Below are positions 1 through 64,000 of a stretch of DNA of 64,000 nt, piece by piece; position 1 is the stretch's first letter, and each line of letters begins with the position of its first letter. The notes beneath the pieces are model-generated. The model saw nothing but the letters and a program-made list of their open reading frames with translations. It was not told the DNA's origin and did not search any database. Made by a program: the position numbers and the translations under genes. This DNA comes from Micromonospora inyonensis (lineage in GTDB: Bacteria > Actinomycetota > Actinomycetes > Mycobacteriales > Micromonosporaceae): assembly GCF_900091415.1 (NCBI RefSeq), contig NZ_FMHU01000002.1, positions 992,001-1,056,000 of the forward strand, given 5' to 3'.

Positions 1-546
1 ATCCGGCCGGTGACCGGGGCGGACCTGGCGGGCAGCTGGCGGCCGGGCTGCCCGGTCGCCCCGGACCGGCTGCGGCTCGTCCGGCTGACCCACTGGGACT
101 TCGCGGGACAGTCGCGCACCGGCACCCTGGTCGTGCACGAGGCGGTCGCCGTCGACGTGGTCACCGTCTTCGACGCCCTCTTCCGGCAACGGTTCCCGAT
201 CCGGCAGATGCGCCCGGTGGACGTCTATGACGGGGACGACGCCGCGTCGATGGCGGCCGACAACACCTCCGGGTTCAACTGCCGCCGTGCGGTGACCGAG
301 GGGGCGGCGAGCTGGTCGACCCACGCGTACGGGCGGGCGATCGACGTCAACCCGGTGGAGAATCCGTACCTGCTCGGCGACCGGGTGCTCCCACCGGCCG
401 GCGTCGCGTACGTCGACCGGGGCGCGTACCGGCCGGGGATGGCGGTGCCGGACGGCGTGCTCGTCCGGGCCTTCGCGGCGGTCGGATGGTCGTGGGGTGG
501 TGTCTGGTCCAACCCCGACTACCAGCACTTCAGCCGCGCAGGCTGA
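1..546 (+). CDS. M15-family D-Ala-D-Ala carboxypeptidase-like protein, 5' end outside window
   Basis: Zinc peptidase of the M15 type, expected to act outside the cytoplasm on D-Ala-containing peptidoglycan peptides. The metal-site signature is present: STHAYGRAIDVNP (His and Asp ligands) and DYQHF close to the C-terminus (third ligand), with the typical W-x-W-G-G-x-W stretch between them. The frame is open to the first base of the window, so the N-terminus, including any signal peptide, is probably upstream. The GTG at 10 is only the first start codon inside the window and has no visible Shine-Dalgarno sequence. The family call rests on the motifs; the exact substrate is not visible. Confidence 0.8.
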   Translation: MRPVTGADLAGSWRPGCPVAPDRLRLVRLTHWDFAGQSRTGTLVVHEAVAVDVVTVFDALFRQRFPIRQMRPVDVYDGDDAASMAADNTSGFNCRRAVTEGAASWSTHAYGRAIDVNPVENPYLLGDRVLPPAGVAYVDRGAYRPGMAVPDGVLVRAFAAVGWSWGGVWSNPDYQHFSRAG

Positions 547-621
547 CGTCCGGCCGCCCCGGCGGAGTCGCAGGCATCCCGGCACCTCGACCATCCGCAT
601 CGATTTTCCTGATTGCAAGCC

Positions 622-650
622 TTGACATCGATAGATGTTTTTACCATTAT
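622..650 (+). promoter_or_regulatory. Sigma70-type promoter of the sugar ABC locus
   Basis: TTGACA (622-627) and CATTAT (645-650) are separated by exactly 17 bases. This gives a consensus -35 and a 4/6 -10, in a stretch that is AT-rich against its surroundings. Transcription would start near 657, just before the LacI-type operator. An inverted repeat ACATC-GATA-GATGT (625-638) sits inside the spacer, and CATCGAT occurs both at 598-604 and 626-632, so a second regulator could bind here. Confidence 0.65.
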
Positions 651-661
651 TCCAGAATCCT

Positions 662-673
662 GTAAGCGCTTTC
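662..673 (+). promoter_or_regulatory. LacI-family operator upstream of the sugar-binding protein
   Basis: GTAAGCGCTTTC has the perfect core palindrome AAGCGCTT (664-671), the classic LacI/GalR operator core. It lies immediately downstream of the predicted transcription start, a position that suits repression. The likely ligand is the LacI-type protein encoded at 7474-8511, at the end of the same gene set. That pairing is inference from position. Confidence 0.65.
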
Positions 674-748
674 AGTCCTCGCTCTCACCGCAGTTCACGG
701 CCCGGTCCGGGTCGCCTGTCGAGGGCGGTCCCCCGGGAGGACGAACCA

Positions 749-2008
749 ATGGCGAAGTGGACACGATCCCTGGTCGCGTTGGGCCTGGCCGCCGTCGTGA
801 TGGCCGCCGGGTGCGGACGTGACGACAGTGACGGCCCGACGGGCCCGGGCCGGAGCATCGGCGACGGCCCGGCCACCGGAGAGCTCACGGTGTGGGCGAT
901 GGGCACCGAGGGGGAGAAGCTCTCCGTCCTCGCCGACGCCTTCATGAAGGAGAACCCGGACGCCAAGGTCACGGTGACGCCGATTCCCTGGGACGGGGCG
1001 CACGACAAGATCGCCACCGCCATCGCCGGACGGCAGACCCCCGACGTCAGCCTGGTCGGCACGACCTGGATGGGGGAGTTCGCCGGCACCGGCGGGTTGG
1101 ACCCGACCCCGGCCGACCTGGTCGACAAGGATGCCTTCTTCCCCGGCGCCTGGGACACCACGGTCGTCGACGGCACGTCCCACGGCGTCCCGTGGTACGT
1201 CGAGACCCGGCTGCTCTACGTCAACAAGGCCGTCGCCGCCCGGTCCGGGATCACCCACGCGCCGACCACCTGGGAGGAGCTGAAGTCGGCCCTCACCGCG
1301 TTGCGCACCCGGGGCGGGGCGAAGTGGGCCGTCTCCCTCCCGCCGGGCGGCCCCGGTTCCTGGCAGGCCGTCCTGCCCTTCGTCTGGCAGAACGGCGGGG
1401 ACGTGCGCGCCGACGGGGTATTCACGCTGGACCGCCCGGAGACCGTCGAGGCGCTCGCCTACTACCGGTCCTTCTTCGACGAGGGGTTGGCCCCGAAGGA
1501 CCTGGCGCAGGGTGCCCTGGAACCCGGGTTCGTCAAGGGCGAGATCGGTGCCTTCGTCTCGGGCCCCTGGCACATCGGGGTCCTCAAGGAGCAGGGGGCC
1601 GGCGACAACTTCCAGCTCTGGCACATGCCCCGCCGCAAGGCAGCCACCTCCTTCGTCGGCGGCGGCAACCTCGCCGTCTTCTCCGACGCGAAGAACCGCG
1701 CGGGCGCCTGGAAGTTCGTCTCCTACCTGTCCCGGCCGGACGTGCAGGTCACCTGGTACCGGACGGCGAGCGACCTGCCGTCGGTGAAGCGGGCCTGGGA
1801 GGACCCGGTCCTGCGGGACGACCCGCAGCTGCGTGCCTTCGGGGCGCAACTCGAGGACGCCAAGTCGCCCCCGGCGATCGCCACCTGGGAGCAGGTCGCC
1901 GCCGGCCTGGAGAGCGAGATCGAGCGCCTCACCCGGACCGGTGCGAGCCCGCAGGACACGGCCCGGGAGATGCAACGGAAGGCGACCGCGATCGGCGCGG
2001 GGTCCTGA
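749..2008 (+). CDS. Sugar ABC transporter substrate-binding lipoprotein
   Basis: Family 1 extracellular solute-binding protein of a carbohydrate ABC importer, anchored to the outer face of the membrane. The N-terminus has a short basic segment, a hydrophobic stretch and a lipobox, VVMAAGC, so the mature protein starts at the Cys at residue 21. The 419-residue length suits the family. The start is chosen because GGGAGG at 735-740 lies eight bases before this ATG; the open frame runs 38 codons further upstream into the promoter. It is the first gene of a run with two permeases (next start 1 bp after this stop). There is no ATPase gene in the run, so the importer probably borrows a shared MsiK-type ATPase. 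The substrate is likely a plant-derived oligosaccharide, inferred from the GH39 neighbour. Confidence 0.88.
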   Translation: MAKWTRSLVALGLAAVVMAAGCGRDDSDGPTGPGRSIGDGPATGELTVWAMGTEGEKLSVLADAFMKENPDAKVTVTPIPWDGAHDKIATAIAGRQTPDVSLVGTTWMGEFAGTGGLDPTPADLVDKDAFFPGAWDTTVVDGTSHGVPWYVETRLLYVNKAVAARSGITHAPTTWEELKSALTALRTRGGAKWAVSLPPGGPGSWQAVLPFVWQNGGDVRADGVFTLDRPETVEALAYYRSFFDEGLAPKDLAQGALEPGFVKGEIGAFVSGPWHIGVLKEQGAGDNFQLWHMPRRKAATSFVGGGNLAVFSDAKNRAGAWKFVSYLSRPDVQVTWYRTASDLPSVKRAWEDPVLRDDPQLRAFGAQLEDAKSPPAIATWEQVAAGLESEIERLTRTGASPQDTAREMQRKATAIGAGS

Positions 2009-2009
2009 C

Positions 2010-2924
2010 GTGAAAGTCCGCTCCCCGCACCAGCGGCGGGCACCCGGGCGGCGTCCCGGCAGGACCCTCGCCGGCTGGGGCTTCGCACTGCCGTTCGCGA
2101 TCCCGTTCACGATCTTCATGGTCGGCCCGGTGCTCGTCTCACTGGCGATGAGCTTCACCGACATCCGCAGCGCCGACCTGCGTGACCCGCTCGCGGTGGA
2201 GCTGGTCGGCCTGGACAACTACCTGCGGCTGCTCGACGACGAGCTCTTCGGCCGGGCGGTCCGCAACACCGCCGTGGTGGTCCTCGTCGGGGTGCCGCTG
2301 ACGGTGGGGCTCGGTCTGGCCGTGGCGCTCGGGCTCAACTCCGGCCTGACCCGCTTCACCGCGCTCTTCCGGGTGGGCTACTACCTGCCGGTGGTCACCA
2401 GCATCGTGGCCATCTCGGTGGTCTGGCGATTCGTCTACCAGCAGGACTCCGGGCTGCTCAACGGGGCGCTGGGGTTGGTCGGCGTGGACGGGCCGAACTG
2501 GCTGGCCGACACCACGCTGGCCCTGCCCGCCCTGATCGTGATGATCGTCTGGCGGGGCCTGGGCTTCCAGATGGTGATCTTCCTCGCCGGCCTCCAGGCC
2601 ATCCCCGCCCACCTGTACGAGGCCGCCCGGCTCGACGGGGCCAGCACCTGGCAGCAGTTCCGCCACATCACCCTGCCGTCGCTGCGGCCCACGCTGCTGC
2701 TCTCCGCGGTCATCGGGACCGTCGGCCTGATGCTCGTCTTCGAGGAACCCTTCGTGATGACCCGGGGTGGTCCGCTGCACTCGACCGTCTCGGTCTCCCA
2801 GTACGTCTACAGCCAGTTCGGCTTCGGCAACTACGGTTACGCCTCCGCGATGAGCTACGTGCTCTTCCTCGCCGTCGCGGTGCTCGGCGTGGGGTGGTTC
2901 CGCCTGCTGCGAAGCGACGGGTGA
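2010..2924 (+). CDS. Sugar ABC transporter permease (MalF type)
   Basis: Inner-membrane permease of a carbohydrate importer, 304 residues, with about six membrane segments. The first is WGFALPFAIPFTIFMVGPVL, about residues 22-41. The EAA loop that contacts the ATPase is visible as YEAARLDGASTWQQFRHITLP. The GTG start lies one base after the binding-protein stop, so translation is probably coupled. The longer frame upstream (from 1833) overlaps the previous gene and is not used. It should pair with the MalG-type permease that follows. Confidence 0.9.
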   Translation: MKVRSPHQRRAPGRRPGRTLAGWGFALPFAIPFTIFMVGPVLVSLAMSFTDIRSADLRDPLAVELVGLDNYLRLLDDELFGRAVRNTAVVVLVGVPLTVGLGLAVALGLNSGLTRFTALFRVGYYLPVVTSIVAISVVWRFVYQQDSGLLNGALGLVGVDGPNWLADTTLALPALIVMIVWRGLGFQMVIFLAGLQAIPAHLYEAARLDGASTWQQFRHITLPSLRPTLLLSAVIGTVGLMLVFEEPFVMTRGGPLHSTVSVSQYVYSQFGFGNYGYASAMSYVLFLAVAVLGVGWFRLLRSDG

Positions 2925-2933
2925 GGAGGAACG

Positions 2934-3833
2934 GTGGCCCTGCCCGCGTACGCCCCGCACCGACGGCGGCGCACCCCCGCGCCGGCGGCGTCCGTCCCGC
3001 ATCCGGGCCGGCGTCGGGACCGGCTCGTGGCGGGCCTGCTGCACCTGCTCCTCGGGGGCGGACTGCTGCTCATGATCGGCCCGTTCGTCTGGATGCTCGT
3101 CTCGTCGTTCAAGCCCGAGGCCGAGGTCCGCCGGGTGCCCCCGACCTGGTGGCCGGAGGCGGCGACCCTGGCGAACTACCGGGAGCTGTTCAGCCGGCTC
3201 GACTTCCCGCAGTACTTCGCCAACTCGTCGCTGGTCGCCGTCGGGGTGACCGTCGGCAACGTGCTCATCTGCGCGGCCACCGGCTACGCCCTGGCCAAGC
3301 TCCCCTTCCGGGGCCGGGGCGGGCTCTTCGCCGCCGTGGTCGGCACCGTCATGGTCCCGCCGGTGGTGTGGTTCATCCCGGTCTTCGTCCTGGTCAGCAA
3401 CCTCGGCCTGGTCAACACGTACGCCGGACTGGTGCTGCCGAACATCGCCCAGGCCATCAACGTCTTCCTGATGCGGCAGTTCATGCTCTCCATCCCGGAC
3501 GACCTGCTCGAGGCGGCCCGGATCGACGGCGCCTCCGAGTGGCGCGTCTTCTGGCGGATCGTGCTGCCGCTCTCCGGCGCCCCGATGGCCACCGTCGGCA
3601 TCCTGACCTTCCTCGGCTCGTGGAACAACTTCCTCTGGCCGCTCGCGGTGGCGACCACGGAGGACAAGTACACGCTGCCGGTCGCCCTGGCCCTCTACAG
3701 CGTCGGGCAGAACCAGTCCCGGTACGGCCTGCTGCTGGCCGGCTCGGTCGTGGTGGTGCTGCCGGTCCTGCTCGTGTTCCTGGTCCTGCAACGCCACTTC
3801 GTGCGGGGCATCGCCACCACCGGCCTGAAATGA
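2934..3833 (+). CDS. Sugar ABC transporter permease (MalG type)
   Basis: Second permease of the importer, 299 residues, six predicted membrane segments after a 30-residue basic, proline-rich N-terminus. The EAA loop reads LEAARIDGASEWRVFWRIVLP. The GTG start follows a GAGGA Shine-Dalgarno (2924-2928) by five bases. It lies 9 bp after the first permease and 29 bp before the next gene, consistent with one transcript. Confidence 0.9.
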   Translation: MALPAYAPHRRRRTPAPAASVPHPGRRRDRLVAGLLHLLLGGGLLLMIGPFVWMLVSSFKPEAEVRRVPPTWWPEAATLANYRELFSRLDFPQYFANSSLVAVGVTVGNVLICAATGYALAKLPFRGRGGLFAAVVGTVMVPPVVWFIPVFVLVSNLGLVNTYAGLVLPNIAQAINVFLMRQFMLSIPDDLLEAARIDGASEWRVFWRIVLPLSGAPMATVGILTFLGSWNNFLWPLAVATTEDKYTLPVALALYSVGQNQSRYGLLLAGSVVVVLPVLLVFLVLQRHFVRGIATTGLK

Positions 3834-3862
3834 CCCCGTACCCCTTCGAGCGGAGGTCCGCG

Positions 3863-5425
3863 ATGAGACGCAGGTCCGTACTGACGCTGGCGGCCGGAGT
3901 GCCGGCGGCGCTGCTCACCCCGCCCGCCGCCCGCGCCGGCACGCCCGTCGGGGTTCCCGCCCCGCCGCTCGCGGACCCGCCCCGACAGCTGCTGCTGCGG
4001 TACGCCGAGGACACCTGGCGTTCGATGACCGCCATGGTCGACCCCGGCACCGGGCTGCCGGCGGACAACGTCGACGCCGACCTCAGCGCGACCAGCCGGT
4101 CCCGGTACACCTCGCCGACCAACATCGGCTGCCTGATCTGGTCGGCGGTCGTCGCGCGCGAGCTGGGCCTGGTCTCCCGGGGCGAGACCCGGCGTCGGGT
4201 CCGCGCCGCGTTGGAGGCGCTGGCCTGCCTGGAACGGCACCCGTACTCCGGGATGTTCTACAACTGGTACGACCCGGCCACCGGGCAGCTGCTGCGCACC
4301 TGGCCTGTGGACGGCTCGACCGTGCACCCCTTCCTGTCCAGCGTGGACAACGCCTGGCTCGCCGCCGCGCTGATCGTGGCCGGCAACGACGACCCGGCGC
4401 TGCGCGCGTCGGCCGGGCGGCTCCTCGCCGGGATGGACTTCGGCTTCTACTACGACGCGAACGCCCGGGGCGCCGAGTTCGGCGCCGGCCTGCTGCGCGG
4501 CGGGTTCTGGCCGGAACGCCCGCCGAACGGCGGCGTCGAGGACAACTACCGGGGGCGGGGCCCGAACGTCTGGTACACCGGCCATCACTACGGCACGCTC
4601 AACAGCGAGACCCGGATCGGCAGCTACGTCGCGATCGCGCTCGGCCAGGTGCCCCGGGAGCACTACTTCGCCATGTGGCGCACCTTCGAGCCGAACTGCG
4701 ACTGGTCGTGGCAGGAGCTGAAACCGGTCGGCGAGGACCGCGAGCTGCTCGGCATCCGGGTCTTCGAGGGCGCGTACCGGCACCGGGGACGGCAGTACGT
4801 GCCGAGCTGGGGTGGTTCCATGTTCGAGGCGCTGATGCCGGACCTGCTCGTGCCGGAGGCCCGGTGGGCCCCGGACAGCTGGGGGCGCAACCACCCCGTG
4901 TTCGTTCAGGGGCAGATCGACCACGGCCTGCACGAGGCCCGGTACGGGCACTGGGGCTTCTCGCCGTCGTCGAACCCGGCCGGCGGCTACCGGGAGTACG
5001 GCGTCGACCCGATGGGCCTGGACCCCGACGGCTACCCCAGCGACCAGGAGCGCACCCGGGTCAACCTCGGGTTCGACGGGTGCCGCGACGCCGAACCGCT
5101 CCCGACCGGCTACGGCGACGGCGTGGTGACCCCGCACGCGGTCTTCCTCGCCCTGCCGTACGCGCCGGCTGAGGCGGTGGACCAGTTGGCCCGGCTCCGC
5201 GCCGACTTCGACTGCTACGGCCCCGGCGGCTTCCACGACGCGGTGGCGGTGCGCAGCGGCGCCGTCGCCCACCGGCACCTCGCCCTGGACCAGGGCATGG
5301 TGCTGGGCGCGCTGGGCAACCTGCTCGCCGGGGACGTGCTGCGGCGTCGGTTCGCACCCGGCCCGGCGACCGAACGGCTCCGCCCGCTGCTCGGGATCGA
5401 GGAGTTCGCCGTACCGGTCGGGTGA
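3863..5425 (+). CDS. Tat-exported glucoamylase-like glycosidase (DUF3131 / PF10091-like)
   Basis: Predicted secreted carbohydrate-active enzyme with an (alpha/alpha)6-barrel look. The N-terminus MRRRSVLTLAAGVPAALL is a short Tat-like signal, and cleavage near AARA-GT is plausible. Conserved blocks resemble the glucoamylase-like/DUF3131 group that includes GH144 beta-1,2-glucanases: TSPTNIGCLIWSAV, MFYNWYDPATG, SSVDNAWLAAAL, and a C-terminal half with GYREYGVDPMGL and VVTPHAVFLALPYAP. The 520-residue ATG start has GCGGAGG upstream; the open frame extends about 320 codons further but overlaps the permease gene. It probably hydrolyses the sugar the neighbouring importer takes up. The actual linkage specificity cannot be read from sequence. 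Confidence 0.7.
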   Translation: MRRRSVLTLAAGVPAALLTPPAARAGTPVGVPAPPLADPPRQLLLRYAEDTWRSMTAMVDPGTGLPADNVDADLSATSRSRYTSPTNIGCLIWSAVVARELGLVSRGETRRRVRAALEALACLERHPYSGMFYNWYDPATGQLLRTWPVDGSTVHPFLSSVDNAWLAAALIVAGNDDPALRASAGRLLAGMDFGFYYDANARGAEFGAGLLRGGFWPERPPNGGVEDNYRGRGPNVWYTGHHYGTLNSETRIGSYVAIALGQVPREHYFAMWRTFEPNCDWSWQELKPVGEDRELLGIRVFEGAYRHRGRQYVPSWGGSMFEALMPDLLVPEARWAPDSWGRNHPVFVQGQIDHGLHEARYGHWGFSPSSNPAGGYREYGVDPMGLDPDGYPSDQERTRVNLGFDGCRDAEPLPTGYGDGVVTPHAVFLALPYAPAEAVDQLARLRADFDCYGPGGFHDAVAVRSGAVAHRHLALDQGMVLGALGNLLAGDVLRRRFAPGPATERLRPLLGIEEFAVPVG

Positions 5426-5489
5426 CCACCACCCGAGGGAGGACGCATCCGGAGTTTGACGGCACACCACCACGAGGGAGAGGACGAGG

Positions 5490-7340
5490 ATGGGCGACGA
5501 GCAGGTGGCCACGACGGCCGGGAACGCCCGCGCCGACTGGGCGGCCCGCGTCGGCCTGCGCCGGCAGGGCGGCGGCGACCGGGACCCGCTGCCGCCGCCG
5601 ACCGGGCTGCGCGCCACCGGTGGGCGGGGGCAGGTGACCCTCGACTGGGAGCCGGTGCCCGGCGCGGTCGGCTACCTCGTCCACCGGTCGGACCGGCCGG
5701 ACGGGCCGTACCTGCCCCTGGACCACCAGGGCGGTGACGTGCTGGCGGTGCCGCACCCGCCGTACGCGGACACCACGGGTGAGCCGGGCCGCACCTACCA
5801 CTACGCGGTGGCCGCGCTCGCCGACGTGGACGTGTGTGGGCAGCCGGGAGCCGGCGTGGCCGGGGCGTCGACCCCCGACGGTCCGGCCGCCGTCCGGGTC
5901 ACCGTCGACGCCGCCGGCTCCGACGGACCGGTGCACCGCCCGTGGCGACGCATGGTCGGCTCCGAACGCCTCAGCCACCTGCGCTGCGCCGACACCACCG
6001 GTGGACGGCCGATCGGCGTGGAGTTCGCCGAGGCCCTGTCGATCGCGCGCCGGGAACTGGGCGTCGAGTCGGTCCGCGCGCACGCCATCCTGCACGACGA
6101 CGTCGGGGTCTACCGGGAGGTCGACGGCGAACCGGTGTACGACTTCTCCCGTGTCGACGAGATCTACGACGCACTGCTCGGCCTCGACCTGCGTCCGGTC
6201 GTGGAGCTGTCCTTCATGCCGGCCGACCTGGCCCGCGACCCGGCCAGGACGGTGTTCGCCTACGGCGCGATCATCTCCCCGCCCCGGGACTGGGACCGCT
6301 GGGCCGACCTGGTCCGCGCCCTCGTCACGCACCTTGTCGACCGGTACGGGCTGGCCGAGGTCCGCCGCTGGGAGTTCGAGGTGTGGAACGAGGCGAACCT
6401 GGAGGTGTTCTGGGCCGGCACCCGGGAGGAGTACCTGCGCCTGTACGAGGTGTCCGCCCGTGCCGTACGGGACGTCGACGCCGCACTGCGGGTCGGCGGC
6501 CCCGGGTCGGCCGCCGCCGCGGGGAACGGCGCGCTGCTGGAGCACGTCGCCCGTACCGGGGCCCCGATCGACTTCCTCTCCACCCACACCTACGGCAGCC
6601 CACCGCTGGACCTGCGCCCGCTCTGTGCGGCCGCCGGCCGGCCCGACCTGGAGCTGCTCTGGACCGAGTGGGGCATCACCCCCACCCACTTCGACCCGGT
6701 TACCGACGGAGTGTTCGCCGCGACCTTCCTGCTGCGGGGCATGCGCTCGGCAGCCGGCCGGATCGAGGCGCTGGCCTACTGGGTGGTCTCCGACCACTTC
6801 GAGGAGCTGGGCCGGCCGCCCCGGCTGTTCCACGGCGGCTTCGGCCTGCTGACCGTGGGTAATCTCCGCAAGCCCCGGTTCTGGGCGCTGGCCGCGCTCG
6901 ATCGGCTCGGCGACGACCAGTTGCCGGTGACCGTCGACGGCGACGGGGCGGGTTCCCTGGTCGAGTCGTGGGCGGCCCGGCACCCCGACGGCCGGGTGCA
7001 CGTGCTGGTCTGGAACGGCACCCTGGACCAGTCGAAGGCGGACGGGGCGCCGGTGCTGGACCGGGACGTACGCGTCGACGTCGGTGGGCTGGCCGACCGA
7101 CCGTACCGGATGACGCACCGGCGGGTCGACGCCACGCACTCCAACATCGAGGCGATCTGGGCGCGACTCGGCGGCGGGGACTGGCCCGGCGACGCCCAGT
7201 GGCCGCTGCTGCGGGCGGCCGACGGCCTCGAGCGGTACGAGCCGGACACCGAGGCACGCCCGGCCGGGGGCGTCCTCGAGTGGGCCTTCCCGCTGCCCAT
7301 GCCGGGTTTCTCGCTGCTGGAACTCGTGCCGCTCGACTGA
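5490..7340 (+). CDS. GH39-family glycosidase with N-terminal fibronectin type III domain
   Basis: Beta-xylosidase-like glycoside hydrolase of family 39, 616 residues. Residues about 35-125 form a fibronectin III domain (PTGLRATGGRGQVTLDWEPV onward). The TIM-barrel part follows, with the acid/base Glu301 in WNEANLEVFW and the nucleophile Glu393 in WTEWG. A C-terminal beta-rich segment ends at residue 616. No signal peptide is seen, so it probably acts in the cytoplasm on imported oligosaccharide. The ATG has a purine-rich GAGGACGAGG upstream. It sits 64 bp after the exported glycosidase and 133 bp before the LacI gene, in the same direction. Substrate (xylo-, glucuronyl- or other) is uncertain. 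Confidence 0.8.
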   Translation: MGDEQVATTAGNARADWAARVGLRRQGGGDRDPLPPPTGLRATGGRGQVTLDWEPVPGAVGYLVHRSDRPDGPYLPLDHQGGDVLAVPHPPYADTTGEPGRTYHYAVAALADVDVCGQPGAGVAGASTPDGPAAVRVTVDAAGSDGPVHRPWRRMVGSERLSHLRCADTTGGRPIGVEFAEALSIARRELGVESVRAHAILHDDVGVYREVDGEPVYDFSRVDEIYDALLGLDLRPVVELSFMPADLARDPARTVFAYGAIISPPRDWDRWADLVRALVTHLVDRYGLAEVRRWEFEVWNEANLEVFWAGTREEYLRLYEVSARAVRDVDAALRVGGPGSAAAAGNGALLEHVARTGAPIDFLSTHTYGSPPLDLRPLCAAAGRPDLELLWTEWGITPTHFDPVTDGVFAATFLLRGMRSAAGRIEALAYWVVSDHFEELGRPPRLFHGGFGLLTVGNLRKPRFWALAALDRLGDDQLPVTVDGDGAGSLVESWAARHPDGRVHVLVWNGTLDQSKADGAPVLDRDVRVDVGGLADRPYRMTHRRVDATHSNIEAIWARLGGGDWPGDAQWPLLRAADGLERYEPDTEARPAGGVLEWAFPLPMPGFSLLELVPLD

Positions 7341-7473
7341 ACGTACGACGACGGCTCCCCGGTCCCGGCGACCGCCGCACCGGCGGCTGGTCCGGTGGCC
7401 ACCGTGACCGGGGCGGACCCGGCGGGACGCCGTAGCCTGGACGACGGGAGTGTTCGACGACGCGGAGTGCTGG

Positions 7474-8511
7474 GTGACGAAACCGGAGAACGAGGCGGTC
7501 GGACGGGCGGATGGCCCGCACCGCCGTCGCCCGACGGTCTACCAGGTGGCGGAGCGGGCGGGAGTGTCGATCGCCACGGTCTCCCGTGCCCTGCGCGCCG
7601 ACGAGCCGGTGGCACCGGAGACCCGGCGACGGGTGCTGGCCGCCGCCCGGGCTCTGAACTGGTGGCCGAGCCGGGCCGCGCAGACCCTGGCCGGGGAGGC
7701 GCACGACGCGGTGGCGATCATCATGCCCGACCTCGCCGGTCCCTACTACGCCCAGGTGGTCGCGGGGTTCGAGTCGGAGGTGGTCGGACGGGACAGCGTG
7801 GTCATGGTGCTGGCCACCCACGGCCGGGCCGCCTCCGAGCGCCTGGTGCGTGAACTCGCGTCCCGGATCGACGGGTTGGTCGTCATGGGCGAGAGCGTCC
7901 CCGAGCCGACCCTGCACGAGGTGGTCGCGCAGGTGCCGGTGGTGCTGCTGGCCCGGCCGGCGCTGCCCGCCGTCACCACGGTGAGCTGCGAGAACGTCCA
8001 GGCGGCGGAGGCGCTGACCCGGCACCTGCTCGACCACGGGCGGCGTCGGCTGCGCTTCGTCGGCGACCCGGAGGGCACCCCGGACGTGCAGGAACGGTGG
8101 ACCGGGTTCGGCCGGGCGCACGCCGCGGCAGGCGTCCCGCTGACCGCCGGGCCGGTCGCCTGCGAGCGCCTCGAAGCGGAGAGCGGCTACCGGGCGGGCC
8201 TGGATGTCCTCCGTGACCCGGAGGTGGACGCCGTGTTCTGCGCCAACGACGAACTCGCCTCCGGGGTCTACCGGGCCGCGGCCGAGGTCGGGCGGACCGT
8301 CCCCGGGGACCTCGCGGTCACCGGCTGGGACGACGTGACCCACGCCGCCCACCTCTCGCCGCGCCTGACCACGGTGCGTCAGCCGATGCGTGAGCTGGGG
8401 GCGGCCGCCGCGCGGCTGCTCTTCGAGCAGATCGGTGGAGCCCGGACCCCGGCAACGGTGCAGCTGGACACCGAGATGGTGATCCGGGCCAGCTGCGGCT
8501 GCCCGGCCTGA
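7474..8511 (+). CDS. LacI-family transcriptional repressor
   Basis: Sugar-responsive DNA-binding repressor, 345 residues. The N-terminal helix-turn-helix and hinge helix are clear: PTVYQVAERAGVSIATVSRA then RRVLAAARALNWWPS. A periplasmic-binding-protein fold follows, ending in SPRLTTVRQPMRELGAAAARLL. The GTG at 7474 is preferred over GTG 7450 because GGAG (7463-7466) lies seven bases upstream. It ends the sugar locus and most likely binds the AAGCGCTT palindrome at 664-671. Its stop is 13 bp from the convergent arsC stop. Confidence 0.9.
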   Translation: MTKPENEAVGRADGPHRRRPTVYQVAERAGVSIATVSRALRADEPVAPETRRRVLAAARALNWWPSRAAQTLAGEAHDAVAIIMPDLAGPYYAQVVAGFESEVVGRDSVVMVLATHGRAASERLVRELASRIDGLVVMGESVPEPTLHEVVAQVPVVLLARPALPAVTTVSCENVQAAEALTRHLLDHGRRRLRFVGDPEGTPDVQERWTGFGRAHAAAGVPLTAGPVACERLEAESGYRAGLDVLRDPEVDAVFCANDELASGVYRAAAEVGRTVPGDLAVTGWDDVTHAAHLSPRLTTVRQPMRELGAAAARLLFEQIGGARTPATVQLDTEMVIRASCGCPA

Positions 8512-8524
8512 GCGGGGGGAGCCG

Positions 8525-8938
8525 TCACGGCCGGTCGGCCGGGAGCAGGCCGGCGAGCAACTCCTCGACGCGGGCCCTGATCCCGTCGCGGATCGGACGG
8601 ACGGCGTCGACGCCCCTGCCGGCGGGGTCGTCGAGCTTCCAGTCCTCGTAGCGCTTGCCCGGGAAGACCGGGCAGACGTCGCCGCAGCCCATCATGATGA
8701 CGACGTCGGAGGACTCCACGGTGTCGTACCCGAGCAGTGTGGGCTTCTGGTCGGTGATGTCGATGCCGACCTCGCGCATGGCCTCGACGGCGGCGGGGTT
8801 GACCTGGTCGGCGGGGGCGGATCCGGCGGAGCGCACCTCGACGCGGTCCCCGGCGAGGTGGCGCAACCATCCGGCGGCCATCTGGGAACGGCCGGCGTTG
8901 TGGACGCAGACGAACAGGACGCTGGGCTTGTCGGACAC
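8525..8938 (-). CDS. arsC: Thiol-linked arsenate reductase
   Basis: Reduces arsenate to arsenite in the cytoplasm before export. It has the low-molecular-weight phosphatase fold; the P-loop CVHNAGRSQ (Cys-x5-Arg) begins at residue 11 and further Cys residues sit in MMGCGDVCP, where the relay disulfide of this class forms. 137 residues is normal. The GTG start has AGGGAG upstream and lies nine bases after the acr3 stop. Third gene of arsR-acr3-arsC. In actinobacteria the reductant may be thioredoxin or mycothiol; sequence alone does not decide. Confidence 0.92.
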   Translation of the reverse strand: MSDKPSVLFVCVHNAGRSQMAAGWLRHLAGDRVEVRSAGSAPADQVNPAAVEAMREVGIDITDQKPTLLGYDTVESSDVVIMMGCGDVCPVFPGKRYEDWKLDDPAGRGVDAVRPIRDGIRARVEELLAGLLPADRP

Positions 8939-8947
8939 CGGGGCTCC

Positions 8948-10033
8948 CTATCGGTTGGTGGCGGGGAAGAGGCGCTGGCGCAGGGCGAGGCTCACGTACA
9001 CGAGGGCGACGAGCACGGGGACCTCGATGAGCGGACCGACCACCCCGGCGAGAGCCTGGCCGCTGGTCACGCCGAAGGTCCCGATCGCCACGGCGATGGC
9101 GAGTTCGAAGTTGTTGCCGGCGGCGGTGAACGCGAGCGTGGTGGTGCGTTCGTAACCCAGGCCGATGGCGCGGCCGAGGGCGTAGGAGCCGGCCCACATG
9201 ATCGCGAAGTAGGCGAGCAGTGGCACCGCGATCAGCGCGACGTCCCACGGTCGGTCGGCGATGGCGTCGCCCTGGAGCGCGAACAGGATGACGATGGTGA
9301 ACAGCAGGCCGTAGAGGGCGACCGGGCCGATCCTCGGCAGGAGGGACGACTCGTACCAGGCGCGGCCTCGGGCCCGTTCGCCGAGGCGACGGGTCAGGTA
9401 GCCGGCCAGCAGGGGGACGCCCAGGAAGACCAGCACGTTGCCGGCGATCTCCCAGCCGGAGACCTCCAGCCGGGCACCGTCGAGGTGGAGCCAGCCCGGC
9501 AGCACCGAGAGGTAGAACCAGCCGAGCAGGCCGAACGCGAGGACCTGGAACACCGAGTTGAGCGCGACGAGGACGGCGGCGGCCTCCCGGTCGCCGCAGG
9601 CCAGGTCGTTCCAGATGATGACCATGGCGATGCAGCGGGCGAGCCCGACGATGATCAGGCCGGTGCGGTACTCGGCATGGTCGGCCAGGAGGGTCCAGGC
9701 GAGGGCGAACATGACGGCCGGACCGAGCACCCAGTTGAGCAGCAGCGACGACAGGAGCAGGCGACGGTCGCCGGTCACCGTGTCGAGCCGGTCGTAGCGG
9801 ACCTTGGCGAGGACCGGGTACATCATGATCAGCAGGCCGACGGCGATCGGCAGGGAGATGCCGCCGATCGCCACCGCCTCCAGCGCGGTGTCCAGACCGG
9901 GCACGAGCCGGCCGAGCAGCAGCCCGGCGGCCATGGCCAGGCCGATCCACAGGGGCAGGAACCGGTCCAGGCGGGACAGGCGCGCGACGACTGCCGGTGG
10001 CGCTTCGCCGCTGGCGGTGGCGGTGTGGGTCAT
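8948..10033 (-). CDS. acr3: ACR3-family arsenite efflux permease
   Basis: Ten-helix membrane carrier that exports arsenite, 361 residues. It carries the family block GLARCIAMVIIWNDLACGDRE with the essential Cys, and AFTAAGNNFELAIAVAIG in a late helix. The ATG at 10033 follows the arsR stop by one base, so translation is coupled. The longer open frame from 10318 lies entirely inside arsR and is rejected. Confidence 0.92.
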   Translation of the reverse strand: MTHTATASGEAPPAVVARLSRLDRFLPLWIGLAMAAGLLLGRLVPGLDTALEAVAIGGISLPIAVGLLIMMYPVLAKVRYDRLDTVTGDRRLLLSSLLLNWVLGPAVMFALAWTLLADHAEYRTGLIIVGLARCIAMVIIWNDLACGDREAAAVLVALNSVFQVLAFGLLGWFYLSVLPGWLHLDGARLEVSGWEIAGNVLVFLGVPLLAGYLTRRLGERARGRAWYESSLLPRIGPVALYGLLFTIVILFALQGDAIADRPWDVALIAVPLLAYFAIMWAGSYALGRAIGLGYERTTTLAFTAAGNNFELAIAVAIGTFGVTSGQALAGVVGPLIEVPVLVALVYVSLALRQRLFPATNR

Positions 10034-10034
10034 G

Positions 10035-10757
10035 TCAGCAGGTCCTGAGGGTGTCGGAGGTGGCCCGGGCGTGGGCGGCGAGGTCGGCGAGGCGCAGGGC
10101 GGCGCCCTGGAGGGCCTCGGGGACGAGGCGGTAGTAGGTGAACCGGCCGCGCGGCTCGGCGACCACGACACCGGCCTCGCGCAACTGCTTGAGGTGCCCG
10201 GACACGTTCGGCTGCTTGGCGACGGTGTCGGCGACCAGCTGCGAGGTGGTGGCCGGGCCGTCGGCGAGGATCTGCACGATCCGCGCCCGCAGCGGGTCGG
10301 CCAGCAGCCGCACAACATCAGGTTTGGCTGATATCAGTGGAACCTGATCTGCGGATGGACGGCTGTCGTCCGCCGGGAGGGGGCCGGGAACGCCGGAGGG
10401 GGCCGGCGTCGGCGCGGTGCCGGTGAGCAGGTTGCCCAGCAGGGCGAGCGCTTGCCGGCGGGCCCGGTAGTAGACCCAGGTGCCGCGCCGCTCGGTGTCG
10501 ACCATGCCGGCCTCGCGGAGCACCCGCAGGTGATGGGAGATGGTCGCGCTGGTGACGTCGAACGCGCCGGTCAGGTCGCAGACGCAGATCTCGGGGTTAG
10601 ATGCGATCAGCGACAGCAGACGGAGGCGGACCGGATCGCCGAGCGCCTTGAACAGGGGGGCGAGTTCGCCGGCGACCTGCGGTGCGAGCGCCTGTGCCCC
10701 CAGTGAGGGGCAGCAGTCGCGCGTCACCGTGGTTTCGCGGGCGGAAGGAGCCGACAT
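10035..10757 (-). CDS. arsR: Tandem double-domain ArsR repressor
   Basis: Arsenite-responsive repressor of the operon, 240 residues, twice the usual ~110. Residues 28-110 form a full ArsR winged helix with ICVCDL (Cys58, Cys60) and the N-terminal pair Cys15-Cys16 in DCCPS. This matches the Cys15/Cys16/Cys55 arsenite site known from Corynebacterium ArsR1. After a proline-rich linker, residues about 145-225 form a second ArsR-like winged helix (DPLRARIVQILADGPATTSQL, then SGHLKQLREAGVV) with no Cys ligands. The reading frame is intact through the linker. First gene of arsR-acr3-arsC. It may work as a covalently linked heterodimer-like regulator; this is inference. Confidence 0.88.
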   Translation of the reverse strand: MSAPSARETTVTRDCCPSLGAQALAPQVAGELAPLFKALGDPVRLRLLSLIASNPEICVCDLTGAFDVTSATISHHLRVLREAGMVDTERRGTWVYYRARRQALALLGNLLTGTAPTPAPSGVPGPLPADDSRPSADQVPLISAKPDVVRLLADPLRARIVQILADGPATTSQLVADTVAKQPNVSGHLKQLREAGVVVAEPRGRFTYYRLVPEALQGAALRLADLAAHARATSDTLRTC

Positions 10758-10765
10758 GCGCCTAG

Positions 10766-10786
10766 CTTGACAGTTATCTAACCAAG
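10766..10786 (-). promoter_or_regulatory. Candidate ars promoter/operator
   Basis: A short AT-rich island just upstream of arsR contains CTTG-N13-CAAG (10766-10769 and 10783-10786) with TTAGATAACTGTCAA on the minus strand between them. TAGATA could serve as a -10. The dyad is imperfect, so this is only a candidate ArsR site. Confidence 0.35.
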
Positions 10787-10852
10787 GGGCAAGCGGCGCG
10801 TGCCCGTTCGACAGAAATCACGGTATCGGCGGCCGCTGACGCGGTCCTCGGC

Positions 10853-11662
10853 TCAGACCTCGGTGGTGAAGCGGTCCAGCACCGAGGGGGCGACCAGGCC
10901 GATGGCGGCGAGGACCGAGATCACGGTGAGCACCGAGCGGACCACCACGACCTCGGTCTTGCTGCCGGCGCGCAGTGCAATGCCGTTGGGCAGGCCGATC
11001 ATCGTCCACATCCGGCGCTTGATCGGGATGGGCCAGAGGATCGGCACCCCGGCCTTGGTGACCATGTCGCCGAGGATGTGCACGAAACAGCCGACCCCGA
11101 CGGCGAGGCCGATCAGCGGGTACCCCCGGTCGCCGGGCAGGTTGGCGAAGGTGTACCAGGCGGCGGCGGCCGAGGTCAGCGTGACGATCACCCAGCCGGC
11201 CCGCTCCGCCCACCGGTCGAAGAGACCGCGCAGCGCCAGGCCGATCATGAAGAACAGGATGCCGACCACGGCCCACTTGCCGTACGCGGCGCAGAGCGCG
11301 GTGGTGCCCCAGCCGACCAGCACGGTGAACGGGAGGGTGTGGGTCAGCGTCCGGTGCCCGTTGCTGCGTTTCGGGTCACGGCTGAGCTTGGTGGCGTAGT
11401 AGACGCCGAGCGACAGCTTCTCGATCACCTCGGCCACGAAGAGCGAGAAGACCCCGAAGGTGCGGGCGACGGTCGCGCCACCCTGGTTACGGGTCACCTT
11501 GCCGGAGAGGTCGAGGTCGGGGAAGAGCGCGCCACCCGCGCAGACCGCCGTGCCCACGGCGAGCGCCAGGGTGGACTGCTCGTAGCCGGCGAAGTGCTCC
11601 AGCGCCAACGACCCGGTCAGCCACACCGCCGCGCCGGACAGCGCGTGCGACGGTCCCATCAT
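10853..11662 (-). CDS. YdjM/DUF457-type membrane-bound metal-dependent hydrolase
   Basis: Integral membrane protein of the YdjM family, 269 residues, several hydrophobic segments. The conserved histidine/aspartate blocks are visible: GPSHALSGAA at the N-terminus, FPDLDL, GHRTLTHTLPF and VHILGDMVTKAGVP. These are the residues the family is thought to use for metal binding; its substrate is unknown. GGGGAGG abuts an ATG at 11671, too close to serve it; the in-frame ATG at 11662 has nine bases of spacing and is preferred. It stands alone, ending about 95 bp from the ars promoter. Confidence 0.8.
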   Translation of the reverse strand: MMGPSHALSGAAVWLTGSLALEHFAGYEQSTLALAVGTAVCAGGALFPDLDLSGKVTRNQGGATVARTFGVFSLFVAEVIEKLSLGVYYATKLSRDPKRSNGHRTLTHTLPFTVLVGWGTTALCAAYGKWAVVGILFFMIGLALRGLFDRWAERAGWVIVTLTSAAAAWYTFANLPGDRGYPLIGLAVGVGCFVHILGDMVTKAGVPILWPIPIKRRMWTMIGLPNGIALRAGSKTEVVVVRSVLTVISVLAAIGLVAPSVLDRFTTEV

Positions 11663-11879
11663 GTCGGTCATCCTCCCCGGAGATCGTGATCGACAAGTTA
11701 CGGCACCCGGGTGACATTGTGCCTGTCGGGTTCTCGTCCGTCGTCAGTGGAACTGGTCGCCCCGCCCAGGTCCCGGGGCGGGTGACGGCCCGCGCCGCGA
11801 TCCGGCGCGCCCTGTCGCTGCCAGGCGGGGCCCTCGGACTCCCCTCGCCCCGGCCCGGTCGCGTCGCTACGCTCCCGCC

Positions 11880-12331
11880 GTGACCAACGCCGACGGGCCC
11901 GGAACCTACCCCCCACCGGCCCTGCGTATCGGTGCCCCGAGCGTCAGGTGGCCCGGGACGCCCTCCAGGTTCATCTCGACGCGGAACGACTGGACGCCGA
12001 CGGGTTCGCGCGCAGGGTCGCGGCATGTGAGCAGGCGGTCGACCAGACCGAGTTGCTGAGGATCTTCGCCGACCTTCCGGCGCCCCGTCCGCAGTTGCCG
12101 TCCGCCGAGGCTCCTGCCGAAGCCGACGAGGACATGCCACCCGGAGTTCTGGCGGGCTGCCTGGCGCTGGGACTCGGCATTCCGGTGGCCATCGTGGTCG
12201 GAGCCGTGTACGGCACGTGGTGGGCGCTCGCCGTGCCGGTGGCGGTGACCGTCGCGATGGCCTACGTCGAGCACCTGCGCCGGCCGGCACCGAACCGTAC
12301 CTGCGACGGTGACCCGCGCGCGTCCGGCTGA
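11880..12331 (+). CDS. DUF1707 membrane protein, frameshifted near its start
   Basis: Small actinobacterial protein with an N-terminal DUF1707 domain and a C-terminal pair of membrane helices (GVLAGCLALGLGIPVAIVVG and WWALAVPVAVTVAMAY). The expected opening LRIG occurs in the frame of a leaderless GTG at 11880 (TACGCT at 11868-11873). The continuation ERQVARDALQVHLDAERLDA is in another frame, starting at 11939. One missing C in the CCCC run at 11935-11938 would restore a single protein. As it stands only the frame from GTG 11948 (127 residues) is open to the stop. Either a sequencing slip or a recent mutation. Function of the family is unknown. Confidence 0.7.
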
Positions 12332-12351
12332 ACGGCCCCCTGCCGAGGAGG

Positions 12352-13668
12352 TCAGACGGCGAGCAGGTTGCCCTCCGGGATGGCGAACTTCGGCCGTACG
12401 CCGGGCAGCGGGGTGGCGGTCCGGCGGACCCGCAGCGGCACGTGTTCCCGGCAGGCGGTGGCGTAGCTGGCGGCGGTGGAGGCGGCGATGGTCTGCCAGC
12501 CGTAGCGCTCGCCGACCATGGTGCGGGCGCGGCGGGCCACCCGGCGGGCGAAGACCTCGTCGCCGACGAGCCGGTCGACCGCCCCGGCCAGGGCGTCGGG
12601 GTCGCTGTGCGGGAAGGTCATCCCGGTCACGCCCGGCTCGACGATCTCGGCGAGCCCGCCGGTGGCGGCCACCGCCAGGGGCGCGCCGGCCGCCGCCGCC
12701 TCCAGCGCGACCATGCCGAACGGCTCGTAGAGGCTGGGCACCACGGTCGCGTCGGTGGCCCCGAGCATCGCCGGCAGTTGCGACTCGGTGAGGAAGCCGG
12801 TGAAGCGGACCGTGTCGGTCAGCCCCAGGTCGTCCACTCTGGCCCGCAGCTCGTCCTTGTACGGGCCGTCCCCGGCGATCACCACCCGCAGGCCGGGGTG
12901 CCGGTGGCGCAGGTGCGGCACGGCCTCCACCAGGTGCTGGACGCCCTTCTCGTAGACGAGGCGGCCGGCGTATCCGACCAGGGGACCGTCGGCGGCGAAC
13001 CGGGCACGGGCGGCGGTGACCGCGCGGGGGCGGGCCTGCCAGGCGCGGGCGTCCACGCCGTTGGGGACCACGTCGACCCGGCCGGCGGGGACGTCGAAGA
13101 GGGTGGTGACCTGGTCGCGCATGTAGCCCGAGCAGGCGATCACCCGGGCCGACGAGGTGCTGAGCCAGTGTTCGACGCCGTGGATGGTGCGGTTCATCTC
13201 CTCGGGCAGCCAGCCCTGGTGCCGGCCGGCCTCGGTGGCGTGGATCGTCGTGACCAGGGGCAGGTCGAGGTGCTCGCTGATGGTGACGGCGGTGTGTGCG
13301 ACCAGCCAGTCGTGGGCGTGCACCACGTCGTACTCGCCGGACTCGGCGGCGCGCAGCGCGGTGCGGGTGAGCGTGTGGTTGAACGCCATCGTCCAGGCGA
13401 GCAGGGCCGGGGTGGCCAGGGGGAAGGCCACCGGGTCCTCGGGGGCGCGCAGGACCCGGACCCCCTCGGCGTACTCCTCCAACGGCGCGCCCTCGGCGTG
13501 CCGGGTGACCACGGTGACCTCGTGACCGGCGGCGGCCAGGGCCACGGAGAGGGCGTGCACGTGCCGGCCGAGTCCACCGACGAGCACCGGCGGGTACTCC
13601 CACGAGAGCATCAGCACCCGCTGCTGCCGGGCGGGGTGGATGTCGATCACATCGGCGTTCGGTGACAT
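12352..13668 (-). CDS. GT4 glycosyltransferase, glycogen synthase-like (GlgA/GlgM type)
   Basis: Retaining GT-B glycosyltransferase, 438 residues, probably building alpha-1,4-glucan or maltose-1-phosphate in the cytoplasm. Motifs: SWEYPPVLVGGLGRHVHALS at the N-terminus (nucleotide-sugar glycine loop), HAHDWLVA, VPNGVD, and the C-terminal donor-site block PSLYEPFGMVALEAAAAGAP. Actinobacterial GlgM enzymes share this arrangement, but a trehalose or other alpha-glucosyl role is possible. It follows the debranching-enzyme gene on the same strand after 141 bp with no convincing terminator, which suggests a shared glucan role. Confidence 0.82.
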   Translation of the reverse strand: MSPNADVIDIHPARQQRVLMLSWEYPPVLVGGLGRHVHALSVALAAAGHEVTVVTRHAEGAPLEEYAEGVRVLRAPEDPVAFPLATPALLAWTMAFNHTLTRTALRAAESGEYDVVHAHDWLVAHTAVTISEHLDLPLVTTIHATEAGRHQGWLPEEMNRTIHGVEHWLSTSSARVIACSGYMRDQVTTLFDVPAGRVDVVPNGVDARAWQARPRAVTAARARFAADGPLVGYAGRLVYEKGVQHLVEAVPHLRHRHPGLRVVIAGDGPYKDELRARVDDLGLTDTVRFTGFLTESQLPAMLGATDATVVPSLYEPFGMVALEAAAAGAPLAVAATGGLAEIVEPGVTGMTFPHSDPDALAGAVDRLVGDEVFARRVARRARTMVGERYGWQTIAASTAASYATACREHVPLRVRRTATPLPGVRPKFAIPEGNLLAV

Positions 13669-13809
13669 GCTGCCCCCTGGAGTTGTCCCCTGCGCGCGGC
13701 GACGGCCTCCGCTGCCCGGAATCCCGTCACCGCGCCCTGGTCGGAGCCAATCCTGCCGCCGGCTCGATAACCCGCGGCGACATCGCCGTTGCGGCTCTGT
13801 AAAGCGGCC

Positions 13810-15753
13810 CTATCGGGTGCGCCGGCAGCGCAGCAGTTCGGCGACCGACCATGCCTGGAACGGGCAGCCGGTCGCGCCGTGCGGCGGCAGGCCGTCAGCC
13901 GTTTCACTGACCGAGCCTAGGCCATATTCGGTCAAATGTGCCTCAATAGCCATGAAAACCTCATCAACTGAAAGCTTGCTCCGCCGGCAGGCGTCCACGT
14001 ACGGGCCGAGCAGCCACGGCCAGACCGTCCCCTGGTGGTACCCGCCGTCCCGCTCGGCCGGTCCGCCCCGGTGCCGCCCGGAGAAGCCGGTGGAGTCGGG
14101 GGAGAGACTGCGCAGGCCCAGCGGCGTGAGCAGCCCGGCCGCCACCCGGCGCAGCGTCGCCTCGTCCGGCTCCAGCGGCGCGTACGGCAGCGACCAGGCG
14201 AGCAGCTGGTTCGGGCGGAGCAGGTCGTCGTCGTGGTGCGGTGCACCGCCCAACGGGTAGGTCGGCGCGGGCCCGTCCACCACGTCGTACAGCCAGCCCG
14301 TCGGGGCGGGGAACCGCTCCCGGAACGCGGTCCTCGCCCGCTCGTGCAGTCGCCGCAGCTCCCCGGCGTCCTGCCCGGCCAGCTCGGTCAGCTCGGCGAG
14401 CCCGGCCAGCCCGTTGACCCAGAGCGCGTTCACCTCGACCGGCTTGCCGGTACGCGGGGTCACCGGCACCCCGTACACCCGGGCGTCCATCCAGGTCAGC
14501 GCGGTGCCGGGGGTGCCACCCTGGGTGAGCAGCCCGTCGGCCGGATCAACCGCGATGCCGTACCGGGTGCCGGCCAGGTGCGCGTCGACCACCCCGCGCA
14601 GCGCCGGCAGCAGCTCGTCGGCGAGGTCGGTGTCCCCGGTGACGGCGACGTGCCGGGCGACCGCGTGCAGGAACCACAGCGTCCCGTCGACCGTGTTGTA
14701 CTCGACCCGCCCGGTGTCGGCGGTGTTCGCCAACATCCCCTCGGACAGGGTCGCCGCGTACGACCGCAGCAGCTCCCGGCCCTCGGTGGCCCGGTCGGTG
14801 CAGAGGAACAGCCCCTCGTACGAGATCATCGTGTCCCGCGACCACGCCCCGAACCACGGGTAGCCGGCGACCACGTCGACCGGTGCCCGGTCGGTGCGGA
14901 CCACGAACGCGTCGGCGGCCAGGGTCAGCGTCGCCTCCACCGCGTCGGCCGGTCGGGCGGCGGACACCACCCGCCGGTTGCGTCGCCGGGCGGTCGCCAC
15001 CACCTCGGTCGCCGGTGGCGGCTGCCAGTCGAGCTGGTCGGCCCACGCCAGCACGGAGACCGTGTCGCCGGGGCGCTCGAACCGCCCGGCGAACCGGCCC
15101 GCGTACCAGAGGTCCTCCTCGCAGGTCAGGCCCCGCGCGGCCTCCTCCCGGTGGTGCACGCCCAGCCACCACTGGCCCTCGGGCGTCCAGTCCGGACCGG
15201 CGAGGCGGAACGCGCCCTCGATCACGGCCCCGCCGTCGACCGGTTCCATCCGGGGCGCGGGGCCGTCCGCGCGGCGCTCGCCGTGTGCGTCCCGCCAGGT
15301 GCAGACCGCCGCCAGCTCCAGGCGGACCGGCGGACCGGACACCAACCGGTGCACCACCGCCACGCAGGGCTGACCTGGCAGCATGGCCAGTTCCCGCTCG
15401 ACCACCACGTCGCCGATCCGCCAGCGCCAGCGGGGCAGGCCGTCGACCAGGGCGAAGTGCTCCAGCAGCTCGTACCCGCGCGGGTCGACCTCGCCGGAGG
15501 ACCACTCGTGGGTGCCGAGGCGCACCCGCGCGCCGGAGGGGAGCAGCACCGACGCGTCCAGGCTGGCCAGCCCGACCCGCCGGGTCGCCGGGGTCTCGCC
15601 GGCCACCACCAGCAGCCCGTGGTAGCGGCGGGTACGCAGCCCGCTGAGGGTGCCCATGGCGTACCCGCCCCGGCCGTCGGGCACCAGCCACTCGCGGGTG
15701 GCCCCGCCGGTGAGGTCGCCACAGACCTGCGGACCGAAACCGATGTCGATCAA
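13810..15753 (-). CDS. Amylo-alpha-1,6-glucosidase (GH133-like glycogen debranching enzyme)
   Basis: Removes alpha-1,6 branch glucose from glycogen-type polymers, 647 residues. The N-terminal beta domain begins EWLVPDGRGGYAMGT and TRRYHGLLV, the hallmark of bacterial GDE proteins. The (alpha/alpha)6 catalytic part carries YPWFGAWSRDTMIS, LTWMDARV and GYHQGTVWPWLLGPY. The start codon is TTG at 15753 with GGAGG four bases upstream; no better start is in frame. Divergent from the glucosidase gene at 15838, with an 84-bp region between them that must hold both promoters. Confidence 0.85.
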   Translation of the reverse strand: MIDIGFGPQVCGDLTGGATREWLVPDGRGGYAMGTLSGLRTRRYHGLLVVAGETPATRRVGLASLDASVLLPSGARVRLGTHEWSSGEVDPRGYELLEHFALVDGLPRWRWRIGDVVVERELAMLPGQPCVAVVHRLVSGPPVRLELAAVCTWRDAHGERRADGPAPRMEPVDGGAVIEGAFRLAGPDWTPEGQWWLGVHHREEAARGLTCEEDLWYAGRFAGRFERPGDTVSVLAWADQLDWQPPPATEVVATARRRNRRVVSAARPADAVEATLTLAADAFVVRTDRAPVDVVAGYPWFGAWSRDTMISYEGLFLCTDRATEGRELLRSYAATLSEGMLANTADTGRVEYNTVDGTLWFLHAVARHVAVTGDTDLADELLPALRGVVDAHLAGTRYGIAVDPADGLLTQGGTPGTALTWMDARVYGVPVTPRTGKPVEVNALWVNGLAGLAELTELAGQDAGELRRLHERARTAFRERFPAPTGWLYDVVDGPAPTYPLGGAPHHDDDLLRPNQLLAWSLPYAPLEPDEATLRRVAAGLLTPLGLRSLSPDSTGFSGRHRGGPAERDGGYHQGTVWPWLLGPYVDACRRSKLSVDEVFMAIEAHLTEYGLGSVSETADGLPPHGATGCPFQAWSVAELLRCRRTR

Positions 15754-15837
15754 CTTTCCTCCAGCAGCGACGTGCTACACGCCACGACGACGGTGGCCGC
15801 GGTGGTCAAGTGGCCGCGCGGCGTTAAAGATGTGCAG

Positions 15838-18501
15838 GTGATCACTGACGTGTCCCCTCCCATCCCGCCGTCTCCCGACGCCGAGCGGAGCCGCCTGACC
15901 CGGGCCGACTCGGGGGAGCAGGACTGGCGCGCATGGGGTCCCTATCTCTCCGAACGGGCCTGGGGGACGGTGCGGGAGGACTACAGCGAACACGGTACGG
16001 CGTGGGACTACTTTCCCCACGACCACGCGCGGTCCCGAGCGTACCGGTGGAGCGAGGACGGCATGGCGGGCGTCTGCGACGACCGGCAGACGTTCTGCTT
16101 CGCGCTGGCACTTTGGAACGGCCGGGACCCGATCCTCAAGGAGCGGATGTTCGGCCTCGGTGGCGACGGCGGCAACCACGGCGAGGACGCCAAGGACTAC
16201 TGGTGGTACGAGGATTCCACCCCCACCCACTCCTACATGCGCTGGCGCTACCACTACCCGCAGGCCGCCTTCCCGTATGACGAACTGGTCGCGGTGAACG
16301 CGTTGCGCAGCCGGGACGACACCGAGTACGAGCTGGTCGACACCGGCATCTTCGACGACGACCGGTACTGGGCGGTGACCGTCGACTACGCCAAGGCGTC
16401 CCCGACCGACCTGTGCATGGTGGTCACGGTGGCCAACCGGGGCGACCGGGCCGCCCAGCTGCACGTGCTGCCCACCCTCTGGTTCCGTAACACCTGGTCG
16501 TGGGGGCTGCCCGGCAGCGACCGGATGCCGACCATGGCCGGCGCGGACGGCCGGCTGGTCGGTGAGCACCGGGTGCTCGGTCAGCTCGTGCTCGCCGGGG
16601 ACGGCACGCCCACCCCGCTGCTCTGCGACAACGAGAGCAACGCCGAGCGGCTCTGGGGACTGCCGGGCCGGTCCCGCTACCCGAAGGACGGCATCAACGA
16701 CCACGTGGTCGACGGGGCCGACACCGTCAACCCCGACCGCACCGGCACCAAGGGCGCGCTGCACTACGTGCTGGACGTGCCGGCCGGCGGGCAGCGGCAG
16801 ATCCGGCTGCGGCTGACGCGGACCGCGCCGCCGCCCGGTGGCACCCCCGTCCCGGCCCTCGACCTCGGGGCCGACTTCGAGGCGACGCTGCGGACCCGGC
16901 GGTTCGAGGCGGACCGGTTCTTCGCCGGTGTCATCCCGGCCGGGGCGAGCGAGGACGAGGCCCTGGTGGCCCGGCAGGCCATCGCCGGGTTGATGTGGGG
17001 CAAGCAGTTCTACCACTTCGACGTGAAGCGGTGGCTCGACGGCGACCCGGGCTCCACCCCGCCACCGGCCGGACGGCGGCACGGGCGCAACAGCGCCTGG
17101 TGGCACATGAACAGTTTCGACGTCATCTCCATGCCGGACCCGTGGGAGTACCCCTGGTACGCCGCCTGGGACCTGGCGTTCCACTGTGTCAGCATCGCCC
17201 GGGTCGACCCCGGCTTCGCCAAGGAACAGTTGCTGCTCCTGCTGCGCGAGTGGTACATGCACCCCAACGGGCAGATCCCGGCGTACGAGTGGGCGTTCGG
17301 CGACGTGAACCCGCCGGTGCACGCCTGGGCGGCGCTCAAGGTGTTCGAGATCGACGGCAGCCGGGACCACGAGTTCCTCGCCCGGGTGCTGCACAAGCTG
17401 CTGCTCAACTTCACCTGGTGGGTCAACCGCAAGGACACCGGCGGCAGCAACGTCTTCGAGGGCGGGTTCCTCGGGCTGGACAACGTCGGCCCGTTCGACC
17501 GGTCGGCCGCGCTGCCGGTGGCCGGGGTGCTGGAACAGTCCGACGGCACCGGCTGGATGGGCATGTACGCGCTGAACCTGCTCGACATGGCGATCATCCT
17601 CGCGGAGCGGGACCGGGCCTACGTGGACGTCGCCACGAAGTTCTTCGAGCACTTCGCCTACATCGCCGCCGCCGCGTACGACCAGGGGCTCTGGGACGCC
17701 GAGGACGCGTTCTTCTACGACGTGCTGCGGCTGGCCGACGGCACGAAGGTGCCGCTGAAGGTCCGGTCGGTGGTGGGGCTGCTGCCGTTGGCGGCGACCA
17801 CCCGGCTCACCGCGCGGACCCTGCGCCGCCTGCCGGAACTGAACGCGCGGCTGCGCTGGTTCCTCACCAACCGCCCCGAGTACGCCGACGTGGTCGGCGC
17901 CCGCCGGATCGGCCCGGACGGCGGGCAGCAGCGCCTGCTGTCGATGGTCGGTCCGGAGCAGGTGGTCCGGCTGCTGACCCGGATGCTCGATCCCGACGAG
18001 TTCCTCTCCGAGTACGGGCTGCGCACCCTCTCCCGCGCCCACGCCGACCACCCGTTCTCGGTCACCCTCGGCGGGCAGGAGTTCAGCGTCGGCTACGAGC
18101 CGGCCGAGTCGACCAGCGGACTGTTCGGCGGCAACTCCAACTGGCGCGGGCCGATCTGGATGCCGACGAACTTCCTGCTGATCAGCGCGTTGCGGGACTA
18201 CGCCGGCTTCTTCGGCGACGACCTCCAGGTCGAGTACCCGACCGGTTCCGGGGTGAAGCGCACTCTCGACGAGATCGCCGACGACCTCTCCGCCCGGTTG
18301 ATCGCGCTGTTCACCCGGGACGGCTGGGGACGGCGACCGATCTACGGGGCCTGCCAGCTCTTCCAGACCCACCCCGACTGGCGGGACCTGATCGCCTTCC
18401 CCGAGTACTTCCACGGCGACAACGGCGCGGGGCTGGGCGCGTGGCACCAGACGGGTTGGACGGCCCTGGTCGCCGACCTGATCCTCACCCTGCGCCGCTG
18501 A
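15838..18501 (+). CDS. GH63-like glucosidase family protein
   Basis: Large (alpha/alpha)6-barrel hydrolase of the MGH1/GH63-like group, about 887 residues. Clear conserved blocks: WGPYLSERAWGTVREDYS, WDYFPHDHARSRAYRW, HMNSFDVISMPDPWEYPWY-type active-site region, WEFAFGDV-like AYEWAFGDVNPPVHAWA and NSNWRGPIWMPTNFLL. The start is uncertain: GTG at 15832, 15838 and 15850 are all in frame and none has a strong ribosome site. The open frame runs far upstream but is antisense to the debranching gene. It probably acts on alpha-glucosyl oligosaccharides together with the two glucan genes; substrate unproven. Confidence 0.8.
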   Translation: MITDVSPPIPPSPDAERSRLTRADSGEQDWRAWGPYLSERAWGTVREDYSEHGTAWDYFPHDHARSRAYRWSEDGMAGVCDDRQTFCFALALWNGRDPILKERMFGLGGDGGNHGEDAKDYWWYEDSTPTHSYMRWRYHYPQAAFPYDELVAVNALRSRDDTEYELVDTGIFDDDRYWAVTVDYAKASPTDLCMVVTVANRGDRAAQLHVLPTLWFRNTWSWGLPGSDRMPTMAGADGRLVGEHRVLGQLVLAGDGTPTPLLCDNESNAERLWGLPGRSRYPKDGINDHVVDGADTVNPDRTGTKGALHYVLDVPAGGQRQIRLRLTRTAPPPGGTPVPALDLGADFEATLRTRRFEADRFFAGVIPAGASEDEALVARQAIAGLMWGKQFYHFDVKRWLDGDPGSTPPPAGRRHGRNSAWWHMNSFDVISMPDPWEYPWYAAWDLAFHCVSIARVDPGFAKEQLLLLLREWYMHPNGQIPAYEWAFGDVNPPVHAWAALKVFEIDGSRDHEFLARVLHKLLLNFTWWVNRKDTGGSNVFEGGFLGLDNVGPFDRSAALPVAGVLEQSDGTGWMGMYALNLLDMAIILAERDRAYVDVATKFFEHFAYIAAAAYDQGLWDAEDAFFYDVLRLADGTKVPLKVRSVVGLLPLAATTRLTARTLRRLPELNARLRWFLTNRPEYADVVGARRIGPDGGQQRLLSMVGPEQVVRLLTRMLDPDEFLSEYGLRTLSRAHADHPFSVTLGGQEFSVGYEPAESTSGLFGGNSNWRGPIWMPTNFLLISALRDYAGFFGDDLQVEYPTGSGVKRTLDEIADDLSARLIALFTRDGWGRRPIYGACQLFQTHPDWRDLIAFPEYFHGDNGAGLGAWHQTGWTALVADLILTLRR

Positions 18502-18586
18502 GGACCCGCGTGCGGCCCGAAACGGGGATGAGTCGGGTCGGTCCCGGCTAGTACGGTGTCCGGGCCGCATGCGGGAGGGGTGGAAC

Positions 18587-19291
18587 GTGGACCAGGGACA
18601 GCGTCACCACGGCAGGGTGCTCGTCTTCGACGCCGACGACACACTCTGGGAGAACAACGTCCTGTTCGAGCGGGTCATCGACGACTTCCTGGGCTGGGTG
18701 GACCATCCCACCCTCGACCGGGTCGAGATCCGGGCCATCCTCGACGACATCGAGCGGGCCAACACGGTGGTCCACGGGTACGGCAGCAAGGTCTTCCTGC
18801 GCAGCCTCGCCGAGTGCCTGGAGCGGCTGCGGGAGCGTCCGGCCACCGAGCGGGAGCGCCGGGAGATCGACGACCTCGCGGCGGCCCTGGCGCACCACGA
18901 GGTGGAGTTGATGCCGGGCGTCGCCGAGACCCTCGACGAACTGGCCGGGCGGCACGAACTGCTCCTGCTCACCAAGGGCGACCCGGAGGAGCAGCAGCGC
19001 AAGCTGGACGCCTCCGGCCTGCTGCACCACTTCCGCGCCGCGCACGTGGTGATGGAGAAGGACGCGGAGACCTACCGCCGGCTGGCGCGAGACCACCCCT
19101 TCGACCCGGCGGTGGCGTGGATGATCGGCAACTCGCCGAAGTCGGACATCCTGCCGGCCCGGGCGGCCGGGATGAGCGCGGTGTTCATCCCGAACGACAA
19201 CACCTGGGTGCTGGAGCACGACGAGGTGGACCCGGCCGACGACCGGGTGCTGCACCTCACCGCCTTTCCCGACCTGCTCCGGCACTTCTGA
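18587..19291 (+). CDS. HAD-superfamily hydrolase
   Basis: Cytoplasmic phosphatase-like protein, about 234 residues. HAD motif I is VLVFDADDTLW (two Asp, nucleophile first), motif II/III appear as LLLTKGD and the Lys region of EEQQRKLD, and motif IV is IGNSPKSDILPA. A cap of helices lies between residues 15 and 110. The GTG at 18587 has GGGAGGGG eight bases upstream; the ATG at 18569 overlaps that signal and is less likely. Substrate unknown. Confidence 0.82.
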   Translation: MDQGQRHHGRVLVFDADDTLWENNVLFERVIDDFLGWVDHPTLDRVEIRAILDDIERANTVVHGYGSKVFLRSLAECLERLRERPATERERREIDDLAAALAHHEVELMPGVAETLDELAGRHELLLLTKGDPEEQQRKLDASGLLHHFRAAHVVMEKDAETYRRLARDHPFDPAVAWMIGNSPKSDILPARAAGMSAVFIPNDNTWVLEHDEVDPADDRVLHLTAFPDLLRHF

Positions 19292-19677
19292 ATTCCGGGA
19301 TGGTGGCGGTTCCCGGCCGGGGACGTGCGATCGTAGAATCGCTGGCCACTTTCTTCAGAACTGTCACGGGTGCTGTTCCCAACCACGAGCAGCGTCGGGG
19401 CGACCGATTTTGTTACATCGACCTGCCGGTTTTCGCGGTAGACGTCGATCACCATTTCACGCGATCGGATCTCCTTGTCCGATGAATCGTTCTCTGCCTA
19501 GTCTTGGGGCCGCGTTGACGGCTCGTCGGGGTGAGCCGGAGACGCGACAGCAGTCCGGTGGTGGAGCACCGTGGAGCTGAGTGCATGCGGGCCGGCTCGC
19601 CACAGGACCCTGCACCGGGTGTCGTGCCACACCCGTGGGTCCGGTAGGCGGAAACCGCTGCCACGCCGGACGGCTGA
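19292..19677. other. Intergenic region, possible transcribed non-coding RNA
   Basis: No supported protein gene. The first ~200 bases (to about 19495) are unusually AT-rich for this genome. They are followed by about 180 bases of GC-rich sequence with several short complementary segments (for example GGCGGAAACCGC near 19648). That block ends in the perfect terminator at 19678-19713. The pattern AT-rich promoter zone, structured block, terminator suits a small RNA or a 5'-leader attenuator, but I could not match it to a known riboswitch. Confidence 0.35.
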
Positions 19678-19713
19678 GGTCAGGACCGGGGAGTTGCGGA
19701 CCCGGTCCTGACC
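19678..19713 (+). terminator. Intrinsic terminator
   Basis: GGTCAGGACCGGG (19678-19690) and CCCGGTCCTGACC (19701-19713) are perfectly complementary, with a 10-base loop, followed by the T-rich GATTCTATTTCC. It does not follow a coding gene on the + strand within 380 bp, so it ends an RNA transcribed from the preceding intergenic block or acts as an attenuator. Confidence 0.7.
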
Positions 19714-19867
19714 GATTCTATTTCCGAATCTCCTTTCCGGATTTCCTGCCGCGGCGGCGCGCGAAGGCGACCTCTTTTCCCGGTGCCCATAGTGCGGCCA
19801 TAGGTGCTTGTATATACGTCATTCCTACTCTCCACTCGTCGTAACGGGCTGGTGGACGGAGAGTGAT

Positions 19868-20571
19868 GTGAGGGCGAGGGTTCGGGGACCCCTGATCCTG
19901 GTGCTGGTGCTGGTGCTGGCCCTGGTGGCCACACTCGGCGGGGTGGTGACCATGGCGGCCCGGGACCGGCCGCAGAGCACGGCGAGTGCCGACGGGCACG
20001 ACGAGGGCCTTCTGGACCAGCTCGGGAAGGCGGCCCGGAACCTGGTCGACGGCGGCTCCCGGGGCCGGACCGAGCCGGTCACCGCCGGGCTGGCGGTGCA
20101 CGAGAAGGCCCTGCCGGGGAAGGTGTGGCCGGCGCAGAAGCGCGTCCGGGAGATCACCGACCGGCGTACCGCCACGAGCCGGGTGTACCAGCTCTCCGAC
20201 GGTCGCCTCCAGGCGGAGATCTCGGCCGCGCCGTTGCACTACCGGGACGCGAAGGGCCGCTGGCAGTCGATCGACACCCGGGTCCGGCCGACCGGACGTG
20301 ACGGCTACGTGCAGGGCAACACGACGAACAGCTTCACCAGTCTCTTCGGGAACAGTTCCGACGATCTGGTGCGGTTCGAGCAGCAGGGCCGCAGTGTCGA
20401 GCTGGGCCTGGTGGGCGCGGCGAAGGGCGTCACGCCCCGGGTCGCCGGCTCGACGGTCACCTACCCGGGTGTGGCCGGTGGCGCGGACGTCGTCTACGAC
20501 GTCACCGCCACCGCGGTGAAGGAGAAGATCGTCCTGCACCGGCCGCCGGCGCCGCTCGCTTTCAAGGTTCA
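19868..20571 (+). pseudogene. 5' remnant of a secreted Rhs/DNRLRE-type wall-associated protein
   Basis: About 235 codons resembling the N-terminus of very large actinobacterial Rhs/YD-repeat secreted proteins. It opens with a membrane-spanning signal segment (GPLILVLVLVLALVATLGGV). The family-typical beta region follows: YQLSDGRLQAEISAAPLHYR, WQSIDTRVRPTG, TYPGVAGGADVVYDVTATAV, KEKIVLHRPPAPLAF. It stops making family sense near 20566 and runs in frame into the SARP regulator at 20588. Full members run thousands of residues, so at least 90% is missing. GTG 19868 with GGAG upstream is the likely original start. A true fusion is unlikely because an export signal would precede a DNA-binding protein. 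Confidence 0.6.
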
Positions 20572-20587
20572 ACGGGGGAGCGGTGAC

Positions 20588-22459
20588 ATGCAACTTCAGA
20601 TTCGACTGTTGGGCACCGTGGAGCTGAGCGTTGACGGCCAGTCCGTCAAGGCGGGCGGTGCCAAGCAACGGGCGACACTCGCCGCCCTGGCCCTGGAGGC
20701 CAATCGTCCGGTGCCACTGGACCGGCTGGCCCGGATGGTGTGGGGCGACTTTCCGCCCGCCTCGGCGGTGGCGAACCTGCGTTCGCACATCTCCGCGCTC
20801 CGCCAGGCCCTCGGTGAGCGGATCATCGCCCGTTCCCACGCGTACGAACTGCGGCTCGCCGGGCTGGACGTGACGGAATTTCAGCGCCTGGCCGGGGAGG
20901 GGCGGGCCAGTCTCGCCTCCGCAGATCCGGTGACTGCGGTCCGGCAGCTCACCGAGGCACTCGCCCTCTGGCGTGGGCCTGCCGGCTCCGGCCTGCCGAC
21001 CGGCACGGCGCTGGACAACCGGTGGGCGACCCTGGAGGAGCAGCGCCTCCAGGTCTTCGAGGAGCTGACCCAGGCCCGGCTGGATCTCGGCGAGCACGCC
21101 GACCTCCTCGCCGGCCTCCGTCAGCACCTGGCCGCCCACCCGCTCCGGGAACGCGCCTGGGCGCAGCTGATGCTGGCCCTCTACCGCTGTGGCGACACTA
21201 CGGCGGCGCTGACAACGTACCGGGACGCCCGGTCGATCCTCGACGAGCAGCTCGGTCTCGAGCCGGGCGAGGAGCTGGTCGCCCTGCACCGGGCGATGCT
21301 CGACCGGTCACCGGACCTGACGGTGCCGGCCGGCGCGATGCCCGCCCCGACTGGCGAGTCGCCACCGGTCGGAAGGGGCGCTCCGGTGCCCAGGGAACTC
21401 CCGGCGGACCTGGTGACTTTCGTGGCGCGTACCGCTGAGGTCGCGGCCGTGGTGGCGGCCGTGACCGGCGGGACGCCGGCCGCCGTGGTCGTTTCCGGGC
21501 CGGTCGGTTACGGCAAGTCGGCCCTCGCGGTACGCGCGGCCCACACGGTGGCCGCCGACTTCCCGGACGGTCAGGTCTTCGTCGACCTGGGCTACCGGCC
21601 GACGGTGGGTGCGGAGGAGGTGCTCGGGCGGGTGCTGCGGGCGCTCGGTGTCCCGCCCGCCGATGTCAAGGAGTGCGCCGACGAGCGGGTCGGCCGGTTC
21701 CGCTCGCTGGTGGCCGACCGGCGGATTCTCCTGGTGGTGGACGGGGTCACCCGGGCCGCCCAGGTACGCCCGTTGGTGCCCGCAGGGCCCGGCCCGGCGT
21801 TGATCGTGGCCGGGCAGCGGCACCTGCCCAGTCTCGACGGGGTACCGCAGGTGACCGTCGACGGCCTGCTGCCCGACGAGGCGCGGACCCTGCTCGGCGC
21901 ACTCGTGGGCCGCGACCGGCTGGACGACGATCCCCAGGCCACCACTGGCCTGCTACGGATCTGCGCCGGGTCGCCGCTGGCCGTGCGGATCGTCGGATCG
22001 CGCCTGACTGGCCGGCCGGAGTCGCCGGTCAGGGCGTTGGTGGAGCGGCTTCGTGACGGCCGGCACCGGCTCGACTGGTTGGCCTGTGACGACCTGTCGG
22101 TGCGGGAGCGGCTGGCCACCGCGTGTGCCGCCGTCCGGGCCGGGGACGAGGTGGCCGGCCGGATCGTCGAGATGCTGGGCGGTGCGCCGGACGAACCGGC
22201 GGTGCCGGACGGGGCGGCGGCGCAGCTCGGTGTCTCCCCGGCGCGGGCGCGACGGGCGTTGGAGGAGTTGGTCGAGACCCACCTGGCGAGCCGGGCCGGG
22301 TCGGACGGTTACCGGCTACCGGCCCTGGTACGCGAGTACGCGGTGGAGGTGGCCACGGTGCCCGGGCAGCGGCGGCGCGACCGGCGCGGGGAGCCGGGGC
22401 TGGCCCTGCCGGTCGCCGCTGCCCGGTGCCGGACTCAGCCCACGCCGATCGAGGGCTGA
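20588..22459 (+). CDS. AfsR/SARP-family transcriptional regulator (BTAD + NB-ARC)
   Basis: Streptomyces antibiotic regulatory protein type activator, 623 residues. Order: OmpR-like winged helix (IRLLGTVELSVDGQ to HAYELRLAG, residues about 4-95), bacterial transcriptional activation domain (about 100-245), then an NB-ARC ATPase with Walker A GPVGYGKSA near residue 303 and ILLVVDGV as Walker B-like strand. A short winged-helix tail follows, and the TPR array of longer family members is absent. Its own ATG has GGGGGAG seven bases upstream, so it can be translated alone although the frame is open back to 19808. No biosynthetic cluster sits beside it; its target is unknown. Confidence 0.82.
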   Translation: MQLQIRLLGTVELSVDGQSVKAGGAKQRATLAALALEANRPVPLDRLARMVWGDFPPASAVANLRSHISALRQALGERIIARSHAYELRLAGLDVTEFQRLAGEGRASLASADPVTAVRQLTEALALWRGPAGSGLPTGTALDNRWATLEEQRLQVFEELTQARLDLGEHADLLAGLRQHLAAHPLRERAWAQLMLALYRCGDTTAALTTYRDARSILDEQLGLEPGEELVALHRAMLDRSPDLTVPAGAMPAPTGESPPVGRGAPVPRELPADLVTFVARTAEVAAVVAAVTGGTPAAVVVSGPVGYGKSALAVRAAHTVAADFPDGQVFVDLGYRPTVGAEEVLGRVLRALGVPPADVKECADERVGRFRSLVADRRILLVVDGVTRAAQVRPLVPAGPGPALIVAGQRHLPSLDGVPQVTVDGLLPDEARTLLGALVGRDRLDDDPQATTGLLRICAGSPLAVRIVGSRLTGRPESPVRALVERLRDGRHRLDWLACDDLSVRERLATACAAVRAGDEVAGRIVEMLGGAPDEPAVPDGAAAQLGVSPARARRALEELVETHLASRAGSDGYRLPALVREYAVEVATVPGQRRRDRRGEPGLALPVAAARCRTQPTPIEG

Positions 22460-22485
22460 GGGTCAGAGGGCTGAGGGTCAGCCCT
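22452..22485. terminator. Bidirectional hairpin built on a 15-bp tandem duplication
   Basis: AGGGCTGAGGGTCAG occurs twice in tandem (22452-22466 and 22467-22481). The second copy together with the following CCCT forms the palindrome AGGGCTGA-GGG-TCAGCCCT (22467-22485). It lies between the convergent SARP and 22478 genes and contains both stop codons, so it may terminate both. Confidence 0.5.
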
Positions 22486-22753
22486 CGTCGCCGCGGACGA
22501 TCGCCACGGCGACCCGGCAGAACTCGTCCATGTCCGGGTTGAAGCCGGCGGCGATGTCCGGGTGCAGCCCGGCGCGGGTCTCGTCCAGCAGCCGCTGGCA
22601 GACCTGCTCGACCGGCTCACCGGCGTAGTCGGCGCGGACCCGTCCGGTGGCGGCCTGCAACGCCGAGGTGAGCTGTTCCTCCAGCGGCCCGCGTAGCTTC
22701 TGCTGAACCGGGTCCAGCCCTCTCGGGTCGAGGGTGACGTGTGGCTCCGACAT
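22478..22753 (-). CDS. Small hypothetical protein (91 aa)
   Basis: Not recognised. An acidic, helical protein starting MSEPHVTLDPRGLDPVQQ and ending CRVAVAIVRGDEG, with two Cys in the second half. The ATG has GGGAG six bases upstream. It lies 47 bp downstream of the gene at 22801-23232 on the same strand, so the two are probably cotranscribed. The larger open frame (to 23299) overlaps that gene and is not real. Confidence 0.6.
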   Translation of the reverse strand: MSEPHVTLDPRGLDPVQQKLRGPLEEQLTSALQAATGRVRADYAGEPVEQVCQRLLDETRAGLHPDIAAGFNPDMDEFCRVAVAIVRGDEG

Positions 22754-22800
22754 CGGCGCTCCCTTCGTCGGCGTCCGCGGTACCCCACCGCGGGCGTCGG

Positions 22801-23232
22801 TCAAACCACGGTCGGTATCTCGGCGACCCGTACCCGATAGGAGAAATCCTCCGCCGGCTCCTCGGTGTACGCCAGGCGACGGATCTGCCGGTCGTCGGTG
22901 TAGAGGGCGACGTCCACCAGCACACCCAGGTGGGCGAGGCCGATGGTCGAGACGCGCTTCTTGTCCGCGAGGACGGCGCAGACCCCACCGAGCAGGGTGC
23001 TGACGTCCGCGGTGCGGTGCCCGGGTGGGCAGCGCAGGGCCAGGTCGACCTCCACCGGCCCGGTCAGGGGCGTCCAGCCGGTGCGTTGCGCGGCGGCGCA
23101 GGCGGCCTGGAGCAGGGTGCGTACCCGGACCGCCTGCCGGTGACCGGCGGCGAGGATCGAGAGGGCCTCGGCCCGGACCGGAGGCAGGCCGCTCACCTCG
23201 AACGTCAGGGCGAGAGCGCGGGTGTCCTGCAC
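22801..23232 (-). CDS. Small protein with RusA-like sequence pattern (143 aa)
   Basis: Function not established. The sequence pattern recalls the RusA resolvase fold: a beta-rich N-terminal half ending VEVDLALRCPP, then HRTADVSTLLGGV (where RusA has its metal-binding D-x-x-N/L-x-K), and YTDDRQIRRLAYTEE (RusA DD-x-Q-I/V). The second motif is convincing, the first has lost the Lys and Asn, so catalytic activity is doubtful. GTG start with GAGGAGG seven bases upstream. Paired with the 91-residue gene downstream. Confidence 0.5.
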   Translation of the reverse strand: MQDTRALALTFEVSGLPPVRAEALSILAAGHRQAVRVRTLLQAACAAAQRTGWTPLTGPVEVDLALRCPPGHRTADVSTLLGGVCAVLADKKRVSTIGLAHLGVLVDVALYTDDRQIRRLAYTEEPAEDFSYRVRVAEIPTVV

Positions 23233-23329
23233 GTCGGCACCTCCTCTGCTGGGATCCTGCCCAACCGGAGGCGCGCGGGACGGACGATTCCGCGATCATC
23301 CACCGTTCGGGCCGGCGAGGGGGCGCCGC

Positions 23330-24102
23330 TCAGCGCTGCGGGGCGAAGGCGCAGAACTCGTTGCCCTCCGGGTCCGCCAGGATCCACCAGTCGATGTCGT
23401 CGTCCGGTTCGCGCAGCAGGGTCGCCCGGCGTCGAGCAGCGCCGTGCAGTCGGCGCCGGTGAGGTCGACGTCCCAGTGCAGCCGGTTCTTGACCGACTTC
23501 GGTTCGGGCACCGGGGCGAAGACCCAGTACTCCCAGGGGAAGCCGGCAGCGCCGACGACCGAGGCGGCTCCGTCGCCGTCGTGGTCGACCCGTCCGCCGA
23601 GCACCCCCGCCCACCAGGTCGCCTGGGCGGTGGCGTCCCGGGCGTCGACGACCAGCTCGAACGGGCCGGGCGTGCTCTCGAACGGACCGGGCGCGGTGTC
23701 CGGCCGGGGCGCGAAGGCGCAGAACTCGTTGCCGTCCGGGTCGGCGAGCACCCACCAGGCGACCTCGTCGTCGGGCTCCCGGACCAGCCGCGCCCCGGCC
23801 GCCAGCAGGCCGCCCGGGTCGGGCCGGTCCATCCGCAGGTCCAGGTGGACACGTGTCGTGCCGGTACGCGGTTCCGGGACCCGGTTGACCCAGATCGACT
23901 CCGGTCCGGGACGGCCGGGTCGTCCGTCGACGCGGGTGTCCCCGTCGCGCAGGTCGACCAGGTCGCCGCCGAGGATCCGGGCCCAGAAGTCACCGAGGGC
24001 GTGCGGGTCGACGGCGTCCAGGCAGAGGTCCTTGAACCGGGCGAGCGGCGACTCGCCTCCCCCGGAGACCCGCTGCGGGGCCCGGCCGGGGGCGGCGGTC
24101 AC
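23330..24102 (-). CDS. Two-domain VOC (glyoxalase-like) protein, frameshifted in second domain
   Basis: Vicinal-oxygen-chelate protein made of two tandem modules of about 110 residues. Module 1 ends WWVLADPDGNEFCAFAP. Module 2 begins PFELVVDARDATAQATWWAG and should end WWILADPEGNEFCAFAPQR, but that ending is in another frame. The break is at the CCC run 23425-23427 (GGG in the gene); one more base would join DAG-ATLLREPDDD correctly. As it stands the frame reads on to 23296 with a nonsense tail. The GTG start overlaps the stop of the upstream DsbA-like gene (GTGA), showing translational coupling. Such proteins may bind or modify small molecules; ligand unknown. Confidence 0.75.
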
Positions 24103-24677
24103 CGCCGACCCCGCTTGATCTCGTGGAAGGCGGGCATCCGCACCAGCGGGAGCAGCGAGTCCCACAGCAGCAGGGCCTCGTCGGTGCCGGGGACCTCGGT
24201 CACGATCGGCCCGTGCACGCCCCGGTCGGCGTCCGGCAGGGTCAGCACCGGCGAGCCGATGTCCGGGCCCGCCGACGCGTACGCCAGCGCGTGCGACTGC
24301 CGTACCGCCTCGTCCCAGCGGTCGTCGTCGAGGGCTGGCGCGTCCGCCTGGAGACCGGCCGCCTCGACCGCCCCGGTGACCGCCGGGTCGGCCAGCGGGC
24401 TGCCGACGTCGTGGCTACGCGCGCCGAGTTCGGCGTAGAAGCGGGCGATGTCGTCGCCGCGTCCCTCGGCGCGCAGCGCCTCGACCAGCCGCAGGGCCCG
24501 GCCGGAGGCGGCGAGCGCCTCGGCGAACCGCAGGGCGACCCGCCCCTCGTTGAGGATGGCGAGGCTGAACGCCCGCCATTCGATCCGCAGGTCGCGCGCC
24601 TGACCCACGGTCACCAGCCACCGGGAGGTGCGCCAGGTGTGCGGGCAGGCCGGGTCGAAGAAGAAGGTGACGTCCAT
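24099..24677 (-). CDS. DsbA-family thioredoxin-fold protein (Rv2466c-like)
   Basis: Soluble thioredoxin-fold oxidoreductase, 192 residues, similar in layout to the mycothiol-dependent nitroreductase Rv2466c group. The active-site loop is DPACPHTW (Cys11), then TSRWL, and FSLAILNEGR matches that group. The second active-site Cys of CxxC enzymes is replaced by Thr, so this looks like a monothiol form. A helical insert is followed by the cis-Pro-like SPVLTLP. Coupled to the VOC gene by a GTGA overlap. No export signal, hence cytoplasmic. Confidence 0.78.
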   Translation of the reverse strand: MDVTFFFDPACPHTWRTSRWLVTVGQARDLRIEWRAFSLAILNEGRVALRFAEALAASGRALRLVEALRAEGRGDDIARFYAELGARSHDVGSPLADPAVTGAVEAAGLQADAPALDDDRWDEAVRQSHALAYASAGPDIGSPVLTLPDADRGVHGPIVTEVPGTDEALLLWDSLLPLVRMPAFHEIKRGRR

Positions 24678-24916
24678 CGGCCGAGCGTAGACGCCTCCGG
24701 AACGCCCCGCAGGTCTGAGGTTTCGTCCGCTCCTGTCCGGTTATCAGGGGACCGGGATCACTCAGGTTTCGCTACGCGACGTTACGGGCAGTGAGGGGCC
24801 ACGAAACGCCCGCGGGGCGACTGCGATCCGCAACCGCTGCCGTCCCGCATCGTCTCGCCGCGCGCCGGGGCGCGGTTTCCCTCCCCGGTACGGCCGTAGG
24901 AGAGGGGGAGGGGCGA

Positions 24917-26101
24917 ATGAGCGAGCCTGACGGTGCCGGCGTCCGGCGCCGGTCCCGGGCCCGCGCGGTGGCGGTGGCCACCGCGTTGACGCTGCTGGCG
25001 CCGACCGCCGCGTGCAGTTCCGGCGGGGACGGTGGACCGCCGACGATCAACCTGTACTACCCGCCCGAGCAGAACCTGCAGAAGGTGGTCGACGACTGCA
25101 ACGCCCAGGCGCAGGGCCGGTACCGCATCGCGTACCAGGTGCTGCCGCGACAGGCCGACGAGCAGCGGGTGCAGATGGTCCGGCGGCTCGCCGCGCAGGA
25201 CAGCGGCATGGACGTGCTCGGCCTCGACGTGACCTGGACCCAGGAGTTCGCCAGCGCGGACTGGATCCGGGAGTGGACCGGCGAGGACCGGGCCGAGGTC
25301 GAGCGGGGCACCCTGGAGGGCCCGCTGGCGACGGCCCGCTACGAGGACAAGCTCTTCGCCGCGCCGAAGAACACCAACGTCCAGCTGCTGTGGTACCGCG
25401 CCGACCTGGTGCCGCAGCCGCCGAGAACCTGGGACGAGATGATCGAGCAGGCCCGCGCGCTGAAGGACCAGGGCAAGCCGTACCAGGTGCTCACCATGGG
25501 CGCGCAGTACGAGGGCCTGGTCGTCCTCTACAACACCATGGTCGCCAGCGCGGGCGGCGAGATCGTCAGCTCCGACGGCGAGAAGGCCGTGCTGGACGCC
25601 GGCGCGGTGCGCGCCCTCGAACAGCTCAAGCGGCTGGCCACCTCGGGGGTGGTCTCCGCGTCGTTCAGCAACGCCACCGAGGACCCGGTCCGGTTGGAGT
25701 TCCAGTCCGGCAACGGCGCCTTCCAGGTCAACCTCGGCATCCGACCGGAGCACTTCGAGGATGCCGAACTGGTCGACGACGACACCCGTCAGCGGGGCAT
25801 GGAGTTCGAGGCGCCGGTCGACATCGTCGAGTCGATGGGCTCCGACAAGTACGTCTACTTCACCGTCGAGGGGGAGCGGGCCAGCGCGGCCGAGCTGGAG
25901 GAGCTGGCCGCCGACAGCGGCGCGGACTTCGCGGGAGCCGGCTCCAGTCTGGTGACCCGGCTGTCGGCCGAGTCGACGGTGACCGAGGGGGAGAACCGGC
26001 GGGTCTGGTTCAACCTGGAGAAGATCCACCTGTTCGACCCGACGAACGGGCGCAACCTCACCCTGCACGAGGGGCGTTCGGGGGGTGCGCTCGGCGGCTG
26101 A
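24917..26101 (+). pseudogene. Chimera: N-terminal part of sugar-binding lipoprotein fused to C-terminal part of its ABC ATPase
   Basis: Residues 1 to about 271 are an LpqY/ThuE-like binding protein: basic start, hydrophobic stretch and lipobox APTAACSS, then INLYYPPEQNLQKVV and family-typical sequence to SGNGAFQVN. At about 25730-25735 the sequence changes in frame to LGIRPEHFEDAELV and continues as the C-terminal regulatory (TOBE/MalK-C) domain of a SugC/UgpC ATPase, ending WFNLEKIHLFDPTNGRNLTL. The end of the binding protein, both permeases and the ATPase core, normally about 3 kb in lpqY-sugABC operons, are absent. The product cannot transport. ATG with GGGGGAGGGG upstream. Real deletion or assembly collapse. 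Confidence 0.8.
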
Positions 26102-26137
26102 GGTGCCCTGCGCGTGCTCGGTGGCTGAGGTGCCTGC

Positions 26138-26179
26138 AGGGGCCCCCTGCTCACGCTTTCTGGTGAGCAGGGGGCCCCT
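26138..26179. terminator. Bidirectional terminator hairpin
   Basis: AGGGGCCCCCTGCTCAC (26138-26154) and GTGAGCAGGGGGCCCCT (26163-26179) form a perfect 17-bp stem with an eight-base loop. It lies between the convergent chimeric transporter gene and the DUF2382 gene. No T-run follows, as is usual in actinobacteria. Confidence 0.75.
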
Positions 26180-26217
26180 CCTCACACCCGACTCAGGGCG
26201 CGAGGTGCCGGCGTCGG

Positions 26218-26976
26218 TCAGGCGCGCCGGCGACTTGCCTGCGGGATCTCGGCGTCGATCCGCTCGCGGCGTACCCGCTCGTCGATCGGCTGGTCCTCGA
26301 CGACCTCGTCCCGGGCCAGCCGGACCCGCTCGACCGGGATCTGGTCCTTGCGGACCACCGGGTGCTCACGCCGCAGCGTCAGCTCCCGCTCCGCCTCGCC
26401 GATGTCCGGGCGCGCGTCCCGGTCGGCCGAGGTGATCGGCGTGCGCTCCACCCGCACCTCGTCGTGCTCGACCGGCACGGTGGTGTGCACGTCCTCGGTG
26501 ACGACGTACTTGCGCAGTCGGGCGGTGCCCGCCGGCTCGCTCTCCGTGCCGACCCGCAGCCGCTCCTCGGAGCGGATGAGGTCCTGCTGGTCGTGCGCCG
26601 CACGACGCCCCTGCGGTCCCGGCTTGGGCGGCTGCGGCTTCGGCTTCGGCGCCGACTGCTGGCCCATGCCGTAGTGCGTGTAGAGCTGGGCGATCTGGTC
26701 GGCGCCCAGTGGTTCGTCGGTGCCGGCGTCGACCGTCGGCGCGCTCTTGACGGTCGCCTTGTCGTATGGCACCGACAGACGGCCCTCCTGCATCCGGGCC
26801 GTGGTGAGCGGGGCCATCGACTCGTGATGCCCCATGACACCCGTTTTCACGCTGACCCAGGTGGGCTCCCCGGCGGCGTCGGCCCACACCTGGCCCACGC
26901 TGCCGATCCGGGCGCCCGACCGGTCCTGGACGTCCTGGCCGTACAGCGAACGGATCTGCTGTTCGGTGAGATTCAC
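26218..26976 (-). CDS. PRC-barrel and DUF2382 domain protein
   Basis: Cytoplasmic stress-associated protein, 252 residues. Residues about 1-75 form a PRC-barrel (EQQIRSLYGQDVQDRSGARI, then WVSVKTGVMG). A proline/lysine linker follows (KPKPQPPKPGP). The C-terminal DUF2382 is highly charged (RSEERLRVGTESEPAGTARL, then KYVVTEDVHTTVPVEHDEVR). Full architecture is intact. GTG start with AGGAGG seven bases upstream. The molecular role of the family is unknown. Confidence 0.85.
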   Translation of the reverse strand: MNLTEQQIRSLYGQDVQDRSGARIGSVGQVWADAAGEPTWVSVKTGVMGHHESMAPLTTARMQEGRLSVPYDKATVKSAPTVDAGTDEPLGADQIAQLYTHYGMGQQSAPKPKPQPPKPGPQGRRAAHDQQDLIRSEERLRVGTESEPAGTARLRKYVVTEDVHTTVPVEHDEVRVERTPITSADRDARPDIGEAERELTLRREHPVVRKDQIPVERVRLARDEVVEDQPIDERVRRERIDAEIPQASRRRA

Positions 26977-27026
26977 TGGTCGTCCTCCTCTCGGGTTCAC
27001 GGCCCGGGTACCCGGCGGGCCCCGGC

Positions 27027-27081
27027 CCACACCCGCCGACGCCGCCGGATCGGGCCACACCCGCCGACGCCGCCGGATCGG
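27027..27081. repeat. 28-bp tandem duplication
   Basis: Two adjacent copies (27027-27054, 27055-27081) of a 28-bp unit beginning CCACACCCGCCGACG and ending GCCGGATCGG, identical except for the last base. It lies in the divergent promoter region between the DUF2382 and DUF4190 genes. Confidence 0.9.
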
Positions 27082-27187
27082 CCCCGCTGCTGGTGGCGGC
27101 GCACCCGGGGCCCGGACGCATAAGCGTCACCGCAACGGGGATCCGCCGCGCCGAGAGGCTTGCGGTGAACACGAGGAAAGGACAGAC

Positions 27188-27586
27188 ATGACCACGTCCA
27201 AGCGACCCGTCCGTGGCGCTCCCCGACCGCCCGACCACCCGATACAGGCCCAGCCCGCGGCTGGCGTGAAGACCAGCGCGGCGGCGACGTTCGCCCTGGT
27301 GTTCGGCGTTTCCGCGCTGATCAGCGTGCTGACCGCGATCCTGGCGACGGTCGGTCTGGTGCTCGGCATCATCGGCATCGTCCTCGGTGTGGTCGGGTTG
27401 CGGATGGCCACGCGACCCGGAGTGACCGGACGCGGGGTCGCGATCGGCGGCCTGGTGTTGAGCATCCTGGCCGTGCTGCTCGCCCTGGCCCTGGCCGCCG
27501 GCATCAGCACCTTCCTCAACAACGAGAACGCGGTCGACCGCCTCGAACGGCGGGTCACCGACCTGCGGGACGATCTGCCCCGCTGA
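27188..27586 (+). CDS. DUF4190 membrane protein
   Basis: Small membrane protein, 132 residues. After a 35-residue basic, proline-rich cytoplasmic stretch come two long hydrophobic segments (FALVFGVSALISVLTAILAT continuing into VGLVLGIIGIVLGVVGLRMA, and VAIGGLVLSILAVLLALALA) separated by a short loop. A charged C-terminal tail ends in DRLERRVTDLRDDLPR. ATG with AGGAAAGGA upstream. Function of the family unknown. Confidence 0.8.
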   Translation: MTTSKRPVRGAPRPPDHPIQAQPAAGVKTSAAATFALVFGVSALISVLTAILATVGLVLGIIGIVLGVVGLRMATRPGVTGRGVAIGGLVLSILAVLLALALAAGISTFLNNENAVDRLERRVTDLRDDLPR

Positions 27587-27595
27587 GTCGACGTC

Positions 27596-27624
27596 GCCGG
27601 GGCGTGGCGGCACCCACGCCCGGC
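27596..27624 (+). terminator. Hairpin after the DUF4190 gene
   Basis: GCCGGGGCGTGG (27596-27607) pairs with CCACGCCCGGC (27614-27624) with one bulged G, starting about 10 bases after the stop codon. Confidence 0.55.
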
Positions 27625-27697
27625 GGGACGTCCCGGTACGCCCGCCCGACGACCGGCACTGTGGTCCGGCTGTCGGGCGCGGGATAGGTTGCCTCCT

Positions 27698-29017
27698 GTG
27701 ACCGCTCCCCGTCCGACGCCGCCGATCGGGGCCCGGCCCCCGGTCGACCCCGACGCCGAGCCGTCCAGTCGTCCCGGCCTGCCGGTCTGGCCCCTGTACC
27801 TGATGTTCGGGCTGGCGCTGGTCTGGTGGCTGCTCGGCGGGCTCTACCTGCTCTGGGCGCCGTTGGCGGTGGTGCTGGCGGCGGTCCTGCTGGTCCACGG
27901 CCGGGTACGCCTGCCCACCGGGTCCGCGCTCTGGATGCTGCTGGTGGCGCTGATCGCGCTCAGTTTCCTCCGGCTCGGCGGCAACGGGCTGGTCGGTTAC
28001 GTGCTGCGGTTCGGGTTCGTGGTGGCGGCGTTCGTGGTCTACCTCTACGTCTACAACGCCGCCCGGAACGGGGTGTCGTGGCAGGCGTTGTTCCATCCGC
28101 TCTGCCTGTTCTGGCTGACGGTGGTGGCTCTGGGCTGGCTCGCGGTGATCGCGCCTAAACTCTCCCTGACCACCCCGGTCGAGATGTTGCTGCCCCGCAG
28201 CATCTCGGCGGAGCGGATGGTGCAGGCGTTGACCCACCTCAAGGCCACCGAGCACAACCCGTTGAGTCGTAACCCGTACTACCGGACGGCGGCGCCGTAC
28301 CCGTACACCAACAACTGGGGCACCGGTTTCGCGGTGATGGTGCCGTGTGTGCTGGCGTACATCACGTCCTTCCGGCGGGGGCTGATGCGGACCGCGCTGA
28401 TGGTGTCGCTGCCGTTGGCGCTGGTGCCGGCCTTCCTCACCCTGAACCGGGGCATGTTCGTCGGGGTCGGCATCGGGCTGTGCTACGTCGGCGTGCGCGC
28501 GTTGCTCCGTGGCGACGTGCGCATCATCGCCTCCATCGCGGGGGTGGCGGTCCTGGCCGTCCTGGTGACGTTCTTCGTGCCGGTCGGCGACCTGATCAGC
28601 AACCGGGTGGAGAACACCGACTCGACCACCGACAGGTTGGACATCTACCGCCGCACGCTCGTCGCCGTCGCGGAGTCACCGCTGCTGGGGTACGGCGCCC
28701 CGCAGTTCGTGGACACCATCAAGGTGGCGGAGCCACTCGGTACGCAGGGCCAGATCTGGCTGATCATGTACAGCCACGGCATTCCCGCGCTCCTGGCGCT
28801 GGTGCTGTTCTTCCTCGTCGTGGCGCGGCGGCTGGCCACCGCCGTCTCGCCGGGGGGTGTCTGGCTCAGTGCGGTGCCCGTGGTGGCGTTGGGGGTGACC
28901 CCGTTCTACGGCTACACCGACATCAACCTGTCGGTGATGTTCTTCGCGATCGGTCTGGCGATGGCGGCCGTCGACGGTCCGGTCAACCGGCCCAGGCTCT
29001 GGTCGACGCGGACCTGA
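27698..29017 (+). CDS. O-antigen ligase / Wzy-like polytopic membrane protein
   Basis: Ten or more membrane segments over 439 residues and the Wzy_C-type signature region: a large extracytoplasmic loop (residues about 160-220, NPLSRNPYYRTAAPYPYTNN) and RLDIYRRTLVAVAESPLLGYGAPQF, which matches the ligase/polymerase motif. Likely joins or polymerises surface glycans on the outer face of the membrane. GTG 27698 is preferred because TAGGTT (27685-27690) lies seven bases before it, giving a leaderless start; TTG 27689 is also in frame. No other glycan genes are adjacent. Confidence 0.75.
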   Translation: MTAPRPTPPIGARPPVDPDAEPSSRPGLPVWPLYLMFGLALVWWLLGGLYLLWAPLAVVLAAVLLVHGRVRLPTGSALWMLLVALIALSFLRLGGNGLVGYVLRFGFVVAAFVVYLYVYNAARNGVSWQALFHPLCLFWLTVVALGWLAVIAPKLSLTTPVEMLLPRSISAERMVQALTHLKATEHNPLSRNPYYRTAAPYPYTNNWGTGFAVMVPCVLAYITSFRRGLMRTALMVSLPLALVPAFLTLNRGMFVGVGIGLCYVGVRALLRGDVRIIASIAGVAVLAVLVTFFVPVGDLISNRVENTDSTTDRLDIYRRTLVAVAESPLLGYGAPQFVDTIKVAEPLGTQGQIWLIMYSHGIPALLALVLFFLVVARRLATAVSPGGVWLSAVPVVALGVTPFYGYTDINLSVMFFAIGLAMAAVDGPVNRPRLWSTRT

Positions 29018-29045
29018 GCGGGCGGGGTGGCCGCGGGCGTCCCCT

Positions 29046-29085
29046 GATCGCGCTCCGCCGGCACCCGGGCTGGCGGAGCGCGATC
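29046..29085 (+). terminator. Terminator after the ligase-like gene
   Basis: GATCGCGCTCCGCC (29046-29059) and GGCGGAGCGCGATC (29072-29085) form a perfect 14-bp stem with a 12-base loop, 29 bases after the stop codon. Confidence 0.75.
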
Positions 29086-29226
29086 CCCCGTTCAGGTTTG
29101 CCGACGTGCGGTTGGTGGGTGACGTTCACCGACGTCGATGCAGAAAGCATCGCGCCGGAGGTGCCGGCCGACTGCCGCGCGGGGCGGAACGTGCGCAAGA
29201 CTTGAGCACAATTCCATCGATGAAGG

Positions 29227-29745
29227 TCAAGGCCGGAGGTGCGTTCCGAGGGGTCGGTACATCACCAGCAGGTCCACGTAACGGCCGTCGGGGAGGTGGT
29301 AGCCCTCCGGCACCCGGCCGACCACCTCGAAACCGAGCGACCGCCACAGCCCGACCGCCCGGGTGTTGGTGGAGACCACCGCGTTGAACTGCATCCCCCG
29401 GTAGCCGTCGGCGCGGGCCAGGTCGAGCACGTGCGCGCCGAGGGCGCGGCCGACCCCCCGACCGGCGGCGGCCGGGTCGACCATGAAGCTGGCATTGGCC
29501 ACGTGCGCCCCCGGCCCGGCCTGGTTCGGCAGGAGCTTCGCCGAGCCGAGCACCGTGCCGTCCTGGCCGACCGCGACGACCGTCCGGCCGGGTGGCGGCG
29601 GCATCCACATCTGCCGGGCCTGCTCCTCGGTCACGTCCCGGGGCCAGGTGAAGGTGTCCCCGGCCGCGACGATCTCCCGCAGGAAGGGCCAGATCCCCGG
29701 CCAGTCCCCGGTGTCGGCGTCCCTGATCAGCATGGCGACGAGCAT
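29227..29745 (-). CDS. GNAT-family N-acetyltransferase
   Basis: Acetyl-CoA-dependent acetyltransferase, 172 residues. The acetyl-CoA loop is VDPAAAGRGVGRALGAHVLD (Q/RxxGxG/A form). The N-terminal strand-helix MLIRDADTGDWPGIWPF and the late block VVSTNTRAVGLWRSLGFEVV are typical of phosphinothricin acetyltransferase-like members. A second ATG at 29733 is equally possible as start. Substrate unknown. It is divergent from wrbA. Confidence 0.85.
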   Translation of the reverse strand: MLVAMLIRDADTGDWPGIWPFLREIVAAGDTFTWPRDVTEEQARQMWMPPPPGRTVVAVGQDGTVLGSAKLLPNQAGPGAHVANASFMVDPAAAGRGVGRALGAHVLDLARADGYRGMQFNAVVSTNTRAVGLWRSLGFEVVGRVPEGYHLPDGRYVDLLVMYRPLGTHLRP

Positions 29746-29833
29746 GCCAGCCCCACCCGGGGACCCGCACGGCGTTTTGTGCCGGGACCACCGGGTAGTC
29801 GCCCGCGCCGATCAGCAGAAGGAGGGGCCCCTG

Positions 29834-30451
29834 ATGGACGGCCGGATCAAGGCAGCGGTGATCTACTACAGCGCGACGGGCGTCACGTACCAGATGGCGC
29901 AGGCGGCGTGCGAGGCTGCCGGTGAGGCCGGTGCCGAGGTGCGGCTGCGGAAGGTGCGTGAGCTGGCGCCCGAGGAGGCGATCCGGTCGAACTCCGGCTG
30001 GCACGCCCACCACCTGGAGACCCAGGACGTGCCCGAGGTCCAGCTCGACGACCTCTCCTGGGCCGACGTCCTGATCTTCGGCTCGCCCACCCGGTACGGC
30101 ATGGTCGCCGCACAGCTCAAGCAGTTCATCGACAGCAGCGGCCCGCTCTGGGCGCAGGGCGCGCTGGCCGACAAGGTCTACACCGGGTTCTGCTCCACCG
30201 CGACCGCGCACGGGGGCCAGGAGGCCACGCTGCTGTCGCTGTACACCGTTTTCTACCACTGGGGTGGGATCGTGGTCACCCCCGGCTACACCGATCCCAG
30301 CCAGTTCGTCGCCGGGAACCCCTACGGCGCTTCGCACACCAGCAACAACGGCGAGACCGCCCCGGACGACGTCGCGCTGACCGCGACGGCGCTCACCGCG
30401 AAGCGGGCGGTGCAGGTGGCTGCCCGGCTGCGCCAGGGCACGGCGGGATGA
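29834..30451 (+). CDS. wrbA: NAD(P)H:quinone oxidoreductase, WrbA type
   Basis: FMN-dependent two-electron quinone reductase of the flavodoxin fold, 205 residues. The FMN phosphate loop is YYSATGVTYQMAQAA, the second loop is GSPTRYGMVAAQLKQFID, and STATAHGGQEATLLSL is the conserved third block. ATG preceded by GGAGGGG. Ends convergently with the anthranilate synthase gene, with a terminator between. Confidence 0.9.
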   Translation: MDGRIKAAVIYYSATGVTYQMAQAACEAAGEAGAEVRLRKVRELAPEEAIRSNSGWHAHHLETQDVPEVQLDDLSWADVLIFGSPTRYGMVAAQLKQFIDSSGPLWAQGALADKVYTGFCSTATAHGGQEATLLSLYTVFYHWGGIVVTPGYTDPSQFVAGNPYGASHTSNNGETAPDDVALTATALTAKRAVQVAARLRQGTAG

Positions 30452-30456
30452 CCGGT

Positions 30457-30504
30457 GACCGGTGGCCCGGACGGGGGCTCTCGACCCGTCCGGAACCACC
30501 GGTC
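30457..30504. terminator. Bidirectional terminator
   Basis: Two stacked stems: GACCGGTGG (30457-30465) with CCACCGGTC (30496-30504) and CCGGACGGG (30467-30475) with CCCGTCCGG (30485-30493), separated by a small internal loop. Lies between convergent wrbA and the anthranilate synthase gene. Confidence 0.75.
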
Positions 30505-30514
30505 GGGTCCTGCC

Positions 30515-32410
30515 CTACCCCCGTCGCGGCGAAGTATGCGCCGGTGCCGGCAGCAGGTGCCCGAGCAGGTCGGCCAGCACCGTCAGGCCGTCGGTGCTGA
30601 GGACCGACTCCGGGTGGAACTGCACCCCGGCCAGACCCGGGCCGCGCACCGCGTGCACGGCACCGTCCGCCCGGTCCCGGGCCACCTCCACCGGCCCGTA
30701 CGCGGTGTCCAGCCGGTCGGTGTCGGCCAGCGCGGTGAACGTGGAGTAGAACCCGACCCGCGCGACCGTGCCGAACAGCCCCACCTCCCGCTGGAACCCC
30801 TGGTAGGGGGCTTCGCGGCGGTGCAGCCGGAGCCCGAGCAGGCCGCAGAGGAGCTGGTGGCCGAGACAGACCGCCAGGGTCGGGCGGCCGGCGTCCAGCA
30901 GGGTGCCCAGGGTGGCCCGCAGCGCCACCATCTTGTCGCCGTCGGCGCGCGGGTCACCGGGGCCGGGCCCCACCACCACGAGGTCGTGGCCGTCGACCGG
31001 GCCGGGTCGGTGCCAGGGACGCAGCTCGACGGCGAGGCCGAGCGCGGCGAGCTGGTGGGCGAGCATGCCGGTGAAGGTGTCCTCACCGTCGACGATCAAC
31101 GCCCGGTGGCGGGGCGGGGTCGCCGCCGGGGCGCGCTGGTCGAGCCAGAAGCGGGCCAGCCGGCCGTTGCGGGCGGCCAGCGTGGCGCGGACGTCGGGGT
31201 CGTCGGCGAGACGGGCCACCGGCTCCGGGCCGGGCGTCGGGGCGTCCGGGCGCAGGCCGAGCGCGGCGAGCACCCCGGCGGCCTTGGCGTGCGTCTCGGC
31301 CACCTCACCCGCGGCGGTGGAGTGGCGCACCAGCGTGGCCCCGACCGGCACCCGCAGCTCGCCGTCACGGGTGAACTCGGCGGTGCGGATGAGGATCGGC
31401 GCGTCCAGTGTCTGCCGCCCCTCGGCGTCCCGGCCGAGCAGCGCGAGCACGCCGGCGTAGTAGCGCCGGCCGGTGCGTTCGTGCCGGGCGATGACCCGGC
31501 AGGCGTTCTCGATCGGACTGCCGGTGACGGTCGGCGCGAACATCGTCTCCCGCAGCACCTCCCGGACGTCCCGGGTGCCCCGGCCGGCGAGCAGGTACTC
31601 GGTGTGCGCGAGGTGGGCCATCTCCTTCAGGTACGGCCCGACCACCTGGCCGCCCCGTTCCGCCACGGTGGCCATCATCTTCAGTTCCTCGTCGAGCACC
31701 ATGTACAGCTCCTCGACCTCCTTGTCGTCGGCGAGGAACCGCAGCAGCGCGTCCCGGTCGGCGACCCCGCCGGAGTACCGGAAGGTGCCGCTGATCGGGT
31801 TCATCATCACCAGCCCGTCGTCGACGCTGACGTGCCGTTCCGGGGTGGCGCCCACCAGGATCCGGGTGCCGGTGTGCACCAGGAAGGTCCAGTACGCGCC
31901 CCGTTCGGCGACCAGCAGCCGGCGCAGTGCGGCCAGGGCCGCCACCAGGGGCGGCCCCTGCACCCGGGCCCGCAGGGTGCGGTGGACGACGAAGTTCGCC
32001 CCCTCGCCGTGCCCGATCTCGTCGCGAAGCACCCGGTCGACGATCGCGGCGTACTCGTCGTCGTCGAGGTCGAACGCCGCCCCGGAGGTGACCACCGGAG
32101 TGTCCGGCAGGGTGCGCAGCGCCTCGGTCAGGGTGCTGCGCCCCTTTCCGGTGATCTCCAGACACTCCAGCGGCGTGCCGTCGTCGACGCAGGCGAAACC
32201 CCGTTCGACGATCTGCCGGTACGGGACCAGGGCGAGGGTCCGGGGGCCGGGGCCGTCGTCGGGCAGCGGGATGTCGGCGAGCCGCCCGACCGGGCGTACC
32301 GGCCCGGTGAACAACTCGAGGTGGTCGCCGCCCGCGCGGCGCAGGAGGGCGAACGGGCCGGGATCACCGCCGGCGGCCACGACAGCGGTGAGGGTGGTGA
32401 GATCGGTCAT
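30515..32410 (-). CDS. trpEG: Fused anthranilate synthase (TrpE-TrpG) / ADIC synthase-like protein
   Basis: Chorismate-using enzyme with its glutamine amidotransferase on one chain, 631 residues. Residues 1 to about 410 are the chorismate-binding part (NPISGTFRYSGG, then FAPTVTGSPIENACRVI and the C-terminal GATLVRHST). Residues about 430-625 are a class I amidotransferase with nucleophile Cys515 in VCLGHQ and catalytic His-x-Glu in QFHPESV. NPISGT and the fused layout are shared by PhzE and by Streptomyces trpE(G). The usual N-terminal Trp-feedback motif LLES is not evident. The Trp-rich leader peptide and attenuator hairpin upstream argue for anthranilate made for tryptophan or a tryptophan-derived product. 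Confidence 0.82.
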   Translation of the reverse strand: MTDLTTLTAVVAAGGDPGPFALLRRAGGDHLELFTGPVRPVGRLADIPLPDDGPGPRTLALVPYRQIVERGFACVDDGTPLECLEITGKGRSTLTEALRTLPDTPVVTSGAAFDLDDDEYAAIVDRVLRDEIGHGEGANFVVHRTLRARVQGPPLVAALAALRRLLVAERGAYWTFLVHTGTRILVGATPERHVSVDDGLVMMNPISGTFRYSGGVADRDALLRFLADDKEVEELYMVLDEELKMMATVAERGGQVVGPYLKEMAHLAHTEYLLAGRGTRDVREVLRETMFAPTVTGSPIENACRVIARHERTGRRYYAGVLALLGRDAEGRQTLDAPILIRTAEFTRDGELRVPVGATLVRHSTAAGEVAETHAKAAGVLAALGLRPDAPTPGPEPVARLADDPDVRATLAARNGRLARFWLDQRAPAATPPRHRALIVDGEDTFTGMLAHQLAALGLAVELRPWHRPGPVDGHDLVVVGPGPGDPRADGDKMVALRATLGTLLDAGRPTLAVCLGHQLLCGLLGLRLHRREAPYQGFQREVGLFGTVARVGFYSTFTALADTDRLDTAYGPVEVARDRADGAVHAVRGPGLAGVQFHPESVLSTDGLTVLADLLGHLLPAPAHTSPRRG

Positions 32411-32470
32411 CGGGGTGGGCTCCTCGGGCCGGGGGCCGCCGGTGGGCGTCCGGGGCCGGTGGGAGCACCG

Positions 32471-32493
32471 GTGGCCGCCTCGGGGGCGGCCAC
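32471..32493 (-). terminator. Attenuator hairpin of the trp leader
   Basis: GTGGCCGCC (32471-32479) and GGCGGCCAC (32485-32493) form a perfect nine-bp stem with a five-base loop. The hairpin begins nine bases past the leader-peptide stop and ends about 60 bases before the synthase start. This is where a ribosome-mediated attenuator terminator is expected. Confidence 0.6.
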
Positions 32494-32501
32494 GTGGGAA
32501 G

Positions 32502-32564
32502 TTAGTTACCCGCGCTCGGGGACCGCCAGGTCGGCGGCCACCAGGAGGTCAGGTGCGCGGTCAC
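32502..32564 (-). CDS. trpL: Tryptophan leader peptide (attenuator), 20 aa
   Basis: A 20-residue peptide containing SWWPPTW, three Trp codons within five residues of one another, ending in TAA. It starts at GTG 32564, seven bases after TAGGCT (32572-32577 on the minus strand), so the mRNA is probably leaderless. Low charged tRNA-Trp would stall ribosomes on the Trp codons and prevent the downstream hairpin from terminating. Streptomyces trpE(G) genes are known to be controlled this way. Too short for automated gene calling. Confidence 0.7.
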   Translation of the reverse strand: MTAHLTSWWPPTWRSPSAGN

Positions 32565-32667
32565 GCCCGTCAGCCTACGCGGTGACGGCGTCGCCGGGGA
32601 AGCTCGGGCTTCCCCGGCGGACGTGGTCTGGCGTCGGCGGGCGGCCGGGCGGGTACGGTGACCGGCG

Positions 32668-34062
32668 ATGAACATTCTCGCTCTGGACCTGGGCACCTCG
32701 TCGGTGCGCGGACTCGTGCTCGACGAGCGGACCGTCCCGCTGCCCGGCGCGCTGGCCCGGCGCAAGATGCGGCTCGCGGTCGACGACGACGGCGCGGGCA
32801 CGCTGGACGGCCCCGGCTACCTGGCCTGCCTCGTGGAGTGTCTGGACGAGTTGCAGGCCGCCGGGCACCTTCGCGACGTCAGCATGGTCGCGGTGAGCGC
32901 GCAGTGGCATTCGGTGCTGCCGTTGGACCCCGCCGGTGCGCCGCTCGGGCCGGTGCTGACCTGGCTGGACACCCGCCCGGAGCCACCCGCGGACCGGTCC
33001 GGACCGGCCGACGCCGAGGCGTTCCACCAGCGCACCGGCACCTGGTGGCACCGCTGCTACTGGACGGTGCGCCTGCCGTGGCTACGGGCCCGGGTGCCGG
33101 CGGTCCGGTTCGTCGGGCTGGCCGAGTACGTCCTCGGCGCGCTGCTCGGCGAGGCGCCGATGTCCGTGTCGCAGGCGTCCGGCACGGGCCTGCTCGACCT
33201 GCGCACCCTCGACTGGGACGCCGAGGCGTGCGAGCTGGCCGGCGTGCGGGGCGGGGAACTGCCACCCCTGGCCCCGGCCGGCTGGCGGGGTGGGCTGCTG
33301 CCGGAGTTCGTCCGGCGCTGGCCGGGGCTGACCGGTGCGGCGTGGAGCGCGCCGATCGGTGACGGCGCGGCGTCCAACGTCGGGTCGGGCTGTGTCGACC
33401 CCCGCCGGGCCGCGGTCACGGTCGGGACGTCCGCGGCGGTGCGACTGATCCAGCCGGCTCCGGCCGGTGTACCGCTGCCGCCCCTGCCCGGCGGCCTGTG
33501 GCGCTACCGGGTCGACCACGAGCACGTGGTCACCGGTGCCGCGTACTCCTCCGGTGGCAACCTGTTCGCCTGGGCGAACCGGGAGCTGCGGCTGCCGTCG
33601 GGCGCGGAGCTGGACGCCGCCCTGGACCGGGTCCCGCCCGACGGCGGCGTGCCGGCCGACCCCCGCTTCGGCGGCGACCGGCCGCCCGGCCTCGCCCCGG
33701 CAGCCTCGGGGAAACTGCACGGCCTGGCTTTCTCGACGACCGCCGTGGAGATCCTGGCCGGGTTGATGGCCGGGGTCTGCTCTCGGGTCGCCGACGACCT
33801 CGCCGCGATCGAGTCCACCGTGGACCAGCCGGTCGAGGTGGTGCTCGGTGGGGGAGCGGTGACCGCGTCGCCCTGGTGGCGGCGGGCTTTCGCCTCCGCG
33901 CTGGCTCCCCGTACGGTCCGGCACGAACCGAACCCGGAGATCGGCGCGACGGGGGCTGCCTTGGTCGCCCTCGGCCGGTTGGCTGATCCGGCCGACCCTA
34001 CGGGCATCGGCCGGACGGATGATCAGCCGTCACCGGGGCCGGCAGGAGGATCACGTCCCTGA
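32668..34062 (+). CDS. FGGY-family carbohydrate kinase (gluconokinase-like)
   Basis: ATP-dependent sugar kinase, 464 residues, two actin-like domains. MNILALDLGTSSVRGLVLD is the N-terminal phosphate loop, SAQWHSVLPLD and LTWLDTRP contact the sugar side, PIGDGAASNVGSGC holds the catalytic Asp, TVGTSAAVR and VLGGGAVTASPWWRRAFA are the ATP-side motifs. Closest in feel to gluconate kinases. Alone and divergent from trpEG; a TACGGT -10-like box precedes its ATG. Confidence 0.82.
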   Translation: MNILALDLGTSSVRGLVLDERTVPLPGALARRKMRLAVDDDGAGTLDGPGYLACLVECLDELQAAGHLRDVSMVAVSAQWHSVLPLDPAGAPLGPVLTWLDTRPEPPADRSGPADAEAFHQRTGTWWHRCYWTVRLPWLRARVPAVRFVGLAEYVLGALLGEAPMSVSQASGTGLLDLRTLDWDAEACELAGVRGGELPPLAPAGWRGGLLPEFVRRWPGLTGAAWSAPIGDGAASNVGSGCVDPRRAAVTVGTSAAVRLIQPAPAGVPLPPLPGGLWRYRVDHEHVVTGAAYSSGGNLFAWANRELRLPSGAELDAALDRVPPDGGVPADPRFGGDRPPGLAPAASGKLHGLAFSTTAVEILAGLMAGVCSRVADDLAAIESTVDQPVEVVLGGGAVTASPWWRRAFASALAPRTVRHEPNPEIGATGAALVALGRLADPADPTGIGRTDDQPSPGPAGGSRP

Positions 34063-34161
34063 GTCTGTCGTCAGGCTGGACCGTTGACAGTAGGTTCTGG
34101 CCTGGTTGGATGGACTCCGCTCCCCGGCTCGCGGCGGACGCGAGGTACGTAGGAGGCGTGT

Positions 34162-36783
34162 GTGGGGACCGGTCCGGACCCGGCGGACAGCGCGGTGTCG
34201 AACCACCGGCGACGCCGACTCGACGTCCGGGTGGTACCACACCGACGTCGGTCCCCGTTCCGTCTGCGGGACTGGCGGATGGGGACCAAACTGACCACTG
34301 TGCTGATCATCCCGTCGGTGGCGTTCCTCGTGCTGGCCGGCGTCCAGAGCCGGGGTCTGGTCGGTCAGGCCGGCGTGCTCAACGGGTTCGCCGAGCAGGT
34401 GACGATCGGTCGGGAGATCACCGACATGGTGCACCAGCTCCAGCAGGAGCGGGACCACTCCGCGGGCGAGCTGGCGGGGACCCGCGTGAACGGCGCGGAG
34501 ACGGTGCGCAGCGACCCGGTGGTTACGCTCAAGCCGTTGCAGACCGCGACGGACGCGGCGATGCAGCGGCTCCGGCGGGCCGCCGAACCGCTTGCGGACT
34601 CCGACGCGGCGTGGCGGGTGACGTACTCGGAGGTCCTGGAGGCGTACGAGCAGGTCGCCTACATCCGATCGGCGATCGCCCCGGGGGTGCTAAGCAGCGA
34701 GACGATCCTGGGCAACTACAACCGGCTCATCGACGAGCTGCTCAACCTCCTGGCCGAGCCCTCGCCGGGTCCGGACGCGCCCGCGCTCAGCGACGCGGTG
34801 CTGCGCTACGTACAGCTCGCCCGGGTCAAGGAGCTGGCCTCCCGGATCCGGGCCCAGCTCTACGTCGCCGGCCGCGCCGGCCGGTACGGGGTGGAGGACC
34901 AGGTCCTCCTGACCGACCTGCGGGCCCAACAGCTCACCGCGTTGGGTGCCTTCCGGGTGGCGGCGACCCCCGACCAGATCCGCCGCTACGACCAGACCTC
35001 ACTGGACCCGGCCTTCGTGTCGGCGACCCGGCTGGAGGAGCAGAGTCTGCCGGTGGGCGGCGCCGATCCGGCCGTCCTGCCGGCCACCCAGTGGTGGGCG
35101 GCCAGCGAGCAGCGCCACGAGCTGCTGCGGCAGGTCGAGGCGGGAGTGCTGGAGGACGCGGTGACCCAGGCCGCCGAGGCGCGCGGGGCGCAGTTGCGGC
35201 AGACCCTGCTGGTGCTCGGTGCGATCGTCGCGGTGCTGCTGGTGGCACTGCTGATCTCGATGCTGATCGGCCGGTCGATCGCCCGGTCCATGCGGTTGCT
35301 ACGCGGCCAGGCGCTGCGGATCGCCCAGCTCGAACTCCCCGAGACGCTGGAACGCCTGCGGACTGTCACCGGTGGGGTACCCGAGATCGAGGTCGCCCCG
35401 GCGGTGGTCCGCTCGCTGGACGAGATCGGTGAGCTGGCCGAGGCGTTCGTCGCGGTGCACCGCAGCGCGGTCAGCGTCGCGATGGAGCAGGCGGCGATGC
35501 GCCGCAACGTCAACGCCATGTTCGTCAACCTGGCCCGGCGCAGTCAGGTGCTGGTCGAGCGGCAGTTGGAGCTGCTGGACGAGTTGGAACGGGAGGAGAG
35601 CGACCCGGACCAGCTGGAGAACCTGTTCAAGCTGGACCACCTGGCCGCCCGGATGCGTCGTAACGACGAGAGCCTGCTGGTGCTCTCCGGCTCGGACTCG
35701 CGCCGCCGCTGGAAACAGCCCGTCGGGTTGGACGCGGTGCTGCTCGCCGCCGGCGCCGAGATCGAGCAGTACCAGCGGGTGCGGCACGAGTCCGTGGCCG
35801 ACCTGTACGTCGTCGGGCACGCGGTGGGGGAGCTGGTGCACCTCCTGGCCGAGCTGCTGGAGAACGCCACCGCGTTCTCCCGGAAGGACACCGTCGTGCG
35901 GGTGAACGCCCGCGCGGTGGCCGACGGCGCGGTCGTCGAGATCGCCGACGAGGGACTGGGCATGAGCCCGTCGGTGCTGGCGCAGACGAACCGGCTGCTG
36001 GCCAGCCCACCGCTGGCCGACGTGGCGGCGTCCGAGCGGATGGGGCTGTTCGTGGTGGGGCACCTGGCCGCCCGCCACGACATCGAGGTGCGGCTCTGCG
36101 ACGGACGGCGGGAAGGGCTGGTCGCCCGCGTGACGCTGCCCGCGGTGCTGTTGGCGCCGGCTCCCGAGCGGGACGTGCACGCCCCGGCGTCGCGGCGGAT
36201 GCTGACCGCCGCGGTGGCCGGCGCGGCGGGCGCGGCCCCGGTGACCCGGCGCACCGGCCGGGGCGCGGGTGCGGCCCTGCGTCCCACCCGCACCGCCGGC
36301 ATCGAGCCGGGGGGCGAGCCCCGCTCGGCCGGGCTTCCGGTCGCCGGACGGCTGCCGGACCCGGCGACCGGGCCACGACCGGTGCCGACGCGGGCCGAGG
36401 ACGTCCTCGCCCCGGCGAACGGTGCGGCGGCGTCGGGAACGAGCAGCTGGTGGTCGCGGAAGGGGCCGCCGGCCGCCACCTCGGGCGTCGGGACGCCGAC
36501 GCAGCCGGCCACTCCGGTGACCGGCGGGGTGAACGCACGCGGCCTGCCGGTGCGGGTGCCGATGGCGCAGCTCGCCGCGGTGACCCGGTCGGCGCAACCG
36601 GCCGCGCCGCCGCCCCGGCACGATCCGGATCCGGAGGCGGTCGGCGGCATGCTGTCCCGGCTCTACCGCGGGGTGCGCCGGGCCGAGGCCGAGGACGACA
36701 CCAGGGAGATCACCATGCCGGACGACACCCGGGAGATTCCCGTGCCGCCGACCGGCGTGCGCAGCGAAGGGGAGCAACATTGA
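34162..36783 (+). CDS. cvnA: Conservon sensor kinase-like protein CvnA
   Basis: Membrane sensor of the actinobacterial conservon type, 873 residues. TM1 about residues 44-61, then a large extracellular helical domain of the nitrate/nitrite-sensing (NIT) type with [19 protein letters not shown]2 about 346-370. A HAMP-like linker follows, then a GHKL ATPase domain with N-box ELLENATAF near residue 564 and DEGLG near 596. No classical phospho-accepting H-box is obvious, as in other CvnA proteins. The last ~200 residues are Ala/Pro/Gly-rich and disordered. GTG with AGGAGG five bases upstream. Stop overlaps the start of cvnB (TGATG). Confidence 0.85.
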
Positions 36784-37202
36784 TGACGCTGAGTCAAGAG
36801 GCACGTGACCTGAGCTGGCTGGTCAGCGCGTTCACCGAACGGGTGCCCGGTGTCGCGCACGCGATCGTGGTCTCCTCCGACGGGTTGCTGGTGGCGATCT
36901 CCGACCACCTGCCTCGGGACAACGCCGACAAGCTGGCCGCGGTGACCTCCGGACTGATGAGCATCACGGCCGGGGCGGCCCAGATGTTCGACGGCGACAT
37001 CGTCAAGCAGACGGTGGTGGAGATGGGCCGGGGCTACTTCCTCGTCATGCAGATCCGTGACGGCTCGATCCTGGCCACTCTGGTGGCGGGGGACGCGGAC
37101 ATCGGCGTGGTCGGGTACGAGATGGCCCGGCTGGCCAAGCAGGCCGGCGAGATGCTGACCCCGGCGCTGCGGGCGGAGTTGCAGCAGGCACTGCCGCGCT
37201 GA
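36783..37202 (+). CDS. cvnB: Roadblock/LC7-domain protein CvnB
   Basis: 139-residue roadblock/LC7 protein, the usual second member of a conservon, where it works with a small GTPase (CvnD) as part of a heterotrimer-like switch. The sequence fits throughout: [49 protein letters not shown] and [20 protein letters not shown]. Start overlaps the cvnA stop, so translation is coupled. The expected cvnC (DUF742) and cvnD (GTPase) genes do not follow; a terminator and a convergent GH1 gene come next. Confidence 0.9.
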
Positions 37203-37234
37203 GGGGCGGTGGGCCGGCGTCGGTGGGTGCCGTA

Positions 37235-37260
37235 CCCCGGCCCGTGGCCGTGGGCCGGGG
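37235..37260. terminator. Terminator between cvnB and the GH1 gene
   Basis: CCCCGGCCC (37235-37243) and GGGCCGGGG (37252-37260), perfect nine-bp stem, eight-base loop, in the gap between convergent genes. Confidence 0.6.
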
Positions 37261-37313
37261 CGGCCGTGACGGGCCCGTCGCCGGTTCGCCGGACCCGTCC
37301 CCGGGAGACGCGT

Positions 37314-38828
37314 TCAGATCGCGTTGTCGGAGATCACCTGGCGGTACCAGTGGGCACTGCGCTTGAGGACCCGCCGCTGGGTGGCGTAGTCGACGTAGAT
37401 CAGGCCCCAGCGCTGGGCGTAGCCCTGCTCCCACTCGAAGTTGTCCATCAGCGACCACACGTGGTAGCTCTCCAGCGGCACCCCGGCCGCGATGGCCCGG
37501 TGGGCGGCGGCGAGGTGGTCACGGAGGAACGAGACCCGACCGGCGTCGTCGACGGTGCCGTCGGCGGCGAGGGCGTCGGGAGTGGGCAGCCCGTTCTCGG
37601 TGACCGTGATCGGCACCGGGCCGTAGTCGCGGGTGACCCGGGTGAGGATGTCGTACATCCCGTCGGGGAAGATCTGCTGCCAGGCGGCCACCGAGGTGGG
37701 CCAGCGCCGTTCGGTTCCCCCGGTCGCGGTGACGTAGATCGGGGTGTAGTACTGGACGGCCAGCAGATCCACCGGGCTGGAGATGGCCGCCAGGTCGCCG
37801 TCGCGGATGCCGCGGGCGAGCCGGCTGTCGGGGCCGAGGTCGGCGAGGACGTCGGCCGGGTAGCTGCCGGTGAAGATCGGTTCGAGGTAGAGGCGGTTCT
37901 CGTACCCGTCGTAGAGGCGGGTCGCCTCGGCGGTGGCGACCGAGTCGTCGGCCGGGTAGCACGGGTGCAGGTTGAGCGCGGGGCCGATCCGGCTGCGGCT
38001 GCCGGTGTCGCGCAGCTGCCGGACGGCGAGGCCGTGGGCGAGCTGGAGGTGGTGGGCGACCAGGTAGGCGGCGTCGGTGTCCCGCCGGCCGGGGGCGTGG
38101 TGACCGATGATGTAGCCGTTCTGCACCACGGTCTTCGGCTCGTTCACCGTCAGCCAGGTGGGCACCTGTGCGCCGAGGGCGTCGAAGACGGTACGGGCGT
38201 AGTCGGCGAAGCGGTGGGCGGTGTCCCGGTTCTCCCAGCCGCCGGTGTCCTGGAGGGCCTGCGGCAGGTCCCAGTGGTAGAGCGTGGCCATCGGCGTGAT
38301 GCCGCGTTCGAGCAGGCCGTCGACGAGGCGGCGGTAGAAGTCGAGACCGCGCTGGTTGGGCGCGCCGGTGCCGTCGGGCTGGACGCGTGGCCAGGCGACG
38401 GAGAAGCGGTAGCTGCGCAGCCCGAGGTCGCCCATCAGGTCGAGGTCGGCGGGGTAGCGGTGGTAGTGGTCGGCGGCGACGTCACCGGTGTCGCCGCCGT
38501 GGGTGCGGCCGGGCGTGCGGCTGAAGGTGTCCCAGATCGATTCGCCCCGGCCGTCGTCCTTGGCCGCGCCCTCGATCTGGTACGCCGAGGTCGCCGCGCC
38601 CCAGCCGAAGTCCGGTGGGAACTCCAGGCCGAGCCGGGCGTCGGCCGCCGTGTGCCGCGTGGGGTGGGTGTCGGTGAGCGCGGCGGTGCCCGGTGCGGGA
38701 TCCGGGAGGGGGACGTCCCCGGCGGGCTCGGTGGCCGCCGGGGCGACCGGGGTCGCGGTCAGCTCGGCTCCGGCGGGAACACCGGCGGGGGCGACGCTTT
38801 GCGACGGGCACTGCGTGACTATCGACAT
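37314..38828 (-). CDS. GH1 beta-glucosidase
   Basis: Cytoplasmic family 1 beta-glucosidase, 504 residues, expected to split cellobiose and similar sugars. The barrel opens FPPDFGWGAATSAYQIEGA; acid/base Glu230 is in TVNEPKT and nucleophile Glu411 in ITVTENGLP. The product-side block LMDNFEWEQGYAQRWGL is intact. An extra 70-residue, Ala/Pro-rich N-terminus without signal-peptide features precedes the barrel. ATG 38828 has GAGGAGA seven bases upstream; the frame is open further but crosses the operator. A CebR-type box lies 42 bases upstream, so cellobiose probably induces it. Confidence 0.92.
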   Translation of the reverse strand: MSIVTQCPSQSVAPAGVPAGAELTATPVAPAATEPAGDVPLPDPAPGTAALTDTHPTRHTAADARLGLEFPPDFGWGAATSAYQIEGAAKDDGRGESIWDTFSRTPGRTHGGDTGDVAADHYHRYPADLDLMGDLGLRSYRFSVAWPRVQPDGTGAPNQRGLDFYRRLVDGLLERGITPMATLYHWDLPQALQDTGGWENRDTAHRFADYARTVFDALGAQVPTWLTVNEPKTVVQNGYIIGHHAPGRRDTDAAYLVAHHLQLAHGLAVRQLRDTGSRSRIGPALNLHPCYPADDSVATAEATRLYDGYENRLYLEPIFTGSYPADVLADLGPDSRLARGIRDGDLAAISSPVDLLAVQYYTPIYVTATGGTERRWPTSVAAWQQIFPDGMYDILTRVTRDYGPVPITVTENGLPTPDALAADGTVDDAGRVSFLRDHLAAAHRAIAAGVPLESYHVWSLMDNFEWEQGYAQRWGLIYVDYATQRRVLKRSAHWYRQVISDNAI

Positions 38829-38869
38829 AGGACGTTCTCCTCGTGGATGGGGCCCCGCCACCGAGCGAC

Positions 38870-38883
38870 CGGGAGCGCTCCCA
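38870..38883 (-). promoter_or_regulatory. CebR/CelR-type operator of the GH1 gene
   Basis: CGGGAGCGCTCCCA matches 13 of 14 positions of the CebR box TGGGAGCGCTCCCA and includes its perfect 12-bp palindrome (38871-38882). On the minus strand TACGCT (38883-38888) abuts it as a -10, so the box covers the transcription start. No cebR gene is in the window. Confidence 0.85.
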
Positions 38884-38888
38884 GCGTA

Positions 38889-39320
38889 GGGCAGGGTGAG
38901 TCGGCCGCGCTGCGCCCGATGGCTCCGGTGCCGGTCGCGGCAGGTGGGGGCGGGGCGGGATCGCGGCGTGGCGGATCGTGCGGGAACCGATCCGGGCGGC
39001 AACAGCGAGCGAGGCCGTCCGGGCGGCGCGCGCGCCAGTCCCGTCGGCCTCTTTTCCCTGCGTGGGTGGGGGTCTAGTGTGTGGGGACGGGGAGGGCAAC
39101 CCCCGTCCCCACTTCTGGTGCATGTGCACGTACGAGCGGAATGGGCGTCCTGTCGTACGTGCCGCGCGGGAGCCGGGCGACGCGAGTGGCTCTGGTTCAC
39201 CTCCCTTCACTGTGAATGAGATCCGGCTGGCGGCGGAGTCCGGGCTGGCCCGCCGTCAGCCGTCGGGCTGTGCCGGACCATTCCCGGGAGAGTGGTCCGG
39301 AGTGGACGAGTAGCGGGTGA
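38889..39320. other. Non-coding region with two long inverted repeats
   Basis: No gene is supported: the open frames here lack ribosome sites and recognisable sequence. GTGGGGACGGGG (39081-39092) and CCCCGTCCCCAC (39101-39112) form a perfect 12-bp hairpin. GCACGTACGA (39126-39135) and TCGTACGTGC (39153-39162) form a perfect 10-bp dyad with a 17-base spacer, a form typical of regulator binding sites. TCTAGTGTG before the first hairpin could be part of a promoter. Confidence 0.5.
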
Positions 39321-39354
39321 GCATTATCGATGGAAGCGCTCCCATCGATAATGC
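39321..39354. promoter_or_regulatory. 34-bp palindrome centred on a CebR-type core
   Basis: GCATTATCGATGG (39321-39333) mirrors CCATCGATAATGC (39342-39354), and the eight bases between them, AAGCGCTC, carry the CebR core AGCGCT. Sixteen of 17 base pairs match. The inner 14 bases TGGAAGCGCTCCCA differ from the CebR consensus at one position. The outer ATCGAT arms may be a second binding half-site. Confidence 0.7.
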
Positions 39355-39470
39355 CGACTGTAACGCTCGTCACCGCTTTGTGAAAGTCCCCAAATGAGAT
39401 CGACACAATGTGGGGCGCCTGGCTGCGGCGATGCGTGCCGGCCATCGGCCGTTCACTCCCGGTCTTGTTA

Positions 39471-39484
39471 CGGGAGCGCTCCCA
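39471..39484 (+). promoter_or_regulatory. CebR-type operator upstream of the cellulase remnant
   Basis: CGGGAGCGCTCCCA, the same 14 bases as at 38870-38883. It lies in the spacer between a plausible -35 TTGTTA (39465-39470) and -10 CACACT (39488-39493) with 17-base spacing. About 234 bases upstream of the CBM2-GH48 start. Confidence 0.8.
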
Positions 39485-39717
39485 TGCCACACTGCGACTA
39501 CGCGGAGCCAGAACGCGCGAGCGGGTCGCCGAGGGCAGCCGGTCATCGACCGGACGGCACCCCGACGGCGGGACGGGCGACTCGCTCTCCGTCCCCGTAG
39601 CCCGGTCCGGGCGGGCCGACCCCATCACCGCGCCTCCCACCCCCGCGCACCTGTCGCGTGGAGGCGCCCGCCGCGGGCCCCACCGGCCCCGGCCTGGTCC
39701 GAGGAGACATCGCGCTC

Positions 39718-40379
39718 ATGAGACAACTGGCCAGACGTCGCCGCCTGGCGATGCTCGCCGCCACCACGCTGGCCATCGGCGGGGTCGCCCTGCCGGCCGG
39801 CGTCGCGCAGGCCGCTCCGGCCTGCGACGTGGTCTACGCGACCAGCGACTGGAACAACGGCTTCACCGCCAACGTCACCATCAAGAATCTCGGTGACCCG
39901 ATCAACGGCTGGACGCTGAAGTTCACCTTCCCCTCCGGCCAGCAGCTCCTCCAGGGCTGGTCGGCCAGGTGGAGCCAGTCGGCACCGAGGTGACCGCCAC
40001 CAACGAGTCGTACAACGGCAGTCTGCCGACCGCCGCGTCCACCAGCATCGGTTTCAACGGCAGTCACACCGGGACCGACACGAAGCCCACGTCGTTCTCG
40101 ATCAACGGGGTGACCTGCGGCGGGGTCGGCAACCCGCAGCCGCCGACGGTGGCGCTGTCCGTGCCGGCCGGGCCGTTCGAGGCGCCGGCCGACGTGCCGC
40201 TGAGCGCGACCGCCAGCGACCCGGACGGCACCATCGGCAAGAACGACCCCGACTGGCCGAAGGTCGAGGCGTACCTGAAGGGCGGCCCGGAGCTCACGTT
40301 CAACTACCACCGGTTCTGGGCGCAGGCCGACGTCGCCATGGCGTACGCCGACTACGGCCACCTGTTCCCGAACGGCTGA
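39718..40379 (+). pseudogene. CBM2-GH48 cellulase remnant: frameshift plus internal deletion
   Basis: Begins as a secreted cellulase: signal peptide RRRRLAMLAATTLAIGGVAL ending AQA-AP, then a family 2 cellulose-binding module. A base is missing at GG 39981-39982, so the frame stops at 39993. In the next frame the module resumes (GTEVTATNESYNGSL, SIGFNGSHTGTDTKPTSFSI), followed by the start of an Ig-like domain (PPTVALSVPAGPFEAPADVP). Near 40230-40242 it jumps to KNDPDWPKVEAYL and YHRFWAQADVAMAYADYGHL, which matches the C-terminus of GH48 exocellulases. The ~600-residue GH48 catalytic body is absent. GAGGAG precedes the ATG by 11 bases. Confidence 0.75.
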
Positions 40380-40421
40380 TCCACCGGGTGGGCGCTCTGG
40401 CGTCCGCCCGGGTCACCGGCT

Positions 40422-40450
40422 CTCCCGGGTGGACGGTGTCCACCCGGGAG
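40422..40450 (+). terminator. Terminator after the cellulase remnant
   Basis: CTCCCGGGTGGAC (40422-40434) and GTCCACCCGGGAG (40438-40450), a perfect 13-bp stem with a three-base loop, 42 bases after the stop. Confidence 0.8.
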
Positions 40451-40650
40451 CAGGACCGGGCCGACGAGGGGAACAGCGGCCCGGTCCACGCGGGACGCCC
40501 GACTTCCACCCCTCGGGCGGTGGTGGGCCGGCCGGTCGGCACAGTGCCGGCCCGCCACACCCGTCCCGAGGCGTCGCGTCCTTCCCGCGGGGCGGAAAAC
40601 CTGCCGGATGCGGGGGGACAGGAAGCCCGCGACGGAGTACCGTAGGTCGC

Positions 40651-40682
40651 GGAGAGGCCGCTCCCCCCGTGGCGGCCTCTCC
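40651..40682 (+). terminator. Second terminator with T-tract
   Basis: GGAGAGGCCGC (40651-40661) pairs with GCGGCCTCTCC (40672-40682) across a ten-base loop, followed by CTTTTC. Between this hairpin and the one at 40422-40450 nothing coding is visible, so it may end a short transcript or act as a back-up. The 380-bp gap 40380-40760 otherwise holds no gene. Confidence 0.7.
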
Positions 40683-40760
40683 CTTTTCGGTCACCGGCCT
40701 CCTCACGAACCCCTGACCGCGAGATCGCCGCCCGGTCCACCGGGGACCGGGGAGGACGCC

Positions 40761-41462
40761 TCAGGGACGGGTCGGGCCCGCGTCCGGCGGTACGACCGGG
40801 TGCCGCAGCCCCGGATGCCCGGCCGGCAACGACCGGCGCACCACGAACCAGCTCGCCGCCAGCACCGCGGCCACCAGTGGCCAGGACAGCACCACCCGGG
40901 CGACCGCCAGCGCGACCACCTGCCCACCGAGGTACAGCGGCAGGAAGACGGCCACCCGCAGCGCGTACGACGCCGCCCACGCCCAACTGCCCCGACCGTA
41001 CGCGCGCAGCAGCGCCGGGTCCCGCCGCCAGCGGGTCCGCTGCCCCAGCGCCAAGCCGACCAGCACGCCGAGCAGCGGCCAGCGCACCACGATGCTGACC
41101 ACCCAGGCCAGCGCGCTGGACACGTTGGCGAGCACCTGGAGCAGGAAGAAGTCGGTCGCCCGACCGGTCCGCAGGGCGATCAGCGCGGCCACGCAGACCG
41201 CGAGCAGCCCGATGAGCACCGACCGGGGCCGGTCGCCCCGGCGCAGCCGCCACCCGGCGACCGCCGTCCCGGTGAGCAGCGCCGCGAGGACGCCGCCCCA
41301 CAGCGAGTCCCCACCCAGCAGCCATCCCACGCCGAAGGCGAGCGGGGGCAGGGTGGCGTCCACCGCTCCCCGGCGCCCGCCGAGCAGGTCGGCCAGGGAC
41401 TCCGGCCCCGGCTGGTCAGGCGCGGGCGGCCGATCGGTCTGTGGTGTACCGGTCACCGTCAC
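40761..41462 (-). CDS. DUF3159 membrane protein
   Basis: Polytopic membrane protein, 233 residues, about six hydrophobic segments after a 25-residue proline-rich N-terminus. Typical DUF3159 blocks: LADLLGGRRGAVDATLPPLA, FGVGWLLGG, SIVVRWPLLGVLVGL and AYGRGSWAWAASYALRVAV. Function unknown. GTG/ATG choice is supported by an intact family N-terminus. Divergent from the PAP2 gene. Confidence 0.82.
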   Translation of the reverse strand: MTVTGTPQTDRPPAPDQPGPESLADLLGGRRGAVDATLPPLAFGVGWLLGGDSLWGGVLAALLTGTAVAGWRLRRGDRPRSVLIGLLAVCVAALIALRTGRATDFFLLQVLANVSSALAWVVSIVVRWPLLGVLVGLALGQRTRWRRDPALLRAYGRGSWAWAASYALRVAVFLPLYLGGQVVALAVARVVLSWPLVAAVLAASWFVVRRSLPAGHPGLRHPVVPPDAGPTRP

Positions 41463-41548
41463 CTCCTGCTCGACACCGTCCCAACCTAGCGCCGAGCCGT
41501 CGTCGGCCCACCGGTCGGGCCGACCGGACGAGGCGCTACCGTGTCCGG

Positions 41549-42430
41549 GTGCGAGGGTCGGCGAGGGTCTGGACCGGGGCGTGGCTGGTGCTGCTGGCGG
41601 TCATGCACGTCCTGGCGCTGCTCACGATCTGGCGGCTCGCCCTGCACACCCAGACCGGCCAGTGGCTGGACACGGTCGCGCTGACCGGTAACCAGATCGG
41701 GCAGGACCGCATCGACGAGCCCGTCGACCGGGTGCTCGACGCGGTGTCCGTGGTGTCCCTGCTGGCGGCCACCGCGGTGATCGGGTTCATCGCGCTGCTG
41801 CGCCGGCGGATCGCCCTGGCGGTCACCGCCACCGCGCTGGTCGTCGGCGCGAACGTCACCACCCAGCTGCTCAAGTACGGCCTCGACCGGCCCGAGTACG
41901 GCATCGACCCGCAGCGGGCCGAGGTCGGCAACAGCCTGCCCAGCGGGCACGCCTGCGTGGCCGCCTCGGTGGCGGTCGCGCTGGTCCTCGTCCTGCCCCG
42001 CAAGGTCCGGGTGCTCGGTGCGTTCCTCGGCGCCGGGTACGCCGCCGTGAACGGGGTGGCCACCCTCTCGGCCGGCTGGCACCGCCCCAGCGACGCGGTC
42101 GCCGCGTTCCTGGTCGTGGGCGGCTGGGCGGCTCTCGGCGGGCTGCTGCTGTTGTTCACCCAGCGGGAGCAGGCCCAGGTCGAACCGGCCGACTCACACC
42201 GCACGCCGGCCCTGGTGCTGGGCATCGCCGGCCTGGTCGCGATCATCGTCGCGACGGTCGCGCTGGCCTGGCTCGACGGCCAGCCTGAGGCGCCGGTGAG
42301 CGATCTCAGCCGGCGGCCCCTCTTCGTCGGGTACGCCGGCAGCGCCGCCGGCATCGTCGGGGTGATGGGTGTGGTGATGGCGTTGGTGCTCGCCTCGGTG
42401 CACCGGCTGGTGCCCCGGGTCAAGGGCTGA
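41549..42430 (+). CDS. PAP2-family membrane phosphatase
   Basis: Lipid- or undecaprenyl-phosphate-type phosphatase, 293 residues with about seven membrane helices. The three acid-phosphatase motifs are present: KYGLDRPEYG (K-x6-RP region), NSLPSGHAC and SAGWHRPSDAVAA. Active site faces outward. GTG 41549 is preferred: TACCGT (41537-41542) lies six bases before it, a leaderless arrangement. The C-terminal ~90 residues add extra helices with unknown role. Confidence 0.85.
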   Translation: MRGSARVWTGAWLVLLAVMHVLALLTIWRLALHTQTGQWLDTVALTGNQIGQDRIDEPVDRVLDAVSVVSLLAATAVIGFIALLRRRIALAVTATALVVGANVTTQLLKYGLDRPEYGIDPQRAEVGNSLPSGHACVAASVAVALVLVLPRKVRVLGAFLGAGYAAVNGVATLSAGWHRPSDAVAAFLVVGGWAALGGLLLLFTQREQAQVEPADSHRTPALVLGIAGLVAIIVATVALAWLDGQPEAPVSDLSRRPLFVGYAGSAAGIVGVMGVVMALVLASVHRLVPRVKG

Positions 42431-42476
42431 CCACCGCCGGGCCGACCCGCCCGGCGGTGTCGCGGACGGACGCGAA

Positions 42477-42929
42477 TCAGCGGTAGAAGGTGCCGACCGT
42501 CGTTCCGCTGGCGATCTCCTGACCGGCGAGCGCGCGGTGCACGTCCGGCGCGTGCGGGGTCGCCGGCAGCTCCAGCGCCCGGTCCAGCGCGTACAGGCGG
42601 AAGAAGTACCGGTGCGCCTCCTCGCCCGGCGGAGGGTGCGGCCCGGACCAGCCCGTCTCGCCGAAGTCGTTCGGCCACTCCCGGCCGCCCACCGGCACCG
42701 CGCCCTCGTCCGTCCCGCCGGAGGCGGGGTCGATCCCGGTCACCAGCCAGTGCAGGAACGGTGTCCTCCCGGCGTCCGGGTCCTCCACCAGCAGCACCAA
42801 CTCACGCGTCGAGTCGGGGACCTCGGCCCACTGCAACGGCGGCGACACGTTGCCGCCGTCCCGGGAGAACCGCCCCGGCAACAGGTCGTGGTCGTTGAAC
42901 GCCGTGCTGCGCAGCATGATGCCGGCCAT
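42477..42929 (-). CDS. YbhB/YbcL-type PEBP family protein
   Basis: Phosphatidylethanolamine-binding-protein fold, 150 residues, cytoplasmic. The conserved core is clear: SRDGGNVSPPLQWAEVPD, LVEDPDAGRTPFLHWLV and GPHPPPGEEAHRYFFRLYAL, then a C-terminal helix. Bacterial members have no settled function. The longer open frame to 43166 overlaps the divergent gene at 43003. ATG with GGGGAGG upstream. Confidence 0.85.
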   Translation of the reverse strand: MAGIMLRSTAFNDHDLLPGRFSRDGGNVSPPLQWAEVPDSTRELVLLVEDPDAGRTPFLHWLVTGIDPASGGTDEGAVPVGGREWPNDFGETGWSGPHPPPGEEAHRYFFRLYALDRALELPATPHAPDVHRALAGQEIASGTTVGTFYR

Positions 42930-43002
42930 CGCACCTCCCCTTCCTCGTCCGGCCGCGGGTACCCGCCAGGTCCCCGCCGAAACGGCGTGAGAGGGTACGC
43001 CG

Positions 43003-43674
43003 GTGACCCCGGCGCAGATGGCGTTCCGCGACGAGTGCGCGCAGCTCGGCGCGGTCCTGCGCACGCTCGACGACGGCGACCTCGACCGGCCCACCGGCTG
43101 CCCGCCCTGGACCGTCCGGGAACTCCTCGCGCACGTGCGCACCGGCGTCGGCCGGCTCACCGGCATGCTCGCCGCTCCCGCCCCGCCCCGGGCGGAGGTC
43201 GACGCCGCCGACTACTTCGGGGCGGCCAAGTTCACCCCGTCGGTGGACGCCGACCGGGTCGCCGACGCCCGTCGGGAGGCCGCGGCGCTGCCCGGCCGCG
43301 ACGTCCTGGCCGCCGACTTCGACCGGGCCTGGCGGGCCACCGACGCCGCCGTCCGTGCGCAGCCGCCCGGACGGTTGGTCCGCACCCGGCACGGCGACGC
43401 GATGACCCTGGCCGACTTCCTGACCACCCGGGTGGTCGAAGTCGGTGTGCACGGCCTCGACCTGGCCGCCGCGCTGGGGCGTACCCCCTGGTTGACCCCC
43501 ACCGCGGCGGAGGTCGTCGCCGGGCTGCTCACCGGCGGCCGGGAGATCCCCGCAGGTCTGGCCTGGGACCGGTTGACCCTGGTCGAGCGGCTTGCCGGGC
43601 GGTCCCCGCTGACCGAACCGGAACGGGCCCTGCTGGCCGCCGCCGGGTTCCGGAGGCTTCTCTTCGCCGGCTGA
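43003..43674 (+). CDS. Mycothiol-dependent maleylpyruvate isomerase-like (DinB-fold) protein
   Basis: 223-residue four-helix DinB-fold protein of the mycothiol-transferase group. The opening pattern LDDGDLDRPTGCPPWTVREL and LLAHVRTGVGRL matches the MDMPI N-terminal domain; EVGVHGLDLAAALG carries the later metal-ligand His. Members use mycothiol to process electrophiles. GTG start; a stand-alone gene in the same direction as its downstream neighbour. Confidence 0.82.
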   Translation: MTPAQMAFRDECAQLGAVLRTLDDGDLDRPTGCPPWTVRELLAHVRTGVGRLTGMLAAPAPPRAEVDAADYFGAAKFTPSVDADRVADARREAAALPGRDVLAADFDRAWRATDAAVRAQPPGRLVRTRHGDAMTLADFLTTRVVEVGVHGLDLAAALGRTPWLTPTAAEVVAGLLTGGREIPAGLAWDRLTLVERLAGRSPLTEPERALLAAAGFRRLLFAG

Positions 43675-43748
43675 CCGGCCCGGTCGGTGCCGTTCCGGGC
43701 CCTCGGAGGATCTTGCCGTCACCGGGGTCTCGGCGGGACGATCGTCCG

Positions 43749-44183
43749 GTGACGAATCGATGGGGTATGACGGTCCCGCTCACCGGTGTGCCGCTGGCCG
43801 ACCACGCCGCGGTCTACGCGGCCCTGGACCGGGCCGGGTTCACCGACGTGTGGTCCGCCGAGGTCAACGGCACCGACGCGGTCACGCCGCTGGCGCTCGC
43901 CGCCGCCTGGCAACCCCGGTTACGCCTCGGCACGGCGGTGACGCCGGTGTTCACCCGGGGGCCCGGGCTGCTGGCGATGAGCGCGGCGTCGCTGGCGGAG
44001 GCCGCACCCGGACGGTTCAGCCTCGGCATCGGCGCGTCCTCCCCGACGGTGGTGCGGGACTGGAACGCGGTGCCCTTCACCGAGCCGTTCCGGCGCACCC
44101 GGGACATGCTGCGCTTCCTGCGGGCGGCACTGCGCGGCGAGACGGTCGACGAGGTCTACGACACGTTCACCGTCCGCCGGTTC
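43749..44183 (+). pseudogene. 5' fragment of a LLM-class F420-dependent oxidoreductase
   Basis: The first ~145 codons of a luciferase-like, coenzyme F420-type oxidoreductase: RWGMTVPLTGVPLADHAAVY, GFTDVWSAEVNGTDAVTPLA, LRLGTAVTPVFTRGPGLLAM and GRFSLGIGASSPTVVRDWNA. After TFTVRRF (about 44183) the family sequence ends and the DNA becomes the antisense of a Pro-rich TPR protein. Full enzymes are about 280-330 residues, so roughly half is missing. The two genes are convergent and both are cut at this point. Confidence 0.72.
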
Positions 44184-45494
44184 GGGCGGAACGCCGTGCG
44201 CTGGTGGGCCGAGAAGGGGAGCGGCGGGCGGCGGGGCGCCGGGCGGGACGCCGGTGCGCGGGGGCACACCGGCGGGCGGTGCGCTGACCGGGGAGACCAG
44301 GTGCGGCGGCCCGCTCGTCGGCGGCTCGCCCGCCGGGTCCAGGTGCGGCGGACCACCGACCGGCGCGTACGGGGCACCGCTCACCGGCGACGCGTACGGT
44401 GCCCCGCTGGTCGGAAGGTTCGGCGGGCCGCTGACCGGCGAGATCCCGGCCGCCTGCTGTGGTACGGACGCCTGCCTGCCGCCCGACGCCCCGTCCACCG
44501 GCCGTGGTACCTCATCCGACGTACTGATCTGCCGAACCTGCACCGTCGGCTCGTCCCACTCCCGGGCCGGCAAGGGCCGGGGCGCTCCGTGCGCCGGCTC
44601 TGGCCGTGGTGGGCTGTCGGCCGGACCAGCCGGCGCGTGCGGTGACGTCGTCGGGTGGCGCGGTGCCCCACCGGATGCCGGCCCACTGCCCGTCGCCGGG
44701 ACAGGGGCAGGTGGTCCGAGCGGAGCGGACGGCGCCGCCGGGGGCCCGGACGGCGCCGGCGGCGCGCTGCGGGGGCGCGGGACGGTCCGGCCGGTGGAAT
44801 CCCCGGCGGGCGGTACGGGCGGCGCGGGCGGCGTGGGCGGGGGGACGGGGTGCGCGGGAGGCGTGTCCGGCGTCGGCTCTCCCTGGTGCCGGGCAGGGAT
44901 CGGCGTCGTCGGTAGCTCCGGTGGCCGAGGTACGGGAAAAGTCGGAGACGGGGGCGGCCACGCGACGCCGGCCGGAGCCGGGACGGCGACCTCGGGTTGG
45001 CGGGGGGTGGGAACGGATGGCAGGGCGACCGTCGGCTCCCCCCGGCCCGGTATCGCCGGAGTGGCCGTGGCCAGGCCCAGGTAGGCACGCGCCGTGTGGA
45101 CCGCCGGATGGTCGTCACCGAGTACACCGGGACCGTGGGTGGCCACCCGCTGGTAGTTGCGGCGAGCCTCGTGGCGGTTGCCGAGTTCCTCCGCGACGCA
45201 GGCGAGGTCGAACGCGATCGCGACCATCAACGGGTCGTTGTGCCCCCACCGGCGTTCCCCGGCGGCGAACGCCTCCTCCAGGACCCGCCGTGCCCCGGTC
45301 GGGTCTTCGGCCTCCCGATGCAACCGGGCGAGTAGGTGGGCGGTGCCCAGCAGGTCCGGGTGGTCCTCGCCAAGTTGTGGACGGGCCGCCTCGACGGTGT
45401 CCGCGAGAAGCTGGCGGGCACCGGCGAGGTCGCCCCCGGCGCGCAGGGCGAGCGCCCGGTTGCGGACGGCGGACAGTGGAGACGGCTGGGACAC
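44184..45494 (-). pseudogene. TPR-containing Pro-rich protein, 3' end lost
   Basis: N-terminal tetratricopeptide repeats (residues about 1-135: LRAGGDLAGARQLLADTVEA, LARLHREAEDPTGARRVLEE, ELGNRHEARRNYQRVAT). A long Pro/Gly/Ala-rich disordered region follows with repeats of the form PVSGAPYAP / TSGPPHL. The real frame ends near 44184, where the sequence becomes antisense to the LLM oxidoreductase; the open frame runs on to 43920 as nonsense. Starts at GTG 45494 with little upstream signal. Likely a scaffold or signalling protein; what followed the Pro-rich part is lost. Confidence 0.6.
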
Positions 45495-45758
45495 TCCGTC
45501 ATGCTGCCGGTAGCCGGCCGTGTAACGCCACCCCGGGTGTGCGACGTCCTGTCCGCGATTCTCCGGTCACGTGGGATTCCCGTAGAAGATCTCGGACCTC
45601 AAGCACCTGAGCTGGGAAAATGTGTGTGCGAAGGGTCGGGGAGAAGGCGATGTGCATGATCGAGTCCGGCGGTGTAAAGTAATGCCCCGTGCGGCCCGCC
45701 GGGCAGCCAGAGGGCGGTCGAAGACCCCTCCGGCAGCCAGGGTAGGCTGGACGAGCAG

Positions 45759-45842
45759 GTCCGGGTGGCGGAATGGCAGACGCGCTAGCTTGAGGTGCTA
45801 GTGCCCGTATAGGGCGTGGGGGTTCAAGTCCCCCCTCGGACA
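45759..45842 (+). tRNA. tRNA-Leu (anticodon GAG)
   Basis: 84-nt tRNA with a long variable arm, as expected for Leu. Acceptor arm GTCCGGG pairs with CTCGGAC; the anticodon loop CTTGAGG sits on the CTAGC/GCTAG stem; the T-arm is GGGGGTTCAAGTCCCCC. CCA is not encoded. It is read in antisense as a misleading ORF (GLEPPRP...PLAPQASASAIP type). Its 3' end abuts the recombinase gene. Confidence 0.92.
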
Positions 45843-47503
45843 CGATCCATACACCCACGGTCCGCGTTGAGTTTCACTTCAGCGCGGGCCGTTTGTGTTT
45901 CTGGATGGTAGACGAGGCGGAGGCCGAGTTGTCGGTAGACCTTAGCCTTGTCGGCGGGGTCGGCGTCGCGGAGCACGGTGGTGATGTCGCCCAGGGCGTG
46001 GACCAGGTTGGTGATCTCTGTTCGGCTCATGGGACGCGGTCCGGTCGTTTGAATCATCTGTAGGTGGGCTTCTGCTCGGGTTCGTTCGGCTTGTGTCTGG
46101 GCTATCCATCCGGTGACCACTGCGGGGTCCGCTCCGGAGTCGAGGGCGGCTCGGTAGCGTTCGAGTTTCGCGTCGCAGTCGGCAATTGCGGCGCGGGCGG
46201 CGGCGGTGGCTGTGGGGGTGTGGTCCGGCTCGGTGTTGGCCATCGCGGTGATGGTGTCCGCGATGCGGCCGGGGGTGAAGGCGGTGGCGAGCCAGGTGTC
46301 GAGTGGCGCGATGAGGGCGTCTTCGCGGAGGTAGACGTTGCGGGGGTGGTCGACGTCGTTGGCCAGGGCGTATTCCTGGGGGATCCGGCAGCGGTAGTAG
46401 GCGTCGCCGTGGTTGTGTTGGCCCTGCATGCGGCGTTGGCAGGCGGCGCAGTAGACGAGTCCGCGGAACACGTACGGGTTGCGGGCGCGTCGGAGCCGTT
46501 GGTTGCCGGATTCTCGTCGCGCGCGTTGGCCGAGCAGGGTCTGTGCCTGTTCGAAGGTGGCGTCGTCGATGAGGGGCGGGTGGACGACCTCTTTGGAGAT
46601 GATCCACTTGTCGCGCGTGTTCCAGCGCATGACGCCGGTGTGACCGAGGGCGACGTCGTCGACGTCGAGGAGCACCTCGTCGGTGCGTTGTTTGTTCCAG
46701 ACTTGCCGTCCGGTGTAGCGGGGGTTGGTGAGGATCACGCGGATGGCGCTCTTGGACCAGGCGATGCCGCTGCGGTGTGGATTGCGGGCGCGGTCGTGGG
46801 CTGAGGGGCACGGGACGTGGTTGGCGGTCAGCCCTTCGGCGATGGCGAAGAGTCCGTAGCCGGCGAGGAATTCATCGAAGATCCGGCGGACGATCGGCGC
46901 GGTGTCGGGGTCTGGAGTGAGCGCGCGTAGACGTTTGCCGTCGGCGGCTTTGGCAGGGTTGGGGTGAGGGCCGAGGTCGCGGAGGGTGTAGCCGTATGGT
47001 GGGCGGCCGCCGAGGTAGCGGCCTTCGAGGAGGGTTTGGGCGGCCATGGCGGTGCGGACGCGGAGCTTGATGCGGTTGCGCTCGCCCTTGCTCATGCCGC
47101 CGAAGACGGACATGACGAGTTCGTGGGCCTCGTTGTCGGGGTCGATGGGGCCGCCGATCTCGGGTACCCAGAGTTCGACGCCGTAGTGGGCGAACAGTGG
47201 CACGGTGAGGCCGAACTGGTTGCCGTAGAAGGCTCGATGGGGTTCGCCGACGACGACGGCGGTGAATCCTCGTTGCGGGGTGCGTAGCGCGGTGAGGAGT
47301 TGGCTGGCCTGGACGCGGCGTTGCCAGGGTAGGGAGCGGCTCTGGCCGATGTCGAAGTACTCGGCGACGATGCGGCCGCCGTGGGGTTGGATGAGTGCGG
47401 TCGCCCGGCTGAGTTGCCAGCTTCGGGACGATTCGGGGTCCTGGTTGTCCTCTGTCGACACACGGCCGTAGAAGGCGAAGGGTTTTGGTCGAGGGGTGGT
47501 CAT
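45824..47503 (-). CDS. Large serine recombinase / integrase
   Basis: Site-specific serine recombinase, 559 residues. Resolvase domain with catalytic Ser16 in FYGRVSTEDNQ and ending GGMSKGERNRIKLRVRTAM. The recombinase domain follows (IVRRIFDEFLAGYGLFAIAE, then SKSAIRVILTNPRYTGRQVW), a zinc ribbon (VYCAACQRRMQG and YRCRIP) and a coiled-coil C-terminus. Its last six codons lie inside the tRNA-Leu 3' end on the opposite strand, so the attachment site is probably there. ATG 47503 overlaps the stop of the small upstream gene (ATGA). Codon use is less GC-rich than in the flanking core genes, in line with transfer. No excisionase is seen. Confidence 0.88.
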   Translation of the reverse strand: MTTPRPKPFAFYGRVSTEDNQDPESSRSWQLSRATALIQPHGGRIVAEYFDIGQSRSLPWQRRVQASQLLTALRTPQRGFTAVVVGEPHRAFYGNQFGLTVPLFAHYGVELWVPEIGGPIDPDNEAHELVMSVFGGMSKGERNRIKLRVRTAMAAQTLLEGRYLGGRPPYGYTLRDLGPHPNPAKAADGKRLRALTPDPDTAPIVRRIFDEFLAGYGLFAIAEGLTANHVPCPSAHDRARNPHRSGIAWSKSAIRVILTNPRYTGRQVWNKQRTDEVLLDVDDVALGHTGVMRWNTRDKWIISKEVVHPPLIDDATFEQAQTLLGQRARRESGNQRLRRARNPYVFRGLVYCAACQRRMQGQHNHGDAYYRCRIPQEYALANDVDHPRNVYLREDALIAPLDTWLATAFTPGRIADTITAMANTEPDHTPTATAAARAAIADCDAKLERYRAALDSGADPAVVTGWIAQTQAERTRAEAHLQMIQTTGPRPMSRTEITNLVHALGDITTVLRDADPADKAKVYRQLGLRLVYHPETQTARAEVKLNADRGCMDRVRGGT

Positions 47504-47766
47504 TGGTTCTCCTGGTCGGTGGTGTTGGTACGGCGGTCGTTGACTCGTCTGAGCAGGTTCAGTAGGGCGGCGGCTGCCCCGGGGTGCAGTTCGGCTGGTT
47601 CGCTGGGTGTCACCACGGAGATGACCCCGTTGGTTGCGGCATGGTCGTCGTTGTCGACCGTCCATGAACCGGTGTCTTCGGTCGTCCGGTCAAGTCGCTT
47701 GTCGTGGGTCGCAGCCGTTGCCAGACTGGCCTTCCTGGGGTTTTGATGTTTGGGAGGCGTTCTCAT
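47500..47766 (-). CDS. Small protein coupled to the recombinase (88 aa)
   Basis: Not recognised beyond its position. A polar protein ending ELHPGAAAALLNLLRRVNDR followed by a Thr/Asn/Gln-rich tail. The stop overlaps the recombinase ATG, which suggests translational coupling and possibly a directionality or accessory factor. ATG 47766 has GGAGG four bases upstream. A competing frame (47690-48034) reads MEANENASQTSKPQEGQ over the same DNA; the coupled frame is preferred. Confidence 0.5.
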   Translation of the reverse strand: MRTPPKHQNPRKASLATAATHDKRLDRTTEDTGSWTVDNDDHAATNGVISVVTPSEPAELHPGAAAALLNLLRRVNDRRTNTTDQENQ

Positions 47767-48013
47767 TCGCCTCCATCCGGCGGTTGACCCAGTCGGGAGG
47801 CAGGTCGGTGGTTGCACGTGATTCGCTCCTGAGCCTCTGCTGTCCCGGTGGGCAAGGGAGTGGGCGGGATGTTGGTGCCGGCACCGCGAGCGGGCGAGGC
47901 GGCGAGGCTGTCTGATGCGTCGGCGAGTCGTGCCGTAGCGGATTGGTGGGCCGCCATTGGTGGATGTCCTCCGAGAGTTGGCCGTGTGCCGGTCGTTCTG
48001 GTGGGCAAAGAGA

Positions 48014-48042
48014 AGTGGCCAGTGCATTGGGCACTGGCCACT
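48014..48042 (-). terminator. 12-bp hairpin with T-rich tail on the minus strand
   Basis: AGTGGCCAGTGC (48014-48025) and GCACTGGCCACT (48031-48042) pair perfectly with a five-base loop. On the minus strand the stem is followed by TCTCTTTGC. It would stop transcripts coming from the lanthipeptide regulator operon toward the recombinase. Confidence 0.55.
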
Positions 48043-48098
48043 CATTGAGCAGGGCACGTTGGACCGCCGGTTGTTGAGAGGCGCCTCGCTGTTGGCCT

Positions 48099-48146
48099 AT
48101 CTGACTACGGATCAGAAGGTTAGGGGTTCGAGTCCCTTCGGGCGCG
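48099..48146 (+). other. 3' fragment of tRNA-Arg(ACG): attachment-site remnant
   Basis: The 48 bases from ATCTGACTACGGATCAGAAG through the T-arm AGGGGTTCGAGTCCCTT to CGGGCGCG are the anticodon arm, T-arm and 3' acceptor of tRNA-Arg with anticodon ACG. The sequence before 48099 does not form a D-arm or a matching 5' acceptor, so the gene is not whole. Integrases that target tRNA genes leave such 3' copies at one edge of the inserted element. It marks a former or present element end between the recombinase and the lanthipeptide cluster. Confidence 0.75.
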
Positions 48147-48160
48147 CAAGATGCAAGGGT

Positions 48161-48186
48161 CCTGACCTGTGGAAACGCGGGTCAGG
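48161..48186 (+). terminator. Hairpin after the tRNA-Arg fragment
   Basis: CCTGACC (48161-48167) pairs with GGTCAGG (48180-48186), followed by CCCCTCTGCTTTTCC. It may be the original tRNA-Arg terminator carried with the fragment. Confidence 0.5.
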
Positions 48187-48293
48187 CCCCTCTGCTTTTC
48201 CGTCCCTTGTGGACGTTTGAGTGCTCGATGGGTGCTCGTGCGACGAGCATCCCCTGCGTCCCGCCTCGTCCGGTCCCGTCTGTCTGGGGCCGG

Positions 48294-48503
48294 TTAGGGG
48301 TCGATGCTGCCGAACGGGTGGGGCTGGTTCTCCGGTTGTGGGACGACGGCCGTTCCCGCTTTGAGGGATGCTCGGCCGTGACACCGCAGCGGTAGCCGGG
48401 GTAGGGGTAGGGGTAGGGGTAGAAGACCGTCGTCACCGTCGGCTGCTTCGTCCAGCAGCACCTGCCCGCCGACCTCCATGCCCTGCGGCCAACGACTGGC
48501 CAA
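48294..48503 (-). CDS. Possible small ORF spanning the G-repeat (69 aa)
   Basis: Weak candidate. An open frame beginning MASRWPQGMEVGGQVLLDEA directly downstream of the flavoprotein gene, reading the TACCCC repeat as (Leu-Pro) units and ending near PQPENQPHPFGSIDP. No homology recognised and no strong ribosome site. The rest of the 47767-48531 stretch holds no convincing gene. Confidence 0.2.
   Translation of the reverse strand: MASRWPQGMEVGGQVLLDEAADGDDGLLPLPLPLPRLPLRCHGRASLKAGTAVVPQPENQPHPFGSIDP
48398..48421 (+). repeat. (GGGGTA)4 tandem repeat, G-quadruplex motif
   Basis: Four exact copies of GGGGTA in a row, giving four G4 runs with two-base loops, the form expected of a stable intramolecular G-quadruplex on the + strand. 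Located about 110 bp downstream of the flavoprotein stop codon. Confidence 0.9.
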
Positions 48504-48531
48504 GTCGGCAGACTGCCAACCGGCGCTGTTC

Positions 48532-49065
48532 CTACGGAGCGGTCAGTTTCTGGAGTTCGTCGAGAATGATCTCCCAGCGGAAGGGTTGATCGTCCTGGGT
48601 TGGGCGTAGCGCTTGGGTGGGGGTGAGGCGTACGCCGTGGTCGGCGAGTAGTCGCAGGTTGGTGGTGAACGCGGGGTGGCGGGCGAGGGTGGGTTTGACG
48701 TAGGGGGAGGCGATGATCGGTAGGCCCGCGCCGAAGGATTCGTTGAGGATGCCGAGGGCGAGGCTGTCGTTGATGCCGGTGGCCCATTTGTTGATGGTGT
48801 TGAAGGTGGCCGGGACGACGGCGATGGCGTCGGCGCGTGATAGGACGCTCGGCTCGTCGGGGTGCCGTTGTCGGTAGCTGACGGGCTGCCCCGTGATGGT
48901 GGCCAGCCGTTCGGTGGGAAGCCAGGTGTGTGCGGTTTCCGTCGCGATGATGTGCACGTTCCAGTTGTCGTGCTGTACCGGCTCGATCAGCTCGGCGATG
49001 TGCCGGGCCGGTGGAGCGGCGCAGACCACCAGGTGGAGGAGACGGGTGTCCGCGGAGCCGGACAT
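48532..49065 (-). CDS. HFCD-type flavoprotein
   Basis: FMN-binding protein of the Cys-decarboxylase/phosphopantothenoylcysteine decarboxylase superfamily, 177 residues. LHLVVCAAPPARHIAELI opens the Rossmann-like fold, IIATETAHTWL holds the family region of the catalytic His, and PATFNTINKWATGINDSLAL is a variant of the PASANT motif. Relatives include the LanD enzymes that decarboxylate a C-terminal Cys, but the precursor here ends Cys-Pro-Ala, so that reaction would first need trimming. The ATG overlaps the regulator stop by one base (TAATG). Could equally act on a small molecule. Confidence 0.78.
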   Translation of the reverse strand: MSGSADTRLLHLVVCAAPPARHIAELIEPVQHDNWNVHIIATETAHTWLPTERLATITGQPVSYRQRHPDEPSVLSRADAIAVVPATFNTINKWATGINDSLALGILNESFGAGLPIIASPYVKPTLARHPAFTTNLRLLADHGVRLTPTQALRPTQDDQPFRWEIILDELQKLTAP

Positions 49066-50447
49066 TAGGCGGTGACCTCGGCGCGCTCAGCGAGTGCCCG
49101 CAGGCCGGGAGTGATGGCACGCCTTTCGCGGGCGAGTAGGTCGCCGATCATGCGGCGCGTCCTGCCGTGCGTATGGACCTTCTGGGGTGCGATTCGTTCG
49201 GCTTCGAGAAGGTGCAGGACGGCTGCGGGGTCGTTGTCGGGCGATGTCGCGTAGGCGGCCGCGAGGTCGAGGTGGACTTGGGCGCGGCGGCTGACCAGGG
49301 CTGCCGGCAGCGACGAGGTGTCGAGTCGTTCTCCAAGATGGATGGCTAGCTGCGGCCTGTCCGTTCGCGCAGCGATGGAGATGCGGTGGATCATGACGTT
49401 TGTCGGTCCGAACCCGGTCCACAGGTCGTTGCGATCACTGCCGAGTAGCCGGGCCAGAGCGTAGGCGTCGTCGAGGTGCTGACCGGCTGCGGCGGGCTGG
49501 GCCTGGCGAGCGGCGATCAGTCCCGCGAGAAGGGTCAACGCTCCGCGGGTCGACAGGACACGTGGTCGCGTCGATACTGGGTCTCTTCTGACCCGGCCGA
49601 GGGCGGAGAGCACCACCTCCTCGGCGTCGTCGACGCGGTTCGGCATGGCCAGTAGCGCAGTGCCCACCGAGAATGCTGTAGCCGCGACGAGGGCAGCGTC
49701 CTCGGTCTGGTCGGCCGCGATACACGCGGCGCGGTCGGCGGCTACCCAGGCGAGGCTGGGATCGCCGAGTTTGACGGCGAGCTTGGCAGCGGCGAGGTTC
49801 GCTGCCGCCAGTATGGCGGCAGCTCGGAGCCGTTGCGTGTCGGTGCAGGTGCGGGTCAGGAGGTGCGCCTGCTCCAGAGTGTCGGGCAGCGCGCGGACCG
49901 TCTCGGCGTAGTTGCCACGCTGATAGAGGCTGTGGACGTGGGCTACCCGCTGACGGACCTCCGAAAGCGTGGTGGGCTCGACCGTCTGTTTCGATGCGGC
50001 AGGAGCGAGCAGGTGACGGCGTAGCTCGGCCAGCAGACGCGACGGCGCGTCGTCGCGACGGTCAGCGTCCGCCGGAGGCTGGCGCAGGTCGGCCTTATCA
50101 GGCAATGCCGTGGTGAGGACGGGTCCGGGCACGTCCGTGTTGGCGAGCGCACCCCACCGGGCCTTGCGCGCGGCCGACTCCTGCTCTGCCCGGAACTGTC
50201 GTTCGAGCTGCCGGTAGGCGTCATAGGCGGCGACGAGCTCGCCCCCGGCACTCAACACCGACTCGCACTGCTGCCAGAACACCCGGTCAACTATCTGTCT
50301 CCCCCGCTCCACCATCCCCACTGTGCTGCGGGTGGTGAAAACGGCTCGGGCGACCTCGCTCTGGATCATTCCGCGTGCCTTGCGCCGCGTGGCGAGCATT
50401 CTGCCGAGGGCTTCCCTGGCCTCCTGGAGTTGCTGGCGATCGATCAT
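49065..50447 (-). CDS. XRE-type helix-turn-helix regulator with TPR-like C-terminus
   Basis: Transcriptional regulator, 460 residues. Residues about 10-65 form an XRE helix-turn-helix (GRMLATRRKARGMIQSEVAR, then TRSTVGMVERGRQI). The remaining ~330 residues are helical TPR-like repeats of the kind that sense peptides or small ligands in actinobacterial regulators. ATG 50447 is chosen over 50474 because GGGAGGG lies three bases upstream. It forms an overlapping pair with the flavoprotein gene and is divergent from the lanthipeptide operon, which it probably controls. Confidence 0.82.
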   Translation of the reverse strand: MIDRQQLQEAREALGRMLATRRKARGMIQSEVARAVFTTRSTVGMVERGRQIVDRVFWQQCESVLSAGGELVAAYDAYRQLERQFRAEQESAARKARWGALANTDVPGPVLTTALPDKADLRQPPADADRRDDAPSRLLAELRRHLLAPAASKQTVEPTTLSEVRQRVAHVHSLYQRGNYAETVRALPDTLEQAHLLTRTCTDTQRLRAAAILAAANLAAAKLAVKLGDPSLAWVAADRAACIAADQTEDAALVAATAFSVGTALLAMPNRVDDAEEVVLSALGRVRRDPVSTRPRVLSTRGALTLLAGLIAARQAQPAAAGQHLDDAYALARLLGSDRNDLWTGFGPTNVMIHRISIAARTDRPQLAIHLGERLDTSSLPAALVSRRAQVHLDLAAAYATSPDNDPAAVLHLLEAERIAPQKVHTHGRTRRMIGDLLARERRAITPGLRALAERAEVTA

Positions 50448-50849
50448 GAGCCCTCCCGCCACCCGAGCGTGCATCGCCCCCGATAGCCCTCCTCCGCACG
50501 GTCATTCCCGCGGCGCGTCGCCTGGAATGCAACGGGTCGACGTACGGCGACCTGACCTTAGCCGATGCAGCGGTGCGAGTCAGCCAGCGCGCCGCGCTCA
50601 ACCCAGCGTGTGTGGTTGAGGCGTTCGAGGGCCGATGGGGCCGTGTCGAAAACCGATGTCGAGGGTGTTCGACATGCGTCTGGTTGCGTCTACTGGTTCC
50701 TGCGTTACGGATGCCGCACCGGGATTCGGGCGGAGGAGGTATGCCAAGTGGCCGGTGCGACGGCGACTGCTTCGCAACCTCTGGCGAAGCCGCCTGCAGG
50801 TCGGCTTAGGCCGGCGACGGCAACAACCCATAACCAGGATAGGAGCCAC
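50448..50849. other. Divergent regulatory region of the lanthipeptide cluster
   Basis: About 400 bases without a supported gene. It holds the dyad TGTCGAA (50644-50650) / TTCGACA (50668-50674) with a 17-base spacer, a good candidate for the XRE regulator's site. The open frame 50573-50809 has scattered Cys but no ribosome site or leader-like features and is not called. Confidence 0.5.
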
Positions 50850-52049
50850 ATGACTACCGCAAGTGGGAGAGGTGCACGGGATCCCATGGCGCTGCGGACG
50901 GCGATGGTGGCGGAGCTGAGCGAGGACACGATCAGGTCGGAGGCGGTGGCTGCCGCGTTCTCGGTCGTGCCGCGTCACCTGTTCGCCCCTGGCGAGTCTC
51001 TGGACGTGGTGTACGACTCGAACACCCCGTTGGTGACGAAGACCGGTACGGACGGTACGGCGCTCAGTTCGGTGTCGGCGGCGCACATTCAGGCGGTGAT
51101 GCTGGAGCAGGCCGAGATCGAGCCGGGGATGCGGGTTCTGGAGACCGGTTCGGGTGGGTACAACGCGGCGCTGATCGCGGAGCTGGTCGGTCCGCAGGGT
51201 GCGGTGACGTCGGTGGACATCGACCCGGAGATCGTCGCTCGGGCCCGCGCCTGCTTGCAGACCGCCGGCTACGACCGGGTGCGGGTCGTGCAGGCCGACG
51301 CCGAATACGGTGTACCGGAGCAGGCACCGTACGACCGGATCATCGTCACGGTCGGGGCGTGGGACATCCCACCGGCTTGGATCGCCCAGCTGTCCGAACG
51401 GGGCCGGATCGTGGTGCCACTGCGGTTTGCCGGCCTGTCCCGCTGCGTCGCCTTCGACCTGACCGGAGGGCACCTCGTCAGTCACAGCTACTGCCTTGGC
51501 GGGTTCGTGCCGATGCAGGGCGCGGGCGCCTATTCCGAGACGCTGGTGCCGATCAACGGAGAGGCGACGCTGCGCGTGGACGGGCCGGACCCGGGCTTCG
51601 ACGTGCCAGCGCTACGCAAGGCGGTTCACGCACCGAGGATCGAGCGGTGGTCCGGGGCGGCGTTCGACATGCCCGACGAGCTGGAGTTGTTCGTGGTGAC
51701 CAGCGCGTCCCACGTTCCGTTCCTGTACGCGAGCCAGCAGTTGGTGGACCAGGGTGTGTTCAGCCCGGCGGTGACCTACGGCACGGCCGCCGTGGTCGAG
51801 GGCGGCAGTTTCGCCTACCGGACGAAACGCGGGAACGAGGGCCTCGGCGGATGGGAGAGCGGTGTCTACGCCTACGGCCCGCAGGCCGAGGCGGTCGCTG
51901 ACAGGTATGTCGGGCTGTTGCGCCGCTGGGCGGCCGACTTCCGCCGTCGCGGGGCCGCGCGGATCGAGTACCTGCCCACCAGCGCAGGCGTGCCGGACGG
52001 CTGGTACGTGCCGAAGCGCCACGGTGCCGTCGCGGTGTCCTGGCGCTGA
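50850..52049 (+). CDS. FxLD-system methyltransferase (PIMT-like), copy 1
   Basis: Protein-L-isoaspartate methyltransferase homologue of the FxLD lanthipeptide group, 399 residues. VVPRHLFAPG and SVSAAHIQAVMLEQ are PIMT substrate-side motifs, VLETGSGGYNAALIAEL (near residue 96) is the AdoMet motif I, and SVDIDPEIVARAR motif II. The ~180-residue C-terminal half (from GGFVPMQGAGAY) is specific to the peptide-modifying relatives. Known LanS-type enzymes methylate an Asp of the lanthipeptide, giving an aspartimide and then isoAsp. AGGAG four bases before the ATG. First gene of the biosynthetic operon, 61 bp before the precursor. Confidence 0.88.
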   Translation: MTTASGRGARDPMALRTAMVAELSEDTIRSEAVAAAFSVVPRHLFAPGESLDVVYDSNTPLVTKTGTDGTALSSVSAAHIQAVMLEQAEIEPGMRVLETGSGGYNAALIAELVGPQGAVTSVDIDPEIVARARACLQTAGYDRVRVVQADAEYGVPEQAPYDRIIVTVGAWDIPPAWIAQLSERGRIVVPLRFAGLSRCVAFDLTGGHLVSHSYCLGGFVPMQGAGAYSETLVPINGEATLRVDGPDPGFDVPALRKAVHAPRIERWSGAAFDMPDELELFVVTSASHVPFLYASQQLVDQGVFSPAVTYGTAAVVEGGSFAYRTKRGNEGLGGWESGVYAYGPQAEAVADRYVGLLRRWAADFRRRGAARIEYLPTSAGVPDGWYVPKRHGAVAVSWR

Positions 52050-52110
52050 CAGCTACCGGCGTCCCAGCCGGGGCACCGGATGGATCACAACCCTTTCGAA
52101 GGAGGCTGTC

Positions 52111-52317
52111 GTGTCGATCATGACCGAGGAGCGGACCGCTCCGCTGGCGTCGCCGGTGGCGGTGGACGGGAAGAAGGACGAGTTCGGGCCGGACGACTGG
52201 GAGCTGGACATCACGTTCGTCGAGTCCGGCGAGAGCGTCGACAAGCTGATCTACATGACGAACGACGGGTGCGGCAAGACCTGCCAGTCCGCCTGCAGCA
52301 CCACCTGCCCGGCGTAG
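52111..52317 (+). CDS. lanA: FxLD-family lanthipeptide precursor (68 aa)
   Basis: Ribosomal precursor peptide. The leader (about 1-45) contains DDWELDITFVESG; W-E-L-D at 30-33 stands where the family has F-x-L-D. The C-terminal core includes MTNDGCGKTCQSACSTTCPA. Its four Cys are at 54, 58, 62 and 66, exactly every fourth residue, with Thr50, Thr57, Ser60, Ser63, Thr64 and Thr65 available for dehydration. Asp52-Gly53 is the natural target for the PIMT-like enzymes. GTG 52111 has AAGGAGG five bases upstream; ATG 52120 is an alternative start. Confidence 0.9.
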   Translation: MSIMTEERTAPLASPVAVDGKKDEFGPDDWELDITFVESGESVDKLIYMTNDGCGKTCQSACSTTCPA

Positions 52318-52393
52318 GCCGGAGACCTGGGGCGTCTGGCCAGGTGGGTTTCGTCCGCGTGGCCAGACGCCTCCCGTTCCCAGGGGAGGACAT

Positions 52394-55300
52394 GTGTACC
52401 GGTACCTGGATGCGCTGGTGGTGCGCGCGTCGACCTGCTCTCCCGATTGGTTGGTCGGCGGTTGGCCGGACCTGACCGGCGCGGAGGCTGCAGGGTCGTG
52501 GCAGCGATGGTTGGAGCAGGTGTCCGCGGTGCCGCGGTTCGCGGCGGCGGTGGAGTTGGCCAGCCCCGTGCTCGCCGACCGTGTCCGCGCGGTCTGTGCC
52601 GGCCGCGTCGGGGAGGGGGAGGCGCGGCGGGTAGTCGTGTCGGTCCTGCGGTACCTGCTGCGGGCGCGTGGCCGGGCGACGCCGTACGGCTTGTTCGCCG
52701 GGGTCGCCGCCGCCCGCTTGGCCCCCACCGCCGCCGTCCGGTTCGGTGACGGACACCGAGCGGTGCTTCGGGTACGGGCGGCGTGGCTTTCGGGCCTGGT
52801 CGACCGGCTGGAGGCCGATCCGGTGCTTCGGCCGCATCTGACGGTCCGCGCCAACAACCTCCTAGCGCGCCGGGATGGGCAGATCGTGCTGGAGCACCGC
52901 CCCCACCAGAATCTCGGGGAGCCGCCCACCCAGGTACAGGTACGCGCCACCGGCCCGGTACTCGCGGCGCTGACGGCAGCGGCGGACCCGATTCGACTGG
53001 ACGATCTGGCCAGCAAACTCGCCACCGACCACGCCGTGCCCATTCACGTTGTGCACGCGCTGCTCGCGCAGATGGTGTCGCAACGGCTCCTGCTGAGCGC
53101 GCTACGGCCGGCGACTACCTGCACTGATCCCCTGTCCGCCGTCACCGCCGCCCTTCAGCAGGCGGTGGCCGACGCCGCCGACAGCACCCCAGACGACGGC
53201 GCGCTCGCCCGGGCACGTGCGACGCTCGGCGTACTGCACACCCTCGCGCAGCGGGCTGCGCCGGACACCGCGACGACCGGCGCACGGCAGCGCGCGCAGG
53301 TGGCCGAGACGATGACCGGTCTACACCCCGCCGACGAGTCACCTGTCGCAGTCGATCTGCGCTTGGACGCCGACGTACGTGTTCCTGAGATCGTCGCGGT
53401 AGAGGCGGCGAGCGCGGCCGGTGCCCTGGTGCGTCTCGCGACTGTCGGTCGAGGAGGGTGGGCGGCCTGGCACCGCCGTTTCCTCGAGCGTTACGGACCC
53501 CATGCGGTCGTGCCGGTCCGTGACGCGGTGGACGCCGACCTTGGCCTGGGCTACCCCGCCGGTTACCACGGCACCACTCCCACACCGCCACCGGCCCTGA
53601 CCACGCGTGATCGGAAGCTGCTGACCCTTGCCCAGGAAGCGGCGCTGCGACGCGAACGCGAGATCGTGCTCGATGACGCCGCCATCACCGACCTCGCCGA
53701 CAGCGCACCGGTCAGGCACGTCCAGCCGAGCACCGAGCTGACCGTCACCGTGCACGCCCGTACCGCGCAGGACCTCGACCGGGGTGAGTTTCTGCTGGAG
53801 GTGGTCGGAGTGTCCCGCAACGCCGGCACCGTCACCGGCCGGTTCATCGACCTGCTCGACCCTGCGGATCGGCAGCGCATCGCCAGCCAGTACGCGGCCC
53901 TACCTGGCGTGACCCGTGGTGCATTGCGTGTCCAGGTGTCGGCGGTGACCCCCTACACGGTCACCGAGGACGTGGCCCGCGCCCCACAAGTGATGCCGCA
54001 CCATGTCTCGCTCGGGGAGTACCACGTCAACGCACCCAACCGGATCGCGCTGGACGACATCGCGGTCACTGCTAACGCCGACCGGGTCTACCTGGTGTCG
54101 GTCTCCCAGCGGTGTGTGGTGGAGCCGACCGTGCTCAACGCGGTCGAGCAGGTGCACTACACCCTGCCGATCGTGCGGTTCCTCACCGAGGCCCCCACCG
54201 CCTTCACGACACCGTGTGGCGGGTTCGACTGGGGTGCTGCCAGCGGTCTGCCGTTCCTACCCGCCTTGCGCTACCAGCGGAGCATCCTGTCGCCAGCACG
54301 CTGGCTGCTACCGGCAAGCGCCCTACCCGCCCCCGCCACGAGCTGGCAGGAGTGGAGCCGGGCCCTGGCCTCCTGGCGCGACACGGCTGGCTGCCCGCCG
54401 GGGGTGTACCTCGGCGAGAGCGACCAACGCATCCACCTGGATCTCGCCGAGCCGGCTCATCAGGCACTGCTGCGCGACCACCTGCGTCGCACCCCGACCG
54501 CCGTGCTGCGCGCCGCGCCTCCGCCTGACACGGCTGGCTGGATGGGCGGGCACGCCCACGAGATCGTCGTCTCCTTGGCCGCGACGGTCGACCCGGCAGC
54601 ACCACCACGCACGCTTGCCACCGCACCCGTGGTTGACGTCCGCGAATACGGACACCTCCCCGGCGGCGGTGACCGCCTCTTCGTCAAGCTGTACGGCCAT
54701 CCCGACCGGCAGACACCGATCCTTACCCGACACCTTCCGTCCCTGATCCGCCAGCTCAGCCCACAGGCACGGTGGTGGTTTCTGCGCTACGGCGACCCGG
54801 AACCGCACCTGAGGCTGAGACTGACGGGCGACGCGAGCACCGCGACGCTCGCCGAGTGGACACGCGACCTGCGCCGCGTCGGCCTGCTCGCGCGGGTACA
54901 GGTTGACACCGACTACCCGGAGACCGCTCGCTTCGGCGGACCCACCGCCGGCACCGCCGCCGACGAGGTCTTCGCCACCGACTCCGCAGCCGCGCTCACG
55001 CAGTTGCTCGCCATCGATAGCAGGCTGGCACCCGCTGTCCGTGCGGTGACCGCGGCGAGCCTGCTGGATATCACTACCGCAGTGATCGGCGATACCAGGA
55101 CCGGTATGCGATGGCTGATCGACCACACGCGCCCGCACCGGCCCGCCCCACCCCGCGACGTCTACCAGCGCACGGTCGCGCTCGCCAACCCCGACCAGAC
55201 CGGCCTGGACATACTCGGCAACGGCACCGAACTGCGGACTGTCTGGCAGCGTCGCCGCGAGGCGCTGAACACCTACCGCGACGCCCTGCACACCGCAGGA

Positions 55301-55447
55301 GCCGCCGTGGACAGTGTCTTGCCTGACCTGCTGCACCTGCACCACACCCGCATGATCGGCCCCGATCCGGACAGCGAACGCGCCTGCCTGCACCTGGCCC
55401 GTGCCGCCGCGCTGAGCTGGACCGCCCGCGCCCGGAGCCAACCATGA
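52394..55447 (+). CDS. lanB: Lantibiotic dehydratase LanB (full length)
   Basis: Class I dehydratase that glutamylates Ser/Thr of the precursor from Glu-tRNA and eliminates glutamate to give Dha/Dhb, 1017 residues. The N-terminal glutamylation domain opens with RGRATPYGLFAGVAAARL and includes GEYHVNAPNRIALDD. The C-terminal SpaB_C elimination domain covers about residues 740-1010 (GGGDRLFVKLYG, RWWFLRYGDPEPHLRLRL). GTG start after GGGGAGGA, 76 bp after the precursor. Its stop overlaps the lanC ATG (ATGA), so the two are coupled. Confidence 0.9.
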   Translation: MYRYLDALVVRASTCSPDWLVGGWPDLTGAEAAGSWQRWLEQVSAVPRFAAAVELASPVLADRVRAVCAGRVGEGEARRVVVSVLRYLLRARGRATPYGLFAGVAAARLAPTAAVRFGDGHRAVLRVRAAWLSGLVDRLEADPVLRPHLTVRANNLLARRDGQIVLEHRPHQNLGEPPTQVQVRATGPVLAALTAAADPIRLDDLASKLATDHAVPIHVVHALLAQMVSQRLLLSALRPATTCTDPLSAVTAALQQAVADAADSTPDDGALARARATLGVLHTLAQRAAPDTATTGARQRAQVAETMTGLHPADESPVAVDLRLDADVRVPEIVAVEAASAAGALVRLATVGRGGWAAWHRRFLERYGPHAVVPVRDAVDADLGLGYPAGYHGTTPTPPPALTTRDRKLLTLAQEAALRREREIVLDDAAITDLADSAPVRHVQPSTELTVTVHARTAQDLDRGEFLLEVVGVSRNAGTVTGRFIDLLDPADRQRIASQYAALPGVTRGALRVQVSAVTPYTVTEDVARAPQVMPHHVSLGEYHVNAPNRIALDDIAVTANADRVYLVSVSQRCVVEPTVLNAVEQVHYTLPIVRFLTEAPTAFTTPCGGFDWGAASGLPFLPALRYQRSILSPARWLLPASALPAPATSWQEWSRALASWRDTAGCPPGVYLGESDQRIHLDLAEPAHQALLRDHLRRTPTAVLRAAPPPDTAGWMGGHAHEIVVSLAATVDPAAPPRTLATAPVVDVREYGHLPGGGDRLFVKLYGHPDRQTPILTRHLPSLIRQLSPQARWWFLRYGDPEPHLRLRLTGDASTATLAEWTRDLRRVGLLARVQVDTDYPETARFGGPTAGTAADEVFATDSAAALTQLLAIDSRLAPAVRAVTAASLLDITTAVIGDTRTGMRWLIDHTRPHRPAPPRDVYQRTVALANPDQTGLDILGNGTELRTVWQRRREALNTYRDALHTAGAAVDSVLPDLLHLHHTRMIGPDPDSERACLHLARAAALSWTARARSQP

Positions 55448-56673
55448 GCCCCACGGACCCGAGCGCGCTCGCGGCATCGACAGCCATCGCCGAGGCACTG
55501 GCCGACCCACAAGCCATCCAGCCCGCATTCCAGGGGCGAGCGAGGCCACAATCCCTCGCGGGCGGCGCGGTCGGTATCGCATTGCTGCACATCGAACGCG
55601 CCCGCACCGGCCACGGCGACGACACCGTAGCCCACACCTGGCTGAAACTCGCCGCGTCCCAGCCGATCAGCGCCGGCGGCAACGCCAACCTGTTCCACGG
55701 CACACCAGCCCTCGGCCTCGCCCTGCACGCCGCCGGCACGACCCGGTACCGGCGCGCGCTGGCCGCGCTCGACGACACCACCATCACCCTCACCCGAGGG
55801 CGCCTGGCCGACGCTAACGCCCGCATCGACCGGGGCGACCCGCTGCTGATGCGCGAGTTCGACCTGATCCACGGCCTGACCGGACTCGGCGTCTACCACC
55901 TGCACCGCCACCCCGGCCACCCCGTCACCCGCGACGTACTCGCTTACCTGGTCCGCCTCACCCGCCCTCTCCCCGGCCAACGCGGCACCACCAATTTGCC
56001 GCCGTGGTGGATGCCGGTCGGGCTGTCCGGCGAACCCGACTCCGACCACCCAAACGGGCACGGGAACCTGGGAGTCGCCCACGGCATCAGCGCCGTCATC
56101 GCGCTGCTCTCCCTCGCTGTCCTTCACGACCTGACCACCACCAGCCTGCGCGACGCTCTCGCCCGGCTCTGCGCCTGGACCGATCAGTGGCGCCGGGACG
56201 ACGACGCCGGCCCGTGGTGGCCCGGCTACCTCACCATCGACCACACTGGCCGCCTCGAACCGTCGCTTCGTCCCCGGCCCTCCTGGTGCTACGGCATCGC
56301 GGGCACCGCCCGGGCCCAACAGTTGGCCGGCATCGCGCTCGGCGACGCCCGCCGACAGGCAACGGCCGAACGCGGGATCCTGGCCGCACTGCGCGAACCG
56401 ACCCGACCCGCCCTACTCCCTGAGATCGGCCTGTGCCACGGCAAAGCCGGCCTGCTCCACGCCGCATTCCGCATGGCAGTCGACGCCCGCAGCCCGGTAC
56501 TGGCCGCCGAACTACCCGACCTGGCCGGCCACCTCGCCGCCCAACTACTCCGCGAGCCGATAACCGAACCGGAACTCATGGACGGCGCGGCCGGAGCCGC
56601 CCTCGCGCTGCACGCCGTCGGCACCGGCACCCCACCCATGTCCGCGTGGGACGCAGTCCTCCTACTCGCCTAA
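55444..56673 (+). CDS. lanC: Lanthipeptide cyclase LanC
   Basis: Zinc enzyme that adds Cys thiols to Dha/Dhb to form thioether rings, 409 residues, alpha/alpha toroid. Zn ligands are all present: Cys282 in SWCYGIAG, and Cys331-His332 in GLCHGKAGLL. LIHGLTGLGVYHL and GNLGVAHGISAVIALL carry the conserved His and Gly-rich turns. The C-terminus ends shortly after MDGAAGAALALHAVG, as usual. Translationally coupled to lanB. Confidence 0.92.
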   Translation: MSPTDPSALAASTAIAEALADPQAIQPAFQGRARPQSLAGGAVGIALLHIERARTGHGDDTVAHTWLKLAASQPISAGGNANLFHGTPALGLALHAAGTTRYRRALAALDDTTITLTRGRLADANARIDRGDPLLMREFDLIHGLTGLGVYHLHRHPGHPVTRDVLAYLVRLTRPLPGQRGTTNLPPWWMPVGLSGEPDSDHPNGHGNLGVAHGISAVIALLSLAVLHDLTTTSLRDALARLCAWTDQWRRDDDAGPWWPGYLTIDHTGRLEPSLRPRPSWCYGIAGTARAQQLAGIALGDARRQATAERGILAALREPTRPALLPEIGLCHGKAGLLHAAFRMAVDARSPVLAAELPDLAGHLAAQLLREPITEPELMDGAAGAALALHAVGTGTPPMSAWDAVLLLA

Positions 56674-56716
56674 CAACACCCGACCCGCAAACCGCACTCA
56701 CCGCCAAAGGAACGCG

Positions 56717-57603
56717 ATGATGCCGTCGCCATGGCTCCAGATCACCATCGAGCTGCCCGATCCGGACCGGGCCGAGCACACCGCCGTCACCCACCTCGCC
56801 CCCGTACTCATGAAGGCGGAAGCCGACAGGCGCATCGCTGGCTGGTTCTTCATCGAAAGACACCCCAGTGGCGGCTGCGCTACCTCCCCACCGAGGAGAC
56901 CACCCTCGCGCGGGAGCACCTCTTCACCCGCCTCGACGCCTTCATCCGTGAACGGCACATCACCCGCGCGGTTGAGGCCGTCTACGAACCCGAAACCCGC
57001 GCCTTCGGCGGTGACCAAGCGATGGCCGTCGCGCATGAACTGTGGCACGACGACAGCCGACACGTACTCGGCTACCTCGCTACCACCGCAGCAGACCCCA
57101 CCACCCGCCGCCGCCGCGAACTCGCGATCCTGCTTGCCAGCACCCTGCTACGCGCGGCCGGCCTGGACTGGTACGAGCAAGGCGACGTCTGGTCCAAGAT
57201 CGCCCACCACCGGACCCCGCCCGACAACCCCAGCCCCGACAAGACCCCGGCTTTCCAGGCAAGGCTGCGCCGGCTGATGAGCACGGACCTGACCAACCTC
57301 AACCAACCGGCATCGCCGCACCTGATGGGTGCCGACTGGGCTGCCGCGTTCACCACCGCAGGCCACGACCTAGCCCACCTCGCCGGCACCGGCAACCTCC
57401 GCCGTGGGCTGCGCGACATCCTCGCCCACCACGTCATCTTCGCGATGAACCGGATCGGCCTCCCCGCGACCACCCAGGCCGTCCTCGCCACCCACGCCGC
57501 CACCGTCATCTTCGGCCCAGACCCCACCGTCCAACCAGCCACAAACGCCACCTACCAGCACGCCCACGCGACGGTCACCGCAGCCAGAGCGGGAACCGGC
57601 TAA
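56717..57603 (+). CDS. Thiopeptide-type (SpaB_C-like) biosynthesis protein, frameshifted
   Basis: Stand-alone homologue of the LanB elimination domain, about 295 residues when joined. The start PSPWLQITIELPD to GWFFIERHP is in the frame of ATG 56717. The continuation PQWRLRYLPTEETTL to the end (LASTLLRAAGLDWYEQGDVW, then GADWAAAFTTAGHDLAHLAG) is one frame over. One C missing from the CCCC run at 56863-56866 explains the break. In split class I systems such proteins perform glutamate elimination; here it duplicates the C-terminal domain of LanB. Weak AAAGGAA ribosome site; stop overlaps the next ATG (TAATG). Confidence 0.75.
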
Positions 57604-58706
57604 TGGACCCGACCGGCGCGCAAGCCCGTAGATTCCCCCTCGTCGCCCGGCCCCGACCCGCCTGCACCCCACTGCCCGAGCGGGTAACCGACCTGACCCG
57701 CCGCGCTGCCGCCGCCACCCGCAACGACGACCCTGCCGCCGCAACCGCCGTGGTCAACCTCGCCGCCCTGCTCGCATCAGACTGCGGACGATCCGACCTG
57801 GCCCGGCAATGGTCAGCACGGCTCGCCCGCTCCGCGCTCGTCCACCCCGCACCCGACTTCCAAACAGCAAGTCACAGCCTCGAACCCATCATCAACCTCG
57901 CCCGGCTACGCACCCGCGCCGGCGACGGCACCGGAGCATGGCGGCTCCTCGAAACCCTCTACCGGGCCATCGCATCCCGCACCGACACCACCATCGACGG
58001 CATCACCGTCCCCGCCGCACACCTGACGCCTGAGCCCACCGCACACCGCAAACTCCGCCAATGGCTCTGGACGGTCCTGCTGTCCAGCGGCGCGCACGCC
58101 CTCGCCGCCGCCGGCCGATGGGACGACGCCTACCGCCGGCTCCAACAACACAACGGCATCGGCCGCCGCATGCTCGACGGCCGGCAGGTCGCTGTCATAG
58201 CCCACGCCACCGCAGGCAGACGTGCCCGCGCCCTGGAGCTACTGCACGACACCGAGCCAGGCGAACCGTGGGAACGCGCCGTCACCGCATCCCTGACCCT
58301 GCTGTGCCAGCAAGCCGCCATCACCAGCACCACCCAACGACACGCCGTCGCCGCCTACCAGAGGCTGGACACCACAGCAGCAAACCTCGTCGTGTTCCAC
58401 ACCCGCCTGGGGATGTGCCTCGCCGACGCGCTCGGCGGCGTCGAGCAGCCTGCGGTACAGGCCATCACCGCCGACCTCATCGAGCGGGCCAACGGCGATG
58501 GATACGCCGCCCGAGACGTCCTCGCCCACCCCGGATGCCGCGCCATCCTCAACCAACGACAGGCCGAACAACTCACCGAGCAGGTCACCGCCTGCGGACT
58601 CGACGCCGGCCATATACCCGCGCGCTTGCTGACCGAAATCGCCGACGCCCTAGACACCGCCGAAGCCGTCATCCGGGTAGCACTCACTGCCGGCACATCG
58701 ACGTGA
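57603..58706 (+). CDS. Helical protein of the lanthipeptide operon (367 aa)
   Basis: Not assigned to a known enzyme family. An all-helical, Ala/Leu/Arg-rich protein with TPR-like spacing (LARQWSARLARSALV, LRTRAGDGTGAWRLLETLYR, LAAAGRWDDAYRRLQQHNGI). The start overlaps the stop of the SpaB_C-like gene, so it is translated with the biosynthetic genes. A scaffold, chaperone or immunity/regulatory role are all possible. No signal peptide or membrane segment is seen. Confidence 0.6.
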   Translation: MDPTGAQARRFPLVARPRPACTPLPERVTDLTRRAAAATRNDDPAAATAVVNLAALLASDCGRSDLARQWSARLARSALVHPAPDFQTASHSLEPIINLARLRTRAGDGTGAWRLLETLYRAIASRTDTTIDGITVPAAHLTPEPTAHRKLRQWLWTVLLSSGAHALAAAGRWDDAYRRLQQHNGIGRRMLDGRQVAVIAHATAGRRARALELLHDTEPGEPWERAVTASLTLLCQQAAITSTTQRHAVAAYQRLDTTAANLVVFHTRLGMCLADALGGVEQPAVQAITADLIERANGDGYAARDVLAHPGCRAILNQRQAEQLTEQVTACGLDAGHIPARLLTEIADALDTAEAVIRVALTAGTST

Positions 58707-58801
58707 GCGCCACGACCCGACGGGAAAGGCGCTTTATGTCGCATGCGCCCTATATTGTCGCGCCGTTCGTGCAGAGACCCCACCGACCGGAGGTTTTGAT
58801 C

Positions 58802-60049
58802 ATGGCTGGTTCCGCGCTCGACACCATCTCGGAAATCGACAGTAGCCCGGAGGAGGCCCGGGCCCGGCTGGTCGACCTGTTGCTCGCTGACGGCCGGATC
58901 ACCTCACCGGAGGTGGAGGCGGCGTTTCGTCGGGTGCCGCGGCACCTGTTCGCCCCCGGCGGGGTCAGCGTCGACGCCGCGTACGCCGACGACGTGGTCA
59001 TCACGAAACGTGGTCCGGACGGGCGCGCGACCAGTTCCATCTCCGCGCCGTGGCTGCAGGCCATGATGCTGGAAGCCGCCCGCCTACGCCCCGGTGGGCG
59101 TGTGCTGGAGATCGGTTCCGGCGGTTACAACGCCGCGCTCATCGCCGAGGCCGTTGGCCCGCGCGGCATGGTCACCAGCATCGACATCGACTCCGACATC
59201 GTCGCCAATGCCCGGACCGCCCTCGACATCGCCGGGTACCCGGACGTCCACGTGGTGCAGGCCGACGCGGACACTGGCTGGCCGGCAAGGGCGCCGTACG
59301 ACGCGATCGTCGTTACCGTCGAGGCCAGCGACATCCCACCCGCCTGGACCGATCAGCTCGCCTCCGACGGGGTCCTCGTCGTACCGCTTCGGATGCGCGG
59401 CAACACCCGATGCCTCACGCTCGCCCGCGACGGCGACCATCTCACCGCCACCGATGCGATCCTCTGCGGCTTCGTGCCCATGCAAGGCGCTGGCGCCAAC
59501 CCCGTGACGCGGCGGGCGCTGCGCGGTGACGACGTGACCCTGCGCATCGACGACCCCGAGACCCGAGCCCTCGACCTCGACGCCCTGACCCCGGCGCTGG
59601 ACGGTCCCGGGGTCGATGCCTGGTCCGAGGTGACCATCGCACCCGCGACGCCGTTCGAGTCGCTGCACCTCTGGCTGGCCAGCCAACCCCACCCGTACGG
59701 TCTCCTCGCCGTGGACCGGGACCGCGCTGCGGACATGGACCCGCAGAACTGGGTCTCCTGCCCTGCCCTTCTCACGGGCGACAGCATCGCCTACCTCACC
59801 ATCCGCCAGCTCGACGACAGCACCTGGGAGTTCGGCGCCCGTGGCTACGGATCCGACGCCGCACCACTGACCCAGCTCGTCGTCGACCTCATCACCGTCT
59901 GGGACCGTGACCACCGCAAGCAGCCCGGCCCGGACATCAGGGTGTACCCCACCGGCGTCACCATTCCGCCCACCGCCCAACCACAACTACTCGTTCCTCG
60001 CCACCACACCACCGCCGCGATCACCTGGACCGCCGGGGATCAGCGGTGA
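58802..60049 (+). CDS. FxLD-system methyltransferase (PIMT-like), copy 2
   Basis: Second PIMT-like enzyme, 415 residues, clearly a paralogue of the one at 50850: RVPRHLFAPGG, SISAPWLQAMMLEAA, VLEIGSGGYNAALIAEAVG, DIPPAWTDQLASDG and CGFVPMQGAGANP line up block by block. The C-terminal halves differ more. ATG 58802 with GGAGG eight bases upstream; an AT-rich box TATATT (58751-58756) precedes it, so it may have its own promoter. Stop overlaps the kinase GTG (GTGA). Only one precursor is visible for two such enzymes. Confidence 0.85.
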   Translation: MAGSALDTISEIDSSPEEARARLVDLLLADGRITSPEVEAAFRRVPRHLFAPGGVSVDAAYADDVVITKRGPDGRATSSISAPWLQAMMLEAARLRPGGRVLEIGSGGYNAALIAEAVGPRGMVTSIDIDSDIVANARTALDIAGYPDVHVVQADADTGWPARAPYDAIVVTVEASDIPPAWTDQLASDGVLVVPLRMRGNTRCLTLARDGDHLTATDAILCGFVPMQGAGANPVTRRALRGDDVTLRIDDPETRALDLDALTPALDGPGVDAWSEVTIAPATPFESLHLWLASQPHPYGLLAVDRDRAADMDPQNWVSCPALLTGDSIAYLTIRQLDDSTWEFGARGYGSDAAPLTQLVVDLITVWDRDHRKQPGPDIRVYPTGVTIPPTAQPQLLVPRHHTTAAITWTAGDQR

Positions 60050-60255
60050 CCGCTACCGAGCCGACCCTTGTCGTCGTTCGCGGGAACTCCGGTAGCGGGA
60101 AGACGACCGCCGCCCGTGAGGCCCGCCGACGCTACGGCCGGGGCATCGCACTCCTGGAGCAGGACCACCTGCGTCGGATTGTGCTGCGCGAACACGACAG
60201 CTCACACATCGACCCGGTCGCTCCGGCGTTCATCACCGCGACCGCCCGCACCGCT
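60046..60255 (+). pseudogene. 5' fragment of a P-loop kinase
   Basis: About 70 codons of a zeta-toxin/chloramphenicol-phosphotransferase-like ATP-binding protein: TLVVVRGNSGSGKTTAAREA with Walker A GNSGSGKTT, ALLEQDHLRRIVLRE and the start of the next helix (FITATARTAV). Starts on a GTG overlapping the methyltransferase stop, so it belonged to the lanthipeptide operon. At about 60255 the sequence becomes the antisense of an ISL3-type transposase; the rest (normally ~120 more residues) is gone. Confidence 0.7.
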
Positions 60256-61297
60256 GTCTTCGGCTCGGCGTTTGCGCAGGTGTTCGCGGTGGGGGTCGAC
60301 GAGGCTGGCCCGGTACTTGGGGACGCGGAGCATCCGCTGGGGCCGGTCGGTGCGCGCGTAGCGTTTGACGGTGTTCAGGGCCAGCTGCAGGCGGCGGGCG
60401 CACTCCAGCAGGCCCACGCCCTGGTCGAGCAGGTCATGGACCTGGTGCCAGTGTTGCAGGGTCGTCCGCGCGCGGGGCCCGTCATACAGGGGCGCGTCCA
60501 GCACGGCGGCCCAGCAGGTGCTGGATGCCTTCACCTCGCTCAGGGCGGCTTCGCACAGGTTGTGCCACAGGTGCCACCGGTCGGCGACCTGCACCGCGTC
60601 GGGCAGGGCGCGGCGGATGGCCTTGGCATAGGTGGCGGGGCCGTCACGGCACACGACCTGCACGCCCGGATGTTCGCGTAGCCACGCTTCGAGGGTGTGG
60701 GCGGTGCGGTCGGGCAGCACGTCGATCCGCTCGTGTTTCGGCGTCGATCAGCACGGTGGCGTAGCGGTGCCGCCGGCGCAGAGCGAAATCGTCCACGCTG
60801 ATCACGCGGGGTGTCCGCCCGGTGGGCAACGGGATGCGTAGCAGGGCGCGCAGGGCCGTGTGACGGGACAGGCCCATGGCGAGTGTCGCCAGCAGACGGG
60901 CTCCTGCCCGGCCCGCTAACTCCTTGGCCGCGGCCTTGACGTGCCGGGACAGGCGGGCCGTGCGTCGCTGGTATCGCTCCAGCACCCCGGGAACCTGTTC
61001 GCGGAAGGTGTGGCGGCAGCCGCGCGTCGGGCACACCAGACGCCGCACCCGCACGCGGACCACCACCCGACGCCCGTCGACCGGAACGTCGGCCACCGTC
61101 CGCCAGTGATAGCCGTGGACCCGTTCCGACGAGGCCCCGCACGTCGGGCAGACCGCGGTGTCCTGCGGCGTCGGGGCCCGCACCACGATCCGCTCGCCCT
61201 CGTCGGCCACGTCCGCTACGACCAGCGGAGAAAGACCCGAAAACACCGTCCGCGCAAGCTCATCGACATCCTTCACGCCAGTGTCGACGACCCTCAC
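60256..61297 (-). pseudogene. ISL3-family transposase, frameshifted and 3'-truncated
   Basis: Degenerate transposase. From ATG 61297: N-terminal region with the zinc-binding CPTCGASSERVHGYHWRTVA and CPTRGCRHTF, then a helix-turn-helix (GLSRHTALRALLRIPLP) and the first catalytic strand SVDDFALRRRHRYATVLID. At about 60731-60736 the frame shifts by two missing bases. The continuation VLPDRTAHTLEAWLREHPGV, VCRDGPATYAKAIRRALPDA and QVADRWHLWHNLCEA includes the second catalytic Asp. It runs to YRASLVDPHREHLRKRRAED at about 60256, where the truncated kinase begins. The C-terminal third, with the last catalytic Glu, is missing. Not functional. Confidence 0.8.
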
Positions 61298-61380
61298 GAC
61301 TCTCCGTCACCACCGAATGTGAGACAGGGCCGAAATCCTACGCAGTCCCGGGTGGTGAACCCACTGCCAGGATTCAGTCG
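60256..61380. mobile_element. Partial ISL3-type insertion sequence
   Basis: The element comprises the transposase remnant and about 80 bp beyond its start codon. The left end is lost with the 3' end of the transposase. The right terminal inverted repeat lies somewhere between 61298 and 61400 but cannot be fixed without its partner, so the right boundary given is approximate. Confidence 0.55.
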
Positions 61381-61656
61381 TGGGGTAACGGGGGGGTGGT
61401 GGGATGAGTGCGTTGAGTGATGAGGAGCTGTTGGTCGAGGTGTGTGCGGCCCTGGATTTCAGGGCGAGGCGGTGGGCCTCTGTCGTTGTGTCTGGGTGAA
61501 ACGGAGGCCATCGGTTCCGAGCTGGTTGCGGACATGAGTGGCGGTGCGCGGGGCTGCTTCGCGTGGGAACGAGATGGCCGACGGCCGAGGCGTTGGTGCG
61601 CTGCTGGGTGATTGGCATTGAGTGCCCCTGGTGGGGGTGGGGAGGGGGCGTTGGCG
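61298..61656. other. Region between the IS remnant and the toxin gene
   Basis: Contains the edge of the IS and a short open frame 61404-61499 (31 codons, MSALSDEELLVEVCAALDFR) that looks like a remnant N-terminus. No complete gene. GGGGAGGGGG near 61640 is the ribosome site of the downstream gene. Confidence 0.4.
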
Positions 61657-64000
61657 GTGGCTGAGGCCGCTGTTCCTTCCGTGGGTCTCAGTGAGTCGTC
61701 GAAGCAGGCCCTGGAGGCGTTCACCGGGATGCGGTTGCACCGGTCGAATCTGCCGGTGTTGGCGTACGACCTGAACGCGTTGGAGGTGCTGGCGGATCGG
61801 GTGCGGACCGTGTTGGTTCCGGAGCTGGCCCAGGTGATCAAGGTGGTTGGGGCGGCGGGGGAGGGTGAGGTCTTCGACCGGTTCGTGGCGCAGACGGCTC
61901 CGTTCGTGGAGTTGTTGGACGGGGTCGCCGATGTGAAGGTCGGCGTGGCTCAGGCGATGCGGGGCTTCCTGAACCAGATGGAGCTGACGGATCGTCAGGC
62001 GCTGGTCATGTTCGTCTTCATGATGACGGAGTTGGCGGTCGCGTTCGCGATGGCGTTTGTCCTGCCGGTGGAGGCGGCGGCGCACATCGTGAAGGTTCGG
62101 ACGATCATCCAGACGATCCTGCGGTCGTCGATGGTGCGGGCGGCGGCGAGCAGCACGGCGATCCAGATGTTGTTCATGCCGGGGTCGTCGTTGTTGGCGC
62201 AGATCAGCATGCTGGCTGATGGTCTGGTGCCGGGGGTCGACTGGGGGCAGGTCGGTAAGCAGGCGTTGTACGGGTTGGCGGTGGCGGGTGTGACCACGGC
62301 GGCCGGGCCGGCGTTGGGCCGGTTCGCCGGGGTCGTGGGTGGTGGTCTGGCGAAGTTCGAAGTGTCGGATGCCACGCGTGACCTGTTGACCAGCCTGTTG
62401 ATGGTGCCGGTGTCGGAGGTCGGCCTGGAGGTGGTCGGCGACGTCGCCGCCAGCTACATCGTCGACGGGACCTACGACCCCGGTGGTCTCGGTATGGCCG
62501 TGATTTCCGGGGCGTTGTCGGGGTCGGGTGAGTTGGGCGCGTCCGGGGCGGGGGCCGCTGCGCGTCGCGTGGCTGTCGGTTTGGGGTTCAATCCGACCCG
62601 GTCCCGGTGGAACATGCCCGCCGGTACCGGTTTCACCGCCGACGGCAGGCCGGTCGCTCCGGTCACTCCGGCACCGTCCACGTATCAGCCGGAGGTCGAC
62701 GATCCGGCGGGTGCGGGCTCTGGCGGGCCGGGCCCGGTGCCCGTCCCGCCGGTGCCGGCACCGGCCCTGTCGGCACCGGACCTGTCCGCGCCGGCGTGGT
62801 CGGCACCGGACCTGTCCGTGCCGGCGTGGTCGGTGCCGGACCTGCCGGTGCCGTCGTGGTCCGTGCCGAGCTTCTCGGTGCCGCTGGTGCCGGTGCCGGA
62901 GTGGGTAGCGGTCGCTGGTGCGCTGGTGGTGGAGCAGTGGCAGCGGTTCCAGCGGGAACTGGTGGACCACTATGGTGGACTGCTGGCCGGGATGGGGCAG
63001 GCGCGGCAGTTCCTGGCCGCGCTTCCCGTGTCGGTTGAGCGGGTGTTCGCCGGGTGGGTCGACGCCCGGCGGGGTGATCGGGCTGTTGCGGCTTTCCTGT
63101 CCGCGGTCGGTCTGCCCGCTGCCGCGTTGACCGAGGGGTATCTGACGGGTGTCCGGCAGCGGGCGGTGGCCCGGGTGGTCGAGGCGTTGGCGTTCTCCGG
63201 TGGGCGGATCCCGGCCGAGGTGCGGGCGCGGCAGGTGATCGCCGGGCTGCCGGCGGAGTTCGACCGGCAGGCGCTGCGCTCGCTCGCGCACCTGGCCGTT
63301 CAACACCACATCGACCAGTACCTCGCCGCCGGCCTACCCACAGGCCCCGGCACGCCGACAGGCGCTGGCGTGCCGACAGGCGCTGGCGTGTCGGGGGGCG
63401 CTGGGGCGGTGGTGCCGTCCGCTGGCGTGCTCAGGGCGGTCGAGGGCGGCGTGTGGAGCCAGGTGGACCGTGGGGTCGATGTGATCCTCGGTGCCCCTGC
63501 CGTGCTGCCGGGTGTGGTGGCGGGTCCCGACGCCGGGCAGGTCAGTGCCGTGGCGAGGGTGGTCCGGCAGGCGGTTACCGACCTGTCCGCCCGTTTCTCG
63601 GCCGTGACGGTCCCCGGTGTCACCGGGGCGGCCGCCGGTGTGGCTACGGTCGATGTCGAGGAAGGCGGGCGTGTCGGCGGGCCGACGGTGCCGGTGATGT
63701 CCGAGCGGCACACCGCGGCGGCGGCTGGTCTGGCGCAGGCCCAGTTCACCGCGTTGGCCCGCCGCTACGGTGTCGATCCGGCCGGTCATGCGGCGTTGGT
63801 CACCTCGTTCCAGCGGGAGTGGGTGGACGGGTACCACAAGGTGCTCGTGTCGGCCGGCGGCAGCGTGACGCCCGGGACGGCGGATGTGGTCGGGGCCCTC
63901 GGTACGGTGCCGGGTGGTGTCGGCTCCCGTGTCGGTGGCATGTCGATCGTCGACGTCGTCAGCGTCGGTGATACGGCGTCGGTCAGTGACGTGTCTGTGG
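61657..64000 (+). CDS. Giant WXG100-like polymorphic toxin, N-terminal part (runs off window)
   Basis: Open to the last base of the window, at least 781 codons with no stop. The first ~100 residues are helical and of the WXG100-like/CpnT-N type. A strongly hydrophobic helical block follows (ALVMFVFMMTELAVAFAMAF, then FMPGSSLLAQISMLADGL). A Pro/Ser/Val/Trp repeat region at about 367-420 carries units such as APDLSVPAWSVPDLPVPSW, and a GAGVPTGAGV repeat lies near 570. This layout is that of very large actinobacterial exported toxins with a C-terminal toxin outside this window. GTG 61657 is preferred (GGGGAGGGGG eight bases upstream); an in-frame stop lies at 61609. Confidence 0.7.
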   Translation, partial: MAEAAVPSVGLSESSKQALEAFTGMRLHRSNLPVLAYDLNALEVLADRVRTVLVPELAQVIKVVGAAGEGEVFDRFVAQTAPFVELLDGVADVKVGVAQAMRGFLNQMELTDRQALVMFVFMMTELAVAFAMAFVLPVEAAAHIVKVRTIIQTILRSSMVRAAASSTAIQMLFMPGSSLLAQISMLADGLVPGVDWGQVGKQALYGLAVAGVTTAAGPALGRFAGVVGGGLAKFEVSDATRDLLTSLLMVPVSEVGLEVVGDVAASYIVDGTYDPGGLGMAVISGALSGSGELGASGAGAAARRVAVGLGFNPTRSRWNMPAGTGFTADGRPVAPVTPAPSTYQPEVDDPAGAGSGGPGPVPVPPVPAPALSAPDLSAPAWSAPDLSVPAWSVPDLPVPSWSVPSFSVPLVPVPEWVAVAGALVVEQWQRFQRELVDHYGGLLAGMGQARQFLAALPVSVERVFAGWVDARRGDRAVAAFLSAVGLPAAALTEGYLTGVRQRAVARVVEALAFSGGRIPAEVRARQVIAGLPAEFDRQALRSLAHLAVQHHIDQYLAAGLPTGPGTPTGAGVPTGAGVSGGAGAVVPSAGVLRAVEGGVWSQVDRGVDVILGAPAVLPGVVAGPDAGQVSAVARVVRQAVTDLSARFSAVTVPGVTGAAAGVATVDVEEGGRVGGPTVPVMSERHTAAAAGLAQAQFTALARRYGVDPAGHAALVTSFQREWVDGYHKVLVSAGGSVTPGTADVVGALGTVPGGVGSRVGGMSIVDVVSVGDTASVSDVSV

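Follow-up and report, generated by a model that had tools for sequence, protein, structure and literature searches.

Few class I lanthipeptide families are as common in actinobacteria as the widespread FxLD family (PMC7268733). The precursors carry a core motif published as TxDGC (PMC13001092, PMC10787088), and hydrophobic substitutions in the F-x-L-D leader motif have been reported (PMC12710340). A related, characterised peptide is CoiA1, whose Cys47, Cys51 and Cys55 follow one another at a step of four residues. It was found to carry a single ring in its N-terminal part and an overlapping pair in its C-terminal part, and in one of the rings the Cys precedes the Thr to which it is joined (PMC9486935). 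Stand-alone syn lyases are an arrangement described in the same source, in which CoiA1 given CoiB and CoiC without its syn lyase was reported to stall at one dehydration plus glutamylations (PMC9486935).

The locus considered here lies in the window, the whole 64,000-nucleotide stretch of Micromonospora inyonensis DNA that was analysed (Table 1), and is probably best read as a class I FxLD lanthipeptide ('lanthimiditide') cluster of the coi type. The class I FxLD assignment made in a preliminary description was upheld by the curated TIGR04363 and TIGR04364 scores together with Pfam matches of LanB and LanC. Its gene list stands for the regulator, the flavoprotein, two PIMT-like enzymes, the precursor, LanB, LanC and a helical protein, but not for an extra SpaB_C-like gene, which is not a single open frame. 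The genes had also been called mostly overlapping, which is too strong: by coordinates, with the kinase fragment counted, four of the nine junctions overlap (flavoprotein/regulator, LanB/LanC, lyase/TPR-like and MT2/kinase fragment), at four the genes are separated by about 43-95 bases (MT2 start taken as 58802), and the regulator-MT1 junction is divergent. Because the block common to the sister genome G252 was found by blastn to span only 50,638-60,254, the regulator and flavoprotein (48,532-50,474) fall outside it. In a survey of 81 loci (80 fetched plus the window), LanB was present in 80, LanC in 78 and at least one methyltransferase in 78, while a separate lyase was found in 56 and a lyase fused to the methyltransferase in 15; 10 loci had no match to either form of lyase. 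Apart from its frame-broken enzyme gene, the cluster looks like an ordinary, Micromonospora-type further example of a family already known and partly characterised.

Table 1. Features of the locus, in window coordinates.
Feature	Position	Strand	Evidence
Flavoprotein-domain protein	48532..49065	-	Pfam Flavoprotein 49 bits
HTH_31 regulator	49065..50474	-	Pfam; outside G252-shared block
MT1, PIMT-like Asp methyltransferase (LanSA/OlvSA type), with Asp52 as predicted target	50850..52049	+	TIGR04364, PCMT Pfam
FxLD-family lanthipeptide precursor, 68 aa	52111..52317	+	TIGR04363; translation
LanB, full dehydratase: glutamylation and predicted anti-type glutamyl lyase domains	52394..55447	+	Pfam; NisB alignment
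LanC cyclase	55444..56673	+	LANC_like; structure matches
Putative syn-glutamyl lyase homologue, stand-alone (extra SpaB_C-like), frame-broken	56717..57603	+	Lant_dehydr_C, TIGR03891; blastn
TPR-like alpha-solenoid protein	57603..58706	+	locus survey; predicted structure
MT2, second PIMT-like methyltransferase	58802..60049	+	TIGR04364; neighbourhoods; tree
5' fragment of AAA_33/zeta-type kinase, ISL3-cut	60046..60254	+	gene extends further in sister genome
ISL3-type insertion element, transposase pieces	60255..61297	-	Zn_ribbon_ISL3, DDE_Tnp_ISL3

Translation from the GTG at 52111 to the stop ending at 52317 gives the 68-residue precursor as it had been described, with W30-E-L-D33 in the leader and Cys at positions 54, 58, 62 and 66. 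Although the literal F-x-L-D is absent from this leader, the curated family model accepts the peptide and does not exclude it (TIGR04363, 57 bits against a cut-off of 30), and the TxDGC motif is present as T50-N-D52-G-C54. The W-E-L-D leader recurs in 20 of 25 close homologues and the C-x3-C-x3-C-x3-C core in 22, so that neither is unique to this precursor; in three of the 25, the last Cys lies one residue earlier, leaving Ser instead of Thr at the position of T64. Since the curated model is passed and the core recurs in homologues, the precursor is not a chance open reading frame. Named near relatives are already labelled 'FxLD family lanthipeptide'. A sequence search found no solved structure for the precursor or its core.

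The core enzymes are readily recognised. MT1 scored 510 bits with TIGR04364 (cut-off 320) and also matches the PCMT Pfam model, LanB scored 645 bits with Lant_dehydr_N and 141 bits with Lant_dehydr_C, and LanC scored 107 bits with LANC_like and matches the structures 8byk and NisC. In an alignment to NisB, LanB has a His at the position of H961, in a stretch aligned at weak score, and keeps the Arg; it would thus be, like its coi counterpart, a full LanB with anti-type lyase residues. We infer a pathway in which LanB would bind the W-E-L-D leader and glutamylate core Thr residues, its lyase domain would take the glutamate off T50 and T57 in the usual anti sense, and T64 would be the site of syn elimination by the separate lyase. 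LanC would then form T50-C54, T57-C62 and a reversed ring C58-T64, and MT1 would methylate Asp52 within the first ring, leading through an aspartimide to isoaspartate. Cys66 would be left over, either as a free thiol or in a ring with S60 or S63. With the lyase broken, the analogy of CoiA1 suggests that the pathway would stall here, unless the sequence is wrong or the intact lyase of the genome's second cluster substitutes.

These predicted rings follow CoiA1, in which the pairs Thr43/Cys47, Thr50/Cys55 and Cys51/Thr57 correspond to T50/C54, T57/C62 and C58/T64 at a constant offset of 7, a correspondence of published positions only and not of aligned sequences. By this analogy the CoiA1 ring pattern fits the window core, relative to which Cys66 is extra; no characterised product with this fourth Cys was found. 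A coi-type product would have overlapping MeLan rings that include a D-allo-L-MeLan. Because the CoiA1 pattern fits, the stack of small thioether rings proposed earlier, in which every Cys would form a ring with a residue shortly before it, is not the best prediction. The four-residue step is indeed kept in most close homologues (22/25) and several Cys are preceded by Ser or Thr; however, CoiA1 has the same step and yet forms overlapping rings including a reversed one, and the last spacing is two residues, not three, in 18 of 82 family precursors, leaving the four-ring stack very improbable. CoiA1 underwent three dehydrations (PMC9486935), against the up to six previously anticipated for the window peptide. 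The earlier remark that no product with this core had been characterised holds for the natural end products, but ring patterns have been worked out for OlvA and CoiA1, which derive from clusters of this same type.

The extra SpaB_C-like gene had been taken as a single gene, and a one-base frameshift near 56,853 was overlooked. The shift places the N-terminus (ATG 56717) and the remainder (frame of 56731) in different frames, whereas the frame is open in all 12 aligned relatives; it is open in the sisters G252 and G221, and M. sonchi is a sister strain with an open lyase. The longer piece scored 76 bits with Lant_dehydr_C and 154 bits with TIGR03891. Motifs located by eye show Lys in place of the NisB Tyr, no His at H961, Ala at R826 and both Arg kept, the signature published for syn lyases, shared by the window and 12/12 aligned relatives; judged by these residues, the gene is a putative syn-glutamyl lyase homologue. 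Sequence comparison of the separate lyase with solved structures gave a single weak match (E 0.8) and no direct alignment to NisB, and the intact lyase P0035 gave no matches at E up to 10.

The dN/dS after the shift was 0.49 and 0.38 (248 codons), not far from the 0.39 and 0.36 of the open LanB gene; because selection is not clearly relaxed, the break either arose recently or was introduced in assembly. The chance that the cluster is fully working and the shift an artefact of assembly or base calling is somewhat less than even. LanB, LanC, TPR-like, MT1 and MT2 are all open, in keeping with such an error, but this is the sole gap of a length not divisible by three within coding genes over 9.6 kb against G252, where an error-rich genome would show more, and the longest base run at the site is four. 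Lyase or LanB frames are moreover broken in other loci (L083, L222), making real loss plausible. A genuine loss of the lyase, with the strain giving up a coi-like product for an olv-like one made through LanB's own lyase alone, is rather unlikely: the olv cluster, reported without an extra lyase, still yields a modified peptide (PMC9486935), and the adjacent kinase gene has also been cut, by an insertion sequence, yet CoiB and CoiC without the syn lyase stalled (PMC9486935). The genome has a second FxLD cluster with an open lyase frame, 48% identical. It is unlikely, too, that this is a coi-type cluster caught just past loss of its syn-glutamyl lyase, with the open lyase kept in that second cluster. 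If it were so, cross-cluster rescue, stalling and switched ring stereochemistry would be three outcomes separable by mass spectrometry, and Cys66 would offer a fourth ring, absent from CoiA1. The close Micromonospora set, with near-identical precursors, open or broken lyases, and MT2 present or absent, provides a ready comparison.

The second PIMT-like enzyme, MT2, passes TIGR04364 (439 bits, cut-off 320), but its membership of the cluster is doubtful: in the tree it forms a separate lineage, often found away from lanthipeptide genes and usually adjoining a small kinase. That MT2 tailors the same peptide appears improbable, even though it follows the TPR-like gene in the window, in G252 and in G221 (where it is split), a relative likewise follows a TPR-like gene in L033, L207, L209 and L210, and among 15 full-length relatives with at least 60% identity, the window's own counted, 7 have FxLD-type genes next to them. 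Against this, the other eight lie in stretches without a LanB, LanC or precursor match, and 5 of 13 other genomes with this lineage have no TIGR04363 match. A match to TIGR04364 alone does not, for this lineage, imply the presence of an FxLD precursor. The idea of two methyltransferases for two Asp of one core was dropped once MT2 proved to be a separate lineage. The kinase gene behind MT2 is longer in the sister genome, and alignment to both sisters stops at 60,254, next to an ISL3 element of which a 100% identical copy lies elsewhere in the genome. A direct repeat of a tRNA-Leu 3' end was rejected as an attachment site; at no more than one mismatch the genome has the tRNA copy alone, and elsewhere in the window only a 15-base match occurs.

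On the other flank, a homologue of the flavoprotein occurs in six of 81 loci and one of the regulator, at 60 bits or more, in 12 (window included in both); regulators of HTH_31 type occur near such clusters only in some loci, and no conserved association is seen for the flavoprotein. The first part of the regulator is common to G221. C-terminal oxidative decarboxylation of the LanD type needs a precursor ending in Cys. Because this precursor ends in C-P-A, a LanD role for the flavoprotein is unlikely, and a LanD/AviCys product was ruled out on this ground and on the lack of conservation. The helical nature of the protein encoded after the lyase was borne out by a structure model (pLDDT 91), which gave a best E of 0.013 against the PDB and no matches at E of 0.001 or below. 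Homologues at 100 bits or more are present in 42/81 loci, and in many Streptomyces loci the TPR-like gene follows a fused lyase-methyltransferase gene; the protein is possibly the counterpart of CoiH.

How does the locus compare with described systems? Set against the class I families I 1-4 (PMC7268733) and the NCBIfam FxLD system (TIGR04363/TIGR04364), its precursor and methyltransferases score above the curated cut-offs; the leader differs in having Trp for Phe, and TIGR04364 also accepts MT2, from a lineage often without an FxLD partner. SptBb, the syn-glutamyl lyase of the SapT cluster, shares with the window lyase the active-site Lys, the lack of a catalytic His and a non-Arg residue at the Arg826 position, Leu in SptBb and Ala here (PMC9011353, PMC9890492); however, SptBb forms one half of a LanB divided in two, whereas the window LanB is complete. 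The olv cluster of Streptomyces olivaceus (OlvA, OlvSA) shares LanB, LanC and the methyltransferase, and its isoaspartate in the first ring would be the expected product here as well (PMC13001092); it is described without an extra lyase and without CoiH (PMC9486935), whereas the window has the extra lyase gene, though broken. The coi cluster of Streptomyces coelicolor A3(2) (CoiA1, CoiB, CoiC, CoiSA, CoiH) shares a full LanB plus an extra, here putative, syn-type lyase, LanC, a PIMT-like methyltransferase and the four-residue Cys step (PMC9486935), and its CoiH may have a counterpart in the TPR-like protein. Its lyase is fused to the methyltransferase, whereas that of the window is a separate gene with the signature residues in place and the frame broken, and the window adds Cys66, MT2 and the kinase fragment.

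The cluster in the window is a real and well-conserved FxLD cluster, of a kind that is already known; its unusual points are a broken extra lyase and the additional Cys66. In the family-model search, the precursor passed the curated FxLD precursor model TIGR04363, bearing out its earlier assignment. The W-E-L-D leader motif (residues 30–33) and the four cysteines spaced every four residues (54, 58, 62 and 66), both previously described, were read in its translation. Both PIMT-like enzymes, MT1 and MT2, passed the curated FxLD methyltransferase model TIGR04364, and the presence of a full LanB and a LanC was confirmed by their Pfam domains. A confident structure model of the TPR-like protein (pLDDT 91) is an alpha-solenoid, and comparison with solved structures revealed no clear relative. 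By analogy of position, it may be the counterpart of CoiH, from the coi cluster of Streptomyces coelicolor A3(2), which is called a protein of unknown function (PMC9486935).

Cluster genes, with positions in the window and model or domain matches
Feature	Position	Strand	Match
MT1	50850-52049		TIGR04364, 510 bits (cut-off 320)
Precursor, 68 residues	52111-52317	+	TIGR04363 (FxLD family lanthipeptide), 57 bits (cut-off 30)
LanB	52394-55447		both dehydratase domains (Pfam)
LanC	55444-56673		LanC Pfam domain
Extra lyase	56717-57603		
TPR-like protein	57603-58706		
MT2	58802-60049		TIGR04364, 439 bits (cut-off 320)

Of 200 genomes from the bacterial family, at least 69 matched TIGR04363, a lower bound because 35 first-look candidates were scored per genome in most genomes. 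Gene content was compared across 81 loci, namely the window and 80 stretches around such matches, some of them cut by contig ends; matches in three genomes (G075, G115 and G024) and two under the cut-off were left out. Counted by self-set bit-score thresholds against the window's proteins, so that distant members can be missed, LanB was present in 80 loci, LanC in 78, at least one methyltransferase in 78 and at least two in 11. The lyase was a separate gene in 56 loci (including the window), fused to a methyltransferase in 15 and found in neither form in 10. TPR-like genes occurred in 42, regulator homologues in 12 and flavoprotein homologues in six. Another stretch, L223 (G243:C18), contains a precursor start like that of the window (W-G-L-D) whose reading runs off past the core M-T; no cluster genes were matched in the fetched stretch, and it is likely a remnant.

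The preliminary description had included a regulator and a flavoprotein in the locus. With about 80 kb fetched per sister genome, matches of at least 400 bases cover window positions 50,638–60,254 in G252 and, in two pieces, 50,136–60,254 in G221. The flavoprotein lies outside the shared stretch and is thus local. For the regulator the picture is less clear: its start is common to G221, and lower-scoring homologues were found upstream, at 106 bits in G252 and 202 bits in G221. In the interval 45759-47665, a serine recombinase gene ends within tRNA-Leu(gag), which lies on the opposite strand; this overlap suggests an integrated element near the cluster, although a search of the genome for another copy of the tRNA 3' end found none.

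The extra SpaB_C-like protein proposed earlier does have a lyase homologue behind it, but not as one open frame. Aligned with 12 relatives, the sequence follows the frame of ATG 56717 up to W-F-F-I and that of 56731 thereafter. Blastn comparisons with L067, L070, M. sonchi (L112), M. endophytica (L113) and both sisters place a gap of one base near 56,853, and a 295-residue homologue is open (95% identity over 88% of the query). In the 9.6-kb alignment with G252 (96% identity), every further gap whose length is not divisible by three is intergenic when the MT1 start is taken as 50850; G221 adds a gap near the regulator start and, inside the lyase, two gaps of two bases each that cancel out. After the shift, dN/dS of the lyase is 0.49 (G252) and 0.38 (G221), near that of LanB (0.39 and 0.36), with MT1, LanC and the TPR-like gene at 0.15–0.34; the break is therefore either recent or an error. 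Judged by eye against the published syn-lyase signature, the window lyase has Lys for Tyr, no catalytic His and Ala for Arg826, and LanB retains His and Arg at the signature positions. The same genome carries another FxLD precursor at L032 (G000:C1:2339500-2359400), accompanied by LanB, LanC, a lyase with an open frame and 48% identity to the window's, a TPR-like gene and two methyltransferases, one of which, at the far end of the cluster, is 78.5% identical to MT1. Rescue in trans by the L032 lyase would be possible. Broken frames also occur elsewhere: in L083 (G114), apparently another broken copy, LanB and the separate lyase each match in two frames; in L222 (G303:C4:125500-143715), a second copy about 105 kb from the open L221, LanB, LanC and TPR-like matches are split over several frames.

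Among 82 precursors from the 81 loci, C-x3-C-x3-C-x2-C was found in 18 and C-x3-C-x3-C-x3-C in four (the window, L061, L067 and L070; L067 was assigned by eye because its leader garbled the scripted table row), and Trp occupies the Phe position of the leader in four. The four-step pattern recurs in 22 of 25 close homologues taken from the protein database (P0012 being assigned by eye), and Trp in 20 of the 25. Eleven have named organisms (Micromonospora eight, Verrucosispora one), and most of these already carry the NCBI name FxLD family lanthipeptide. The shared leader and core thus mark a small, conserved subgroup, for whose product no description was found in the titles and abstract openings of the papers listed from an incomplete collection.

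MT2 is probably an add-on to the cluster: it passes the family model, as the earlier reading of a second PIMT-like member implied, but belongs to a separate lineage. In a tree of 164 methyltransferases, it falls apart from MT1 in a clade of 19 (support 1.0). With a threshold of 1e-40 and 11 first-look candidates per genome, it has matches in at least 64 of 160 genomes of the genus. Full-length relatives at least 60% identical occupy 15 places, seven adjoining FxLD-type genes (G000, G252, G296, G310, G123 at 4.67 Mb, G290 and G220, the last without LanB or precursor in the fetched part). The other eight stretches (L202, L204, L205, L206, L208, L211, of 9.4 kb only, L212 and L213) gave no LanB, LanC or precursor match, and in seven a small AAA_33/zeta-type kinase match adjoins MT2, once at 19 bits only. 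No TIGR04363 match was found in five of the 13 other genomes carrying the lineage, and no MT2 was seen in M. sonchi stretch L112. In the window, an ISL3 element interrupts the kinase at 60,254; another copy of this element in the genome is 100% identical. In G221 (L201), MT2 lies downstream of the cluster in two pieces about 1.35 kb apart, with a full-length copy about 78 kb away.

Among the class I clusters of actinobacteria, coi and olv are described as two families (PMC9486935), and syn lyases are treated in PMC9011353 and PMC9890492. In the olv cluster of Streptomyces olivaceus, OlvSA converts an Asp within one MeLan ring of OlvA to isoAsp via aspartimide, and TxDGC is common to precursors of the OlvA kind (PMC13001092). 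CoiA1 undergoes three dehydrations and forms rings Thr43-Cys47, Thr50-Cys55 and Cys51-Thr57, the last a D-allo-L-MeLan that requires the extra lyase (PMC9486935). Compared by published positions rather than by sequence, the window pairs T50/C54, T57/C62 and C58/T64 each lie seven residues further along than the rings of CoiA1.
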